Source of the DNA: Bacteriovorax stolpii
Lineage (GTDB): Bacteria; Bdellovibrionota; Bacteriovoracia; Bacteriovoracales; Bacteriovoracaceae
Reading direction: 5' to 3'
Length of the DNA stretch: 51,108 nt
Assembly: GCA_945860895.1 (NCBI GenBank)
Contig: CAMASK010000012.1
Span: forward strand, 1 to 51,108
The translations under genes and the position numbers were made by a program. Below, piece by piece: positions 1-51,108 of this stretch. The stretch's first letter is position 1; every line of letters starts with the position of its first letter. The notes under the pieces are model-generated. The model saw only the letters and a program-made list of their open reading frames with translations. It was not told the origin of the DNA and made no database searches.

Positions 1-2
1 AG

Positions 3-392
3 ATGAAATATGATTTAAAAAATTTAAATCCGAGAGATCAGGAATTGTTTGGAGATCATGCAGACTTCTCGTTCAACCTTCTGAAAGGCAGAGTTCCACT
101 TTCAAAAAATTATTTAAATATTATTAAGCATCACCATTTTTTAAATGACCGTATGAAAAGTCTATTAGTTAAGGATCAAAAGCTAGAAACTAACTCTGAG
201 ATGATAATGGGATTTGAAAGTACCTTAGTAGCCGTGTTTGATATTATGGTTGCTATGATCAATGACCGCCCCTATCGTAAAGGCTTGAGTCTTTATAAAT
301 CACTTGAAATAATAAAAAAAATGATGGCTGATGATTACCCTCAAGAATTTAGGGCCCTCATTGTGTTCTTAAAGCAGTTTTTCAAAAACTAA
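3..392 (+). CDS. HD-GYP-like domain protein, C-terminal part (5' partial)
   Basis: About 129 residues are visible and the reading frame may continue beyond the left edge, so the ATG at position 3 need not be the true start. The stretch resembles the second half of an HD-GYP domain: a histidine cluster (IIKHHHFLND) where the family has the HHE..DG.GYP motif, followed by a helix with FDIMVAMINDRPYRKGLSL, which matches the family's 'aD.fdAlt.dRpYr..ls' signature. The GYP triplet itself is not present. HD-GYP proteins hydrolyse cyclic di-GMP; degenerate ones may only bind partners. I infer an HD-GYP relative, possibly without activity. No regulatory domain can be seen because the N-terminus is missing. 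Confidence 0.55.
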   Translation: MKYDLKNLNPRDQELFGDHADFSFNLLKGRVPLSKNYLNIIKHHHFLNDRMKSLLVKDQKLETNSEMIMGFESTLVAVFDIMVAMINDRPYRKGLSLYKSLEIIKKMMADDYPQEFRALIVFLKQFFKN

Positions 393-473
393 GCTTTTCA
401 AAGCGTCATGAGATCATTCAAAATCTTATTATAAGACATTTAAAACCGGTCACAGCATTCTAAGGAGGGAATC

Positions 474-692
474 ATGGCGCAGGAACAAAGTCCACTTACT
501 GGTATTATTGAAGAAGACAGAGTTGTTATTGATTTTGGTGAGTTCGAAGGTAAATCCGTTTTAGAGATTGCTGACACTCGTCCTGAGTATTACCAGTTCC
601 TAATCGAACAGAAAGAAAGTGGTAACTTCGCCATTCGTAGAACTAAAGATAAGATCTTTCGCCTTTATATTCATCAGACTCATTTGAATTAA
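474..692 (+). CDS. Small conserved-type protein with an FGxFxGKS motif
   Basis: This 72-residue protein has a very good ribosome binding site (AAGGAGGG, about 6 nt before the ATG). Its core, IDFGEFEGKSVLEIADTRPE followed by YYQFLIEQ, resembles the short 'fG.ykGksl.ei...Yl.wl' module of DUF3820/exodeoxyribonuclease-X-C-terminal-like proteins. The likeness is recognised by eye only and no biochemical role is implied. There is no signal peptide or membrane segment. It is preceded by an 81-nt gap after the HD-GYP-like gene and followed by a long hairpin, so it may be a single-gene unit. Confidence 0.7.
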   Translation: MAQEQSPLTGIIEEDRVVIDFGEFEGKSVLEIADTRPEYYQFLIEQKESGNFAIRRTKDKIFRLYIHQTHLN

Positions 693-700
693 GTTATTCT

Positions 701-734
701 TTTTTTCCTCCATGCTTTTGTATGGAGGAAAAAA
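701..734 (+). repeat. Perfect 13-bp inverted repeat (T6-CCTCCAT / ATGGAGG-A6)
   Basis: The arms 701-713 and 722-734 are exact reverse complements and enclose an 8-nt loop. In RNA this gives a strong hairpin just after the small gene ending at 692. The order is T-tract, stem, A-tract, the reverse of a standard intrinsic terminator, though the A:U base and GC core could still terminate or protect a 3' end. The 3' arm holds a GGAGG sequence paired with its own anti-sequence. Confidence 0.6.
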
Positions 735-788
735 TAAAAAAAATCTTTTAAATCCTTCCTGAAAAAAAATCCCACCATAGGTAGAGTT

Positions 789-2168
789 ATGCAATTAATA
801 AAAATCAACATCGCTCAAGAAATTATTTCACAAGGCCTGCAAAACGGGGCTGACTTCGTAGAAGTTTTCGTTGAACGTACCCAAACCGAAGGTGTGGTAT
901 TTAAAAATTCACGACCTGAAGATACTCAATCAGGAACAATCTTTGGCATTGGTATCCGACTTATTCACGGTGAGCAGGCGCTCTATGGATATACCAATTC
1001 AACTGAGCGTGAAGAACTATTAAGAATCACTAAACTATTGGGCGCACGTATTGGGAAGCCTGGAAAAGAAACTTCGCTTAATTTTGAAACGCTAAAATAT
1101 CCAAAAATTCCCATCATTAAAGATCTAGAGGTGGATGTTAAACATAAGCTGGCGCATCTAAAAAAGATTGATGACGTATTAAGAAGTGATGCCAGGACAG
1201 CACAAGTGATTTTGAATTTTTCTAAGAAAAAACAAATCATCGAGATTTATAACTCTGAAGGTTTGTTTGCCACGGAAGAAAGGCCTTATATCAGACTCTT
1301 TCATCATTTAGTGATGAAAGATGGCCAGCTGCAATCTGAGGCTTCACACGGTCCGGGAGCAATTGGTGGATGGGATTACATTGAAAAACAACCATTCGAA
1401 GAAGTTTGTCAGACATTATTGAAGCAAGCCTCTACTACTTTATATGCAGCTCCTTGTCCTCCAGGAAAAATGCCAGTGATTATTGATAATGGGTTTGGTG
1501 GCGTCATTTTTCACGAAGCTTGTGGTCATCTTTTAGAAACAACGGCAGTAGAAAAAAAAGCCAGTGCCTTCTGGGATAAAATGGGTGAACAGATTGCTCA
1601 CAGTGCTTTGACCGCTCTAGATGACGGAACTGTACCTGGAGCTTGGGGATCGTTATCTATAGATGACGAAGGTATGCCGACTCAGAAAACGACCCTGATT
1701 GAAAATGGTGTACTGAAGCGTTTTATTTGTGACCGCATGGGTGAGATTAAAACTGGCCATAAGCGAACTGGATCTGGACGTCGCCAGTCTTATAGATTTG
1801 CTCCAGCCTCGCGCATGCGAAATACATATATTGATAAAGGAAATTATGAACTCGATGATTTAATCGCCAGCGTTCCAGATGGTCTGTACGCAAAAAAAAT
1901 GGGCGGAGGATCTGTGGACCCTTCAACCGGCCAGTTCAACTTTGCTGTTCAGGAGGCTTACCTCATCAAGGATGGAAAAATTTCAACACCAGTTCGAGGG
2001 GCCACCTTAATTGGATCAGGCCCAGAGGTTATGGCGAAAATTTCTATGGTGGGTAAGAATCTTTTAATGATGGCCGGAATGTGCGGTTCAGTCAGTGGGA
2101 GTATTCCCACGACAGTGGGACAACCACCAATTAAAGTAGACGAAATTTTGGTAGGAGGTCAGGTATGA
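789..2168 (+). CDS. tldD: TldD family zinc metallopeptidase
   Basis: This 459-residue protein is full length for TldD. The family HExxxH zinc motif is at about residues 242-247 (FHEACGH), after the typical PVIIDNGFGGVIFHEACGH context. A C-terminal MAGMCGSVSG segment supplies the cysteine that acts as the third zinc ligand in E. coli TldD. TldD works with TldE/PmbA as a heterodimer that degrades unfolded peptides and, in some bacteria, matures microcin B17 or removes antitoxins. The partner gene follows with a 4-nt ATGA overlap, so the two are translationally coupled. No peptide-modification genes are nearby, so a general proteolytic role is more likely. Confidence 0.93.
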   Translation: MQLIKINIAQEIISQGLQNGADFVEVFVERTQTEGVVFKNSRPEDTQSGTIFGIGIRLIHGEQALYGYTNSTEREELLRITKLLGARIGKPGKETSLNFETLKYPKIPIIKDLEVDVKHKLAHLKKIDDVLRSDARTAQVILNFSKKKQIIEIYNSEGLFATEERPYIRLFHHLVMKDGQLQSEASHGPGAIGGWDYIEKQPFEEVCQTLLKQASTTLYAAPCPPGKMPVIIDNGFGGVIFHEACGHLLETTAVEKKASAFWDKMGEQIAHSALTALDDGTVPGAWGSLSIDDEGMPTQKTTLIENGVLKRFICDRMGEIKTGHKRTGSGRRQSYRFAPASRMRNTYIDKGNYELDDLIASVPDGLYAKKMGGGSVDPSTGQFNFAVQEAYLIKDGKISTPVRGATLIGSGPEVMAKISMVGKNLLMMAGMCGSVSGSIPTTVGQPPIKVDEILVGGQV

Positions 2169-3478
2169 AAAACATCATGGAAAAAGTCATCAATCAGGTG
2201 ACTGATCAGAAGGCTCAATCAGATCTTTTACTATGCAAGTCGAAATCATTAAAGATGAGCTCACAAAATGGGGACATTTCTGAATATAAAGTAGCAAGTA
2301 CTCAGATCCTTGGAATCAGAGTCATTAAAGATGATAAAATTGGCCTGTCCTATACTGAAACCTTTGATGAAGAATCATTGAAGTTTATGGTCAAACAAGC
2401 ACTTCAAAATGCTGAGATGAGTTCTCCTAATCCGAATGAAAAACTTATGGATCTCAAAGGTTGTCTCTCTGACCGATTATCAATACCCGAAGAAGAAATA
2501 GATATTAAACTTAAAACCGATAGAACGATTGAACTAGAATCACGAGTGAAGCAAGGCGATCAACGAGTCGTTGCGGTTCCTTACAATGGCTATTCGGAAA
2601 ATGAATATGAATCCATATATTTGAGTTCAAAGGGCCGTGAAGCAAATTATTTTGATAAAAGCTATAACATCGCCACCTCTGCACTTATGGATCAGAATGG
2701 TAAAAAATCAAATTTTGATGATTACAGTATTGCCCATACATTTTTGGAACTAGAATGGGACAAAGTGGCAGAGACAGCACTTTTTCATGCAAGAAATATT
2801 CTGGAAGAAAAGCCTCTCCCAACTGCCAAGTATTCTGTGATGTTTCATCATGATTGTTTAAAAAGTTTAATGAGCTGCTTCTCCCATTTTTATTCAGCTA
2901 AAAGTGCCATCGATAAAATGAATCCATGGGGAACAAAAGTGGGTCAAGAAGTCGCTTCTAGAGATTTAACAATTATAGATCATCCTCTCTTTGAGCGCTC
3001 ATTTAGAACCTCTGTTTTTGATAGTGAAGGCGTTGAGAGAAAATCACTAACATTAATTGAGAGAGGTGTTCTCAAATCGCTCTATCATAACTCAGTCACT
3101 GCCAGGACCTTGAACACAACAACTACGGGACACGCAGTTCAAAATCCTGGGGGTGCCTTGGGCATTGGTGGAACGGATCTCATTATTACCGGACAAAATG
3201 TTAAGCCACTTCCTTCTAAATATTTAGAAGTAATCCAGATGGATGGACTCTATTCTGGAGCCAATCGCGTGAATGGAAATTTCTCGGTAGCAGTTAAAGG
3301 TTATGTCTGGGATAAAGGTGAAAGGTCCATGACTTTTGGGAATATCACTCTGTCTGGGAATATTATGAATATGTTAAAGAATGTTGATGTGGTGGGTGAA
3401 ATACTGGTAGCTTCTACTGATAATTCATTTTTTTCAGTACCATTGATATTTCCTGAATTATCAATTGGTGGGACATAA
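2165..3478 (+). CDS. pmbA: TldE/PmbA family protein
   Basis: This 437-residue partner of TldD starts at the ATG inside the tldD stop (ATGA overlap), with a GGAGG site about 8 nt upstream. It has the TldD/PmbA fold throughout but no HExxxH motif, as expected for the non-catalytic subunit. C-terminal features such as GLYSGANRVNGNFSVAVKGY are typical of PmbA. It should form the heterodimer with TldD in the cytoplasm. The gene is followed by a weak hairpin and then the unrelated lysyl-hydroxylase-like gene. Confidence 0.92.
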   Translation: MKNIMEKVINQVTDQKAQSDLLLCKSKSLKMSSQNGDISEYKVASTQILGIRVIKDDKIGLSYTETFDEESLKFMVKQALQNAEMSSPNPNEKLMDLKGCLSDRLSIPEEEIDIKLKTDRTIELESRVKQGDQRVVAVPYNGYSENEYESIYLSSKGREANYFDKSYNIATSALMDQNGKKSNFDDYSIAHTFLELEWDKVAETALFHARNILEEKPLPTAKYSVMFHHDCLKSLMSCFSHFYSAKSAIDKMNPWGTKVGQEVASRDLTIIDHPLFERSFRTSVFDSEGVERKSLTLIERGVLKSLYHNSVTARTLNTTTTGHAVQNPGGALGIGGTDLIITGQNVKPLPSKYLEVIQMDGLYSGANRVNGNFSVAVKGYVWDKGERSMTFGNITLSGNIMNMLKNVDVVGEILVASTDNSFFSVPLIFPELSIGGT

Positions 3479-3484
3479 AGGGTT

Positions 3485-3508
3485 AATGTCAGAATAATTT
3501 CAGACATT
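3485..3508 (+). terminator. Weak hairpin after pmbA
   Basis: AATGTC-A-GAA / TTC-A-GACATT forms a stem with one A.A mismatch 7 nt after the pmbA stop. A run of eight T lies about 20 nt farther on. The stem is AT-rich, so termination is uncertain. Confidence 0.35.
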
Positions 3509-3609
3509 TAACTATATTGCTCAATATATTTTTTTTACATTTATCCTATTTTTCTTAAATTTTAGCGCTTTTTTTCCGTTAAGGACTAAAAGCTCTAGTT
3601 GAGGAACTT

Positions 3610-4869
3610 ATGAAGAAAATAGACCTGTATTTTTTTATCTACAACAATAAATCAGATCGATGTATGGAATTTCTTGAAAATCTCGACTATCCGAAAGATT
3701 TATTGAATGTAACTATTTTCAGCGACCGAGTTATTAACCATCCTTATGCCCATCACGTCACTAATGAAAAACAAGCCTACAATTATATCCACATGAATTC
3801 GCAAGGTGACTATATTTGGACCATCTATGCTGACTACGTCATCAATATGAAGTCCATTCTAAAAGACTGTCTACAGGAAAACCGCCCAATCATAGCGGGA
3901 TTGATGATCAAGCCGAAATCAATATTTTCAAACTTCTGGGGAGCTCTCTCCCCTACTGGATGGTATGCACGCTCTGAAGACTATCTGGACATTTTTGAGA
4001 TGAAAAAAAAGGGCAGCTTCAGAGTCCCCTACATCTGTGGGAACATGTTATTTAAAAGCGAAGTTTTTAAGAGAAATACCAATCTGACTAAAGAACATGA
4101 TGATTGGGATATCGATATGAATATTTGTTATAATTTGCGAATGAACGGTGAAGCACTTTTTCTTTTAAACAATGAAGTTTACGGATTCATCGAGAAGACT
4201 GATGTCACTTCCGGCTTCAACATTCTTGCACCATGGACTGAAGAAACTTATCTCCATAAAGACTTTTGTGATTTTCTAAAACAATATAAAGCCGATCGCG
4301 AAAATATTAAAACCGATATTTTTAAACAGATCGGTCCCGACATCTGGCAAATTCCATTTTTTGTGCCTGAATTTTGTGATTATTTAGTCGAATTGGCAGA
4401 AAAGAAAAATGAATGGTCTGGCGGTACTTACTCAAAACCCAATGAAATTGATAAACGTATTGGTACTGTGGAAAATTATCCGACTCAGGATATTCACCTC
4501 ACTCAATTGAATCTCGGACGTTGGTGGTTGAATGTAGTAGTAAAACAATACTTTAAGGCCATGTTGTATCATCTTTATAAATATCATACGAAGGGCTACA
4601 ACATTTCGTTTATTGTTAAATACAGCGAGAAAGGCCAGACCAGACTATCACCCCATCATGATGCCTCTGCTTATACGACTAACATTGCACTTAATACTTG
4701 GAACGTCGATTACACAGGTGGAGGATGCAATTTTGTTCATAAGAATGTGCAGTGTATTGGAAATCCAAAAGGGTTTCTGACAATGCATCCCGGACGAATT
4801 ACACATTATCATGAGGCACTCCCCATCGATAGTGGTAAGAGATACATCTTAGTATCGTTTAACGACTAA
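3610..4869 (+). CDS. Procollagen lysyl hydroxylase (PLOD)-like protein: accessory domain plus 2OG-Fe(II) dioxygenase domain
   Basis: This 419-residue protein resembles animal PLOD1-3 along its whole length, minus their N-terminal glycosyltransferase domain. Residues 1-215 match the glycosyltransferase-like accessory domain, with FLENLDYPKD near residue 21 and the hallmark SNFWGALSPTGWYARSEDYL at 107-126. Residues 245-419 match the lysyl hydroxylase domain: ENYPTQDIHL at 288-297, PHHDAS with Fe ligands H349 and D351, GGGC at 370-373, HPGRITHYHE with third ligand H399, and R411 for 2-oxoglutarate (SGKRYILVSF). All catalytic residues of LH3 appear to be present. A GAGGAAC site precedes the ATG. 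It has no signal peptide, so it should act in the cytoplasm. I infer protein or peptidyl-lysine hydroxylation. The substrate is unknown, as no Gly-X-Y collagen gene lies in the window. Acquisition from a eukaryote or virus is possible. Confidence 0.88.
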   Translation: MKKIDLYFFIYNNKSDRCMEFLENLDYPKDLLNVTIFSDRVINHPYAHHVTNEKQAYNYIHMNSQGDYIWTIYADYVINMKSILKDCLQENRPIIAGLMIKPKSIFSNFWGALSPTGWYARSEDYLDIFEMKKKGSFRVPYICGNMLFKSEVFKRNTNLTKEHDDWDIDMNICYNLRMNGEALFLLNNEVYGFIEKTDVTSGFNILAPWTEETYLHKDFCDFLKQYKADRENIKTDIFKQIGPDIWQIPFFVPEFCDYLVELAEKKNEWSGGTYSKPNEIDKRIGTVENYPTQDIHLTQLNLGRWWLNVVVKQYFKAMLYHLYKYHTKGYNISFIVKYSEKGQTRLSPHHDASAYTTNIALNTWNVDYTGGGCNFVHKNVQCIGNPKGFLTMHPGRITHYHEALPIDSGKRYILVSFND

Positions 4870-4885
4870 AAAGGCAGGGATAACG

Positions 4886-5131
4886 ATGGAAGATGAATCA
4901 ATCAACATTGAAAAATTAAAATCAATCTTCGGACTTGCAACGGGTGAAAGAACAATTGAAGTGACCGAAGGTGAATACAAAAAGATCCTGGATGAAGCAA
5001 CAAAGAAGAAACTAAAAGTGATAAAAGAATCTGATAGCTTTTCATTACTTTTGGGTGAGCTCACCATAAAGATAACCTGTGACTACGATGATGAGGATGA
5101 ATTCGACGAAGATGAAGATGACTTAGATTAA
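4886..5131 (+). CDS. Small acidic hypothetical protein
   Basis: This is an 81-residue protein of unknown function. It has a helical Lys/Glu-rich middle and a highly acidic tail (about 15 Asp/Glu in the last 20 residues). It starts 16 nt after the lysyl-hydroxylase-like gene with a GGCAGGGATAACG leader, so the two probably share a transcript. Its stop overlaps the end of the convergent Nudix/MBL gene by 9 nt. Low-complexity acidic tails are common in small regulatory or histone-like-binding proteins, but nothing here supports a specific role. Confidence 0.6.
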   Translation: MEDESINIEKLKSIFGLATGERTIEVTEGEYKKILDEATKKKLKVIKESDSFSLLLGELTIKITCDYDDEDEFDEDEDDLD

Positions 5132-6466
5132 TTTATCCGTTTTCAACTTTTCTAAATGTTTTTGGATATTCTTTCTGGCATAAGGCCAAAGTCTTTGATC
5201 AACCTGGGAATAAATCTTTTCCAGCATTTGTTCTTCTGACAAACCTTCCTGATGCAGCTTTAGTATTTGTATTTCCCGCATGCGTCTATGTTCTAAAGTG
5301 CTCTGAAGAATATTCACTCCTCCCAGGCCTATGCCGTGAGATGGAAAAAGTACCCGTGGATTAAGTGAGATGACTTTTTGAAGGGTATCAAAGTACTTCG
5401 CCATATCTCCTTCATCATCACCAATCACAACCGTACCAACACCCTGAAAAAGATCTCCCGCAATAAACCAGCTCATATCTTCTGATGCCAGAGCAATCTG
5501 ACCTTCATCATGACCAGGGATAGAATAGACGATAACATTTCGTCCTAACCATTTAGTAACGACATCCCCTTCTTTTAACAAATGAACTTCTACATTTTCA
5601 AAATAACCAGGAATTTTAGCGCTAAGACGAGTATGAGTATCACGACTCATTTGCATGGGAACATTAAATTCTTTGGCCAATTTTACAGAATGTTCATGGT
5701 GATCAGGATGATGATGCGTGAGGAGAACTTTATCCAGGCCAAAAAGTTTTATGGTATTCACTAATTTTCGGTATTCTTCAGCATCTTTAGGAGATGGGTC
5801 CAGTATAATTTTCGGTCCATTGTCCCCGATTAGAAAGGCATTGGTACGAGTGGCCGGAGGAAGAGTATTTGAAAGAGGCATGAGCTGTCGAATTGATTTA
5901 AGGGATTCAATCATCGGCACATGATTATCTTTATCATAATCAAAATTTAGATTCTCAATTGATCTTACGTCCGGATTTTGGCCCAGAGTTTCGATGACTT
6001 TAATCACCGGAGGAACGGCCAGAATATGCCCATCATGATATTGCTTTAAAAGATCATAGGAACTTATCCACTTGGCAATTTTGGCTTCGTTTCGATCAAT
6101 GATAAATTCACATTTCTCTTTTAGTTGAAACCGATAAAAATGAGTCGCAAATCGAAAAGGATTAAAGTCCGGAGTTACTGCCAGCCCCAGATAATCAATT
6201 CGTTCAACATTGCCGCGAAGAATTTCCAAAGAGAGATCAACTCCGAGTTCTTCTTTTCCTTCACGAAAGGCTGCACCTAGTAATCTCGCCTCTATCCCTT
6301 GAGTGATTGGGTGCTGAAGAGAGAGCTGATCGTCACTAACTTCAACTTTTCCGCCAGGAAAAGCCCAGTAACCTGGAAATGCCTTGAGAAAGTTTTGGCG
6401 CTGAATAGCGAAGATCTCATTTTGGCAAGTTATCACGATGGAAACAGCATCGATGATCTTACTCAT
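5123..6466 (-). CDS. Nudix hydrolase / metallo-beta-lactamase fold fusion protein
   Basis: This 447-residue protein has two enzyme domains. Residues 1-170 form a Nudix domain with a split box: G39 then, after an insertion of about 15 residues, R68-E69-G70-K71-E72-E73-L74-G75. That layout and the RFATHFYRF segment resemble the NUDT19/RP2 subgroup, which hydrolyses CoA-type diphosphates. Residues 200-447 form an MBL domain with HHHPDHH at 251-257 (HxHxDH), PGHDEG, AGDLF and FPSHG, a complete di-metal set like LACTB2, followed by a helical C-terminal tail. Its ATG overlaps the stop of the upstream 2-oxoacid oxidoreductase gene (ATGA), so they form an operon. I infer a role in CoA-thioester or nucleotide housekeeping for that pathway; the substrate is not known. 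Confidence 0.85.
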   Translation of the reverse strand: MSKIIDAVSIVITCQNEIFAIQRQNFLKAFPGYWAFPGGKVEVSDDQLSLQHPITQGIEARLLGAAFREGKEELGVDLSLEILRGNVERIDYLGLAVTPDFNPFRFATHFYRFQLKEKCEFIIDRNEAKIAKWISSYDLLKQYHDGHILAVPPVIKVIETLGQNPDVRSIENLNFDYDKDNHVPMIESLKSIRQLMPLSNTLPPATRTNAFLIGDNGPKIILDPSPKDAEEYRKLVNTIKLFGLDKVLLTHHHPDHHEHSVKLAKEFNVPMQMSRDTHTRLSAKIPGYFENVEVHLLKEGDVVTKWLGRNVIVYSIPGHDEGQIALASEDMSWFIAGDLFQGVGTVVIGDDEGDMAKYFDTLQKVISLNPRVLFPSHGIGLGGVNILQSTLEHRRMREIQILKLHQEGLSEEQMLEKIYSQVDQRLWPYARKNIQKHLEKLKTDKLI

Positions 6467-9400
6467 ATCTTGCCTTCAAGATATTTTGCAGCGGATTTAT
6501 AACGATATTGTCGGTAACCTTTTACGGAGTCTAATTTTTTTAGTTCAATCAGGGTTAAAGCAGAGAACAGTTTTTTTCTGATTTCAAAAGATATTTTGCG
6601 CTCTTCCTTATGCCATTCAGGCATGAGTTTTCTTAGAATACGCAAATGCCTCATGATTTTAAGCATCCAGGGTCTTGGAGAGAAATCAAATTCAATCTTT
6701 TTGCCCATAAGTTCAAAAGCTGGTCGATTGATGTGGATGACTTTATAGGAAGAACCCATCTCTTTATATTTCGTTTCATCCAGCTTTAGTTTAATTGGTG
6801 AAATCATGAGATGAGAAACAAACACTTCGTCTTTAATCCAGAAAGTTTTGGCCAAGGTCCTAAGGGCGATGGCGAGAGCTTCTTGTTGATAAAATTTCTT
6901 CAGATCAATCGCAGCCTGATAAAAAGCAGGAAGACTTATTCCCTGATCAAAAACAATCAAGTCATGAACATATTGAGCTAAATGGCTTCGAGGAATGTCA
7001 GGAAATTGTTCAGCCATGAGTTTCGTGTAACTCGTATGAGTATCTTTGAATCGTTGGTTTGACTGCCAAGGGAAAGCGGCCATGCCAGCACTTTCGTTTA
7101 TGAGAGCAAGTTCTTCGGCATAATCATGAAAAGAAGCAACCTGAGTTTGGTTTTGCTCTTGTAAGTACCAATCTCTCCCCATCATGAAAGCTTCTAAATT
7201 AGGAGACAATTCAGACTTCGGTACTGCTGCTTTCAATGCATTGATTAAATCTTCTAAGGAGAAAGGAAGCTTCCCCGCTTGAAAAGCAATTCCTAGCACC
7301 ATAGTTGATGAATATACAGGGCGCTGAAAGCGCTCAAAACACATTTTCTTCATTGGTGCCATAATCAAGCGCGATCCAAGTTTTTCTTTTAGTTCTTTCT
7401 GAATCGCTTCAGGCGTAACCACTTCATGATCAATTCCACGATCTAAGAGAATAGATAAAGGCACTTGATATTCTGAATCTACAATTAAGATTCCATTGGC
7501 AGATAAAAATTCAATGGCCCGAGATCCTTCTAATAAGTCCGGAGAAAGAACCATATCAGCTGAAGCAAGTGGAACTACCTGTCCCTGTGATTTACCTTTT
7601 TGATAAATACTTAAATGACTTGTAACTGAACCATTTCTTTGGGCCAAGCCTTTTTGATCGACAAATTTAAAATCGAGATCCTCTCTCCCACCCATTTCAG
7701 AAGCGGCTTCTGCAATAACCCGTGAGATAGTTGTCACACCAGAGCCACCTACGCCGATAACAATGGCCCTAAAATCTTTACCTTCAGCAATCGTCTGAAG
7801 ATTTTTTTGTGAAACTGGAAGTGGAAGATTCCACTCTTTATTAGACTGGATCTCCTTACGATATTTTGTAGGATGGTAATCAGCCACTTGAACCAATTCA
7901 AAACTTGGGCAAGCCTTAATCTTGGTGCAATAAGAATCGGATACGCAAATTTGCGGATCAATCATGACTTTTGTGCCGTAAGCATCGTTAGTTTGTGAAA
8001 GTCCCGGACATCCGGTCATGTCCACACAGGCACGGCAATCTTCACAGGCAAGAGTGTTGATTTGATAAAACTCTCGTAATTTTTCGGTCTGCCCACTTGA
8101 GAATAGCTTTCGATCATCGCGTTTTTTTCGACCATGAAAAGTTAGTCCACATTCTTTGTTGGACACAACCACTTTGACACCTGGACGCTGAATCATCTCA
8201 AGTAAAAGATTCTTATAGAAATATCGATCACTCGGATTTACTTCAATGGCTTCTGATACCTGCAGTGATTTTGCAACATCCAGCATATTTTGACGAGGAC
8301 GTATCGTACCTTCAACCGAAACACCTGTTCTCGGAGTTACCTGATGCCCAGTCATGGCCGTATTATCGTTATCTAAAAGAACGTAGGTAATGTTGTGGTT
8401 CATTTGGACGGAATTTGAAATCGATACCATGCCAGAATGGAAGAAAGTTGAATCTCCCATTAATACCACTGAAGGATTGGTAGTAAATAAATCCGTCCCG
8501 GCCCCCAATGACCCACCCTGACCCATTGCCGAGAGATCGTGCATTTCCTTGAAGGGCTCAAGAAAGGACAATGAATAACAACCGACATCCCCATGGGAAA
8601 TTAATTGCACATCTTTATCGGCAAGATTCGAACGAATCTCTTTCATGATACTGAGAGTCTCCCGGTGCGGACACCCCGGACAAAAAGTCGGAAGACGTCG
8701 TGGCAATAAGAGATCCATCTTTTGAGATACTGGCAGAGAATTAAAACAAACCTCTCCGTTTTTTTTCCAGTTCAAAAGATCCATGGCATTGTTTAAATTC
8801 TTATAAATAATTTCGTAGTTCAAACCACCATGGGCCGGAAAACCTTCCATAAAACCATGATCAGTTTTAAATTCTTTTCCAAAAACCGGAACGCTTAAAG
8901 AAAACTTGTTCAGTACTTCTTTTATTTCACTTTCAAGGAATCCACGTTTTTCCTCAACCACAATAAGATTTTTAATAGATTTCAAAAATGGCAGAAGTCT
9001 GGCTTCGTTGAATGGATAGGTGGTGGCGGCTTTATAGAGCTTCACTTCATTAATCAGATCCGACTCTTCCAGAACTTGCTTTAGTGTTTCAAAAACTGCT
9101 CCGGTTGAAATAATTCCTAACTCAGAAGTTTCCTTCCCGAAAATCTCATCTAAATTTAATTCAGCTAAAATGTTTTTGATCTTAGGAAAACGATTAAGAA
9201 TCATTTCTTTATCGGCCAGAAGTGAATTAGGTGGCACCATTACGTGTTTTGAAAGATTGAATTCACTCGGATCAAGAGTGACGAGTTCATTACTTAAAAC
9301 TTTCTCTTCCCCCATTTCAACTCGTCCACCACCTTCGGCCATGAATGTAGTTAGGAGAACGCCGGTATAAACTGAACTTTTTTGAGAGAGCTCCAAGGCC

Positions 9401-9855
9401 CGAGCCATCCAGTCTTTCAATTCTTGTGGAGTTGAAGGTTCAAGAAATGGCATGTGGAGATGTTTGAATAAATATCGTGAATCAGCTGGAGTTGAAGTTG
9501 AAATGGACCAGGGATCATCTCCCACGGCCACCACGACTCCTGAAAGTCCATTACCGGGATTAGCAAAATTTCCTACTGACAATGCATCGGAAGCAACATG
9601 CAGTCCCATGGATTTCATCGCCACTAAAACATTTTTGCCAGCCATCTTTGCACCAGAAGCCATAGCGGCAGCATTGGCCTCAGAATTAGCAATAACAACT
9701 CGAATACCTTTTTTGTGTAAGGCTTCCTTTTCTTCATAAAGAATATTAAAAAAATCTGCCAAGGGAGATCCTGGATAACCAGTATACAAGTGAAACCCTG
9801 CTTCCAGGGCACCTTGAATTAAGAGTTCATTTCCATTAAGTATCTTATGGCCCAT
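6463..9855 (-). CDS. Fused indolepyruvate-type 2-oxoacid:ferredoxin oxidoreductase (IorA-IorB fusion)
   Basis: This protein of about 1130 residues joins all parts of the enzyme. The order is a pyrimidine-binding N-domain (GNELLIQGALEAG, TGYPGSP), the CPGCPHR motif near 392, a TPP domain with GDVGCY, MGDSTFF near 466 and NDNTAMTGH near 496-504, a cysteine-rich cluster at about 604-650 (CEDCRAC...CPG and CVSDSYC...CP), an IorB/gamma domain from about 696 (IGVGGSGVTTISRV), and a C-terminal domain typical of the long proteobacterial type. The family converts indolepyruvate or phenylpyruvate plus CoA to aryl-acetyl-CoA, CO2 and reduced ferredoxin. I chose ATG 9855 because MGHKILNGNELL matches the family start. 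An in-frame TTG at 9918 would add 21 residues, and an AAGGAGGAG lies between the two, so the start is not certain. It probably feeds phenylacetyl-CoA to the paa-like genes. Confidence 0.9.
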   Translation of the reverse strand: MGHKILNGNELLIQGALEAGFHLYTGYPGSPLADFFNILYEEKEALHKKGIRVVIANSEANAAAMASGAKMAGKNVLVAMKSMGLHVASDALSVGNFANPGNGLSGVVVAVGDDPWSISTSTPADSRYLFKHLHMPFLEPSTPQELKDWMARALELSQKSSVYTGVLLTTFMAEGGGRVEMGEEKVLSNELVTLDPSEFNLSKHVMVPPNSLLADKEMILNRFPKIKNILAELNLDEIFGKETSELGIISTGAVFETLKQVLEESDLINEVKLYKAATTYPFNEARLLPFLKSIKNLIVVEEKRGFLESEIKEVLNKFSLSVPVFGKEFKTDHGFMEGFPAHGGLNYEIIYKNLNNAMDLLNWKKNGEVCFNSLPVSQKMDLLLPRRLPTFCPGCPHRETLSIMKEIRSNLADKDVQLISHGDVGCYSLSFLEPFKEMHDLSAMGQGGSLGAGTDLFTTNPSVVLMGDSTFFHSGMVSISNSVQMNHNITYVLLDNDNTAMTGHQVTPRTGVSVEGTIRPRQNMLDVAKSLQVSEAIEVNPSDRYFYKNLLLEMIQRPGVKVVVSNKECGLTFHGRKKRDDRKLFSSGQTEKLREFYQINTLACEDCRACVDMTGCPGLSQTNDAYGTKVMIDPQICVSDSYCTKIKACPSFELVQVADYHPTKYRKEIQSNKEWNLPLPVSQKNLQTIAEGKDFRAIVIGVGGSGVTTISRVIAEAASEMGGREDLDFKFVDQKGLAQRNGSVTSHLSIYQKGKSQGQVVPLASADMVLSPDLLEGSRAIEFLSANGILIVDSEYQVPLSILLDRGIDHEVVTPEAIQKELKEKLGSRLIMAPMKKMCFERFQRPVYSSTMVLGIAFQAGKLPFSLEDLINALKAAVPKSELSPNLEAFMMGRDWYLQEQNQTQVASFHDYAEELALINESAGMAAFPWQSNQRFKDTHTSYTKLMAEQFPDIPRSHLAQYVHDLIVFDQGISLPAFYQAAIDLKKFYQQEALAIALRTLAKTFWIKDEVFVSHLMISPIKLKLDETKYKEMGSSYKVIHINRPAFELMGKKIEFDFSPRPWMLKIMRHLRILRKLMPEWHKEERKISFEIRKKLFSALTLIELKKLDSVKGYRQYRYKSAAKYLEGKI

Positions 9856-9940
9856 CGTTCTATCCCATCTGTTGATCTTTTGGTTATACTCCTCCTTGAT
9901 CGTATGATCAATTATCAAAAAGTAATATCAAGGACTTAAT

Positions 9941-10456
9941 ATGGAAGAAAAAGCGAATATTCACATCGCCCAAACAGTGGCGATCCTAGTAGATGGAAAT
10001 AACATCGAGAGATCATTAGAGTCTGAACATCGAAGCACCAATATGATGATCAATTTTGATGTTCTTATTCCTCGCCTTTTAGGAGGACGAGGACTTAACC
10101 GCCTAATTTATTTTCGTGAAGGAAAAAATATTTCCTCAAAACTGGCCGAAAGACTCCACACTAAATACTTTGGATCCGTCAGACCCTGTCATAAATCAGC
10201 TGATATCCCCCTAAGTATTAATGCTACTCAATTGGCAAGTAAGGTAGATGCGATTATTATACTTTCGGGTGATTCAGATTATGTGGAACTTGTACGACAC
10301 TTGAAATCAGAAGGTGTGCGAGTAGAGATATGTGCAGTAGAGTCAACTACTGCGGGTGTTTTGATAGAAGAAGCTGATTATTTTCAGCCAATTCTCAAAG
10401 AAGACTGCTTTACACTTCCACAGAGTGCCATCGCCAAAAAGAAAAGCCGTCGTTAA
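9941..10456 (+). CDS. NYN (LabA/DUF88) domain protein
   Basis: This 171-residue protein has the PIN-like NYN fold. It shows VDGNNIE at 17-23 with acidic D18, a KSADIPL segment near 85-91, and LSGDSDY at 108-114 with D111 and D113. These are the conserved acidic residues expected for a metal-dependent ribonuclease. A C-terminal basic tail (KKKSRR) could bind RNA. It has an AAGGA site before the ATG and is divergent from the oxidoreductase gene. The next gene, hpd, follows by 18 nt, so the two may be co-transcribed without being functionally linked. Confidence 0.85.
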   Translation: MEEKANIHIAQTVAILVDGNNIERSLESEHRSTNMMINFDVLIPRLLGGRGLNRLIYFREGKNISSKLAERLHTKYFGSVRPCHKSADIPLSINATQLASKVDAIIILSGDSDYVELVRHLKSEGVRVEICAVESTTAGVLIEEADYFQPILKEDCFTLPQSAIAKKKSRR

Positions 10457-10474
10457 TTTTATTCGGAGAAGAGC

Positions 10475-11530
10475 ATGTCGCAGAATCCAGCAGGTTTAAA
10501 AAGTATTGATCACTTAGAGTTCACTGTTGATGACCTCAATTCAGCTACTCTTAAATTATTTTCGACCATGGGCTTTGCCAAAACAGCAGAGACGACGGAC
10601 TCAAAACTCTACACACAAGGACAAGTGCGCTTTTTGGTCAAGGCTGACCCTGATGTAAACTCACTTTCACGTCGCTATTTAAAAGCTCATGGCGAAGGTG
10701 TCAGCAAAATATCTTTTCAAGTTGAAAACGTAGAAAAAGCGCTAGAAATTACCCTTAAAAATGGTGCTAAATTAATTTCTGATTTCAAAGTGGTCGAGAC
10801 GCAAGCTGGTCTGACTAAAACCGCTTCCATTCAAGGCTTCGGAGATGTGGTGAATGAATTTGTTGAACGTCCAAACAACGAATTTCGTCCGGGCTTTAGA
10901 AATCTGGCGAGTGATTCAGATGCTCAGCCATTAAAAACCCGCGTTTCAAGAATTGATCACCTAACCAACAATGTTCCGAAAGGACAAATGGATCACTGGG
11001 TTGAATTTTATAAGAGAACTTATGGTTTTTTAGAAACTCGTTACTTCGATATTAAGGGCTCTAAAACAGGACTCAATTCAAAAGTAGTTCAGCTCGCTGA
11101 TAACTCGATTATTATTCCTATCAATGAGCCAGAACGTGAAGGTGGAAAATCTCAGATTCAGGAATTTTTGGATGTGCATAAAGGTCCTGGTGTTCAGCAT
11201 ATCGCTCTTATGACCCCAGATATTATTTCCACTGTCGGTGAGTTGCGCGAAAGAAATGTTAAATTTTTAAATGTTCCCTCCACCTATTATGAAGCTATTC
11301 CCTCTCGACCCTTCAAAGTGACTGAAGATCTCGCCACACTGGAAAAGATCAACATTTTGGTTGATGGAGATGCTGAGGGTTATCTTCTGCAGATTTTTTC
11401 GGATACTTACATTGGTCCATTGTTTTTTGAATACATTCAAAGAAAAAATCACTGGGGTTTTGGTAACGGAAATTTTCAGGCCCTCTTCGATGCGATTGAA
11501 AGAGATCAAATGAAGCGTGGGTATCTTTAA
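10475..11530 (+). CDS. hpd: 4-hydroxyphenylpyruvate dioxygenase
   Basis: This 351-residue non-haem iron dioxygenase converts 4-hydroxyphenylpyruvate to homogentisate in tyrosine breakdown. It has the two-repeat vicinal-oxygen-chelate layout. The Fe ligands are H162 (RIDHLTNNV), H242 (GVQHIAL) and E319 (FFEYIQR). The C-terminal gate sequence, GFGNGNFQALFDAIERDQ, is typical. Length fits the bacterial family (about 350-360). Its ribosome site is CGGAGAAGAG before the ATG. Homogentisate dioxygenase and later genes are not in the window, so homogentisate may be used elsewhere or go to pyomelanin. Confidence 0.95.
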   Translation: MSQNPAGLKSIDHLEFTVDDLNSATLKLFSTMGFAKTAETTDSKLYTQGQVRFLVKADPDVNSLSRRYLKAHGEGVSKISFQVENVEKALEITLKNGAKLISDFKVVETQAGLTKTASIQGFGDVVNEFVERPNNEFRPGFRNLASDSDAQPLKTRVSRIDHLTNNVPKGQMDHWVEFYKRTYGFLETRYFDIKGSKTGLNSKVVQLADNSIIIPINEPEREGGKSQIQEFLDVHKGPGVQHIALMTPDIISTVGELRERNVKFLNVPSTYYEAIPSRPFKVTEDLATLEKINILVDGDAEGYLLQIFSDTYIGPLFFEYIQRKNHWGFGNGNFQALFDAIERDQMKRGYL

Positions 11531-11683
11531 AAAATATTCATCTCAACCTGATAGGCCCATCCTAGAAAGCAGAAGCTACAAAACAACCCCTAAAAAGGCT
11601 AAACAAATAATAATTAGTTAACTGCTAACCATTTGAGAATATGCGCTACTGACCTTGCGCACTATAACTAAGTAAAGTCCAAC

Positions 11684-11701
11684 GTTAAGACTGTGTTAAG
11701 A
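11684..11701 (+). promoter_or_regulatory. Candidate Pho-box-like direct repeat upstream of pstS
   Basis: TTAAGA occurs at 11685-11690 and again at 11696-11701, an 11-bp period, which is the spacing of PhoB/PhoP recognition repeats. It lies about 65 nt before pstS in the 235-nt gap after hpd. The match is to spacing and AT-rich character, not to the exact E. coli CTGTCAT sequence. A TATTAT element near 11734 could serve as the -10. Confidence 0.35.
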
Positions 11702-11765
11702 ATGCCTACTCCACTCGAAACTTCACTGGGTAACGGCTATTATTTGCCCCTATTAAGGACAAATC

Positions 11766-12623
11766 ATGCACACGCTTCTTTTACTATTTTTAGTATTACT
11801 AGGTTGTACCAAACACGAGAACGTTTTGATTATTCAAAATAAAGGCTCTGATACTTTAGTAAACCTCGCTCAGGCGTGGGCAGAAGAATATAAAAAGGTT
11901 AATCCCAAAGTTGCCATTGCTGTTTCTGGCGGTGGTTCAGGAACTGGAATCGCGGCTCTTATCAACGGTACTGTGGATATTGCAAATTCTTCAAGGGCCA
12001 TGAAACCTGAAGAGAAAGAGGAAGCTCTCAAAAATAATGGTAAGCCTGTTAAGGAGTTTATCGTTGGAATGGATGCATTAGCAGTATTTGTTCATCCGGA
12101 AAATCCTTTGAACGGAATGAGTCTGGAAGAAATCGCCTGCATTTACGGTGAAGGCGGAAAATGTGTTCTTTGGAGTGACATCAGAGGAACAGTGGTTCCT
12201 GGCTGTCAGGGTAATAAAATTATCCGCGTTTCACGTCAGTCTAACTCAGGGACGTATCAATATTTTCGTGAAGCTGTTCTGGGTAAGAAAAAAGACTTAA
12301 AACTTGGTTCAATGGATCTTAGTGGTTCAAGAGAATCAATTGATCTGGTTGAGAAAACTCCCTGTGCTATTGGTTACTCAGGAATGGGATATTTATCAAA
12401 ACACGTAAAAGCATTATGTGTTCAAAAAACTTCCGATTCAACTTGTATCCCTCCAAATCTTATAACGGCGCTGGATAAGTCTTATCCAATTGCTAGAGAG
12501 CTTTATATGTACACTTCCGGTGAACCTTCTCAGGAAGTTAAAAATTATATGGACTGGACTCAGAGCGAATTAGCTTCCAAAATTACCATCGGTGCAGGCT
12601 ATGTTCCTGCGCCAAAAAAGTAG
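11766..12623 (+). CDS. pstS: Phosphate ABC transporter substrate-binding lipoprotein PstS
   Basis: This 285-residue protein has a lipoprotein signal peptide with lipobox LLGC near residue 14, so it is anchored on the periplasmic side of a membrane. Family motifs include KGSDTL, SGGGSGTGIAALINGTVDIA, SSRAM and RQSNSGTYQYF, which form the phosphate-binding cleft. AAGGAC precedes the ATG. It is the first gene of pstS-pstC-pstA-pstB-pstB. No phoU, phoB or phoR is visible nearby. Confidence 0.94.
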   Translation: MHTLLLLFLVLLGCTKHENVLIIQNKGSDTLVNLAQAWAEEYKKVNPKVAIAVSGGGSGTGIAALINGTVDIANSSRAMKPEEKEEALKNNGKPVKEFIVGMDALAVFVHPENPLNGMSLEEIACIYGEGGKCVLWSDIRGTVVPGCQGNKIIRVSRQSNSGTYQYFREAVLGKKKDLKLGSMDLSGSRESIDLVEKTPCAIGYSGMGYLSKHVKALCVQKTSDSTCIPPNLITALDKSYPIARELYMYTSGEPSQEVKNYMDWTQSELASKITIGAGYVPAPKK

Positions 12624-12627
12624 AGCC

Positions 12628-13560
12628 ATGGAAATGAAAATTACAGAAACAAAACCATTGAGCATGGAATGGCGACATAAGAAGAGCAGTAAGCCAAAAT
12701 CTGAAAAGATTATTGAATCCATAATTAAAGTTGGTGGCTTTAGCTCTATTGTCCTGATCATCGCCATTTTATTTTTCATTGTGAAAGAATCAGCTCCTTT
12801 TCTGATAAGTCGTTTTGATTTCAATGAATTCTTTCTATCTACTCAATGGAATCCTGCTTCCGTGGTGGAAGTTAAATACGGTGTTCTTGCTCTTTTGGTG
12901 GGAACTCTGATGGTGACCTTCATATCAATGTTAATTGCAGTTCCCTTGGGACTGGCATGTGCCTTCTATATCTCTGAATTTTGCTCTCCTCAATTACGAG
13001 AAATCTATAAAATCCTGATTGAATTTTTAGCGGCGATTCCTTCAGTGGTTTGGGGCTTTATTGCCATCATGATGATTAACCCACTTATCATTCATACCTT
13101 TGATGTTCCCGTAGGATTGAATATTTTAAATGCTTCTATCATTCTTGCACTTATGTCTTTGCCCCTGATTGTATCCATTGGTGAAGATGCCTTAAGAGCT
13201 GTGCCTGAAACTTATCGTGAAGCTGCAGAAGGAATGGGAGCAACAAAGTGGGAAGTTGCCACAAGAGTTCTATTACCAGCTGCTAAAAATGGTTTGATGG
13301 CGGCTGCATTATTAGGGGTTGGTCGTGCACTGGGTGAAACCATGGCCGTCCTTATGGCCACAGGACATGCCATTCAAATTCCAAGTAGCATTTTTGAACC
13401 AGGCCGAACTTTAACAGCAACTATTGCTGCTGAACTTGGCGAATCTCCGAAGGGCGGAGAGCACTATCAAGCCTTGTTCGCTATTGGTCTTGCCCTATTT
13501 ATCCTCTCTTTCATTGTAAATCTTTCAGCTGATTATTTGATCCGCGGGAGAAAAAAATAA
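12628..13560 (+). CDS. pstC: Phosphate ABC transporter permease PstC
   Basis: This is an inner-membrane permease of about 310 residues. After a charged N-terminus there is a first transmembrane helix (IVLIIAILFFIV), followed by five more. The cytoplasmic EAA loop that contacts the ATPase is EAAEGMGATKWEVATRVLLP. I chose ATG 12628 because a longer frame would run 32 nt back into pstS; ATG 12634 is also possible. Only 4 nt separate it from pstS. It pairs with PstA to form the channel. Confidence 0.93.
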   Translation: MEMKITETKPLSMEWRHKKSSKPKSEKIIESIIKVGGFSSIVLIIAILFFIVKESAPFLISRFDFNEFFLSTQWNPASVVEVKYGVLALLVGTLMVTFISMLIAVPLGLACAFYISEFCSPQLREIYKILIEFLAAIPSVVWGFIAIMMINPLIIHTFDVPVGLNILNASIILALMSLPLIVSIGEDALRAVPETYREAAEGMGATKWEVATRVLLPAAKNGLMAAALLGVGRALGETMAVLMATGHAIQIPSSIFEPGRTLTATIAAELGESPKGGEHYQALFAIGLALFILSFIVNLSADYLIRGRKK

Positions 13561-14429
13561 TGTTTAAACCAAGTATTCACCTCCTCAATAAAGAAATCCG
13601 CGAAAAGAATTTTAAGAATCTTCTTAGCATGATTACTTTCTTTTTATTTTTGCCGGCCTTAGGAATTATCTTCTGGCTTTTTATTAAAGGTTACCCTGCT
13701 CTTAGCTGGGACTTCTTGTTAAATGATCCAATTAAAGGCATGACTGCCGGTGGAATTTTTCCAACGATCGTTGGAACTTTCTGGTTAGTGATCATCAGCG
13801 TTTTAGTTTCTTGTCCTTTGGGAGTATTGGCCGCTCTGTATTTATCAGAGTATGCAAAAGAAGGCACATTAACCCGAATTATTCGCCTCGCGATTCTAAA
13901 TCTAGCGGGAGTTCCAAGTATTGTTCATGCTCTATTTGGATTAGGTGCATTTGTACTATTCATGAAGATGGGAACGAGTATTTTGGCAGCTTCCTTTACC
14001 CTTGCTGTGATGAATCTACCAGTTATCATCACCTCTACACTTGAGTCTTTAAAAGCAGTACCTCAATCGTATCGTGAAGCTTCATGGAACGTTGGTGCCA
14101 GTAAATTGCAAACCATTCGTCATATCGTTCTTCCTAACTCTTTACCGGGAATTTTAACTGGAATTGTGTTCGCAGTGGGACGCTCTGCCGGTGAAACAGC
14201 GGCAATTCTTTTTACAGGTGTTGCCTTCTATCTTCCATTTTTACCTCAAACTGTCTTTGATCAATGTATGTCATTATCAATGCACTTATTTACGATCTCT
14301 ACACAAGTGGTTGGAGTGCCGGATGCCTATCCATACGCCACGGCTTTAGTCTTAATTCTTCTCATTCTTTCTGTTAACTCCATTGCGGTTGTTTTAAGAA
14401 CCTACTTCCGTACTAAAAGGAAGTGGTAA
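13560..14429 (+). CDS. pstA: Phosphate ABC transporter permease PstA
   Basis: This 289-residue six-helix permease starts at the last base of the pstC stop (TAATG). The ATPase-contact loop is present (REASWNVGASKLQTIRHIVL), as is the conserved GRSAGETAAILFTG helix near the C-terminus. Length is normal for PstA. The two permeases are distinct, so each may dock a different one of the two ATPases encoded downstream. Confidence 0.93.
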   Translation: MFKPSIHLLNKEIREKNFKNLLSMITFFLFLPALGIIFWLFIKGYPALSWDFLLNDPIKGMTAGGIFPTIVGTFWLVIISVLVSCPLGVLAALYLSEYAKEGTLTRIIRLAILNLAGVPSIVHALFGLGAFVLFMKMGTSILAASFTLAVMNLPVIITSTLESLKAVPQSYREASWNVGASKLQTIRHIVLPNSLPGILTGIVFAVGRSAGETAAILFTGVAFYLPFLPQTVFDQCMSLSMHLFTISTQVVGVPDAYPYATALVLILLILSVNSIAVVLRTYFRTKRKW

Positions 14430-14430
14430 G

Positions 14431-15186
14431 ATGAACAAGAAAATCGAAATAAAAAATCTTAAAGTTTTTTATGGCAAAAAAAATGTCATCAAAAATTTAA
14501 ACTTAGATATTTATACCAATGAAGTACTAGCGATCATCGGTCCTGCAAACTCTGGAAAGAGTTCACTTTTAAGGTGCTTAAACCGCATGACTGATTTTAA
14601 TAATGAAGTCAGAGTTGAAGGCGATGTTTTATTAGATGGTCAAAGTATTTACGAAGATGATGATTCCACTTTTTTACGTCGCAGAGTTGGAATGGTTTCT
14701 CCACTTCCTGTTGGTCTACCAATGAGTATTAAAGAAAACGTAACCTTCGCTCCTCGCATGGCCGGATGTACAGATAAAGCTGAACTTGATTTCATTATGG
14801 AAGATTGTCTAAAAAAAGCCGCTTTATGGGATGAAGTAAAAGACCGCTTGAATGGTCTTGCAACCAAACTTTCCGGTGGTCAACAGCAACGTTTAACTAT
14901 TGCGCGAGCTTTATCCCATCATCCTGAAGTCTTGTGCCTGGATGAATTTTCGATTGCCATTGATCCGGTAACGACCATGAAAATTGAAGCAGTTCTGCAT
15001 GAATTAAAAAAAGATCTGACTGTCGTCATGGTCACAAACGTCATCAATCAGGCCAAACGTCTGGGAGATAGAACGGCCATGATGTTGAATGGTGAGATTC
15101 TGGATTTAGATGAGAATCAAAAACTATTTAACGGTGTAATTAAAGATTCAAGAACTAAAGATTATATCGAAGGTTTATTCGGGTAA
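14431..15186 (+). CDS. pstB: PstB-type ATPase, first copy: intact LSGGQ, altered Q-loop and H-loop
   Basis: This 251-residue ATPase begins 2 nt after pstA. Walker A GPANSGKS (37-44) is kept, the ABC signature LSGGQ (147-151) is perfect, and Walker B ends LCLDE (168-172). However, the Q-loop normally reading VGMVFQ is VGMVSP (Q replaced by P91), the switch histidine is N203 (VTN for VTH), and the D-loop is SIAIDP rather than SALDP. By ABC transporter mechanism, its own nucleotide pocket should hydrolyse poorly, while its signature can complete the partner's pocket. The next gene encodes the complementary partner. Confidence 0.92.
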   Translation: MNKKIEIKNLKVFYGKKNVIKNLNLDIYTNEVLAIIGPANSGKSSLLRCLNRMTDFNNEVRVEGDVLLDGQSIYEDDDSTFLRRRVGMVSPLPVGLPMSIKENVTFAPRMAGCTDKAELDFIMEDCLKKAALWDEVKDRLNGLATKLSGGQQQRLTIARALSHHPEVLCLDEFSIAIDPVTTMKIEAVLHELKKDLTVVMVTNVINQAKRLGDRTAMMLNGEILDLDENQKLFNGVIKDSRTKDYIEGLFG

Positions 15187-15189
15187 AAT

Positions 15190-15951
15190 ATGAGAAACCA
15201 TGTAGTAAATACGAACGAATTTAGTTTTTGGTATGGTGACTTTCAAGCGTTGAAAGATTTAACTTTCAATATTTCTGCTTTTAAAATTACTGCACTTATC
15301 GGGCCAAGTGGTTGTGGAAAAAGTACTTTTTTAAAATGCCTGAACAGAATCAATGAACGCAGTGGCGTAGTTTCTCATGATGGAAGTATTCAGGTATTTG
15401 GTCATGATATTTATCACCCAACAGTTGCTCTCTCTGAGTTAAGAAGACAAGTTGGAATGGTTTTTCAAAAACCAAATCCTCTTCCCCTCTCAATTTATGA
15501 GAACGTAATCTTTGGCGCCAGAACTCACATGCGCAAAGTAACTAATAAACAGCTTGATGAAATGGTTGAGAGTTCACTGAAACGAGTTGGCCTGTGGGAA
15601 GATTTAAAAGATCAATTGAACCGTTCAGCACTCACTTTGAGTTTAGAAAAACAGCAGCGACTTTGTATTGCTCGCCTTCTTCCTTTGAAGCCAAAACTTT
15701 TACTTTTAGATGAGCCATGTTCAGCCCTTGACCCTGCAGGAATTGAGGCCATTGAAACGCTCATTAAAGATCTAAAAAAAGATTATTCAATTCTTATCGT
15801 GACTCATTCCATGAGTCAGGCGAAACGTGTTTCAGATGAAACCATCTTCATGTACATGGGTGAGCTGGTTGAAATGAGTGACACTAAAACACTTTTCGAA
15901 AACCCTCAAGAAGCACGTACGGCCGCTTATATTGAAGGGCGCTTCGGTTGA
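15190..15951 (+). CDS. pstB: PstB-type ATPase, second copy: intact Walker/Q/H motifs, degenerate signature
   Basis: This 253-residue ATPase starts 3 nt after the first copy. It has Walker A GPSGCGKST (38-46), Q-loop VGMVFQ with Q93, Walker B LLLLDE ending at E175, D-loop SALDP (178-182) and switch H206. All match canonical PstB. The signature, normally LSGGQQQRL, is LSLEKQQRL (150-158), so both glycines and the glutamine are lost although the flanks (QQRLCIAR) are unchanged. Alone, a homodimer should not form a working ATP sandwich. With the upstream copy it gives one fully canonical site. It is the last gene of the operon and is followed by a good terminator. Confidence 0.92.
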   Translation: MRNHVVNTNEFSFWYGDFQALKDLTFNISAFKITALIGPSGCGKSTFLKCLNRINERSGVVSHDGSIQVFGHDIYHPTVALSELRRQVGMVFQKPNPLPLSIYENVIFGARTHMRKVTNKQLDEMVESSLKRVGLWEDLKDQLNRSALTLSLEKQQRLCIARLLPLKPKLLLLDEPCSALDPAGIEAIETLIKDLKKDYSILIVTHSMSQAKRVSDETIFMYMGELVEMSDTKTLFENPQEARTAAYIEGRFG

Positions 15952-16018
15952 TAGTTCACTAAATATCTGACTCAATCAGCACAAAATCATTTAAATGAAA
16001 GAACTGAAGATTATTCGT

Positions 16019-16050
16019 GGGGAAATATGCCTATTTATTTCCCCTTATTT
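16019..16050 (+). terminator. Intrinsic terminator of the pst operon
   Basis: GGGGAAATA (16019-16027) pairs perfectly with TATTTCCCC (16036-16044) around an 8-nt loop, followed by TTATTT. It sits 68 nt after the last pst gene and directly before the next promoter. Confidence 0.75.
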
Positions 16051-16079
16051 TGACATCTCCCCCTCTCTCTCGTTATGTT
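16050..16079 (+). promoter_or_regulatory. Sigma-70-type promoter of the phenylacetate-like operon
   Basis: A perfect -35 TTGACA (16050-16055) is followed after 18 nt by TATGTT (16074-16079), four of six matches to the -10 consensus. The first gene starts at 16119, leaving a leader of about 30 nt. The pyrimidine-rich spacer is unusual. Confidence 0.55.
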
Positions 16080-16118
16080 TATCCCATCTATTTCAAACTC
16101 TTGACGCGCGAGGCAAAA

Positions 16119-16439
16119 ATGTACAAAGTAATCGCAGTTTATCGTGTTCCAACTGATGAAGCGGCTAAGGCCAAATTTGAAGATCATTATAAAAATGTTC
16201 ACACTCCAATCTGTTTGAAAATTCCTGGAATTAAAGAACTTCGTACTAACAAAATTTTTGGTGGTCCAACAGGTGCTTCGAATCTTTCAATGGTTGCAGA
16301 AATGTGTTTTGAAAATAAAGATTCATGGAAAGCGGCGATGAAAACTCCGGAAATGATGGAGTCTGGAAAAGACGCCATGAAATTTGCTGGTGATTTAGTT
16401 TCAGTTCATTTCGCTGAAGAAATTATTGTAAAAGCCTAA
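16119..16439 (+). CDS. EthD-domain (ferredoxin-like fold) small protein
   Basis: This 106-residue protein starts MYKVIAVYRVPTDEAAKAKF and continues with the FEDHYKNVHTPICLKIPGIK motif typical of the EthD family of dimeric alpha/beta-barrel proteins. EthD-like proteins accompany oxygenases and aromatic or ether degradation; the exact chemistry is unknown for most. I chose ATG 16119 (GAGG site 7 nt upstream) over an upstream in-frame ATG at 16022 or earlier, which would lie in the terminator and promoter. Its stop overlaps the start of the hydratase gene (TAATG). Confidence 0.8.
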   Translation: MYKVIAVYRVPTDEAAKAKFEDHYKNVHTPICLKIPGIKELRTNKIFGGPTGASNLSMVAEMCFENKDSWKAAMKTPEMMESGKDAMKFAGDLVSVHFAEEIIVKA

Positions 16440-17227
16440 TGAAAACTTTTGAAAACATTTTAGTTACCAAAAATTTTCAAAACCATCCTCATATTGCCTT
16501 GATTCAATTGAATCGCCCGAAGGTGCTGAACGCTCTTTCAACTGATCTTATGCGAGATGTGGTTGAGGCAATGTTCACATTGGAAGATGATAAAGATGTA
16601 CGGGTAATTATTCTTACAGGAAATGATCGCGCTTTCGCAGCTGGTGCCGACATCGGGCAAATGGCCGAAGCCTCTCCTATTGATCAAATTAACGACAATC
16701 GCTTCCGTACCTGGAAGCAGCTTTCACTCATGACTAAACCAATAATTGCAGCTGTCAACGGATTCGCTCTGGGTGGTGGTTGTGAACTCGCTATGAGCTG
16801 TGATTTTATTATCGCCGGTGATTCAGCGAGATTTGGTCAGCCGGAAATTAAAATCGGAACCATTCCCGGTGCAGGTGGTACTCAGCGCCTGACTCGTGCG
16901 ATTGGAAAATCCAAGGCGATGCTCGCTGTTTTAACTGGTGAGATGATGGATGCCTATGAAGCTGAGAAATCAGGCTTAGTGGCAAAAGTTGTTCCGAGTG
17001 AAACTCTGATGCAGGAAACTTTTGAAATCGCGAAAGTGATTTCAAATCGTGCCCCTGTTGCCGTGAAACTTGCTAAAGAAGCTGTTAACATGGCATTTGA
17101 AAGTTCACTCAAAGACGGCATGGAATATGAAAGAAGAAATTTCTATCTGACTTTTTCATCAAAAGATCAAAAAGAAGGTATGAAAGCCTTCATGGAAAAA
17201 AGAGAGCCTAAGTATGAAGGTAATTAA
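16439..17227 (+). CDS. Enoyl-CoA hydratase (PaaF/crotonase type)
   Basis: This 262-residue crotonase has both catalytic glutamates in context: GGGCELAMSCDF and GQPEIKIGTIPGAGGTQRL. The oxyanion-hole segment is AFAAGADIGQM. Enoyl-CoA hydratases add water to 2-enoyl-CoA in beta-oxidation. In a phenylacetyl-CoA pathway this step is PaaF, acting on 2,3-dehydroadipyl-CoA. The sequence also resembles general short-chain crotonase, so PaaF is inferred from context. Its 3' end overlaps the lipoprotein gene by 14 nt. Confidence 0.9.
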   Translation: MKTFENILVTKNFQNHPHIALIQLNRPKVLNALSTDLMRDVVEAMFTLEDDKDVRVIILTGNDRAFAAGADIGQMAEASPIDQINDNRFRTWKQLSLMTKPIIAAVNGFALGGGCELAMSCDFIIAGDSARFGQPEIKIGTIPGAGGTQRLTRAIGKSKAMLAVLTGEMMDAYEAEKSGLVAKVVPSETLMQETFEIAKVISNRAPVAVKLAKEAVNMAFESSLKDGMEYERRNFYLTFSSKDQKEGMKAFMEKREPKYEGN

Positions 17228-17570
17228 TCTTCTGTTTTTTTTGGGGGCCTGTGCGACTCCACAACAAAAGTATGATCCAATTACGACACCTCTGGCTTTG
17301 AAGCAAGATGAATTTCGTTCATGTTATTTAGAAAGTGATTCTTATCTAGGGAGAAATAAAGTTGAAGTGGGTAAGATCAGTCTCGCCTTCACTATTACTA
17401 AAATCGGCAAAGTTAAAAATGCCAAAGTGGCCAGTTCAGAATTTAAAGATGCTAATTTACATGCTTGTCTTTTAGATCAATTAAGAAGAATCGAATTTCC
17501 TGCACCAAAAGACGGAAAGGATTTGGAAACTGTTCGATTCATCAACATTTACCCAAGTACAAATTCATGA
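17214..17570 (+). CDS. Small lipoprotein with AgmX/TonB-C-like domain
   Basis: This 118-residue protein has an N-terminal lipoprotein signal (FFLGAC, Cys13). The rest follows the pattern of the AgmX/PglI and TonB C-terminal fold: KISLAFTITKIGKVKNAKVA, then SEFKDANLHACLLDQLRRIEF with a proline after. Such domains are common in delta-type bacteria on cell-envelope proteins. It overlaps the hydratase by 14 nt and the isomerase by 4 nt (ATGA), so translation is tightly coupled to cytoplasmic CoA enzymes, which is unexpected for a periplasmic or outer-membrane lipoprotein. A role in uptake, or chance insertion into the operon, are both possible. Confidence 0.8.
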   Translation: MKVINLLFFLGACATPQQKYDPITTPLALKQDEFRSCYLESDSYLGRNKVEVGKISLAFTITKIGKVKNAKVASSEFKDANLHACLLDQLRRIEFPAPKDGKDLETVRFINIYPSTNS

Positions 17571-18355
17571 AAACTTTTGAAACGATCAAATTTGAAATAA
17601 AAAACATGACGGCGATCATTACCATCAATCGTCCGCAAGTCTACAATGCTCTCAATATTCAGGGGAAACTGGACATCATTTCTGCTATTCGTGAGGCCAA
17701 TAAAGATACTAACGTAAGATCAATTGTTCTTGCTGCAGAAGGAAAAGCTTTTTGTTCCGGTCAGGATTTAAACGACCGCACCGTTGATGCTACTCAAGGT
17801 CCGGTAGATATTGGTCATACACTTGAAACCGAGTGGAACCCTCTGATCGAAGCGATTAAGGGATCGGATAAACTCATCATTGCTGCTATCCAGGGTGTAT
17901 GTGCCGGAGCAGGATTATCAGTTGCCTTAGCCGCGGATATGAAAATTGCTGCTCCTGGAGTGCGTTTTATCTCCGGCTTTAGCCAGATTGGTCTGGCCCC
18001 TGATGCTGGAATGAGTTTTATGCTAGTTAGACAATTGGGCTACACAAAAGCTTTGGAATTCGCGCTCTTAGGTAAGCCTCTTCTCTCAGAGGATATGCTC
18101 GGGTATAATTTCATCAATCGTATCGCTGAGAATCCACTCGAGACGGCATTAGATTTGGCAGGGGAAATCAATAATTTGGCACCCCTATCAGTAAAAATGG
18201 TTAAGAAGAATTTTCAATATGCTAACGAAAAAGAACTGGGTGAGGTATTAAATCGTGAAAAATATGTTCAACGGTTTTTAGGCTTCTCTCAGGACTATAA
18301 AGAAGGCGTAAGTGCTTTCATGGAAAAAAGAAAACCACAATTTAAAGGTCAGTAG
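17567..18355 (+). CDS. paaG: PaaG-like 1,2-epoxyphenylacetyl-CoA isomerase / crotonase
   Basis: This 262-residue crotonase family member has the PaaG-like FCSGQDLNDR oxyanion segment and SQIGLAPDAGMSFML, where the aspartate replaces the second glutamate of hydratases, as in PaaG. PaaG turns the ring-1,2-epoxide of phenylacetyl-CoA into the oxepin-CoA. I start it at ATG 17567, inside the lipoprotein stop. An upstream ATG in frame at 17465 would lie within the lipoprotein gene and adds no family sequence. It is followed 13 nt later by the PaaA-like gene with an AGGAG site. Confidence 0.85.
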   Translation: MKTFETIKFEIKNMTAIITINRPQVYNALNIQGKLDIISAIREANKDTNVRSIVLAAEGKAFCSGQDLNDRTVDATQGPVDIGHTLETEWNPLIEAIKGSDKLIIAAIQGVCAGAGLSVALAADMKIAAPGVRFISGFSQIGLAPDAGMSFMLVRQLGYTKALEFALLGKPLLSEDMLGYNFINRIAENPLETALDLAGEINNLAPLSVKMVKKNFQYANEKELGEVLNREKYVQRFLGFSQDYKEGVSAFMEKRKPQFKGQ

Positions 18356-18368
18356 CTAGGAGATATAC

Positions 18369-19187
18369 ATGCGCGCTTATACTAATGAAGATTTAAAACT
18401 GTTTGATGACATAAAAAATGGCAAGACGTTTGATGCTAATTCAGACATGCCAGAGATTTACCGTAAAAATCTCTTAAACCTCCTCTGGATGCAGGCAGAT
18501 TCTGAATATGCCGGTGGACTGGGTTATATGCCTTGGATTGCCAAAGCTCCAAATGCACACGAGAGAGTTCTAGTGGCCCAGATTGTAAAAGATGAAATGC
18601 GCCACGCTCATGTTATTTATAAAATCCTGGATGATTTGGGTGAGAAAACACACGATCACATGCTTAAGCATGAATTTGACTGGAGAATTCCTCAGGATAC
18701 TGCCAACATCGGTTTCTCTCGTGCCAAACAAGATAAGCGAGTAAATATATTTTACTACCAGATCACTCATTGGGAAGATTTCTGTTTATTTAACTTCCTT
18801 ATGGACCGTGCTGCTGGACACGTCCTTGAAGACACTTTGAATTCATCATTTCTTCCTTGGAAAAATGCCATTGGAACAATTTGCAAAGAAGAATCTATGC
18901 ACCTTGCTCATGGGGACAAAACAGTTAAGGCCATGTGCGAAGATCCTGAAAAAAGAAAATTTCTTCAAGAGCGTCTAAATTTATGGTGGCCTCGAGTGAT
19001 GAACACTTTCGGAAAATCAACCGGTAATGGAAATGACATCTATCAAAAACTTGGTCTTAAAAACCGTTCAAACGCAGACGTTCGTGATGCTTTCGTGAAA
19101 GAGATTACAGAGAAATGTGCCGAGTGGGGATTAAAAGTTCCTGAATATAAGGAAACAGAACAGCCGCTTGAATATACCTTTTCTTAA
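18369..19187 (+). CDS. PaaA-like di-iron phenylacetyl-CoA epoxidase family protein
   Basis: This 272-residue helical protein is related to PaaA, the catalytic subunit of phenylacetyl-CoA 1,2-epoxidase, and more distantly to BoxB. Candidate di-iron ligands are E46, E76-x2-H79 (KDEMRHA), an acidic residue in the third helix (D137 or D146), and E175-x2-H178 (CKEESMH). The C-terminal part (NLWWPRVMNTFG) matches PaaA's RWWWPSLMMFG. It is somewhat shorter than E. coli PaaA (about 309). In the known complex PaaA needs PaaC for structure, PaaE for electrons, and PaaB; none of these is in this window. It could act alone, or its partners could be encoded elsewhere. Confidence 0.82.
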   Translation: MRAYTNEDLKLFDDIKNGKTFDANSDMPEIYRKNLLNLLWMQADSEYAGGLGYMPWIAKAPNAHERVLVAQIVKDEMRHAHVIYKILDDLGEKTHDHMLKHEFDWRIPQDTANIGFSRAKQDKRVNIFYYQITHWEDFCLFNFLMDRAAGHVLEDTLNSSFLPWKNAIGTICKEESMHLAHGDKTVKAMCEDPEKRKFLQERLNLWWPRVMNTFGKSTGNGNDIYQKLGLKNRSNADVRDAFVKEITEKCAEWGLKVPEYKETEQPLEYTFS

Positions 19188-19189
19188 AC

Positions 19190-20053
19190 ATGAATTTACA
19201 AAGAATAGTTGTCATCGGTGCTGGAACCATGGGTTCTGGCATCGCTCAGTGGTTCGCTCAACAGATGTGCTATGTAGAGTTAGTAGATAATTCCGAAGCT
19301 CAGTTAAAAAAAGCACTTACCGATATTCACGCATCCTGGGACAAACTGGTAGAAAAAGAAAAGCTCACAAGCTGCCAGGTAATCCAGATGAAAAAGTTGT
19401 TAGAAACAAAATCCTTGAGGAAAGTTTCTAAAGATTCTGACCTTGTCATTGAAGCCATCATTGAAAATCTTGAAATTAAAAGATCACTCTTTCAGGAGTT
19501 GGATCAATATTTTTCTTCCAAAACAATCCTCGCCTCTAATACTTCAAGCTTTCCTATTGGATTAATCGCTGAGGCTGTATCAGTTGAAAGGAAAAAGCGC
19601 TTTATCGGTCTGCATTTTTTTAATCCGGCCACTATTATGAAATTAGTGGAGATAATTAAGGCAACAGAAACAGAAGCTTCTTTATGTGATGCCCTCTATG
19701 AGTGGTTTGATTCCAAAGAGAAAAAACCAGCTTTAAGTAAAGACTCTCCCGGCTTCATTGTGAACCGTGTGGCACGTAATTTTTATGGAGAGCCCCTACG
19801 AATCGCAGAAAGAGATGATGAAGAGAGGATGAAGGAAATTGATCGGGTGCTGAAGGAAGTTGGCGGCTTTAAAATGGGTCCTTTTGAGCTTATGGATTTG
19901 ATTGGTATTGATATAAACTACTCAGTGACCTGCTCGGTTTGGGAAGCCTATAAGCAAGAACCTCGCTTTGCTCCTCACAAGCTTCAAAAACAGATGGTAG
20001 ATGAAAAACGATTTGGTCGTAAAACCAAACGAGGGTTTTATAAATATGACTAA
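19190..20053 (+). CDS. 3-hydroxyacyl-CoA dehydrogenase, N-terminal NAD domain plus first C-domain (PaaH N-half)
   Basis: This 287-residue protein has the NAD motif GAGTMGSGIAQ at 10-20, the LHFFNPATIMKLVEII segment with the catalytic His region, and DSPGFIVNRVARNFYGE opening the first dimerisation domain, ending RGFYKYD. It is complete by 3-hydroxybutyryl-CoA dehydrogenase standards, but the next gene supplies the second C-domain that PaaH proteins carry in one chain. It starts 2 nt after the PaaA-like gene. PaaH oxidises 3-hydroxyadipyl-CoA to 3-oxoadipyl-CoA. Confidence 0.9.
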   Translation: MNLQRIVVIGAGTMGSGIAQWFAQQMCYVELVDNSEAQLKKALTDIHASWDKLVEKEKLTSCQVIQMKKLLETKSLRKVSKDSDLVIEAIIENLEIKRSLFQELDQYFSSKTILASNTSSFPIGLIAEAVSVERKKRFIGLHFFNPATIMKLVEIIKATETEASLCDALYEWFDSKEKKPALSKDSPGFIVNRVARNFYGEPLRIAERDDEERMKEIDRVLKEVGGFKMGPFELMDLIGIDINYSVTCSVWEAYKQEPRFAPHKLQKQMVDEKRFGRKTKRGFYKYD

Positions 20054-20573
20054 TGTAAAATTTAAAAACCTTCTCATCAATTTTGGATTCGGAACAAAGG
20101 CTGAGAAAATCCAGCTTCTAAAGGCCAATCCCGATAAAGAAATTTACATGGATCTGACTTGCTACGATCCTGGTGAATTTTACTTTCAATATCCACAGCT
20201 GAAAGGCTGTTTTGCTGCCCTCTTTTGCGATGCCGAAAAAAAGGTAGAAGTTCACCTGAGAGAAAGAAGCGAAGACTTCTTCAAAAAAATGAAAGAGCTG
20301 GGTTTCAGACCTGTTGAGACTTCCATCATTTCTTGTGGTTTTATTTTTCCCCGAACGATTGTTCAAATTATCAATGAGGCTCATTTTGCTCTGGAAGAAG
20401 AAGTGGCTTCAAAGAAAGACATTGATCGGGCCATGAAGTATGGAGTCAATTATCCCAAAGGCCCGTTCGAATGGTCTAAAGGTCGTGAACTTTATGTGCT
20501 CACCCTTTTACAAGAACTCTTTAATAAAACTCAGGATAAACGTTACTTGAGTTCCCGACTAATTCTACCTTGA
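20046..20573 (+). CDS. Stand-alone second C-terminal domain of a PaaH-like dehydrogenase
   Basis: These 175 residues match the last third of PaaH: a variable linker-like N-part, then FPRTIVQIINEAHFALEEEV, KDIDRAMKYGVNYPKGPFEW and a final helix ending RYLSSRLI. The gene overlaps the N-half by 8 nt in the +1 frame. A GAGGG about 12 nt before ATG 20046 supports separate initiation, so I read this as a natural gene split with coupled translation. A one-base sequencing or real frameshift is the alternative. I chose ATG 20046 over the upstream in-frame ATG at 20001, which would extend into the N-half. Confidence 0.8.
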   Translation: MTNVKFKNLLINFGFGTKAEKIQLLKANPDKEIYMDLTCYDPGEFYFQYPQLKGCFAALFCDAEKKVEVHLRERSEDFFKKMKELGFRPVETSIISCGFIFPRTIVQIINEAHFALEEEVASKKDIDRAMKYGVNYPKGPFEWSKGRELYVLTLLQELFNKTQDKRYLSSRLILP

Positions 20574-20582
20574 TGGAATAAA

Positions 20583-20608
20583 AAAGGGCACCCTCAAGAA
20601 ACCCCTTT
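20583..20608. terminator. Weak bidirectional hairpin between convergent genes
   Basis: AAAGGG (20583-20588) pairs with CCCTTT (20603-20608) in the 37-nt gap between the PaaH C-half gene and the protease gene. A-rich and T-rich flanks fit termination from both sides, but the stem is only 6 bp. Confidence 0.4.
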
Positions 20609-20610
20609 CT

Positions 20611-22896
20611 TTATGGACAGGCCGCTTTATTCAATTTTAAATAAAATCGTTTTTTAGCAACTGGCTTCTTTGAGTCCTGATTAAAAATCTGAATATAGGC
20701 ATAGTCTTTACAACTACCATCAGGCTGATTAATGGTGTCACACGCCATAGAAGCTTTGAGTGGAATATTTAGCATCTCCTCTTCTGAGCTGATAGTGTAA
20801 ACTTGAGGGTTTACTTCTTCGCCTTCCCATTTGATCGCTCCTTGAAGAGCACCTTTTTTGTATTCAACTTTTACTGTCGCTGGATAAGTAATAAAATTTG
20901 CATCACCTGATTTAAGTTCAACTTTCAGATCATACGAAACTACACCATCAGTCCCACAAGCAGTTAATGGTTTTTCACGGCTGGCAAGAGAAGAATTAGT
21001 AAGTTCAACATCACCGAATGTCACTTTCATCTTTGCCGGAACGAATGTGTTCTCAAAAGAAAAATTTCTTTCTGAAAGGGCAGAAAGGATTATTTCTTTG
21101 AATTGATTTGGCTCCCTGACTTCGCTTGCAAGCTCATCAGCATAAATCATATGTTCAAACCAACTTCTGGCACTTAGTGCTGGATGGTTACGAGTTAATC
21201 GCATGGTCTCAATAGTTAAGTCTGCAAAGTCATATAGCCCTTCACGACCACTCGTTTTAATCACAGTTGTCAGCATATCACTCATGGCTCCACCATAAGA
21301 TTCACCTTCATCATGAAATTCGTTGGTTAAATAAAAACCAGTCTCATTGATAATTCTGAAATCATTCATCCCTGGAAACTCGGCACCACTCGTTTGATGT
21401 TCAATAATAATTTTTGCGACAAAATCGGCCATCCCTTCAGACAACCCTCCATAACCCCCCTTGGAATCAGCAAATCCAAGGTGAGATCCCATCAAGCGCT
21501 CCATCACACCGTGCCCAAGCTCGTGCCAGATTGTCGGATTATCACGAGCAAGATTTGGTTGATTTGGATTATAAGTCGTGAAGTTAATAGTGTTATCATA
21601 GTAATAAGCATTATCTTTCATGGCTAAATCTGGATCGAATAAGAAAGCATGAAATGGTTTAGTTGAAAGCTCTTTGTCTTCAAAACCCATTTCAGATAAG
21701 GCATCCATCAGAACAGTTACACCGTAGTAAACCTGAACTTCATCAAATCCATTATTGATATATGAAACTGGATCGTGATCTGGAAGTCTCTCAGGTAAAC
21801 GAGCCATTAATTCTTCTTCTGAATTTATCGCCTTACCAAAAAAACCTGCCACTGGTTTTGCTTCATAAGCTCCGTCAACTTCTGACCACGAAACGATGTG
21901 ATGAACCGAAGATTTCAGTGTGAAATTTAGCTCTTTGAAGTCTTTAACAGCTGGATGAAGATTTATAGTTGCGTATTTACCCTGAAGTAAAAGACCAGAA
22001 GCAAGCTCATTTGCCTTTAAAGGAAAAGCCGCGACAGTGGTTTCCACTTTCCGGCGTAGTGAAGCTTCAGACCAGAAGCCATAAATGTCACCTAGTACTG
22101 TTTCAGCTAAAATGGGATGGTAACGATTTTCAGGAAATTTCAGTGTCGAAAAAACAGACAGAGGATTTTCTCCGCCATCAGAAATTTGCGAGCTGATAAA
22201 TTTAAGTTCTTTAACTTCAAAAGGAAGTTTTTCCCCGCTAGATTCCACTTCCTCGTAGATCGGGAAGACATTTGCATAAAGAGTCGTGAATTGTTCACTT
22301 TGAGGAAATTCAATATAATCACTACTTACAACAGCATTTTTAAATAATGAAATTGCAATATGATGAACTCCTCGACGAGCGCGAACTTCAACATTTCTTA
22401 CCAGATCTCCATCAACCCACTGATCATTGAATTTCAAACTAAGAATGCGATTATCGGTGTCGTGTTTAGAAACTTCAGAAGTTATAATTTTAGTAATGGC
22501 TTCAGATAATTGCTTAGACTTAATTGCACCCGGTGAAAATTTAGCCTTGTTGTATTTATCAGCAAGAATTTTTGAACTGCGTTTGTTTTTTTCTGACAAA
22601 TGCATTTCTGCCAAAATCAATTCACCCGAAGTTTTATCACTCCAGATGCGAATTGCCGTTTGAGCGACAGGAATATCCTTACTATGTTGAACGTACATTA
22701 CGAAGCGACTCGTAGCGAGCTCACGATCTTCAACCAGATAAAAATCAGTTAAGTTAAATTGAGCTCTCGTATCTGCATTGGCCTTGTCTAGCATTGCTTC
22801 TATGGTGGCAGGAAGTAAGCCTTTGGTGATTCTAGCCTCATAGCCAAAAGCTGAATACACAAACGTGAGAGTGGCCAAGAGCAGAGTCTTTTTCAT
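20611..22896 (-). CDS. Secreted zinc metalloprotease (gluzincin, M4/M36-like)
   Basis: This 761-residue protein has a Sec signal peptide (MKKTLLLATLTFVYSAFG, cleavage near residue 18-20). Residues 20-200 resemble the FTP/PepSY-type inhibitory propeptide region of thermolysin- and fungalysin-like proteases. The catalytic site is HELGH at 458-462 with a second motif GLSEGMADF (E487, D491), matching the gluzincin third ligand. After about 640 comes an Ig/beta-rich C-terminal domain with four cysteines, possibly for substrate binding. It is likely exported and self-activated, and is a candidate for degrading prey or environmental protein. It lies between two halves of a catabolic region but on the opposite strand. 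Confidence 0.85.
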   Translation of the reverse strand: MKKTLLLATLTFVYSAFGYEARITKGLLPATIEAMLDKANADTRAQFNLTDFYLVEDRELATSRFVMYVQHSKDIPVAQTAIRIWSDKTSGELILAEMHLSEKNKRSSKILADKYNKAKFSPGAIKSKQLSEAITKIITSEVSKHDTDNRILSLKFNDQWVDGDLVRNVEVRARRGVHHIAISLFKNAVVSSDYIEFPQSEQFTTLYANVFPIYEEVESSGEKLPFEVKELKFISSQISDGGENPLSVFSTLKFPENRYHPILAETVLGDIYGFWSEASLRRKVETTVAAFPLKANELASGLLLQGKYATINLHPAVKDFKELNFTLKSSVHHIVSWSEVDGAYEAKPVAGFFGKAINSEEELMARLPERLPDHDPVSYINNGFDEVQVYYGVTVLMDALSEMGFEDKELSTKPFHAFLFDPDLAMKDNAYYYDNTINFTTYNPNQPNLARDNPTIWHELGHGVMERLMGSHLGFADSKGGYGGLSEGMADFVAKIIIEHQTSGAEFPGMNDFRIINETGFYLTNEFHDEGESYGGAMSDMLTTVIKTSGREGLYDFADLTIETMRLTRNHPALSARSWFEHMIYADELASEVREPNQFKEIILSALSERNFSFENTFVPAKMKVTFGDVELTNSSLASREKPLTACGTDGVVSYDLKVELKSGDANFITYPATVKVEYKKGALQGAIKWEGEEVNPQVYTISSEEEMLNIPLKASMACDTINQPDGSCKDYAYIQIFNQDSKKPVAKKRFYLKLNKAACP

Positions 22897-23065
22897 GAAA
22901 CATTCCTTATTCCGACGTTGAGTTAGGGTTTTTAGAATAAATTAGCTTCCAAGCCAAGTATTATTGAGGGTTTCAGAGTATTTTACACTGGGCAATAAGC
23001 GGTTTCTTTTTTCCCATACCATGCATTTCTTGTTAGCATGACAGGGTTCAATTTCAAGGAAGCCT

Positions 23066-24268
23066 ATGAAGAAAATCTCGTACTTAATTCATGCACGTCG
23101 CACCCCTATTGGTAGCTTTGGGGGAGTTCTATCCGGTATGCGGGTGGATGATATGTTAGCAGAATTATTAAAAGACTTTGCAAGAAGCTCTACCTTCGAT
23201 CTCAAGGAAATAAGCGACAGCATCATTGGCTGCGCCAATCAGGCAGGCGAGGACAATCGCAATCTTGCCCGTATGTCCTTGATGTTAGCTGGGTATCCAT
23301 TTGAAGTTCCGGGAACCACCATCAATCGACTCTGCGGCTCTTCTTTAGATGCCGTGATTGATGCTCATTCTAGAATTCAGGCAGGCATTGGTGATTGTTT
23401 TATCGCCGGTGGTGCCGAAAGTATGTCCCGAGCACCTTATGTCTTATCCAAAGCAGGCACTGGCTTTGATCGCACTCAAAAAATGTGGGACACCTCCATT
23501 GGCTGGCGATTTGAAAATCCTAAAATGGCCCAACTCTTTCCACTTCTCGGAATGGGTGAAACAGCTGAAGAAGTTCAGAAGGTGCACCAGATTTCTCGAG
23601 AGGCCCAGGATCAGTTTGCTTTGAATTCTCATCAAAAAGCAGTGGCCGCTCAAAGTAAGGGTGCCTTTAAAAATGAAATTCTTGCCTTAAGTTTAGAAAC
23701 CAAAAAGGGTATCACCGTCATTGAAAATGATGAAGGCCCCCGAGCGGATACATCACTTGAAAAATTGGCGAAATTAAAACCAGCCTTTAAAAAAGATGGC
23801 ACAGTCACTGCTGGCAATAGTTCCTCAATCAATGATGGCGCCAGCATGGTAGTCGTTTGTTCAGAAGAATTTTTAAAAAGACATAATCTCAAACCTCTGG
23901 CGATGATTACTGGCGGAGCGGTTCATGGACTTCATCCCAACGTAATGGGTCTGGGTCCGGTGAGTGCAGTTAAAAAACTAACTCAAAAGTTTGGTTATAA
24001 AATTTCTGATTTTGATTTAATAGAACTTAACGAAGCTTTTGCAGCTCAGGCATTAGGATGTATCAAGGAATTAGAACTTGATCCTTCAAAAATAAATCTT
24101 AATGGTGGATCAATTGCACTTGGTCACCCACTTGGTTGTTCAGGCACCAGAATTCTCACCACTCTGGTTCATCAAATGCAAAAAAATCCTTCGTATAAAA
24201 AAGGCCTCGCTTCCATGTGCATTGGAGTAGGTCAGGGAATTGCCTTGTCGCTAGAGAATTGTAAATGA
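23066..24268 (+). CDS. Acetyl-CoA acyltransferase (PaaJ/PcaF-type thiolase)
   Basis: This 400-residue thiolase has the nucleophile in NRLCGSSLDAV near residue 90, the catalytic His in NGGSIALGHPLGCSGTR and the second Cys in SMCIGVGQG. The GCANQAGEDNRNLARM segment is specific to the PcaF/PaaJ subgroup, which cleaves 3-oxoadipyl-CoA to succinyl-CoA and acetyl-CoA. It follows a 169-nt divergent promoter region shared with the protease gene. It is separate from the paa-like operon and would supply that operon's last step. Confidence 0.92.
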   Translation: MKKISYLIHARRTPIGSFGGVLSGMRVDDMLAELLKDFARSSTFDLKEISDSIIGCANQAGEDNRNLARMSLMLAGYPFEVPGTTINRLCGSSLDAVIDAHSRIQAGIGDCFIAGGAESMSRAPYVLSKAGTGFDRTQKMWDTSIGWRFENPKMAQLFPLLGMGETAEEVQKVHQISREAQDQFALNSHQKAVAAQSKGAFKNEILALSLETKKGITVIENDEGPRADTSLEKLAKLKPAFKKDGTVTAGNSSSINDGASMVVVCSEEFLKRHNLKPLAMITGGAVHGLHPNVMGLGPVSAVKKLTQKFGYKISDFDLIELNEAFAAQALGCIKELELDPSKINLNGGSIALGHPLGCSGTRILTTLVHQMQKNPSYKKGLASMCIGVGQGIALSLENCK

Positions 24269-24603
24269 AATATTGGTCACTTTTAACCTTACTTCTTTCT
24301 TCAAATACCTTCGGATGTTGGAAAATGGAAGCCACCCTATCGGTGAATGAAGACAAGATAGAAATCAATCAAAAGATTGATCACGATAAAAATTATTCGT
24401 TTGGAAACGGACAACATTTATTTCATGTAAGAGTTCATGGTCAGGAAATTGAAATTGCAACTCAGGAAAAGAAAGGCGTCACTCTCTCACCTTTTTCAAA
24501 GGGATTAATTCAATTTGAAGCAGGAAAGAAGGCTACCATGACAAAAACGAATGATGAAACAAAGGAAGTCAGCACGTTCATCGTGAAACTATCAAAAATA
24601 TGA
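24265..24603 (+). CDS. Small exported protein of unknown function
   Basis: This 112-residue protein has a hydrophobic N-terminal signal (KYWSLLTLLLSSNTFG) with a cysteine just after it. The sequence before that Cys does not fit a standard lipobox, so a normal signal peptide is more likely. The mature part is beta-strand-like and charged. It starts inside the thiolase stop (ATGA overlap). Unknown function. It is the second small exported protein coupled to a CoA-catabolic gene here. Confidence 0.65.
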   Translation: MKYWSLLTLLLSSNTFGCWKMEATLSVNEDKIEINQKIDHDKNYSFGNGQHLFHVRVHGQEIEIATQEKKGVTLSPFSKGLIQFEAGKKATMTKTNDETKEVSTFIVKLSKI

Positions 24604-24631
24604 AAACCAAAAAAACTTATAAGGAGATGCC

Positions 24632-26116
24632 ATGAAAGAAATAAAACTTTTCATCAACGGCGAGTTCCGCAATTCAATTAAAGAATTCACCACCACCAAC
24701 CCCGCCAATAATGAAGCGGTTGCGAAGGTATACTTACCAACCGAAAAAGATATTGATGAGGCGGTTGATGCAGCTGAAGCGGCTTTCTATTCTAAAGAAT
24801 GGCGCGAGATGGATCAAAATAAACGTGCCGATATTCTTGAAGCCATTTCAGAAAAGATGAAAGTGCGACGAAATGAATTAACGGAGCTTGAAATTGCAGA
24901 TTCAGGATCATGTGTCCGTAAAGCCAAAGCCGATGTTCACAATGCTGCATCTTATTTCAAAGTTCTCGCAGGTCAGCTTCGTAAATTTCAATTCGAAGTC
25001 AAAGATGAAAGTGCTTCACGTGCTGGTTTTTCCAATAATTTTAAGATTTATGAGCCGATTGGTGTTTGTGCCCAGATTATTCCATGGAACTTCCCTCTCG
25101 TGATGGCGGCCTGGAAAATTGGTCCAGTCATTGCCTCAGGATGTACAACTGTTCTTAAAACAGCCCAGGAAACTCCTGTTACTGCCTTTGTACTCGCCGA
25201 AATTTTGAAAGATGTGGGTCTTCCTAAGGGTGTTGTAAATATTATTACTGGAGGAGCTTCAGAAGGTGCTTACCTTTTAAAAAATCCTAAAGTACGTAAA
25301 GTGGCTTTCACTGGTTCAACCAATGTTGGCCGCAAAATCATGGAATTAGCAGGAAAAAATCTTCAACGCCTTTCACTAGAGTTGGGTGGAAAATCAGCGA
25401 ATATCGTATTAGATGATGCTGATCTTTCACTGGCAGTCGACGGAGCTTTATATGCATTCCTGTATCACTCAGGACAAGCATGTGATTCAGGAACAAGATT
25501 ATTCGTGGAAGAAAAGGTCTATCCAACTTTTAAAGAAGCGTTACTAAAACGAGTGGCCGAAGTAAAAGTAGGCATTCCAACGGACCCAGCTGCGGGCTAT
25601 GGCCCTGTCATTAATAAAAAACAATTTGAAAGCATCATGGGTTACATCAATACTTCTAAAATTGAAGGCGCAAAACTTCTTTTTGGTGGTGAAAGAGTTA
25701 CTGGAGGTGAATTTGATAAGGGTTATTATATCAAACCAACCCTCTTTGAAGTGACCCCGGACAATACTATTTTTAATGAAGAAATTTTTGGGCCAGTTGT
25801 AGCGATAACACCTGTAAAAAATGATGAAGAAGCTATCAAGCTTGCGAATAAATCAGTTTACGGTTTAGCGGGAGCGGTTTGGTCAAAAAATCCAGAGCGA
25901 GCTCGCAATGTGGCCAAGCAACTTGAAACGGGTACAGTTTGGATTAATGAATACCATTTATTAAATCCAGGAATGCCCTTCGGGGGATATAAGCAATCAG
26001 GACTTGGTCGTGAAATGGGAGAAGAGGGTCTTAAGGCCTATCTTGAAGTGAAGCATTTATGGATCTCTGATTGTGATGAAAGAGCAAAAAAACCATGGTT
26101 TGACGCTATTTTTTAA
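24632..26116 (+). CDS. NAD(P)-dependent aldehyde dehydrogenase
   Basis: This 494-residue ALDH superfamily enzyme has FTGSTNVGRKI (227-237), catalytic base E250 (LELGGKSA) and nucleophile C284 (GQACDSG). PWNFPLVMAAWK supplies the active-site Asn. It oxidises an aldehyde to the acid. In context it may act on a semialdehyde from ring cleavage, as a stand-alone ALDH does in bacteria whose PaaZ lacks that domain, but betaine- or phenylacetaldehyde-type activity is equally possible. An AAGGAG site lies 6 nt before the ATG. Confidence 0.9.
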   Translation: MKEIKLFINGEFRNSIKEFTTTNPANNEAVAKVYLPTEKDIDEAVDAAEAAFYSKEWREMDQNKRADILEAISEKMKVRRNELTELEIADSGSCVRKAKADVHNAASYFKVLAGQLRKFQFEVKDESASRAGFSNNFKIYEPIGVCAQIIPWNFPLVMAAWKIGPVIASGCTTVLKTAQETPVTAFVLAEILKDVGLPKGVVNIITGGASEGAYLLKNPKVRKVAFTGSTNVGRKIMELAGKNLQRLSLELGGKSANIVLDDADLSLAVDGALYAFLYHSGQACDSGTRLFVEEKVYPTFKEALLKRVAEVKVGIPTDPAAGYGPVINKKQFESIMGYINTSKIEGAKLLFGGERVTGGEFDKGYYIKPTLFEVTPDNTIFNEEIFGPVVAITPVKNDEEAIKLANKSVYGLAGAVWSKNPERARNVAKQLETGTVWINEYHLLNPGMPFGGYKQSGLGREMGEEGLKAYLEVKHLWISDCDERAKKPWFDAIF

Positions 26117-26124
26117 GGATAAAC

Positions 26125-27138
26125 GTGAACACATTTAACAATTGTATTATTTTATTTGGTGGATCTTCTGAAGAGAGACTGGTTTCTGTAGCATCAGCGC
26201 AAAACCTTGCGGCTACGGTACCGGAAGCCACTCTCTGGTTCTGGAGTCAGGACGATAAAATTTTTGAAATTTCAGGGCACGATCTGGCTTCGCATAAAGA
26301 AGCATTCGTTAAAGAATTCAAACCAACTTGCGCGGCTAAATTTTCTTCCCTTAAAGATTCACTAAGTGAAATGAAAGGAAAGAGTGTCATTATTGGTTTG
26401 CATGGTACAGAAGGTGAAGATGGTGGACTTCAGTCTTTACTGGAAAACCATGGAATTAAATTTACTGGCAGTGATTCAAAAGCAAGTGCTCTTGCTTTTG
26501 ATAAGATAGCCACTAAAAAACTCGCAAAAGCAAATGGCATTCCTGTAGTAGATGATCTATCAATCTCAGAGTTTGCGAGTCATGAAATTTCTGCTCTTGA
26601 AAACTTCTTCAATACACATGGTAAAGTAGTTTTAAAACCACTGGCCAATGGATCAAGTGTTGGCCTTTATATTGTTTCTCACAGAGCTGAACTTGATGAG
26701 GCGATAAAGACTATCAAAAGCAAAGATGTTATTTCATACATGTGCGAGCCATTTATTGAAGGTAGAGAAATAACAGTTGGCGTTTGGCAGAAATCTGGCT
26801 CTGAAACTATTTCTCTTCCATGCTCTGAAGTGAGAGTGACTCAAGGGGGACAATTTGATTATCTGGGAAAATATCTAGGTAAAGGTGTTGAGGAATTAAC
26901 GCCTGCTCCTTTGAATGAGGCACAAACAAAAGCTTGCAAGGAACTTGCACTTAAAATGCATCAAATTATTGGCTGCAAGGGCTATTCTCGCACTGATATG
27001 ATTTTAACTCCAAAAGGTCCCATTGTCCTGGAGATAAATACTTTACCTGGTTTGACCAAAGCTTCCTTTATCCCGCAGCAACTAAATGTTATTCATGTCA
27101 ATTTACGTGATTTTTTTGCAGCTCAATTATCTCTTTAA
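26125..27138 (+). CDS. ddl: D-alanine--D-alanine ligase
   Basis: This 337-residue ATP-grasp ligase forms D-Ala-D-Ala for peptidoglycan. Visible features are the N-terminal LFGGSSEERLVS, GLHGTEGEDGGLQSLLE, the ATP-grasp core KPLANGSSVGLYIV, EPFIEGREITVGV, and the metal site LEINTLPGLTKASFIP. The start is GTG at 26125 with AAGGAT upstream. It lies 8 nt after the aldehyde dehydrogenase gene and is probably co-transcribed, although the functions are unrelated. Confidence 0.9.
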   Translation: MNTFNNCIILFGGSSEERLVSVASAQNLAATVPEATLWFWSQDDKIFEISGHDLASHKEAFVKEFKPTCAAKFSSLKDSLSEMKGKSVIIGLHGTEGEDGGLQSLLENHGIKFTGSDSKASALAFDKIATKKLAKANGIPVVDDLSISEFASHEISALENFFNTHGKVVLKPLANGSSVGLYIVSHRAELDEAIKTIKSKDVISYMCEPFIEGREITVGVWQKSGSETISLPCSEVRVTQGGQFDYLGKYLGKGVEELTPAPLNEAQTKACKELALKMHQIIGCKGYSRTDMILTPKGPIVLEINTLPGLTKASFIPQQLNVIHVNLRDFFAAQLSL

Positions 27139-27154
27139 GATCCAGTAAAAAAAA

Positions 27155-27174
27155 GACCCACCATACGGTGGGTC
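27155..27174. terminator. Terminator between ddl and flagellin
   Basis: GACCCACC (27155-27162) and GGTGGGTC (27167-27174) form a perfect 8-bp stem with a 4-nt loop. The eight A on its left give a U-tail for the leftward flagellin transcript; it may also stop ddl read-through. Confidence 0.85.
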
Positions 27175-27206
27175 CTCAATCAAAAGATTTTTTAAAATGC
27201 AGGGGA

Positions 27207-28040
27207 TTAACCAATAAGCTTAAGTGCGCTCTGACCAGTCATGTTTGCCTGAGCAAGCACCGAAGTACCAGCGGCATTCAAGATGTCATTTTTGGCTTTA
27301 GTAGCAGTCGCTTCAGCGTAATCCACATCGCGAATTCGAGAGTTAGCTGCAGAAAGATTTTCTACGTTAACTTGCAAGTTGTTAGATGTAGATACTAATC
27401 TGTTTTGGATACCACCTAAGAATGCGCGGAAGCCAGAAACTTTTTCAATTGCAGAATCGATCGAGCTCAAAGACTGTTGTGAACCAGATTTTGTCGAAAC
27501 ATCAAGTTCTGCAATACCTAATGAATCCGTTCTAGAGTTAACTTGCCCAGCATCGAAAGAAATTCTATCCTGGAAATCATCATTGTTAGCACCAATCTGA
27601 AAATCAAATTTATCAGCTTCACCATTCAACAGTTTTTTTCCGTTAAATTCTGTAACTTGTGAAATACGCTCAAGCTCCATTTTTAAATTTTGGTACTCCA
27701 TATTCGACATTCCACGTTCAACATCACCTACAGTGTCTGATGAAGTTTGAATGGCAAGTTCACGCATACGAGTTAAAATTGAAGATGTTTCATTCAATCC
27801 ACCTTCTGCAGTTTGAACCATTGAAATACCGTCGTTGGCGTTACGGTCAGCTTGTTTCAATGAACGTATATTTCCTTTCATTTTTTCTGAAATCGCTAAT
27901 CCAGCAGCATCGTCTGCAGCTTTAGTGATACGTGAACCAGATGATAACTTAGATAAGTTACTTTCTGACTCTCTTCCGTTGACGCTTAGCGAGCGCTGAG
28001 CTGCAATTGAAGAAACGTTTGTGTTAATACGAAAACCCAT
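27207..28040 (-). CDS. fliC: Flagellin
   Basis: This 277-residue flagellin has conserved N-terminal (RINTNVSSIAAQRSLSVN, LSSGSRITKAADDAAGLAIS) and C-terminal (ANSRIRDVDYAEATA, VLAQAN near the end) coiled-coil domains and almost no variable middle domain. That size is typical of the multiple short flagellins of Bdellovibrio relatives. AAGGAGG precedes the ATG, and a sigma-28-type promoter lies about 130 nt upstream. Only one copy is in this window. Confidence 0.96.
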   Translation of the reverse strand: MGFRINTNVSSIAAQRSLSVNGRESESNLSKLSSGSRITKAADDAAGLAISEKMKGNIRSLKQADRNANDGISMVQTAEGGLNETSSILTRMRELAIQTSSDTVGDVERGMSNMEYQNLKMELERISQVTEFNGKKLLNGEADKFDFQIGANNDDFQDRISFDAGQVNSRTDSLGIAELDVSTKSGSQQSLSSIDSAIEKVSGFRAFLGGIQNRLVSTSNNLQVNVENLSAANSRIRDVDYAEATATKAKNDILNAAGTSVLAQANMTGQSALKLIG

Positions 28041-28170
28041 GAAATCCTCCTTGGTTTAATCTTCCTCATCAATTCCGTGATGATCAGTTCCCAACCTTGA
28101 GAGACTTGATAAGCTTCCATGCTTAAGTGAAATTTAATTTTTGTTCCCACAAAATGTGACAACACCAACC

Positions 28171-28196
28171 TAATCGGCGCTATAAAAAGCAACTTA
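28171..28196 (-). promoter_or_regulatory. Sigma-28 (FliA-type) promoter for flagellin
   Basis: On the minus strand TAAGTT (complement of 28191-28196) is followed by GCCGATTA (complement of 28171-28178). This is one base off the GCCGATAA consensus with near-standard spacing. It implies a leader of about 130 nt for the flagellin mRNA; the 28041-28320 gap holds only this promoter, the leader and AT-rich sequence. Confidence 0.65.
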
Positions 28197-28320
28197 AGAG
28201 AAAATTGCGGTTATTTTGTGGCTTAATCAATTCGTTAAAAACACTCTCTGTTTGCAAATTTTGAGCATATTCAGGGACTTAAAACTACCCAAGTCAATCC
28301 CTGACTGTTATGATTGCACT

Positions 28321-28665
28321 ATGAATCTTTCAATTCCTATTTTAATCTGCGATAAAAATGAAGAAATTCGTCTCCTTTTAAAGGATATGCTTACTAAGCA
28401 CGGATGTTTTCATTTGATTGAAGCTCATTCTTCAGAGGAGACTCTGCAACTATTGGGCGAAAATCAATTTATTCTTATTCATAAAAATTTAATTAACGAT
28501 CAAATAAAAAAAGAGCTTTTTAGGAGTCGGAATTTTTTAATTATCACTCAGCCCGAGGACAAAGAAACAATTTCTCTTGCTGCCCATTTTGGAGTGGAGC
28601 ATTTAATTAGCTTCCCCTACTCTTCCAAGGGACTCATTGGAAAAATGAATCAAATTTTAAATTAG
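28321..28665 (+). CDS. CheY-like pseudo-receiver domain protein
   Basis: This 114-residue protein follows the receiver pattern: ILICDKNEEIRLLLKDML at the start gives the acidic pocket at D11. The position of the phospho-accepting aspartate is H54 (ILIHKNL), and the conserved lysine near the end is also missing (LISFPYS in place of ..KPfs). It should therefore not be phosphorylated in the usual way and may be a binding module. I chose ATG 28321 over an upstream in-frame start at 28216, which lies in the flagellin promoter region. Its stop overlaps the convergent phosphoesterase gene by 4 nt. Confidence 0.65.
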   Translation: MNLSIPILICDKNEEIRLLLKDMLTKHGCFHLIEAHSSEETLQLLGENQFILIHKNLINDQIKKELFRSRNFLIITQPEDKETISLAAHFGVEHLISFPYSSKGLIGKMNQILN

Positions 28666-29807
28666 TGATATTCCGAGTAAGGTAGATTATTTATTCCCAT
28701 CCAGTACTTAAGATCAACTTCAACATTTTTATCGAAATCAACCAGCTCATAATCCGAATTTTTAACCAGTATTTTGGCATAGGTTAAAGCATTTCCATAA
28801 TTCCGTTGCCCTAGATCCAGATTCACCATTCGTGTCCAGGTACCAGAATTGATAAAAATCTTACCATCGTTAAAAATACGCAGCATAGGATTGTGAGTAT
28901 GGCCAACAATCAGGACTCGAGAATCCGGACTTTTATCAAAATACTGACGAGTGAGTGTTTCAAAATCCTGAAACAATTCTAGCTCGCGATAAAGATCCTG
29001 AAATATTTGTTTAAAGCTTTTTTTCATCATGTAAAAGTGCCAGAAGCGAACCATCACAAAATAATAAATGTTGGAGAGCATGAATCTGAGGGTAAAAAAA
29101 GTATCAAAAAGAATACCATGTATCAGAAAATGCTTAATTGGGCGAACGGCATTTATGAATCCACGCTCCTGCTTATACTTATTGATCACATTGGTTACAT
29201 AATATGATCCCCATGGAGGATTAAAGTATTTTTCAGAATTCAAGGTTTCAATGACGGCGTTCTCCTGATCAAAATCATGGGCGCGTTCATATTGGTGACC
29301 ATGCTGAATAGAAACTCCTTTAGTAGGTGTATGAGTCGTAATGCTATTTTCCAAGCGAACCTTGTATGCATTATCCTCAAACAAACTCAAAAATTCTTTT
29401 TTCATAGACTCAAATACAAACTCAGCATCATGATTACCAATTATGTACACAATTCTTTTTTCAGGATGGGTCACAAAACGTTTAAGAGCTTCTATGACTC
29501 CAGTATGAGCATTTATAATTAGTCTTAATTTTTCCAGCGCAGCCTTTTCACTCCAGAATTCATCGTCGTAATATTCAACATAAGGTACGGCCAAAAAATC
29601 CAGAAAATCCCCATTAATTACTAACTCAACAGCAATATCTGCATAATCACCTCGAGAATAATAATTCAAAAAATCGATCAGTTCATTATCATAATGAAAG
29701 TCCTCAAGAAGATTTCTCTTCCCCTTAATCATTTTTCCTGCACTCAAGTGCAAATCAGAGATGACCAAAATAACTTTTTGAACATTATTTTTTTGATGGG
29801 ATTTCAT
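28662..29807 (-). CDS. Calcineurin-like metallophosphoesterase
   Basis: This protein of about 381 residues has the full motif set: SDLHLS, NGDFLDF, IGNHDAEF, HGHQYE and VGHTHNP. These form a two-metal centre. A hydrophobic stretch in the middle (TFFTLRFMLSNIYYFVMV) suggests membrane association. The family includes UDP-2,3-diacylglucosamine hydrolases and nucleases, so the substrate is uncertain. I chose ATG 29807; a TTG at 29822 is possible. Its start lies inside the end of the exported protein gene (23-nt overlap). It is the third gene of a uvrB-led operon. Confidence 0.82.
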   Translation of the reverse strand: MKSHQKNNVQKVILVISDLHLSAGKMIKGKRNLLEDFHYDNELIDFLNYYSRGDYADIAVELVINGDFLDFLAVPYVEYYDDEFWSEKAALEKLRLIINAHTGVIEALKRFVTHPEKRIVYIIGNHDAEFVFESMKKEFLSLFEDNAYKVRLENSITTHTPTKGVSIQHGHQYERAHDFDQENAVIETLNSEKYFNPPWGSYYVTNVINKYKQERGFINAVRPIKHFLIHGILFDTFFTLRFMLSNIYYFVMVRFWHFYMMKKSFKQIFQDLYRELELFQDFETLTRQYFDKSPDSRVLIVGHTHNPMLRIFNDGKIFINSGTWTRMVNLDLGQRNYGNALTYAKILVKNSDYELVDFDKNVEVDLKYWMGINNLPYSEYH

Positions 29808-30138
29808 AAGCCTTTTTGCCAAAAATTAATTCTGTATCCTGAAAGGCCGGGCTTACTGGCATAAAAACAACATTGGCTTTTGTTTTATTTTCAATTTCTA
29901 CTGACTCAGTAATTCCTGATTTTACAGATACAAATTTTATGAGTTTACCTTTTACAATAAATTTTCCAATTTGATCAGAGAGTGAGCGATTTTCAACCAA
30001 CACAGAAAAGATCTCTGTTCTCTTCTGAGGAGAAAGAACAGTCATGCTGCGGTCAAAAATCTGAATAACAAATATTTCTGTTTTTGGTTGCGCTTGCACC
30101 AGAAAGGATAACATTAATCCGCACATAAATAGTTTCAT
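29785..30138 (-). CDS. Small exported protein of unknown function
   Basis: This 117-residue protein has a signal peptide ([16 protein letters not shown]) and a beta-rich mature part containing [21 protein letters not shown] do not recognise the family. It starts inside the uvrB stop (ATGA overlap), so it is translated with uvrB, and overlaps the phosphoesterase start. Probably periplasmic. Confidence 0.65.
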
Positions 30139-32135
30139 AACATAAACCTTAGATCAGTAAGCTTTTTAATCTCATCCCGAAGTTTAGCCGCTTCTTCAAA
30201 CCTCAGGGCCACGGAAGCTTCTTTCATCATTTGTTTTAACTCTACTATTTTAGCATCAATTGCTTCAGGAGATAGCTTCAGATCTAAAATTTCTTTATTC
30301 TGTCCTTTTTTGTCGGAATTCTTGGCTCCTCTCAGAACCTCAATTACTCCGCCACTGACTTTTTTAGAAATAGTTGTTGGGGTAATTCCATGTTCGACAT
30401 TGTGTTTAATTTGTCGCTCGCGCCTGTCGGCAGTGAGTTTCATGGCTTCCTCAATACTAGGTGTTTTCTTGAAGCCATAAAGAATCACTCTTCCCTCGGA
30501 ATTTCGTGCTGCCCGGCCTATTGTCTGGACCAGTGAGCGGGTTGATCTCAAGAATCCTTCTTTATCAGCATCCAATATTCCTACCAGTGAGACTTCTGGG
30601 ATATCGAGCCCCTCGCGAAGTAAGTTGATGCCCACTAAAATATCAAACTCACCTAAACGTAAATCACGGATGATTTCCATTCTTTCCAAAGTATCAATTT
30701 CAGAGTGAAGATACTTAATACGCATACCTATACCACGATAAAATGTAGTCAGTTCTTCGGCGAGGCGCTTTGTGAGAGTTGTAATTAAAACTCTATTACC
30801 CTTAGCAATGACCTTTTTGGCCTCAACCAACATATCATCCACTTGATTTTTGGCATCTTTAAATTCAATAATTGGATCCAACAATCCTGTAGGACGAATA
30901 ATTTGTTCAACGTACTCACCACCAGTTCTCTCCAATTCATATTTTGCTGGAGTGGCAGAAACAAACAGAACCTGATCCATCTTTGATTCAAATTCAGTAA
31001 AGTTCAGAGGACGATTGTCCAGAGCACTTGGGAGACGAAATCCATAATCCACCAGAGTTTGTTTTCTTGCTCGATCCCCTTTATACATGCCGCCAACTTG
31101 AGGAATAGTGACGTGAGATTCGTCTACGATCATCAGAAAATCTTTTTTAAAATAATCAATTAATGTTGGTGGAGCATCACCAGGTTTTCCTCCGGACATG
31201 TGACGGGAATAGTTTTCAATTCCCGGACAAAATCCCATTTCTTCCAGCATCTCCAGATCCAGTAAAGTTCTTTGCTGAAGGCGCTGAGTCTCAACCAGCT
31301 TAGAGTTTTCTTTTAATTCAATTAAGCGTTCACGCAGCTCAACTTTGATTTCCTCAATTGCCACTTTTAATTTATCTTTACCAACTACGTAGTGAGATTT
31401 GGGATAAATATCAACTCGATTTAAATTATCCAAGACCTTCCCACGAATTGGATCAACCAGATAAATGCCATCAATAACATCATCAAAAAATTCGATTCTC
31501 ACAACATTTGATTCTTCATAGGCCGGAAAGACTTCAACAATGTCACCTCTGACCCTAAAAGTACCACGATGAAAATCCATGTCATTGCGCTGATACTGAA
31601 TCGCTACCAGACGTCTGAGAAATTCGTCCCGATCAATTTTATCTTGATTAAAGAGAATGATTCTTTGGTTGAAATATTCATCCGGAGCTCCAATTCCGTA
31701 AATACAGCTCACAGAGGCCACCACAATGACATCTTCCCGGTCAAATAAGGATCGGGTAGATGAGTGACGAAGCTTGTCGATTTCATCATTAATAGCAGAA
31801 TCTTTCTCGATGTAAGTATCCGAACCCGGAACATAAGCTTCAGGCTGGTAATAATCATAATAAGAAACGAAGTACTCAACTGCGTTTTCAGGGAAGAATT
31901 CCCTAAATTCAGCAAATAACTGGGCAGCCAAAGTTTTATTAGGGGCCAAAATCAAGGTCTTCTTACCTAAATTCTGAATAATATTGGCCATGGCAAAGGT
32001 CTTTCCAGAACCGGTCACGCCTAGAAGTGTTTGAAATGGCTGTTTATTGTTGAAAGCCGTGGTAATTTGTTTGATCGCCGTAGGTTGATCTCCCATCGGT
32101 TTAAAATTTGAATGTAATTTGAATTTAGATGTCAT
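30135..32135 (-). CDS. uvrB: Excinuclease ABC subunit B
   Basis: This 666-residue UvrB helicase-like subunit of nucleotide excision repair has [13 protein letters not shown] (Walker A), [20 protein letters not shown] (the beta-hairpin that clamps damaged DNA), DESHVTIPQ (DEAD-type box), SATPAKYE, the helicase motifs in [13 protein letters not shown] and [11 protein letters not shown], and a C-terminal UvrC-binding UVR motif ([15 protein letters not shown]). Length matches the family. It is divergent from the pyrimidine operon. Confidence 0.97.
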
Positions 32136-32238
32136 TATTTTAACTCTTGCAAAATGGTAACGTTTGAAGGAAATTAAGTCTAAAGTTTCAGTCTAGGAAT
32201 GTCTTTATGGGTATGATGCTTCCTCGCATCACAACAAA

Positions 32239-32267
32239 TTATCACGCCTACAGTTCGCTAGTATACC
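32239..32267 (+). promoter_or_regulatory. Candidate promoter of the pyrimidine operon
   Basis: TTATCA (32239-32244) and TATACC (32262-32267) are separated by 17 nt and lie in the uvrB-pyrB gap of 183 nt. A pyrimidine-rich stretch follows to the AGGAGG site of pyrB. No clear attenuator hairpin was seen. Confidence 0.4.
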
Positions 32268-32318
32268 CTATTCTTTTCTCTATTTCTTTCACCAATATTT
32301 CAGTTCCCCAGGAGGATA

Positions 32319-33224
32319 ATGATCAAGCATTTCCTATCACTCTCTAGTTTTTCTAAAGCCGATCTTTTATCCCTAATCCACAGGTCCCATTTCTTTTCTC
32401 AAAATCAAAACCGACCAGATCAAATTCATCATCTCTTAAAGCACAGTATTATTGCCAATGTGTTTTATGAGCCTTCGACAAGGACCAGATGTTCGTTTGA
32501 AATTGCGGCCAAGCGCTTGGGTGCTGATGTGGTTAATTTTGTGCCTGAACACTCAAGTGTAAAGAAAGGTGAAACTGTTTATGACACCCTTAAAACTCTG
32601 GAAAGCTTAGGTGCCGATGCCATAGTCTTCAGGCATTCGGATGATCATATTATTGATTTAATAAAACCGGCCTTAAAAATTTCACTCATCAACGCCGGCG
32701 CAGGAAAATATGAGCATCCGACTCAGGGCCTACTTGATTTACTCACTCTCTTTCAGGAGTTTGATAAGCTGGAAGGTCTTAAAGTCGCAGTCTGTGGAGA
32801 TGTGAAACATTCCAGAGTTGCTGGCTCACTTATAGTCGCTGCCAAAATTTTTGGCATGCAAATTTATCAATGTGGTCCGGAATCTTTACTCCCCGAGATA
32901 CCTGGAAAGCATGTTGAGAATGCAGACTTTGATAAAATTCTACCAGAAGTTGATGCCGTGATGATGCTTCGGATCCAGCTTGAGCGCCATGAAAATCTTG
33001 AGCTTGATTCCAAATCTTATCATCATCAATTCGGCATGAATCATCGTAGACAAGAATTAATGAAGAAAAATGCCATCATTCTTCACCCTGGTCCCTTCAA
33101 TCGTGGGGTTGAAATAGCTGATGAATTAGTAGAGCATCCACAATCAAGAATCTTTAAACAAATGAGCAATGGTGTGGCCACCAGAATGGCCGTTTTGGAA
33201 TGGGCCATGAGCGGGAGGATTTAA
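32319..33224 (+). CDS. pyrB: Aspartate carbamoyltransferase catalytic subunit
   Basis: This 301-residue enzyme joins carbamoyl phosphate and aspartate in pyrimidine synthesis. The carbamoyl-phosphate motif is FYEPSTRTRCSFE (near 45-57), with HSSVKKGET (the 80s loop), the HPTQGLLD motif, and HPGPFNRGVEI near the C-terminus. AGGAGG precedes the ATG. No pyrI regulatory subunit is adjacent, so it may be of the unregulated trimer type. It overlaps carA by one base. Confidence 0.96.
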   Translation: MIKHFLSLSSFSKADLLSLIHRSHFFSQNQNRPDQIHHLLKHSIIANVFYEPSTRTRCSFEIAAKRLGADVVNFVPEHSSVKKGETVYDTLKTLESLGADAIVFRHSDDHIIDLIKPALKISLINAGAGKYEHPTQGLLDLLTLFQEFDKLEGLKVAVCGDVKHSRVAGSLIVAAKIFGMQIYQCGPESLLPEIPGKHVENADFDKILPEVDAVMMLRIQLERHENLELDSKSYHHQFGMNHRRQELMKKNAIILHPGPFNRGVEIADELVEHPQSRIFKQMSNGVATRMAVLEWAMSGRI

Positions 33225-34297
33225 TGAAACAACTGAAACTAGTACTTGAAACTGGTGAAGAGTATCTGGGAGAATCAGTAGGCTTTGATCTCGAAAATAT
33301 TTTTTCACTTGGTGAATTAGTTTTTAATACCAGTATGACTGGTTATCAGGAAATTCTTTCTGATCCTTCTTACTGTGATCAAATGGTAGTCATGACCTAC
33401 CCATTAATCGGCAATTATGGTGTCAATAAAGATGACTTTGAATCTCTTACTCCATCACTCAAGGGCATGGTTATGCGAGAGTGCGCTGAAGAAGGATCAA
33501 ACTGGCGCAATGAATACTCACTCCGAGAACTCCTTGAGCGATTCAAAATTCCCGCCATTGCTGGTATTGATACGCGCGAACTCACAAAAAAGATTCGTGA
33601 TCGTGGAGTGATGAAAGCAGTGCTTGCACCAGTTAATTATCCCTCTCATAATATTCAACTTGTTTTATCTCGCTCACTTGGAACTGACCAAATTTCCAGA
33701 GTTTCAACTAAAAGTCCCATTCATTTTCCTGGAGATGGAAAAAGAATTGTTCTAATGGATTTTGGTTATAAGAAAAACATTCTACGCTCACTTCTCACTA
33801 GAAATTGTGATGTCGTAATTGTTCCCTGGAATGCATCACTAGAAACAATTCAAAGCTACCGGCCTCAGGGGATTCTCCTTTCAAATGGTCCAGGTAATCC
33901 TAAAGATGTGCCTGAAGTCCTTCCAGTTATTAGAGATTTACAAAAAAAATATCCAATGTTTTCAATTTGCATGGGTCATCAACTTTTTGCTCTGGCCAAT
34001 GGTGCAGATACAGAAAAATTGAAGTTTGGTCACCGTGGTGCCAATCATCCAGTGAAGGATTTGAAACTGAATAAAGTCTTCATGAGTTCTCAGAATCATG
34101 GTTATTCTGTAACCAATGAATCGGTTGAAAAATCAGATCTTGAAGTAACGCAAATTAATATCAACGATAAAACCATTGAAGGCTTGAAGCATAAAACATT
34201 TCAGGCTTTCTCAGTTCAGTATCACCCAGAGGCCAGTCCGGGTCCGGAAGATACAGGCTGGTTGTTCGATGAATTCTTAAACAGCATAAGGAATTAA
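33224..34297 (+). CDS. carA: Carbamoyl-phosphate synthase small subunit
   Basis: This 357-residue glutamine amidotransferase subunit supplies ammonia to CarB. N-terminal features ([18 protein letters not shown]) and the class-I glutaminase triad (Cys in [15 protein letters not shown], His and Glu in [12 protein letters not shown]) are present. I take ATG 33224, which overlaps the pyrB stop (TAATG) with GGGAGGA upstream, not the in-frame start at 33200 inside pyrB. Confidence 0.96.
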
Positions 34298-34298
34298 T

Positions 34299-37200
34299 AT
34301 GGGACTTAATCCAAATCTTAAAAAAATATTAGTTATTGGTTCAGGTCCCATTGTGATCGGACAAGCCGCTGAATTTGATTACTCTGGCACTCAGGCAGTT
34401 AAATCATTAATTGAAGAAGGTATGGAAGTTATTCTAGTGAATTCCAATCCAGCGACGATTATGACAGATAAAGAAACTGCTCATAAGGTTTATATTGAGC
34501 CTCTGACAGTTGAATTTCTTTTAAAGATCATTCACAAAGAAAAACCCGATGGAATTTTACCGACGCTTGGCGGTCAGACCGCACTAAACCTTGCGGTTAA
34601 GCTGGAAGAAGGCGGTCACTTAAAGCGTCTGGGAGTTCAGCTTCTTGGATGTAAAGTCGATACCATTCAAAAAGCAGAAGATAGGAAATTATTTAAAGAA
34701 CTAATGCAGGAAATTGGTGAGCCTGTTCCTGATAGCCGAATTGTGAATTCTTTGGAAGAATCTTTAGATTTTGCCACTAAAATTGGTTATCCCCTGATTA
34801 TTCGCCCAGCTTTTACTCTGGGTGGAACTGGTGGAGGAATTGCGGCCAATGAGCAGGAACTAATTCTTTATACCAATTCAGGAATCCAGGCTTCACCTAT
34901 TGGTCAGTGTCTTATCGAGCGATCAATTGCTGGCTTTAAAGAAGTCGAATATGAAGTTATCAGAGATAGTAAGGATAACTGTATCATCGTTTGTAATATG
35001 GAAAATTTCGATCCCGTCGGTATTCATACAGGAGATTCAATCGTAGTAGCTCCCAGCCAGACTTTAAGTGATAAAGAATATCAAATTCTAAGAAGTTCAG
35101 CTTTAAAGATTATTCGTTCACTCAAAATAGAAGGTGGTTGTAACGTTCAGTATGCTATGGATCCTCATTCATTTCAATATTACGTTATCGAAGTGAATCC
35201 TCGGGTTTCAAGATCATCCGCTCTTGCCTCAAAGGCAACTGGTTACCCTATTGCAAAAATTGCGGCAAAAATTGCTATCGGTTTAACCATGGATGAAATT
35301 CTCAATCCTGTGACTAAAAAGACCTACGCTTGTTTTGAACCCGCTCTGGACTATGTGGTTTCAAAAATACCACGCTGGCCTTTTGATAAATTTGTAAACG
35401 CCAATCGAAGATTAGGGACTCAGATGAAGGCGACTGGCGAAGTCATGGCGTTGGGAAGAAGTTTTGAAGAATCTATGCTTAAGGCCATCAGGTCTTTAGA
35501 GGTGGGGCTTTATCACTTAGAGCTTCCAACATATAAAACAAAAACGTTGCCCGAAATTGTAGAAAAAATTCTGAAGCAAGATGATGAAAGAATGTTTGCT
35601 ATTTCCGAAGCCATGAGAAAAGGCATGAGCGCCAAAGCAATTAATGAACTGACTAAAATTGACCTATTCTTCTTAAATAAATTTGAAAACATCATTAAGA
35701 TGGAAAAGATTCTTGCCTCCAAAGGCAAGAGTGTGGAAACCATTCGAAGTGCCAAGCGCCTGGGCTTTTCGGATAGATATCTTTCAACTTTGTTTAAAGA
35801 AAAAGAAGCTGATTTTTATCAATGGAGAAAGAGCAATGGTATTATGCCTGTTTTCAAAATGGTTGATACTTGCGCTGGTGAGTTTGAGTCTTCTACTCCT
35901 TACTATTATTCCTCCTATGAATCACAAGATGAAGTTCTTGAATCCACTAAGAAGAAAGTTATTATTCTCGGCTCTGGGCCAATCCGAATCGGCCAAGGAA
36001 TTGAGTTTGATTATGCTACGGTTCATGCCATAGATGCCATTCGCTCTCTTGGTTACGAAGCAATTGTGATCAATAACAATCCAGAAACCGTTTCAACTGA
36101 TTTTAATATTTCTGACAGACTCTACTTTGAACCACTCACAGTTGAAGACGTTTTCAATGTCATTGAAAGAGAAAATCCAATTGGTGTGATTGTTCAGTTT
36201 GGTGGACAGACGGCCATTAACTTAGCTAAACCTCTGGCCGATCGTGGAGTGAAGATTCTCGGAACATCAGTCGATGATATTGATCGCGCTGAAGATAGAA
36301 AACGCTTTGAAGAACTCCTTCGTAGCCTGGACATCGCTCAACCACTGGGTATCACCGTTACATCAATAAATGAGGCAGTAGAAAAATCTGCTCACCTGGG
36401 TTTTCCAGTGATCGTTCGCCCAAGTTATGTACTGGGTGGAAGGGCGATGGAAATAGTTTACAATGAAGAAGAGCTTTTGGATTACATGAAACGAGCTGTT
36501 CAGATAAATCCCGAGCATCCCGTGTTGATTGATCGCTATATGATCGGACGTGAGATGGAAGTAGATGCCATTTGTGATGGCGAAACAGTTTTCATTCCAG
36601 GGATCATGGAGCACATTGAAAAAGCCGGAGTTCACTCGGGAGACTCTATTGCAGTTTATCCTCCCCAATCAGTTTCTCAAGACATCCTGGAGCGTTTATC
36701 CGCAACGACTCTTTCCATTACTCGTGCTTTAAATATTAAAGGCTTGATCAACCTGCAGTTCGTGATTTATCAGGGAGAAGTATTTGTTCTGGAAGTAAAT
36801 CCACGCTCTTCGCGAACAGTCCCATTCCTAACGAAAGTAACGGGTGTTCCCATGGCAAAAATCGCTACCAAGGCCCTGATGGGGGTGAGCTTAATTGAAC
36901 AAGGCTACTTCCATGGAACTCTCCCTCCAAAAGATGAGATTGCAGTGAAAGCTCCTGTGTTCTCTTTCGCTAAATTATCGGATGTCGAAATTGCTCTTGG
37001 CCCAGAGATGAAATCAACTGGCGAAGTAATGGGTAAAGATAGAGTTTTTGAAAAAGCCCTGCATAAAGCTTTTGTTGCTGCCGGAGTTGTGATTCCAGAT
37101 TCAGGAACAATACTTGCCACCATTAATGATTTGGAAAAAGAAGAAGCCTTAAAACTCTTCAAACGTTTCCACAATATTGGTTTTGATTTTGTGGCCACTT

Positions 37201-37478
37201 CAGGAACAGCAAAACTTCTACGTGATGCCGGTATTCATGTAAGAGTGGTTGATCGCATCGGGCAGTCTGAAAATGATATTATTAAAGAAATCAAATCTGG
37301 CCGCATATCTTTGATCATCAATACTATCTCTAAGAGTAAAAACGTGGAGTCCGATGGATTTAAAATGAGAAGATGTGCTGTTGAAAGAGGACTTCTTTGC
37401 CTGACTTCACTTGATACCACAGAAGCTCTGCTTAAAACCATCGAACGTAACACTTATACAATGGAGCCTATTTCATGA
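34299..37478 (+). CDS. carB: Carbamoyl-phosphate synthase large subunit
   Basis: This 1059-residue protein has the two-fold ATP-grasp architecture. The first half has [20 protein letters not shown] and [11 protein letters not shown]; the second half has [20 protein letters not shown] and [15 protein letters not shown]-terminal MGS-like allosteric domain begins near 930 ([19 protein letters not shown]). Full length. Spacing is 1 nt from carA, and its stop overlaps pyrF (ATGA). Confidence 0.97.
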
Positions 37479-38170
37479 TTCCAGCGGAAAAGATCATTGT
37501 CGCTCTTGATACCAATGACGCGGATAAACTTCAGTCGCTCTTTCATGCTTTGAAAGGTGAAAAAATTTGGGTCAAGATTGGAATGGAAGTTTTTTTCGCT
37601 TTTGGTCCCGATGTTATTTTCATGGCAAAGGATTTAGGCTTCAAAATCTTTTTAGATTTAAAACTCCATGATATCCCCAATACCGTTTCTCAAGGGTTGA
37701 AATCTCTTTCGCGTCTGAATGTGGATATGATGAATATTCACGCTGCCGGTGGAAAAGAGATGATGCTTAAGAGCTACGACGCCCTAAGCTCACTTCAGAA
37801 TCGTCCCCTTCTAATTGCCGTAACTCAACTGACGAGCACCACTCAAGAACAGATGAATCTTGAGCAACGGATTCCAGGTAAGATTGAAGAATCAGTTCTT
37901 CATTTCGCAAAACTTGCTCATGAATGTAAATTAGATGGCGTGGTTTCCTCCCCGCTTGAAGTGAAGGCTATAAAAAATCTTCTGGGTAAAAAATTTTTAA
38001 CCGTTACACCAGGAATTCGTCCAGCAGGTAAAGATTTGAATGATCAGAAACGAGTAACAACTCCTAAAGAGGCCCTGGATCTAGGGACTGACTATATGGT
38101 AATAGGACGTCCAATCACAGGTGCAGCTGATCCCAAGGCAGCTCTTCATGAGATTCTTAAAGGAAAATAA
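37475..38170 (+). CDS. pyrF: Orotidine 5'-phosphate decarboxylase
   Basis: This 231-residue enzyme makes UMP from OMP. The catalytic Lys-Asp network is in [17 protein letters not shown], with VTPGIRPAG and YMVIGRPIT forming the phosphate-binding end of the barrel. It overlaps carB by 4 nt. Length is normal. Confidence 0.95.
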
Positions 38171-38171
38171 A

Positions 38172-38789
38172 ATGACTGATTCAAATACAGTTGCAAAGTT
38201 ACTCTTGAAAGAAAAAGCAGTCTTTCTTAGACCCCATGACATGTTCACATGGACATCAGGAATAAAATCGCCGGTCTATTGTGATAATCGACTTTTAATT
38301 TCCACAGTCACAACTCGTGAAAAAATCATTCAAGCCTTCACAAAGAAAATAGCTCCACTTAAAGTGGACTGCATTGCTGGAACTGCCACTGCAGGTATTC
38401 CCTGGGCCGCCTGGATTGCTCACGAATTAAAACTACCCATGATCTATGTCAGAAGCTCATCCAAAGAACATGGCCGCCAAAACGCCATTGAGGGAGCTGC
38501 TAGTGAGGGGGCGAGCTGTATTTTAATAGAAGACCTCATCTCTACGGGCAAAAGCTCTATTGCTGCCGCCCAAAAACTGCAGGAAGCAAAACTTAATGTC
38601 TTAAAAGTCATGAGTATCTTTACCTATGGCTTCTCTGAAGTTGACACCCTTTTTCAAAGGGCCAATCTGGATTTTGAGTCACTTTCAAGTTTTGATGTCT
38701 TGGCGCAAGTAGCCTATGATGATAAAGTTTTAGACGCTAATACCCTGGATCAAGTCCTTGAATGGAGAAAGAGTGTTGTATTCCCATGA
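38172..38789 (+). CDS. pyrE: Orotate phosphoribosyltransferase
   Basis: This 205-residue enzyme couples orotate to PRPP. It has SPVYCDNRLLIS, AGTATAGIPWAAWIA, YVRSSSKEHGRQNAIEG (the flexible loop) and the PRPP motif LIEDLISTGKSSIAAA. I chose ATG 38172, 1 nt after pyrF, with AGGA upstream. A longer frame from 38121 would lie in pyrF. It overlaps lysA by 4 nt. Confidence 0.95.
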   Translation: MTDSNTVAKLLLKEKAVFLRPHDMFTWTSGIKSPVYCDNRLLISTVTTREKIIQAFTKKIAPLKVDCIAGTATAGIPWAAWIAHELKLPMIYVRSSSKEHGRQNAIEGAASEGASCILIEDLISTGKSSIAAAQKLQEAKLNVLKVMSIFTYGFSEVDTLFQRANLDFESLSSFDVLAQVAYDDKVLDANTLDQVLEWRKSVVFP

Positions 38790-40048
38790 ATGAATTAAAT
38801 TACAAAAATAAAAAACTACATTTTTCTAAAATCGATATTGAATCCCTTGCAAAAAAACATAAGACGCCTTTCTTCCTTTATTCTGAAGAAATCCTGTCTA
38901 ATAACTATCTGCAATTTGCTGTCGGCGCCGAATCTGCTGGATTAATTGATCCCCTGATTTGTTTTGCCATGAAATCCAATCCCAATAAAGACCTGGTCAA
39001 GATCCTTGCAAAACTTGGATCAGGGGCCGACATTGTTTCGGGTGGAGAATTAAAACGTGCGCTGGAAGCGGGAATACCTCCAGAAAAAATTGTTTTTTCA
39101 GGAGTTGGTAAGACTGAAGAAGAAATCGTTTACGCCCTTAAATTAAAGGGTCACTTGAATTCTTTTAATGTTGAATCGCTGGAAGAGCTGGAATTGATCA
39201 ATGCCACAGCAAAAAAATTAAAGAAATCGGCACGGGTTTGCTTTCGTTTGAACCCGGTAGTTAAACCAAAAACTCATAAGTTCATTTCAACTGGAAATAA
39301 GACTCATAAATTTGGTCTTTTAGAACAAGATATCCTTCAGAGCATGGGTCAGAATAAATACTGGAGTCACACTCGTTTAGTGGGAATGTCAGTCCATATT
39401 GGCAGTCAGCTTTTGGATTTAAATGCAACTAAGCGCGCTCTCGTAAGACTATGTGAAGTAGCGCTTAAAATCCAGGCCCCTCTGGAATTTTTGGATGTAG
39501 GCGGCGGTCTTGGAGTTGATTATCATCCGGATGAAACGCACAAACTTCCTCGCATTGATAATTACATGCAAATTATTGCTATGACTTTTGAGAAGCATTT
39601 TTATTCGAAATCAAAGCTTCGTCCCAGAGTAGTCTTTGAACCTGGTCGCAGAATAGTGGCGAAGGCGGGAATTTTTGTGATGAAAGTTCTTCGCAATAAA
39701 ATTTCAGAGAATAATACATTTGTGATCGTAGATGGCGGGATGAATGATTTCATGCGCCCTTCATTATATGGCGCCTATCACGCTCTTATTCCTGTTAAGG
39801 AAGCTAAAGCTGAAAAAGAATGTCATGTCGTAGGCCCAATTTGTGAGACCTCAGATTGTTTTGGTTCTAACCGCATGCTTCCTGCACTTAAAACTGGCGA
39901 CCTTCTTATCCTGAAAGACACCGGTGCTTATGGCTACAGCATGGGTTCCAATTACAACTTAAGAGGCAGACCATTGGAGCTTTTGGTTGAGAAAAAGCAA
40001 AAGCTCAAAGTGATCAATAAGGCACAGGATTATTCAGATCTAACATAA
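38786..40048 (+). CDS. lysA: Diaminopimelate decarboxylase
   Basis: This PLP enzyme of about 420 residues converts meso-diaminopimelate to lysine. The PLP lysine is in CFAMKSNPN, with HIGSQLLDL, LDVGGGLGVDYHPDE, EPGRRIVAKAG, GPICETSDCF and the C-terminal GAYGYSMGSNYN. It starts in the pyrE stop (ATGA) and ends the pyrimidine operon before a strong terminator. The mix of pyrimidine and lysine synthesis in one transcript is unusual. Confidence 0.95.
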   Translation: MNELNYKNKKLHFSKIDIESLAKKHKTPFFLYSEEILSNNYLQFAVGAESAGLIDPLICFAMKSNPNKDLVKILAKLGSGADIVSGGELKRALEAGIPPEKIVFSGVGKTEEEIVYALKLKGHLNSFNVESLEELELINATAKKLKKSARVCFRLNPVVKPKTHKFISTGNKTHKFGLLEQDILQSMGQNKYWSHTRLVGMSVHIGSQLLDLNATKRALVRLCEVALKIQAPLEFLDVGGGLGVDYHPDETHKLPRIDNYMQIIAMTFEKHFYSKSKLRPRVVFEPGRRIVAKAGIFVMKVLRNKISENNTFVIVDGGMNDFMRPSLYGAYHALIPVKEAKAEKECHVVGPICETSDCFGSNRMLPALKTGDLLILKDTGAYGYSMGSNYNLRGRPLELLVEKKQKLKVINKAQDYSDLT

Positions 40049-40070
40049 TCAAAAAAAAGACAAAAAAAAA

Positions 40071-40096
40071 GGGCCCGTAAAGGGCCCCTTTTTTTT
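40071..40096. terminator. Strong bidirectional terminator
   Basis: GGGCCC (40071-40076) and GGGCCC (40082-40087) pair around GTAAA, with nine A before and eight T after. It ends the pyrB-lysA transcript and, on the minus strand, the exported protein gene that stops at 40100. Confidence 0.9.
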
Positions 40097-40099
40097 CAA

Positions 40100-41047
40100 T
40101 TAACGAATCTTATAAAGAAGTGTTCTTGAAGCTTCTAGCTGATCAGCAAACTGAGATGGATTCATCAAAGTTCCGTTAGCTTTAAAAAAGGCTTTAGCAG
40201 TTAAGCTATATTTTCCATCATTTAATTTCACACCAAGTTTTTCAACGTTAACGTCAGCAGCTGAACCAACATTGCTGGCATTAATAATGATTTCTGAAGT
40301 ATCCAACTCTCTGTTGAATAATACGATGTCAGAACCAATTTTTTTCTGAAGAATATTCAAAGAGAATGCAATATTTGCGCGATTTTCTACCGGGCCCATA
40401 TCAAAGCTAAGAATATTATTTTCAATTGAAATACTAGTCATCGTTAAAGACTTAAGAATTGGAGTCGCTTCGATTAAATCTATAGCATAAAGAGCATTGA
40501 TGAATTTTACTGATCCATTCATACTTGCACGATTGCTTTGCTTCGTGAGCATAAGAAGAAATTTCTTTGAACCAACAGTTGTGATTGAAAGATTGTCACC
40601 GTCAAGAGTCACAACAAATTTCTCTCCAGGAGTCATGGCAGTTGATAATTTAGTAACATCAACGATAACTCTTGCATCAACATCAAAGTCTTTAACTTCG
40701 TAAGGAACGTTAACCGTAATTGTACAAGGGTAATAGACTGTACGATAAACTGGTTGCTGATAACATGAGCGATATCCGCCGCCTGGGTAACCCGGACCAG
40801 GACGTGGACCAGGATAACCACCACCGTATCCACCACCATTACAAATGGTCTGATAGCCAGCAATTTCTGTACGCTGACAAGTTGATTGACGATTTTCAAC
40901 ACGGTATTCAGTATGAGTCTTTTCAGTTTTTAAAAGAAGTTCAATAGAGTTCATTGAACCATCGTAATTAAAAACCTTTGAATCACTAGTTGAAGCAAGT
41001 GATGCAAATGAAAGAGCGAAAGACAAAAGTCCTACGAGCATTTTCAT
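40100..41047 (-). CDS. Exported protein with Gly/Pro/Tyr-rich loop between cysteines
   Basis: This 315-residue protein has a signal peptide (MKMLVGLLSFALSFASLA). Four cysteines (C57, C69, C95, C108) flank a low-complexity Gly/Pro/Tyr segment at about 71-91, suggesting a disulphide-held loop. The remaining 200 residues are beta-strand-like with alternating hydrophobics. I do not recognise the family. Likely periplasmic or surface-exposed. GGAGAT precedes the ATG. It is a single-gene unit. Confidence 0.75.
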   Translation of the reverse strand: MKMLVGLLSFALSFASLASTSDSKVFNYDGSMNSIELLLKTEKTHTEYRVENRQSTCQRTEIAGYQTICNGGGYGGGYPGPRPGPGYPGGGYRSCYQQPVYRTVYYPCTITVNVPYEVKDFDVDARVIVDVTKLSTAMTPGEKFVVTLDGDNLSITTVGSKKFLLMLTKQSNRASMNGSVKFINALYAIDLIEATPILKSLTMTSISIENNILSFDMGPVENRANIAFSLNILQKKIGSDIVLFNRELDTSEIIINASNVGSAADVNVEKLGVKLNDGKYSLTAKAFFKANGTLMNPSQFADQLEASRTLLYKIR

Positions 41048-41154
41048 GGATATCTCCTAATGTTAAACTTAATCGTTTACTATCATCAGGAATATCACGC
41101 TGCAAACAGTCTGAGTATAGTGTGTAAGGGATTGTAAATAATACAGGCATTTTG

Positions 41155-41170
41155 GGTGCCAAAAGGCACC
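41155..41170 (-). terminator. Hairpin flush with the cysS stop
   Basis: GGTGCC-AAAA-GGCACC forms a 6-bp stem 2 nt past the cysS stop codon. There is no good U-tail on the minus strand (CAAAATG follows), so termination is uncertain. Confidence 0.4.
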
Positions 41171-41172
41171 AT

Positions 41173-42612
41173 TCACAAGCCCAATATTTTCCAGGTACTA
41201 GAGCCATCCGGGTTATCTTTGAGTTCAATCTTCTTGGCCATGAGCTCTTTTCTAATTTCATCGGCACGGGCCCAATTTTTAGAGGCTTTGGCGACTTTAC
41301 GCTCTTCAATAAGGCCCTCAATCCACGCAGCATCGACATCCGAATTACTGGTATTCTGCTCTTGTTTTTTAAACTCTGCCATTACACTTTCAGGATCAAT
41401 ATTAACAAAACCTAAAGTCTCCCGCATAAACTCATTCGTCTTGTGGATTTGCTTTAGGGAAGCTTCGCTTAAATTATCTTTTGCATTTTTTGTGTAACGA
41501 AGAAAAGTGAAATATTGTCCCAGAGCACCAGCCGAATTAAAGTCATTAGAGAGTTCTTCCATCATTTTTTCAATGCATTTTTCGATTTCAGGATCAATGG
41601 GGCCACTCCCATTGGCTTTGTAACGTTTTGTTTCAATCACGAACTCATGAATCCGTTTCACCTCGTCCATAGCACGTTGAAGTACTTCGTCTGTCCACTC
41701 CAAACGAGCGCGGTAATGCACTGACAGGAGAACGTGTCTTAAGACTTGACCACCGTAAGCCTCAACAAATTTGCGAATCGTAATAACGTTACCCAGAGAC
41801 TTACTCATCTTCTCAGTACCGAAATTTAAAAATTCATTATGAGCCCAATAATTACAAAATCCACATTTATTGGCCGCTTCGGATTGAGCAATTTCATTTT
41901 CATGATGCGGAAACATCAAATCGATTCCACCATGGTGAAGATCAAGTGTGTTACCAAGAAATTTTTTCGCCATGGCCGAACACTCGATGTGCCAACCTGG
42001 TCTTCCTTTACCCCAAGGTGAATCCCACGAGGCTTCACCCTCTTTAGCAGGCTTCCAGAGCACAAAGTCTGTTGGATGTTTTTTATGAGCATCCACTTCA
42101 ACGCGAATTCCACTTTGAAGACCATCAATATCTTTTTTTGAAAGTTTTCCGTAATCGGGCATTGTCGGAACATTAAATAGCACTTCGCCGTCAACAACAT
42201 AACCAGAACCATTTTTAATAATATCCTGAATCATCTGGATAATCTCAGGCATCGTCTCACTAACCTTTGGTGTGTGAGTGGCCGGTCTCATTCCAAGAGA
42301 CTCCATATCTTTTTGAACCTCAGTCACCCAATGGTCGGCAAATTTTATGGCGTCTTGATTCACTTCTTTAGCGCGAGCAATAATTTTGTCATCCACATCG
42401 GTGAAGTTACGAACAAAAGTCACATCATAGCCAAAGGCCTTAAGTACCCGGTTGAATAAATCACCCACTACAAATGCTCTGGCATTTCCGATATGCAGAA
42501 AATCATAAGTCGTTGGACCGCAAGAATAAAATTTCACCTTACCCGCTTCAATGGTCTGAAACGTTTCTTTTTTTCGCGTTAGATTATTGTGAATTTTAAT
42601 TTCTCTGGTCAT
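41173..42612 (-). CDS. cysS: Cysteinyl-tRNA synthetase
   Basis: This 479-residue class-I synthetase has the Cys zinc ligand in KFYSCGPTTYDFLHIGNARA (which includes the HIGN motif), WHIECSAMA, HHGGIDLMFPHHENE with further zinc ligands, and EKMSKSLGN (KMSKS). The C-terminal DALR-like helical domain is followed by EERKVAKASKNWARADEIR. I take ATG 42612 rather than the TTG 6 nt upstream. It lies 9 nt downstream of gltX, so the two form an operon. Confidence 0.96.
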   Translation of the reverse strand: MTREIKIHNNLTRKKETFQTIEAGKVKFYSCGPTTYDFLHIGNARAFVVGDLFNRVLKAFGYDVTFVRNFTDVDDKIIARAKEVNQDAIKFADHWVTEVQKDMESLGMRPATHTPKVSETMPEIIQMIQDIIKNGSGYVVDGEVLFNVPTMPDYGKLSKKDIDGLQSGIRVEVDAHKKHPTDFVLWKPAKEGEASWDSPWGKGRPGWHIECSAMAKKFLGNTLDLHHGGIDLMFPHHENEIAQSEAANKCGFCNYWAHNEFLNFGTEKMSKSLGNVITIRKFVEAYGGQVLRHVLLSVHYRARLEWTDEVLQRAMDEVKRIHEFVIETKRYKANGSGPIDPEIEKCIEKMMEELSNDFNSAGALGQYFTFLRYTKNAKDNLSEASLKQIHKTNEFMRETLGFVNIDPESVMAEFKKQEQNTSNSDVDAAWIEGLIEERKVAKASKNWARADEIRKELMAKKIELKDNPDGSSTWKILGL

Positions 42613-42621
42613 CTTCAACCT

Positions 42622-44064
42622 TTATTTACTTAACTGATGAACACGTTTTTTTAAAACATTTACCGGAGTAAGTGGAATTAAAAATTTCAAATCAGGGCCA
42701 TGATCATGACCAGTGAGAGCAGCACGTACACCTTGAAAAAGTGGTTTACCTTTTACACTCAGATCTTTTTTCACAGATTCCATCCATCCATTTAACTCTG
42801 CTTCAGTTACGTATTCAGAATTAATCTTATCAACTTCTAAAGAAATGTAACTCAAGATTTTAGGTGTTGTTTCCCATGAGAGAATTTCTCTTAGGGCATC
42901 TGTTTTTTCAGGATTATCATTAAGAATTAAATCATTAATGAGTTTTGGAAAGTCTGTAATGAACTGAGCATACTTCTTGAGTAATTCCACACAGCCATTT
43001 TTCCACTCAGGAGTTTGCTTGGTAAAAAAACCCGTTTCTGGCTCTTTCTCAATGAGTGTCGTTAAATCAGCATTACTCATTTTTTTTATGTGTTCGCTGT
43101 TCACCCATTTTAATTTTTCAATATCATACATCGCAGCTGAAGCTGAGAAACGATCTAGAGTGAAAACACTGAAGAGTTCAGACTTATCGAAAATATCTTT
43201 TTCAGTAGGATGAGACCAACCAAGAAGGCAAAGATAGTTGCACATGGCCTCTGGAAGATAGTGCTCATTGCGATAAAGATTTACTGATGTGGCCCCATGA
43301 CGTTTCGATAATTTCTGACGATCGTGCCCAATAAGTAATGAAACATGAGCAAATACCGGAAGCTTCGCTCCCAGAGCTTCGTAAATCATCAATTGGCGAA
43401 CAGTATTATTGAGGTGATCTTCTCCACGGATAACGTGAGTGATTTCCATCAAGTGATCATCAATCACGCAGCAATAATTATATGTCGGTAGACCATTCGA
43501 GCGCATGATCACAAAATCCCCAACCATATTTTCAGGGAAAACGACTTTGCCTTTCACTTTATCATGTAGTTCATAAGATTTTTTTGGAACCTTAAATCGA
43601 ATGGCCGTCTTCTCTCCGGCAGCTACCCGTGCTTTGGCCTTTGCGAAGTTTTCTGGATTTCTCCACTTACCACTGTAATGAGGATCTGAATTCTCTGCCT
43701 CTGCCTTGGCCTTCATGGCTTCTAGTTCTTCATCTGTACAGAAGTCATAGAAAGCTTCACCACTTTCAATCAACTGAAGGGCGTATTTCATGTAGATATC
43801 AAGTCGTTCTGATTGACGATAAGGAGCGTATTTAGGATTTGGCTTATCGGGACCTTCATCATGAATGATGCCCAACCATTTTAAGTCATCGATTTGAAGC
43901 TTTTCGTATTCAACATTAGAGCGCTCAAGATCGGTATCTTCAATTCGCAGAACAAATGTCCCACCTACTGATTTAGCATAGAGATAGTTATAGAGAGCGG
44001 TTCTCGCTCCACCAATATGGAGATATCCCGTTGGAGATGGGGCAAATCTTACTCGGACAGTCAT
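42622..44064 (-). CDS. gltX: Glutamyl-tRNA synthetase
   Basis: This 480-residue class-I synthetase starts MTVRVRFAPSPTGYLHIGGA with the HIGH-type motif and has KLSKRHGATSV near residue 246. The C-terminal anticodon-binding helical domain is present. It may charge tRNA-Gln as well if the organism lacks GlnRS; this cannot be told here. Its Shine-Dalgarno GAGGAG (8 nt before ATG) is buried in a hairpin described separately. Confidence 0.96.
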   Translation of the reverse strand: MTVRVRFAPSPTGYLHIGGARTALYNYLYAKSVGGTFVLRIEDTDLERSNVEYEKLQIDDLKWLGIIHDEGPDKPNPKYAPYRQSERLDIYMKYALQLIESGEAFYDFCTDEELEAMKAKAEAENSDPHYSGKWRNPENFAKAKARVAAGEKTAIRFKVPKKSYELHDKVKGKVVFPENMVGDFVIMRSNGLPTYNYCCVIDDHLMEITHVIRGEDHLNNTVRQLMIYEALGAKLPVFAHVSLLIGHDRQKLSKRHGATSVNLYRNEHYLPEAMCNYLCLLGWSHPTEKDIFDKSELFSVFTLDRFSASAAMYDIEKLKWVNSEHIKKMSNADLTTLIEKEPETGFFTKQTPEWKNGCVELLKKYAQFITDFPKLINDLILNDNPEKTDALREILSWETTPKILSYISLEVDKINSEYVTEAELNGWMESVKKDLSVKGKPLFQGVRAALTGHDHGPDLKFLIPLTPVNVLKKRVHQLSK

Positions 44065-44072
44065 AATGGAAA

Positions 44073-44092
44073 CTCCTCATTTGTAATGAGGA
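44073..44092 (-). promoter_or_regulatory. gltX: Hairpin covering the gltX ribosome binding site
   Basis: On the minus strand TCCTCATT-ACA-AATGAGGA forms a perfect 8-bp stem whose 3' arm holds GAGGA of the GAGGAG Shine-Dalgarno (complement of 44073-44078). Folding would block initiation of gltX. No U-tract follows, so a carD terminator is less likely. Confidence 0.5.
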
Positions 44093-44127
44093 AAGAGGAT
44101 ACACTTGAAGTTAGAATTTGTTAAATT

Positions 44128-44601
44128 TTAGGTATAAAGAGAGTCAATTTTCTCCGAAATAGAGCCTTCTGGAGAACCAGTTGAAAGAGCAATTTCCTTA
44201 ACGATGAGATCCTTACATTGATCCAACATTTTACGCTCTCCGAAAGATAACTTTTTAGTCATTTTCAGAAGCAAAAGCTGGCGAAGAACATCAGCAATCT
44301 CTAACAAAGAGCCAGTTTTAACTTTAATCGTGTATTCACGGTGACGACGATTCCAAGTGGACATATCTACTTTTACGTCTTTATCTTGCAATAGTTCAAA
44401 GACTCCATTTATTTCAGTTGAAGGCATAAGAGCTCTTACGCCGTCTTTGCTATCGACGGGGATCATGACTTTCATGCCATTGGAAACAACTTTTATGATG
44501 TAGAAACTCTTCGGCTCACCATTCAATTCTTTAGTTTCAACACTGCAGATCTGACCAACACCGTGGCCTGGACATACAACGTGGTCGCCTAGATTAAACA
44601 T
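44128..44601 (-). CDS. CarD/CdnL-type RNA polymerase-binding regulator
   Basis: This 157-residue protein has an N-terminal Tudor-like RNA-polymerase interaction domain (MFNLGDHVVCPGHGVGQI, with the FYIIKV strand and VMIPVD) and a C-terminal helical domain (WNRRHREYTIKVKTGSLLEI, conserved Trp near 83) that contacts the upstream edge of the promoter bubble. CarD/CdnL stabilises open complexes at rRNA and growth genes in mycobacteria and myxobacteria. It has a GAGGAG site 6 nt before ATG. It lies 63 nt upstream of gltX and may share its transcript. Confidence 0.92.
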   Translation of the reverse strand: MFNLGDHVVCPGHGVGQICSVETKELNGEPKSFYIIKVVSNGMKVMIPVDSKDGVRALMPSTEINGVFELLQDKDVKVDMSTWNRRHREYTIKVKTGSLLEIADVLRQLLLLKMTKKLSFGERKMLDQCKDLIVKEIALSTGSPEGSISEKIDSLYT

Positions 44602-44767
44602 TGAGAACTCCTCTAAAAATCATTGATCACTTCATTTATAACGCAATGACCCCAAGAGTTCTAGAGATTTGAATTTTTTACATAGCATTCAATAAGTTAG
44701 AGACTTTTTAAAGGCAAAATACCTGTAAAAAATACCCCATTCTGGCAGGCAAGTACTTAAATTCAAT

Positions 44768-44785
44768 GCCCCCTAAATAGGGGGC
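44768..44785 (-). terminator. Terminator hairpin of the first beta-barrel gene
   Basis: GCCCCCTA-AA-TAGGGGGC is a perfect 8-bp GC-rich stem 10 nt past the stop at 44796. The U-tail is poor (ATTGAATTT). The rest of the 44602-44795 gap is AT-rich with no gene seen. Confidence 0.6.
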
Positions 44786-44795
44786 GTTGAAAGAT

Positions 44796-45452
44796 CTAGA
44801 AGAAAACTGAAAATTGAAGAAATCGAAGTTGGAGCGATTGAGCATAATCAATCGATTCATCAGTAGTGGAATTAGTCATTTTTAAGGCAATTTCTGGTGT
44901 ATAAGTCACGTGCTTGATTCCCCAGCGCTCAAGTGGGATACGCTTACCAACTGACAAAGTAGCAAATCGCAAATCATCGCGAGATGCATCGTTACCGAAT
45001 TGTTGCGCCCAACCAGCACCAACATAAAGGGCCACGAAAGCGGCATTTGAAAAATCCTCTGAACTATTAAGAATTCCACCAACCGAGAAATCCATATCTT
45101 CTTCATCTTCAGTCCCATTCACACCGGTAAAATAATTGAAGCGCATGCCGACCTGAACAAAGCGATGAACACCATAGGCATAGTTAAAAGAAAGATTTGA
45201 ATTGGTATTGTTGTCTGAAGATGCTCCCTTGGTTTTAATTTTATCAAAGGAAATGGCTGCTCTCAAAGCTGAATCCACATTGAACTCAAACATGTGCCTC
45301 ATACCTGGCTGAGCAAGCTCCATTCGCTGAGATCCAACATCTTGCTGGTATTGAGCATCCCCGCTGTTATAAGAATTGTCGTAATTCTGGTAGTTCTGGG
45401 CGAGTGCCACTCCCGTCATCAGTGAAAGAGCGAGAGCTAAAATTATCTTCAT
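44796..45452 (-). CDS. Small outer-membrane beta-barrel protein
   Basis: This 218-residue protein has a signal peptide (MKIILALALSLMTGVALAQ), an Asn/Tyr/Gln-rich N-terminal linker, and about ten amphipathic beta strands (SNLSFNYAYGVHRFVQVGMR, for example). It ends in FSVFF, the aromatic C-terminus recognised by the BAM machinery. Function not identifiable. It shares strand patterns with the protein encoded at 45678-46283. Confidence 0.72.
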   Translation of the reverse strand: MKIILALALSLMTGVALAQNYQNYDNSYNSGDAQYQQDVGSQRMELAQPGMRHMFEFNVDSALRAAISFDKIKTKGASSDNNTNSNLSFNYAYGVHRFVQVGMRFNYFTGVNGTEDEEDMDFSVGGILNSSEDFSNAAFVALYVGAGWAQQFGNDASRDDLRFATLSVGKRIPLERWGIKHVTYTPEIALKMTNSTTDESIDYAQSLQLRFLQFSVFF

Positions 45453-45630
45453 ATTGTCCCCTTTTGTTTCGGTTCCTAACTAAACCTTGATCACAAAATC
45501 TTAGAGACTCCTAATTCAGAAGTCATAACGTGAGAGTGAAACATTATGAAGTTTTGGAATAAATTGCGGACTGCTTAGCAGTGATTCGGCAACGACAGTT
45601 ATTTGGTCTTGATACTTTGCCCAAAAAAAA

Positions 45631-45650
45631 GGCCCCGCTTTCGCGAGGCC
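45631..45650 (-). terminator. Terminator of the second beta-barrel gene
   Basis: GGCCCCGC-TTTC-GCGAGGCC pairs with one mismatch, and eight A on the left form a U-tail for leftward transcription. It lies 28 nt after the stop at 45678. Confidence 0.8.
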
Positions 45651-45677
45651 CATTTGATTTTTTCTTAATTTATAAAA

Positions 45678-46283
45678 TTAGAAAAGAACGTCAAACTTAA
45701 CGAAGTTTACAGAAACGTTAGTTGTTGAACTATCGTCATTGTCGTTAAGGTCAGTTGTTGTTTTAGCAACAGAAACTGTAGCAGATGGAGAATAGTTGAA
45801 GTTCATACCCCAGATATTACCAATGCTGAAACGGTGACCGAACTCTAGACCCCAAGTATTAGTCTTAGTTTCATCATCACCAGCTTCAGATTCATCAAGT
45901 TTGCTTACGTCATAATGAAGAGCTAGGTAATTTGTATCAGTTAACTGATGAGCGAAGTTGTAGATAACTTGAACACCCATAGATGTACTCTTGTCACCAA
46001 GCTCAGCAACATCACCACTAGTTTTAACATCATTCATTTTGTAATTAACACCAACTTGAAAATCACTAGTAACTGCGTAAGCGTAGTTAAGGGCCAATCT
46101 TCTTGTAGATTGATTTTGGTTAGCACCAGAATCATTAATAACAGTACCAGTTGAATTAGCGAAATCCAAAGATCTGTCCTGAGCATCACCAGTCTCATAA
46201 CCAGAAAGAGTTACCATGTGCTTGTTATCGGCCATAGCAGATAGAGACAAAGAGGCGATTGCAATTGCAATAATCTTTTTCAT
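45678..46283 (-). CDS. Small outer-membrane beta-barrel protein
   Basis: This 201-residue protein has a signal peptide (MKKIIAIAIASLSLSAMA), Asp/Asn-rich loops and alternating strands such as RRLALNYAYAVTSDFQVGVN. It ends KFDVLF, a BAM-type signal. I take ATG 46283 (AAGGAT upstream); the frame is open further upstream to 46415 but that part is hydrophobic non-coding-like sequence overlapping the ndk terminator. Function unknown; possibly a porin-like or adhesin barrel. Confidence 0.75.
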   Translation of the reverse strand: MKKIIAIAIASLSLSAMADNKHMVTLSGYETGDAQDRSLDFANSTGTVINDSGANQNQSTRRLALNYAYAVTSDFQVGVNYKMNDVKTSGDVAELGDKSTSMGVQVIYNFAHQLTDTNYLALHYDVSKLDESEAGDDETKTNTWGLEFGHRFSIGNIWGMNFNYSPSATVSVAKTTTDLNDNDDSSTTNVSVNFVKFDVLF

Positions 46284-46373
46284 TTTTTCATCCTTTGAAA
46301 ATGAAGTTAATAGAACCAAAAAACAATGTATTAGAAAAATGTTACGGTACAATACTTCGAAATGGAATAAAAA

Positions 46374-46395
46374 AAGCCCCAACAAAGTGGGGCTT
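46374..46395 (-). terminator. Terminator of sucCD-ndk
   Basis: AAGCCCCA (46374-46381) and TGGGGCTT (46388-46395) form a perfect 8-bp stem with a 6-nt loop. Extra A on the left gives a U-tail on the minus strand, 31 nt after the ndk stop. Confidence 0.85.
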
Positions 46396-46425
46396 GTAAG
46401 AAAATGTAAGTTCAATAAAAATTAA

Positions 46426-46854
46426 TTAGAAACGATTGATAACTTCATTTCTCTCAAAGAAGTAAGCAATTTCTCTCTCTGCAGCTGTTGCTGAATCTGA
46501 ACCGTGAACTGAATTCTCGCCTACAGACTTAGCATAAAGCTTACGAATTGTACCTTCAGCAGCGTTAGCTGGATTAGTAGCACCCATGATCTCGCGGTTT
46601 TTTAGAACAGCGTTTTCACCTTCAAGAATCATCAACAGAACTGGACCTGAAGTCATGAAGTTTACTAGTTCACCAAAGAAAGGACGCTCTTTGTGCTCGA
46701 TGTAGAAACCTTCAGCTTTTTCTTTTGAAAGTTTAGTAAGTTTTGCACCAGCGATGCGAAGACCATTTTTCTCGAAAACAGCAATGATGTTTCCGATATT
46801 ATTATCTAGAGTTGAGTTAGGTTTAATGATTGAAAGCGTTTTTTCGTTGGCCAT
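46426..46854 (-). CDS. ndk: Nucleoside diphosphate kinase
   Basis: This 142-residue kinase equalises NTP pools through a phosphohistidine. The active-site motif is NSVHGSDS near residue 113-120, with TLSIIKPNS at the N-terminus and [22 protein letters not shown] precedes the ATG. It is 24 nt after sucD and probably in the same operon, consistent with known functional pairing of Ndk with succinyl-CoA synthetase. Confidence 0.97.
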
Positions 46855-46878
46855 TGTTAGCTCCTTATAAATTGAATA

Positions 46879-47751
46879 TTACTTCTTTAATACTTCTTGG
46901 ACCTTTTGTCCAAGTTCTGCTGGAGATCTGGCGATAGTTACGCCACATTCTTGTAGAACCTTGAATTTAGACTCGGCTGAATCGTCTTCGCCAGAGATGA
47001 TGGCACCTGCGTGACCCATTCTCTTGCCTTTTGGAGCAGCCGCACCAGCAATAAAACTTACTACTGGTTTAGTCATATGTTTTCTGATCCAGCGAGCTGC
47101 ATCAGTTTCAGCTGTTCCACCAATCTCACCAATCATAATGACGGCTTTAGTCTCAGGATCTTTTTCGAACATTTCAAGAATGTCGATAAAGTTAGTTCCG
47201 TTAACTGGATCGCCACCAATACCTACACAAGTTGATTGTCCAATTTCACGTTGAGTTAATTGAAAAACTGCTTCGTAAGTAAGAGTTCCGGAACGAGAAA
47301 TTACTCCAACGTTACCGGGCATATGAATGTGGCCTGGCATAATTCCGATTTTACATTCCCCTGGAGTGATCACTCCGGGACAGTTTGGACCGATCAAGCG
47401 GGATTTAGATCCCTTTAGAGCAGCTTTCACTTTAATCATATCAAGGACAGGAATTCCTTCTGTGATCGCAATGATCAAAGGAATTTCAGCGTCGATGCAT
47501 TCAAGAATTGAATCAGCTGCAAAGGGAGGTGGCACGAAAACCATTGCGGCGTTTGCACCAGTTTCTTTTACGGCTTCATAAGTTGTGTTGAAAACAGGAA
47601 TGCCTTCGTGAATGGTGCCGCCCTTACCAGGAGTCACTCCACCCACAACGTTTGTTCCGTAATCACGAGATTGCAATGTATGAAAACTCCCCTGCTTACC
47701 AGTCAAACCGATAGTGATGAGTTTTGTATTTCTATTAATTAAAATGGCCAT
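46879..47751 (-). CDS. sucD: Succinyl-CoA synthetase alpha subunit
   Basis: This 290-residue subunit starts [20 protein letters not shown]. It has the CoA-binding Rossmann part with GGVTPGKGG, the phosphohistidine segment (GHAGAIISG), [20 protein letters not shown], and [16 protein letters not shown] take ATG 47751; an upstream in-frame start at 47808 lies within sucC. It lies 1 nt after sucC. Confidence 0.97.
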
Positions 47752-47752
47752 A

Positions 47753-48922
47753 TTATTTTGCTCCTTTAGCAGCTGCAACGGCTTTTTGAGCAGCATCAGC
47801 AAGGTCACCGGCGGCAGTAATCTTCAATCCAGATTCACTGAGAATTTTTTTACCTAAAGCAACGTTCGTTCCCTCAAGTCTTACGACTAAAGGAACTTTT
47901 AATCCCATCTCTCTGGCAGCATCAACCACACCTCTAGCAATAATGTCACACTTCATGATTCCACCAAAGATGTTCACTAAAATGGCCTTAACGTTTTTAT
48001 CCTCAAGAATAATAGAGAAAGCTTTTTCAACTGTTTCTTTAGTAGCTCCACCCCCTACGTCAAGGAAGTTGGCGGGAGTTCCGCCATGAAGTTTCAAAAT
48101 ATCCAGAGTTCCCATGGCAAGACCAGCACCATTCACAAGGCACCCGATATTGCCATCAAGCGAAATATAAGAAAGACCAAATTTACCGGCTTCAAGTTCT
48201 TGAGCTGACTCTTCGGTGATGTCTCTCATCGCTTCAATTTCCGGGTGACGAAAAAGAGCGTTGTCATCAAAGTTAAGTTTTCCATCAAGAGCTAGAACAT
48301 CACCTGCTTTAGTTGTAACTAAAGGATTGATTTCAGCAATTGAGCAATCTTTTTCAGTGTAGAGTTTATAAAGACCTTCGAAAAACTTCATGGCCTTATT
48401 CAGAGTTTCGCCTTTAAGTCCAAGAGCGTATCCAAGCTTGCGTCCAACTGCTGAGGTGTATCCAGCACAAGGTTCGATGTGGGCCTTAATGATTTTTTCT
48501 GGAGTATCATGCGCCACTTTTTCAATGTCCATCCCGCCTTCAGTAGAAACCATGAAGGCCAGTTTTCCAACTGTACGATCCAAGACAATACCACAGTAGT
48601 ACTCGTGATCAATATCGCATCCCTGCTCGATCAAAACTTTTAAAACTTTTTTACCTTCAGGTCCTGTCTGATGAGTCACAAGTTGCATGCCTAAAATTTC
48701 TTTAGAAATTTTTTCAACTTCCTCAAGGGATTTGGCAAGCTTGACACCTCCACCTTTTCCTCGTCCGCCAGCATGAATCTGTGCCTTAACAACCCAAACT
48801 TTAGTGTCTAGTGTTTTTGCGACTTCAACTGCTTGCGCAGCAGTTTCAGCGACACCGCCCTTCAAGACACTGATGCCGAATTGTCGCATTAGTTCTTTGG
48901 CCTGGTATTCATGCACGTTCAT
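47753..48922 (-). CDS. sucC: Succinyl-CoA synthetase beta subunit
   Basis: This 389-residue ATP-grasp subunit starts [17 protein letters not shown]. It has [40 protein letters not shown], and [13 protein letters not shown]. With SucD it makes succinate plus NTP from succinyl-CoA. GGAGAG precedes the ATG. A near-consensus promoter lies upstream. It could use succinyl-CoA made by the thiolase step. Confidence 0.97.
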
Positions 48923-48962
48923 TGGCTCTCCTTAAAAACTACATATAAAAGATATGTCGGCT

Positions 48963-48990
48963 ATTATAGTCATTTTACTTGCCCTATCAA
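48963..48990 (-). promoter_or_regulatory. Promoter of sucC-sucD-ndk
   Basis: On the minus strand TTGATA (complement of 48985-48990) and a perfect TATAAT (complement of 48963-48968) are spaced by 16 nt. The -10 lies about 40 nt before the sucC ATG. Confidence 0.65.
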
Positions 48991-49024
48991 TCAAAACTGC
49001 TCGAAAATAAGGGTGCGAGGTGTT

Positions 49025-49897
49025 ATGAAAAAATATTTTGTACTTCATCCGGCGGTTTTCAAATTAGACGGCGGTGCCATGTTTGGAATTATTCCCAAAC
49101 CCTTATGGACAAAGGCCATCGCTGCCGATGAATTAAATAGAATCCAACTGAGTTTACGTGTCATGTTAATTCAAACGCCCCATAAAAATATTTTAATCGA
49201 TACAGGGATTGGAGATTATCACGGCGATAAGTTTGATGATCGTTTTGGTGTAGTGGGAGATAAAAATCCTTTAATTAGTATTCTGAAAGAAAATTTTAAT
49301 CTTAATCCCTCTGATATTACTGATTTGATTATATCGCATTTGCACTTCGATCACATTGGCGGCTTAGGATACGATAATCCACATAAACTTTTATTCCCCG
49401 ATGCAACTCTTCATTTGCACCGTCAACATTATGACTACGCTTTAAATCCAACGCAAAGAGATGCTGGTTCGTTTCATGCTCAATACTTTAAGGATATTCT
49501 GGAAGCGGCAAGAAAAAATGGAAAAGTGCATTGGCTTGAAGGTTTGGATGGAGTTATTTTAAAAGATGGAGAAGATGTAATTAACTTTAAATGCTCTTTT
49601 GGTCATACTCCTTATTTAGTGCATGCTTGGGATGAAAAATTTATTTATATGGCAGACCTAGTTCCAACTTCCCATCACATTCCGATCCCATGGGTAATGG
49701 GTTATGATATTTCCCCTGGTCAGACGACGATTGATAAACAAACTTTTTATGAATTCATTGCGGCTTGCGAAAAGACCATGATCTTTGAGCACGATATGAA
49801 ATATTGGGGAGGTAAAATTTCATTGGATAAAGAGGGTCCTAAACTAGTAGAAAAGTTTCCAGTGAGTGAAGAAAAGTATAAACAGATTTTTATTTAG
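49025..49897 (+). CDS. MBL-fold metallohydrolase (AHL-lactonase-like)
   Basis: This 290-residue protein has the di-metal motif ISHLHFDHIGG (HxHxDH), FGHTPYLVH (metal His) and MADLVPTSHH (bridging Asp). A final His comes from IFEHDMKY. The layout, with a small N-terminal domain beginning FKLDGGAMFG, resembles lactonase or organophosphate-hydrolase-like MBL proteins. The substrate is unknown. I chose ATG 49025 (GAGGTG site) over 48911, which overlaps sucC. It overlaps the convergent membrane protein gene by 8 nt. Confidence 0.82.
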   Translation: MKKYFVLHPAVFKLDGGAMFGIIPKPLWTKAIAADELNRIQLSLRVMLIQTPHKNILIDTGIGDYHGDKFDDRFGVVGDKNPLISILKENFNLNPSDITDLIISHLHFDHIGGLGYDNPHKLLFPDATLHLHRQHYDYALNPTQRDAGSFHAQYFKDILEAARKNGKVHWLEGLDGVILKDGEDVINFKCSFGHTPYLVHAWDEKFIYMADLVPTSHHIPIPWVMGYDISPGQTTIDKQTFYEFIAACEKTMIFEHDMKYWGGKISLDKEGPKLVEKFPVSEEKYKQIFI

Positions 49898-51108
49898 TCC
49901 GATCTTCTGTGACTTGAATAATCTTGTTGTTTATGAGCTCTTTTATTTCCTGAAATCTCTTCTTAACTTTTATGTCCATTTGATCGAGACTTTGAGGAGT
50001 AGGTTTTTTGAGGGTTTGAAGCTCTTCAATGATTCTCATCGACTCAAAACCTATCTTCTTAGTGGTAAGTTTAACCATGGTTTCATAGCTTCTTTTTTTA
50101 CTTAAATCCGACAGGTCAGATTTACTTAGCACTTTAAAGTATTCTTCATTGGACACTACAAACTGAGTTAAAAAATGTCCAAAGTTACTGGTGTATTTAT
50201 CCACTGTAGGCTTTAATTTTTTTTTATAGTTGGCCGGTTGTTCAGCAAGAAAATCAATTAATAACTGCTCAATCTGAAGACTAACGGCGAGTAAAGTTTG
50301 AAGTTTTTGTTGTAAATCCTGCCAAAAAAGTTCTTCCTGATTTTTATTTTTCAACTCCTGATCTATTTTTTTACGGATCAATTGATCGAGAAGTGAATTG
50401 AATTCCGCGCTCCCTCTATTGTAAAGCACGACTTTCATTCTGGTGATGTAAGATTCTTCAGGCGCCATAAAACTATTGCCTATTTTAGCTGCCAGACCAT
50501 CCCATTTACAATCAGTTGCTTTGAGATCCATCTCATAAAGGCCAGGAATTATTTTGTTTCCAGTTAAAAAATCAAAATGAGAGAATTCTGCAATGTGATC
50601 TTTAAGTTTTCCAATTGATTTAAAGCTCACCCGATTTGAATTTTTTGAAAGAAGCCTTCCCTCTACGGACGAGAACTGGGCTTCCACCTCACAAGTATGG
50701 TAACTGGAGGTGACTAGCCAAATATGTGACATGTCCATTGGGACGTATTCTTTGAAAAAGATTTTCTTATTCCAATTTTCAAATTTAAAATCGTCATTGA
50801 TCTTTTTATAAAGATCAGGGCTCATTTTTGTCATCCGAACGATCTTGAATTCCTCTTGTGACCTGGTCCATTCCCTTAATCCAAGAAATAAAATGACCAT
50901 AAGGCCAAAGGCCATTCCCGCTAATTTTTTGAAGCGATTATCTTCACGCTGTGATGATTCATATGCTTCGAAAGGCAAGGGTGGAACTGAATCCTCGTGG
51001 ATGTCTTGCTCTGTAGGCAAAAGGGGAAGATCCGGGAGCAAATCATTGTTTGCTTTATCTGTCTGAGAATTTTGTATCGCGATTTTTAAAATAACCGGCG
51101 AAGAAAGA
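49890..51108 (-). CDS. Membrane-anchored protein of unknown function (5' partial)
   Basis: The reading frame stays open to the window edge, so the start is missing; at least 405 residues are visible. An acidic, proline-rich cytoplasmic N-terminal part (LPDLPLLPTEQ) is followed by one transmembrane helix (AGMAFGLMVILFLGL), then about 320 residues with charged helices, probably periplasmic, including a possible coiled-coil (KKIDQELKNKNQEELFWQDL). I do not recognise the family. A type-II single-pass topology is likely, with the proline-rich part inside. Confidence 0.65.
   Translation of the reverse strand, partial: LSSPVILKIAIQNSQTDKANNDLLPDLPLLPTEQDIHEDSVPPLPFEAYESSQREDNRFKKLAGMAFGLMVILFLGLREWTRSQEEFKIVRMTKMSPDLYKKINDDFKFENWNKKIFFKEYVPMDMSHIWLVTSSYHTCEVEAQFSSVEGRLLSKNSNRVSFKSIGKLKDHIAEFSHFDFLTGNKIIPGLYEMDLKATDCKWDGLAAKIGNSFMAPEESYITRMKVVLYNRGSAEFNSLLDQLIRKKIDQELKNKNQEELFWQDLQQKLQTLLAVSLQIEQLLIDFLAEQPANYKKKLKPTVDKYTSNFGHFLTQFVVSNEEYFKVLSKSDLSDLSKKRSYETMVKLTTKKIGFESMRIIEELQTLKKPTPQSLDQMDIKVKKRFQEIKELINNKIIQVTEDRTK

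Follow-up and report, generated by a model that had tools for sequence, protein, structure and literature searches.

In Bacteriovorax stolpii, phosphate uptake is very probably driven by an obligate heterodimer of two PstB-like ATPases, B1 and B2, whose motifs predict one canonical and one degenerate ATP site. Pst, the textbook system of high-affinity phosphate import, is viewed as a PstB-homodimer machine. The arrangement proposed here is known from exporters, but we came across no account of it for phosphate uptake; the original prediction likewise knew of no phosphate importer described with it. Both genes lie in a stretch of 51,108 nucleotides (contig CAMASK010000012.1), hereafter the window.

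The pst locus and its two ATPase genes

The genes are ordered pstS-pstC-pstA-pstB1-pstB2 on the plus strand of the window (Table 1), with both ATPase reading frames at the coordinates predicted originally; for pstC we chose the ATG at 12628 as the start, since the listed GTG (12592) would make the gene overlap pstS. The PstB model TIGR00972 is the top NCBIfam match for B1 and for B2, its equivalog cut-off of 343.2 bits is missed by both, and the operon partners PstS, PstC and PstA exceed their own cut-offs. Only two of nine further proteins passed the TIGR00972 cut-off, namely the B2' protein of locus L255 (363.6 bits), from a second pair class described below, and the canonical control of L261 (385.8 bits). 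Among the proteins tried there was no NCBIfam model for either the B1 or the B2 half, PstB alone matching and mostly below cut-off, so surveys that count pstB genes miss this class of pairs.

Table 1. Features of the pst locus, with positions in the window and supporting evidence.
Feature	Position	Strand	Evidence
Candidate regulator site resembling a Pho box, upstream of pstS: GTTAAGACTGTGTTAAG, a direct repeat with a period of 11 bases	11684..11700	+	
pstS, phosphate-binding protein	11766..12623	+	TIGR02136 209.2 bits, cut-off 206.6
pstC, permease	12628..13560	+	TIGR02138 287.7 bits, cut-off 196.45
pstA, permease	13560..14429	+	TIGR00974 256.1 bits, cut-off 193.45
PstA cytoplasmic coupling-helix region REASWNVGASKLQTIRHIVLP with pair-specific W-N	14073..14135	+	
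pstB1, NBD with intact LSGGQ, degenerate Q-loop and switch	14431..15186	+	TIGR00972 292.2 bits
B1 Walker A GPANSGKS (37-44), Lys kept	14539..14562	+	
B1 Q-loop VGMVSPLPVGLP, with Pro91 in place of Gln	14686..14721	+	Pro in 151/151 distinct B1
B1 signature LSGGQ (147-151), intact	14869..14883	+	LSGGQ in 150/151, ISGGQ in 1/151 distinct B1
B1 Walker B Asp171-Glu172 in DEFSIAIDP, intact	14941..14946	+	DE in 151/151 distinct B1
B1 switch residue Asn203, His expected	15037..15039	+	Asn in 151/151 distinct B1
pstB2, NBD with intact Walker A, Q, Walker B and His, degenerate signature	15190..15951	+	TIGR00972 328.5 bits
B2 Walker A GPSGCGKS (38-45), intact	15301..15324	+	
B2 Q-loop Gln93, intact	15466..15468	+	Gln in 145/145 distinct B2
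B2 degenerate signature LSLEK (150-154)	15637..15651	+	L-x-L-E/D in 145/145 distinct B2
B2 Walker B Glu175, intact	15712..15714	+	multi-copy alignment
B2 switch His206, intact	15805..15807	+	multi-copy alignment

The residues are exactly those originally claimed, in that B1 keeps its signature and has lost the Q-loop glutamine and the switch histidine, and B2 keeps Q93, E175 and H206 and has LSLEK in place of LSGGQ. Alignment with E. coli PstB (taken from L252) maps these changes to its Q98, H210 and LSGGQ 154-158. Neither chain contains the full set of ATPase motifs with which PstB makes two equal homodimer sites, and, judged by the motifs, neither B1 nor B2 could form an ordinary active homodimer.

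A further canonical pstB serving the permease would have undermined the proposal. No third PstB was found in the genome itself (2.79 Mb, 94.6% complete, 129 contigs): of the 45 hits of the PstB model, the strongest after the pair scores 156 bits, compared with 328 and 292 for the pair. PhoU, the usual partner of Pst, was likewise not found in this genome. A PhoB-type regulator may bind the candidate repeat upstream of pstS, which is the sole exact match to GTTAAGNNTNNGTTAAG in the window, where two matches occur with up to two mismatches against a chance expectation of 1.53. Among the 26 family loci with upstream sequence, 25 have TTAA-N7-TTAA no more than 120 bases ahead of the matched pstS start, and GTTAAG-N5-GTTAAG occurs upstream of pstS in 20.

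Constancy and spread of the motif split

Complementary loss leaving one canonical composite site, by which degenerate-site ABC proteins are recognised, was found in 151/151 distinct B1 and 145/145 distinct B2 with all stretches aligned, an invariance that is partly a selection effect because loci and genomes were picked by B1 similarity, seeds and profile. Specifically, one locus set comprised the best 80 of 524 relatives ranked by B1 similarity and located with seeds in the signature and Walker A of B1, and B1-profile score decided which survey genomes were taken; the Q-loop and switch residues played no part as seeds. The B2 alignment bin held 147 sequences, of which two canonical bystander genes (L108 and L150) were excluded; the other 145 all keep the switch His as well as the Q-loop Gln. 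These split copies come from about ten phyla, as named in the sequence records.

The original prediction had called for a survey of paired pstB genes in related genomes. Within the family, the same split is present in 28/28 B1 and 28/28 B2 copies, the window included. A complete pair was found in 27 of 129 family genomes, and none of these 27 is among the 48 family genomes with a PstB over cut-off. Four family genomes that are 82-87% complete (G080, G091, G094 and G114) have no pair, and the B2 profile finds nothing in them at 1e-50.

In 159 of 168 B1 loci the pst gene that follows on the same strand is B2, at a distance of 300 bases or less in 157 of them; the gap is 1355 bases in L132 and 716 in L146, and may contain another gene. 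Eight of the nine B1 loci without a neighbouring B2 end at a contig edge, and the one real exception is L210, in which B2 lies on another contig of the same genome and B1 is followed by a gene that we read as phosphatase-like; on account of L210 we rejected the generalisation that B1 always adjoins B2. Of 297 Acidobacteriota genomes, 28 have both types, one has B1 alone (at a contig end) and none has B2 alone, and each of the five genomes with two B1 genes also has two B2 genes (2 of these 10 being cut at contig ends). Of the 168 B1 loci, 100 include a PhoU gene on the same strand. Outside the family, 22 of 34 pair-bearing genomes have a separate PstB-like gene elsewhere, with canonical motifs in all 8 of the 22 genomes in which one was read, so in such genomes the pair may serve a different function from canonical Pst.

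The surveys beyond the genus led us to reject the view that such a pair is peculiar to one genus. Carriage on plasmids was also rejected: B1 has matches in 117 plasmid records, every one at less than 60% identity, with a top value of 49.6% among the 25 of the 117 listed and motifs read in one record, L252.

A second pair class occurs in Acidobacteriota, with the same split made by other residues in 9/9 of the loci read that score at least 352 bits. Here the B1' protein has Ala or Ser for the Q-loop Gln and Asn for the switch His, and the B2' signatures are LSLEQ, LTGEQ, LSPEQ and LSLEE. B1' genes score like canonical PstB against the B1 profile, and as a result our surveys undercount split pairs and say nothing against half-split ones. 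Not all tandem pstB pairs are split: in L271 and L272, two such pairs read in other genomes, each copy is canonical.

Selection, shared descent and probable permease docking

B1 and B2 are under strong purifying selection, with a median dN/dS of 0.043 and 0.039, respectively, and of 0.033 and 0.042 in the permeases. These values, together with the identical split in every family copy read, mean that the motif changes are not due to sequencing error or drift. In a tree built without the motif columns B1 forms one clade and B2 another, each with the same five subclades, and B1 and B2 distances are correlated over 29 pairs (r = 0.78; 0 of 5000 permutations reach that value). Genes passed on together in one operon would, however, also show mirrored trees and adjacency even if their products never touch. 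B2' falls outside the B2 clade in this first tree, whereas in a reduced tree of 99 of the 111 rows, from which the most divergent (canonD, Bx, the outgroup and L262_b1p) were dropped, B2 and B2' lie on one side of a branch (97) and a single clade of all pair proteins is not rejected (p-AU 0.61); both trees are quick, unrooted ones with SH-aLRT support only.

A pair-specific coupling-helix change is found in PstA and none in PstC. In the aligned segment concerned, which by homology to EAA loops we take to be the PstA coupling helix, one position is tryptophan in 148 of the 159 distinct PstA-like rows that come from pair loci (10 of the 11 rows without it are other permeases), in 0 of 45 distinct canonical rows and in 0 of 10 rows of the second pair class. 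A change confined to PstA suggests that B1 docks there, and most likely B1 docks on PstA and B2 on PstC, which lends support to the earlier idea of a fixed permease partner for each half; the PstA change may nevertheless reflect shared ancestry and not contact.

A predicted asymmetric importer and its alternatives

We infer heterodimer assembly, unequal hydrolysis, the docking partners and phosphate as the transported substrate from sequence. The five genes would encode one phosphate ABC importer, consisting of PstS, PstC/PstA and a B1/B2 ATPase heterodimer. On closure of the nucleotide-binding domains, the Walker A, Q-loop, Walker B Glu and switch His of B2 would face the LSGGQ of B1 to make a canonical, hydrolysing site. 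At the other interface the intact Walker A and B of B1, with its Q-loop Pro and switch Asn, would meet the L-x-L-E signature of B2 in a degenerate site that probably binds ATP, or else remains closed and acts as a pivot, with poor or no hydrolysis. The original prediction of one canonical site stands by motifs; its second half, a site altered in every element, went too far, since the Walker A Lys and D171-E172 of B1 are intact, and ATP may well bind at this second site, where some hydrolysis is possible. The heterodimer is the best-supported reading of the complementarity in all copies, the co-occurrence and adjacency, the mirrored trees, the lack of a rescuing PstB and the second pair class.

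Canonical PstSCAB (E. coli; PDB 9k3x, 9k3y and 9k3s, whose chain named PstB reads like E. coli PstB of L252) has the same binding-protein, permease and ATPase families in the order S-C-A-B, but a single pstB with all motifs and two equivalent sites, whereas the window has two non-equivalent ATPases and its genome no detected PhoU. Tandem pstB genes in Firmicutes (PstBA/PstBB of B. subtilis, PstB1/PstB2 of E. faecalis) likewise adjoin within a pst operon, and the B. subtilis pair has been modelled as a heterodimer (PMC11466899). Walker A, Walker B, LSGGQ and the H-loop are, however, kept in both E. faecalis copies (PMC12096839), unlike the window pair, which is adjacent and has its motifs split. 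One canonical and one degenerate composite site, made by complementary changes, are also found in asymmetric exporters (TAP, BmrCD, TM287/288, CFTR, MRP1 and Pdr5), and the degenerate Pdr5 signature, LNVEQ (PMC7756269), resembles LQLEQ/LSLEK; the present system differs in being an importer with separate NBD subunits that keep the catalytic Glu and Walker A and lose the Q-loop Gln. RbsA and NupO are described in PMC11466899 as type II importers with one degenerate ATP site and both NBDs fused in one chain, the second Walker A Lys being lost in both and the Walker B acids in NupO, in contrast to the separate proteins of the window.

That the pair drives import of a different oxyanion, or of phosphate over a different affinity range, alongside an ordinary Pst is unlikely in our view; this would fit the separate PstB-like genes of pair-bearing genomes outside the family, but the PstS, PstC and PstA families, the PhoU neighbours, the absence of another PstB from the genome found here and the family pair genomes without one over cut-off all speak against it. 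We consider it improbable that two homodimers are formed, with B2/B2 (or B1/B1) powering transport and the other ATPase acting as a regulator or sensor, for example in place of PhoU signalling. The missing PhoU is consistent with this, as is E. faecalis, where one tandem paralogue is needed for uptake and the other is accessory (PMC12096839), although both copies there keep the four motifs examined. Against it, B2/B2 would lack the signature and B1/B1 the Gln and His at both sites, the 1:1 pairing of B1 and B2 fits shared sites, and a pair that has PhoU beside it in 100 of 168 loci is no general PhoU substitute.

There is similarly little chance, we believe, that the heterodimer hydrolyses ATP at both sites, the second using the B1 Walker B Glu and the unusual signature, so that the changes tune only rate or coupling. 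The Walker B Asp-Glu of all B1 copies and the Walker A Lys, retained in the rows tallied, argue for this, the catalytic Glu being kept unlike in many exporters. However, three elements have changed together, the Gln, the His and the GG in the signature opposite, and the Glu of the B2 signature presumably occupies the position of the Gly that contacts the gamma-phosphate. The likeness of LxLEQ here to the degenerate Pdr5 site (PMC7756269) also weighs against it. That one pstB copy is decaying into a pseudogene, its losses reflecting relaxed constraint, has a next to negligible probability: scores under the curated PstB cut-off would suit it, but dN/dS is about 0.04 in both as in the permeases and the degenerate residues are fixed across phyla, and on the family copies, the cross-phylum alignment and dN/dS we rejected both pseudogene and sequencing error.

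With regard to the origin of the B1/B2 heterodimer, we tentatively suggest, at somewhat less than even confidence, that an ancient pstB duplication followed by complementary decay gave an importer class that uses one ATP per cycle rather than two, with fixed docking (B1-PstA, B2-PstC), that it spread as five genes over about ten phyla, and that it replaced canonical Pst in part of the Bacteriovoracaceae. The series LSGGQ, LTGEQ/LSPEQ, LSLEQ and LQLEQ offers natural intermediates. With a class that occurs naturally across phyla and has a single canonical site, the number of ATP molecules that a type I importer needs per substrate would become testable in a simple importer, and with it the purpose of a degenerate site.

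A motif split in tandem PstB ATPases

The pst genes of the window are packed as one tight plus-strand operon in the order pstS-pstC-pstA-pstB1-pstB2, and the scores of its two ATPases, here B1 and B2, both lie below the TIGR00972 cut-off of 343.2 bits.

Features of the window in and around the pst operon
Feature	Position	Strand	Remarks
Fused indolepyruvate ferredoxin oxidoreductase-like gene	6463-9918		upstream of the operon; named by eye
GTTAAGACTGTGTTAAG direct repeat, 11-base period	11684-11700		upstream of pstS; candidate Pho box
pstS	11766-12623	+	over its NCBIfam cut-off
pstC	about 12628-13560	+	over its NCBIfam cut-off
pstA	13560-14429	+	over its NCBIfam cut-off
pstB1	14431-15186	+	best family PstB (TIGR00972), 292.2 bits
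pstB2	15190-15951	+	best family PstB (TIGR00972), 328.5 bits
Phenylacetate-degradation-like genes	16017-20573		downstream of the operon; include enoyl-CoA hydratases, PaaA-like, hydroxyacyl-CoA dehydrogenase (names by eye)

The original prediction, read from the window alone, was of a PstB heterodimer with a single canonical ATP site, and re-reading the open reading frames showed its motif residues and coordinates to be correct. Specifically, B1 retains LSGGQ (147-151), Walker A (GPANSGKS) and the Walker B residues D171-E172, while its Q-loop Gln is replaced by Pro91 and its switch His by Asn203; B2 retains Q93, E175 and H206 and has LSLEK (150-154) at the LSGGQ position. The accompanying statement that every element of the other site is altered was too strong, as B1 still has an unchanged Walker A and Walker B Glu.

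We aligned 169 stretches (28 from the family set, the best 80 of at least 524 relatives, 60 from later surveys and the window) with E. coli PstB; once identical proteins were removed, 151 distinct B1 remained and the B2 bin contained 147 proteins. Two of these, canonical bystanders (L108, L150), were dropped to leave 145, and 25 proteins in another bin, mostly a third ATPase of Poribacteria and contig-end pieces, were left out. The set was picked by B1 similarity and is not random, with seeds in the B1 Walker A and signature, outside the B1 Q-loop and switch and outside B2, and within it the split was borne out throughout. The Q-loop Gln position is Pro and the switch position Asn in 151 of 151 B1, all of which have Walker B Asp-Glu and an intact signature (LSGGQ in 150, ISGGQ in one). 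All 145 B2 carry an L-x-L-E or L-x-L-D signature (LQLEQ 66, LSLEE 31, LSLEK 26, LSLEQ 10, others 12) together with intact Gln, Walker B Asp-Glu and His.

Occurrence and pairing of B1 and B2

The window's own genome is 94.6% complete, with 2.79 Mb in 129 contigs. A six-frame search of it with the PstB model returned the two pair genes at 328 and 292 bits, the next match reaching only 156 bits; PstC is present in one copy over its cut-off. Another canonical pstB, which would have spoken against the original prediction, was thus not found for this permease, although the missing few per cent of the genome could hold one. Across the family the complete tandem pair occurs in 27 of 129 genomes, namely 21 of 26 in the window's genus (its own genome included) and six in four other genera (g43, g21, g25, g32); two more genomes (G084, G099) each have one half at a contig end. 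Every family copy read (28 B1 and 28 B2) shows the same split. PstB over the cut-off is found in 48 of the 129 genomes, none of them among the 27, so that pair and canonical PstB are mutually exclusive in the family; 30 of these PstB genes were read and all are canonical. Additional PstB-like ATPases, divergent but intact in their motifs, occur in some family genomes (L084, L086-L090) in the neighbourhood of permease-like genes alignable with PstC/PstA.

When named GTDB contigs were scanned using the B1 alignment, PLPVGLP and VTN stood in B1 of all 80 best loci (of at least 524 relatives), with B2 following in 77 and the other three (L098, L118, L123) stopping at contig ends. These loci are labelled Bacteriovoracaceae, Verrucomicrobiota, Gemmatimonadota, Acidobacteriota, Poribacteria, Eisenbacteria, Myxococcota and other 'Deltaproteobacteria', Desulfobacteraceae, Gammaproteobacteria, Binatota and Chitinispirillaceae, although nearly all are metagenome-assembled genomes and some labels may be wrong; the pair is also present in a single-contig genome (G104) and two Poribacteria chromosomes (L169, L172). 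For frequencies we used a profile, A3, built from 29 diverse B1, which scores B1-type genes at 390 bits or more and the best other gene at 286 bits. B1-type genes were found in 22 of 290 sampled Bdellovibrionota genomes and, at a threshold of 1e-95 with nothing visible between 286 and 390 bits, in 6 of 288, 29 of 297, 65 of 84 and 24 of 349 genomes in the phyla of a verrucomicrobial, an acidobacterial, a poribacterial and a gammaproteobacterial locus, respectively, each count taking in its centring genome and up to two others known beforehand.

Among 34 genomes reached from named loci (threshold 1e-55), 22 have a separate PstB-like gene elsewhere, canonical in all eight read (L108, L150, L268, L272-L276), three (Poribacteria) have an extra one directly downstream and nine have the pair only. 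Two pair copies were seen in G1083 (L206/L211), G1099 (L201/L270), G1135 (L204), G1159 (L199) and G883 (L212/L216). In 22 loci (L132, L133, L162, L164, L165, L169-L172 and most of the Poribacteria stretches from the later surveys) B1-B2 is followed by another permease, a third PstB-like ATPase and PhoU; this ATPase has the switch VTNKRRQA or ATNKRRQA, a signature such as LSTGQ or LSIGQ and often a replaced Q-loop Gln, and the set makes up a second, differently degenerate half-system.

Of 168 B1 loci scored for pairing, some being the same gene fetched twice, 159 have B2 as the next same-strand pst gene, and in 157 it lies within 300 bases. Eight of the nine misses lie at contig ends; in the ninth (L210) an unrelated phosphatase-like gene follows B1 and the same genome's B2 is on another contig. 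PstS, PstC and PstA genes precede B1 in 154 loci, and in the 14 without PstS the stretch extends upstream by no more than about 3,000 bases. Of 297 Acidobacteriota genomes, 29 have B1-type and 28 B2-type genes (at least 424 bits), with both in 28 and B2 alone in none; the sole B1-alone genome (G757) has B1 at a contig end. Genomes with two B1 (four Pseudomonadota, one acidobacterial) have two B2 each, two of these B2 being cut by contig ends.

A Pho-box-like TTAA-N7-TTAA repeat lies upstream of pstS in 25 of the 26 family loci having upstream sequence, which, with the Pst families, suggests control by phosphate starvation. No PhoU over the cut-off was found in the window's own genome (single match 20 bits, cut-off 130), while the same search found it in 12 of 14 control genomes. 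This contrasts with PhoU on the pair's strand in 100 of the 168 loci (on the other strand only in two).

Evolution of the pair and a second pair class

A tree of 111 proteins, built after the Q-loop, signature and switch columns had been taken out, shows B1 as one clade (SH-aLRT 100) and B2 as another (97). Each half contains the same five locus groups as subclades. Some of these conflict with taxonomy, pointing to transfer of the pair as a unit; in both halves the L079 pair, from the window's family, groups with pairs from Gammaproteobacteria and gemmatimonads. B1 and B2 distances correlate over 29 pairs (r = 0.78; 0 of 5000 permutations as high), as relatedness alone would also make them do. 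Within the genus B1 has a median dN/dS of 0.043 and B2 one of 0.039, the values for pstA, pstC and pstS being 0.033, 0.042 and 0.073, with synonymous sites near saturation and dS finite in only 47-107 of 210-231 comparisons.

A B2 profile run on the same 297 Acidobacteriota gave a lower group of 19 genomes with best matches of 352-370 bits. All nine of these that were read (L255-L263) contain a second pair, B1'-B2'; five stretches at 328-350 bits (L264-L268) are all canonical. In B1' the Q-loop Gln is Ala (eight) or Ser (one), the switch is Asn and LSGGQ is intact, and B2' keeps Gln and His with the signatures LSLEQ (five), LTGEQ (two), LSPEQ (one) and LSLEE (one). The split is therefore kept with different residues in the same positions, and LTGEQ and LSPEQ look like intermediates on the way from LSGGQ to LxLEQ. 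With the most divergent rows removed, a tree places B1 and B1' on one side of a branch (99) and B2 and B2' on one side of another (97); a single clade for all pair proteins is not rejected. On this unrooted tree, one duplication followed by complementary loss is the simplest history.

Permease partner, ATP sites and meaning

The coupling helix of an ABC importer lies next to the Q-loop of its NBD. Pair systems have REA[CS]WN in the cytoplasmic coupling segment of PstA, and 148 of 159 distinct PstA-like rows carry the Trp (W-N in 142; window possibly counted twice); the 11 exceptions are nine extra Poribacteria permeases, one other operon in L108 and one true exception (L199, L-N). None of the 45 distinct rows of canonical PstA, many of which come from the window's family, has this Trp, and our alignment of pair and canonical rows revealed no comparable pair-specific change in the PstC coupling segment. 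Since the B1 Q-loop is the one rebuilt, docking of B1 on PstA is the simplest reading. The Trp pattern could also arise from shared ancestry alone; second-class PstA lacks the Trp and has Ser at the next position in nine of ten rows (the tenth being the L261 bystander), a residue also found in four of the 45 canonical rows.

Firmicutes are known to carry tandem pstB genes, and in E. faecalis the copies keep the four examined motifs and have unequal roles, according to PMC12096839, which states that the relative contributions of such tandem paralogues had not been the subject of any published study in any microbe. Importers described with one degenerate site include RbsA and NupO (PMC11466899). 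Among the papers listed by searches of open-access full texts, judged mostly by titles and the beginnings of abstracts, none was on a phosphate importer whose ATPase pair is split. Asymmetric peptide importers (Opp, Dpp) are possible further precedents. PMC12136057 names a motif comparison.

As outlined in PMC7756269, a site of an ABC dimer consists of Walker A, Walker B, Q and H of one chain and the signature of the other, so that a B1/B2 dimer would have one canonical site, from the B2 core and B1 signature, and one degenerate site, in which the B1 core with Pro and Asn would face the LxLE signature of B2. The same source gives LNVEQ as the degenerate-site signature of Pdr5, which is close to LxLE. 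Hydrolysis would be expected at the canonical site only, with the degenerate site holding ATP or keeping the interface closed, and a cycle may use a single ATP. For the pair system, assembly, site chemistry, stoichiometry and substrate are what we infer. The gene-level claims are firm: among Pst importers the split-pair form is a real variant, both old and widespread.
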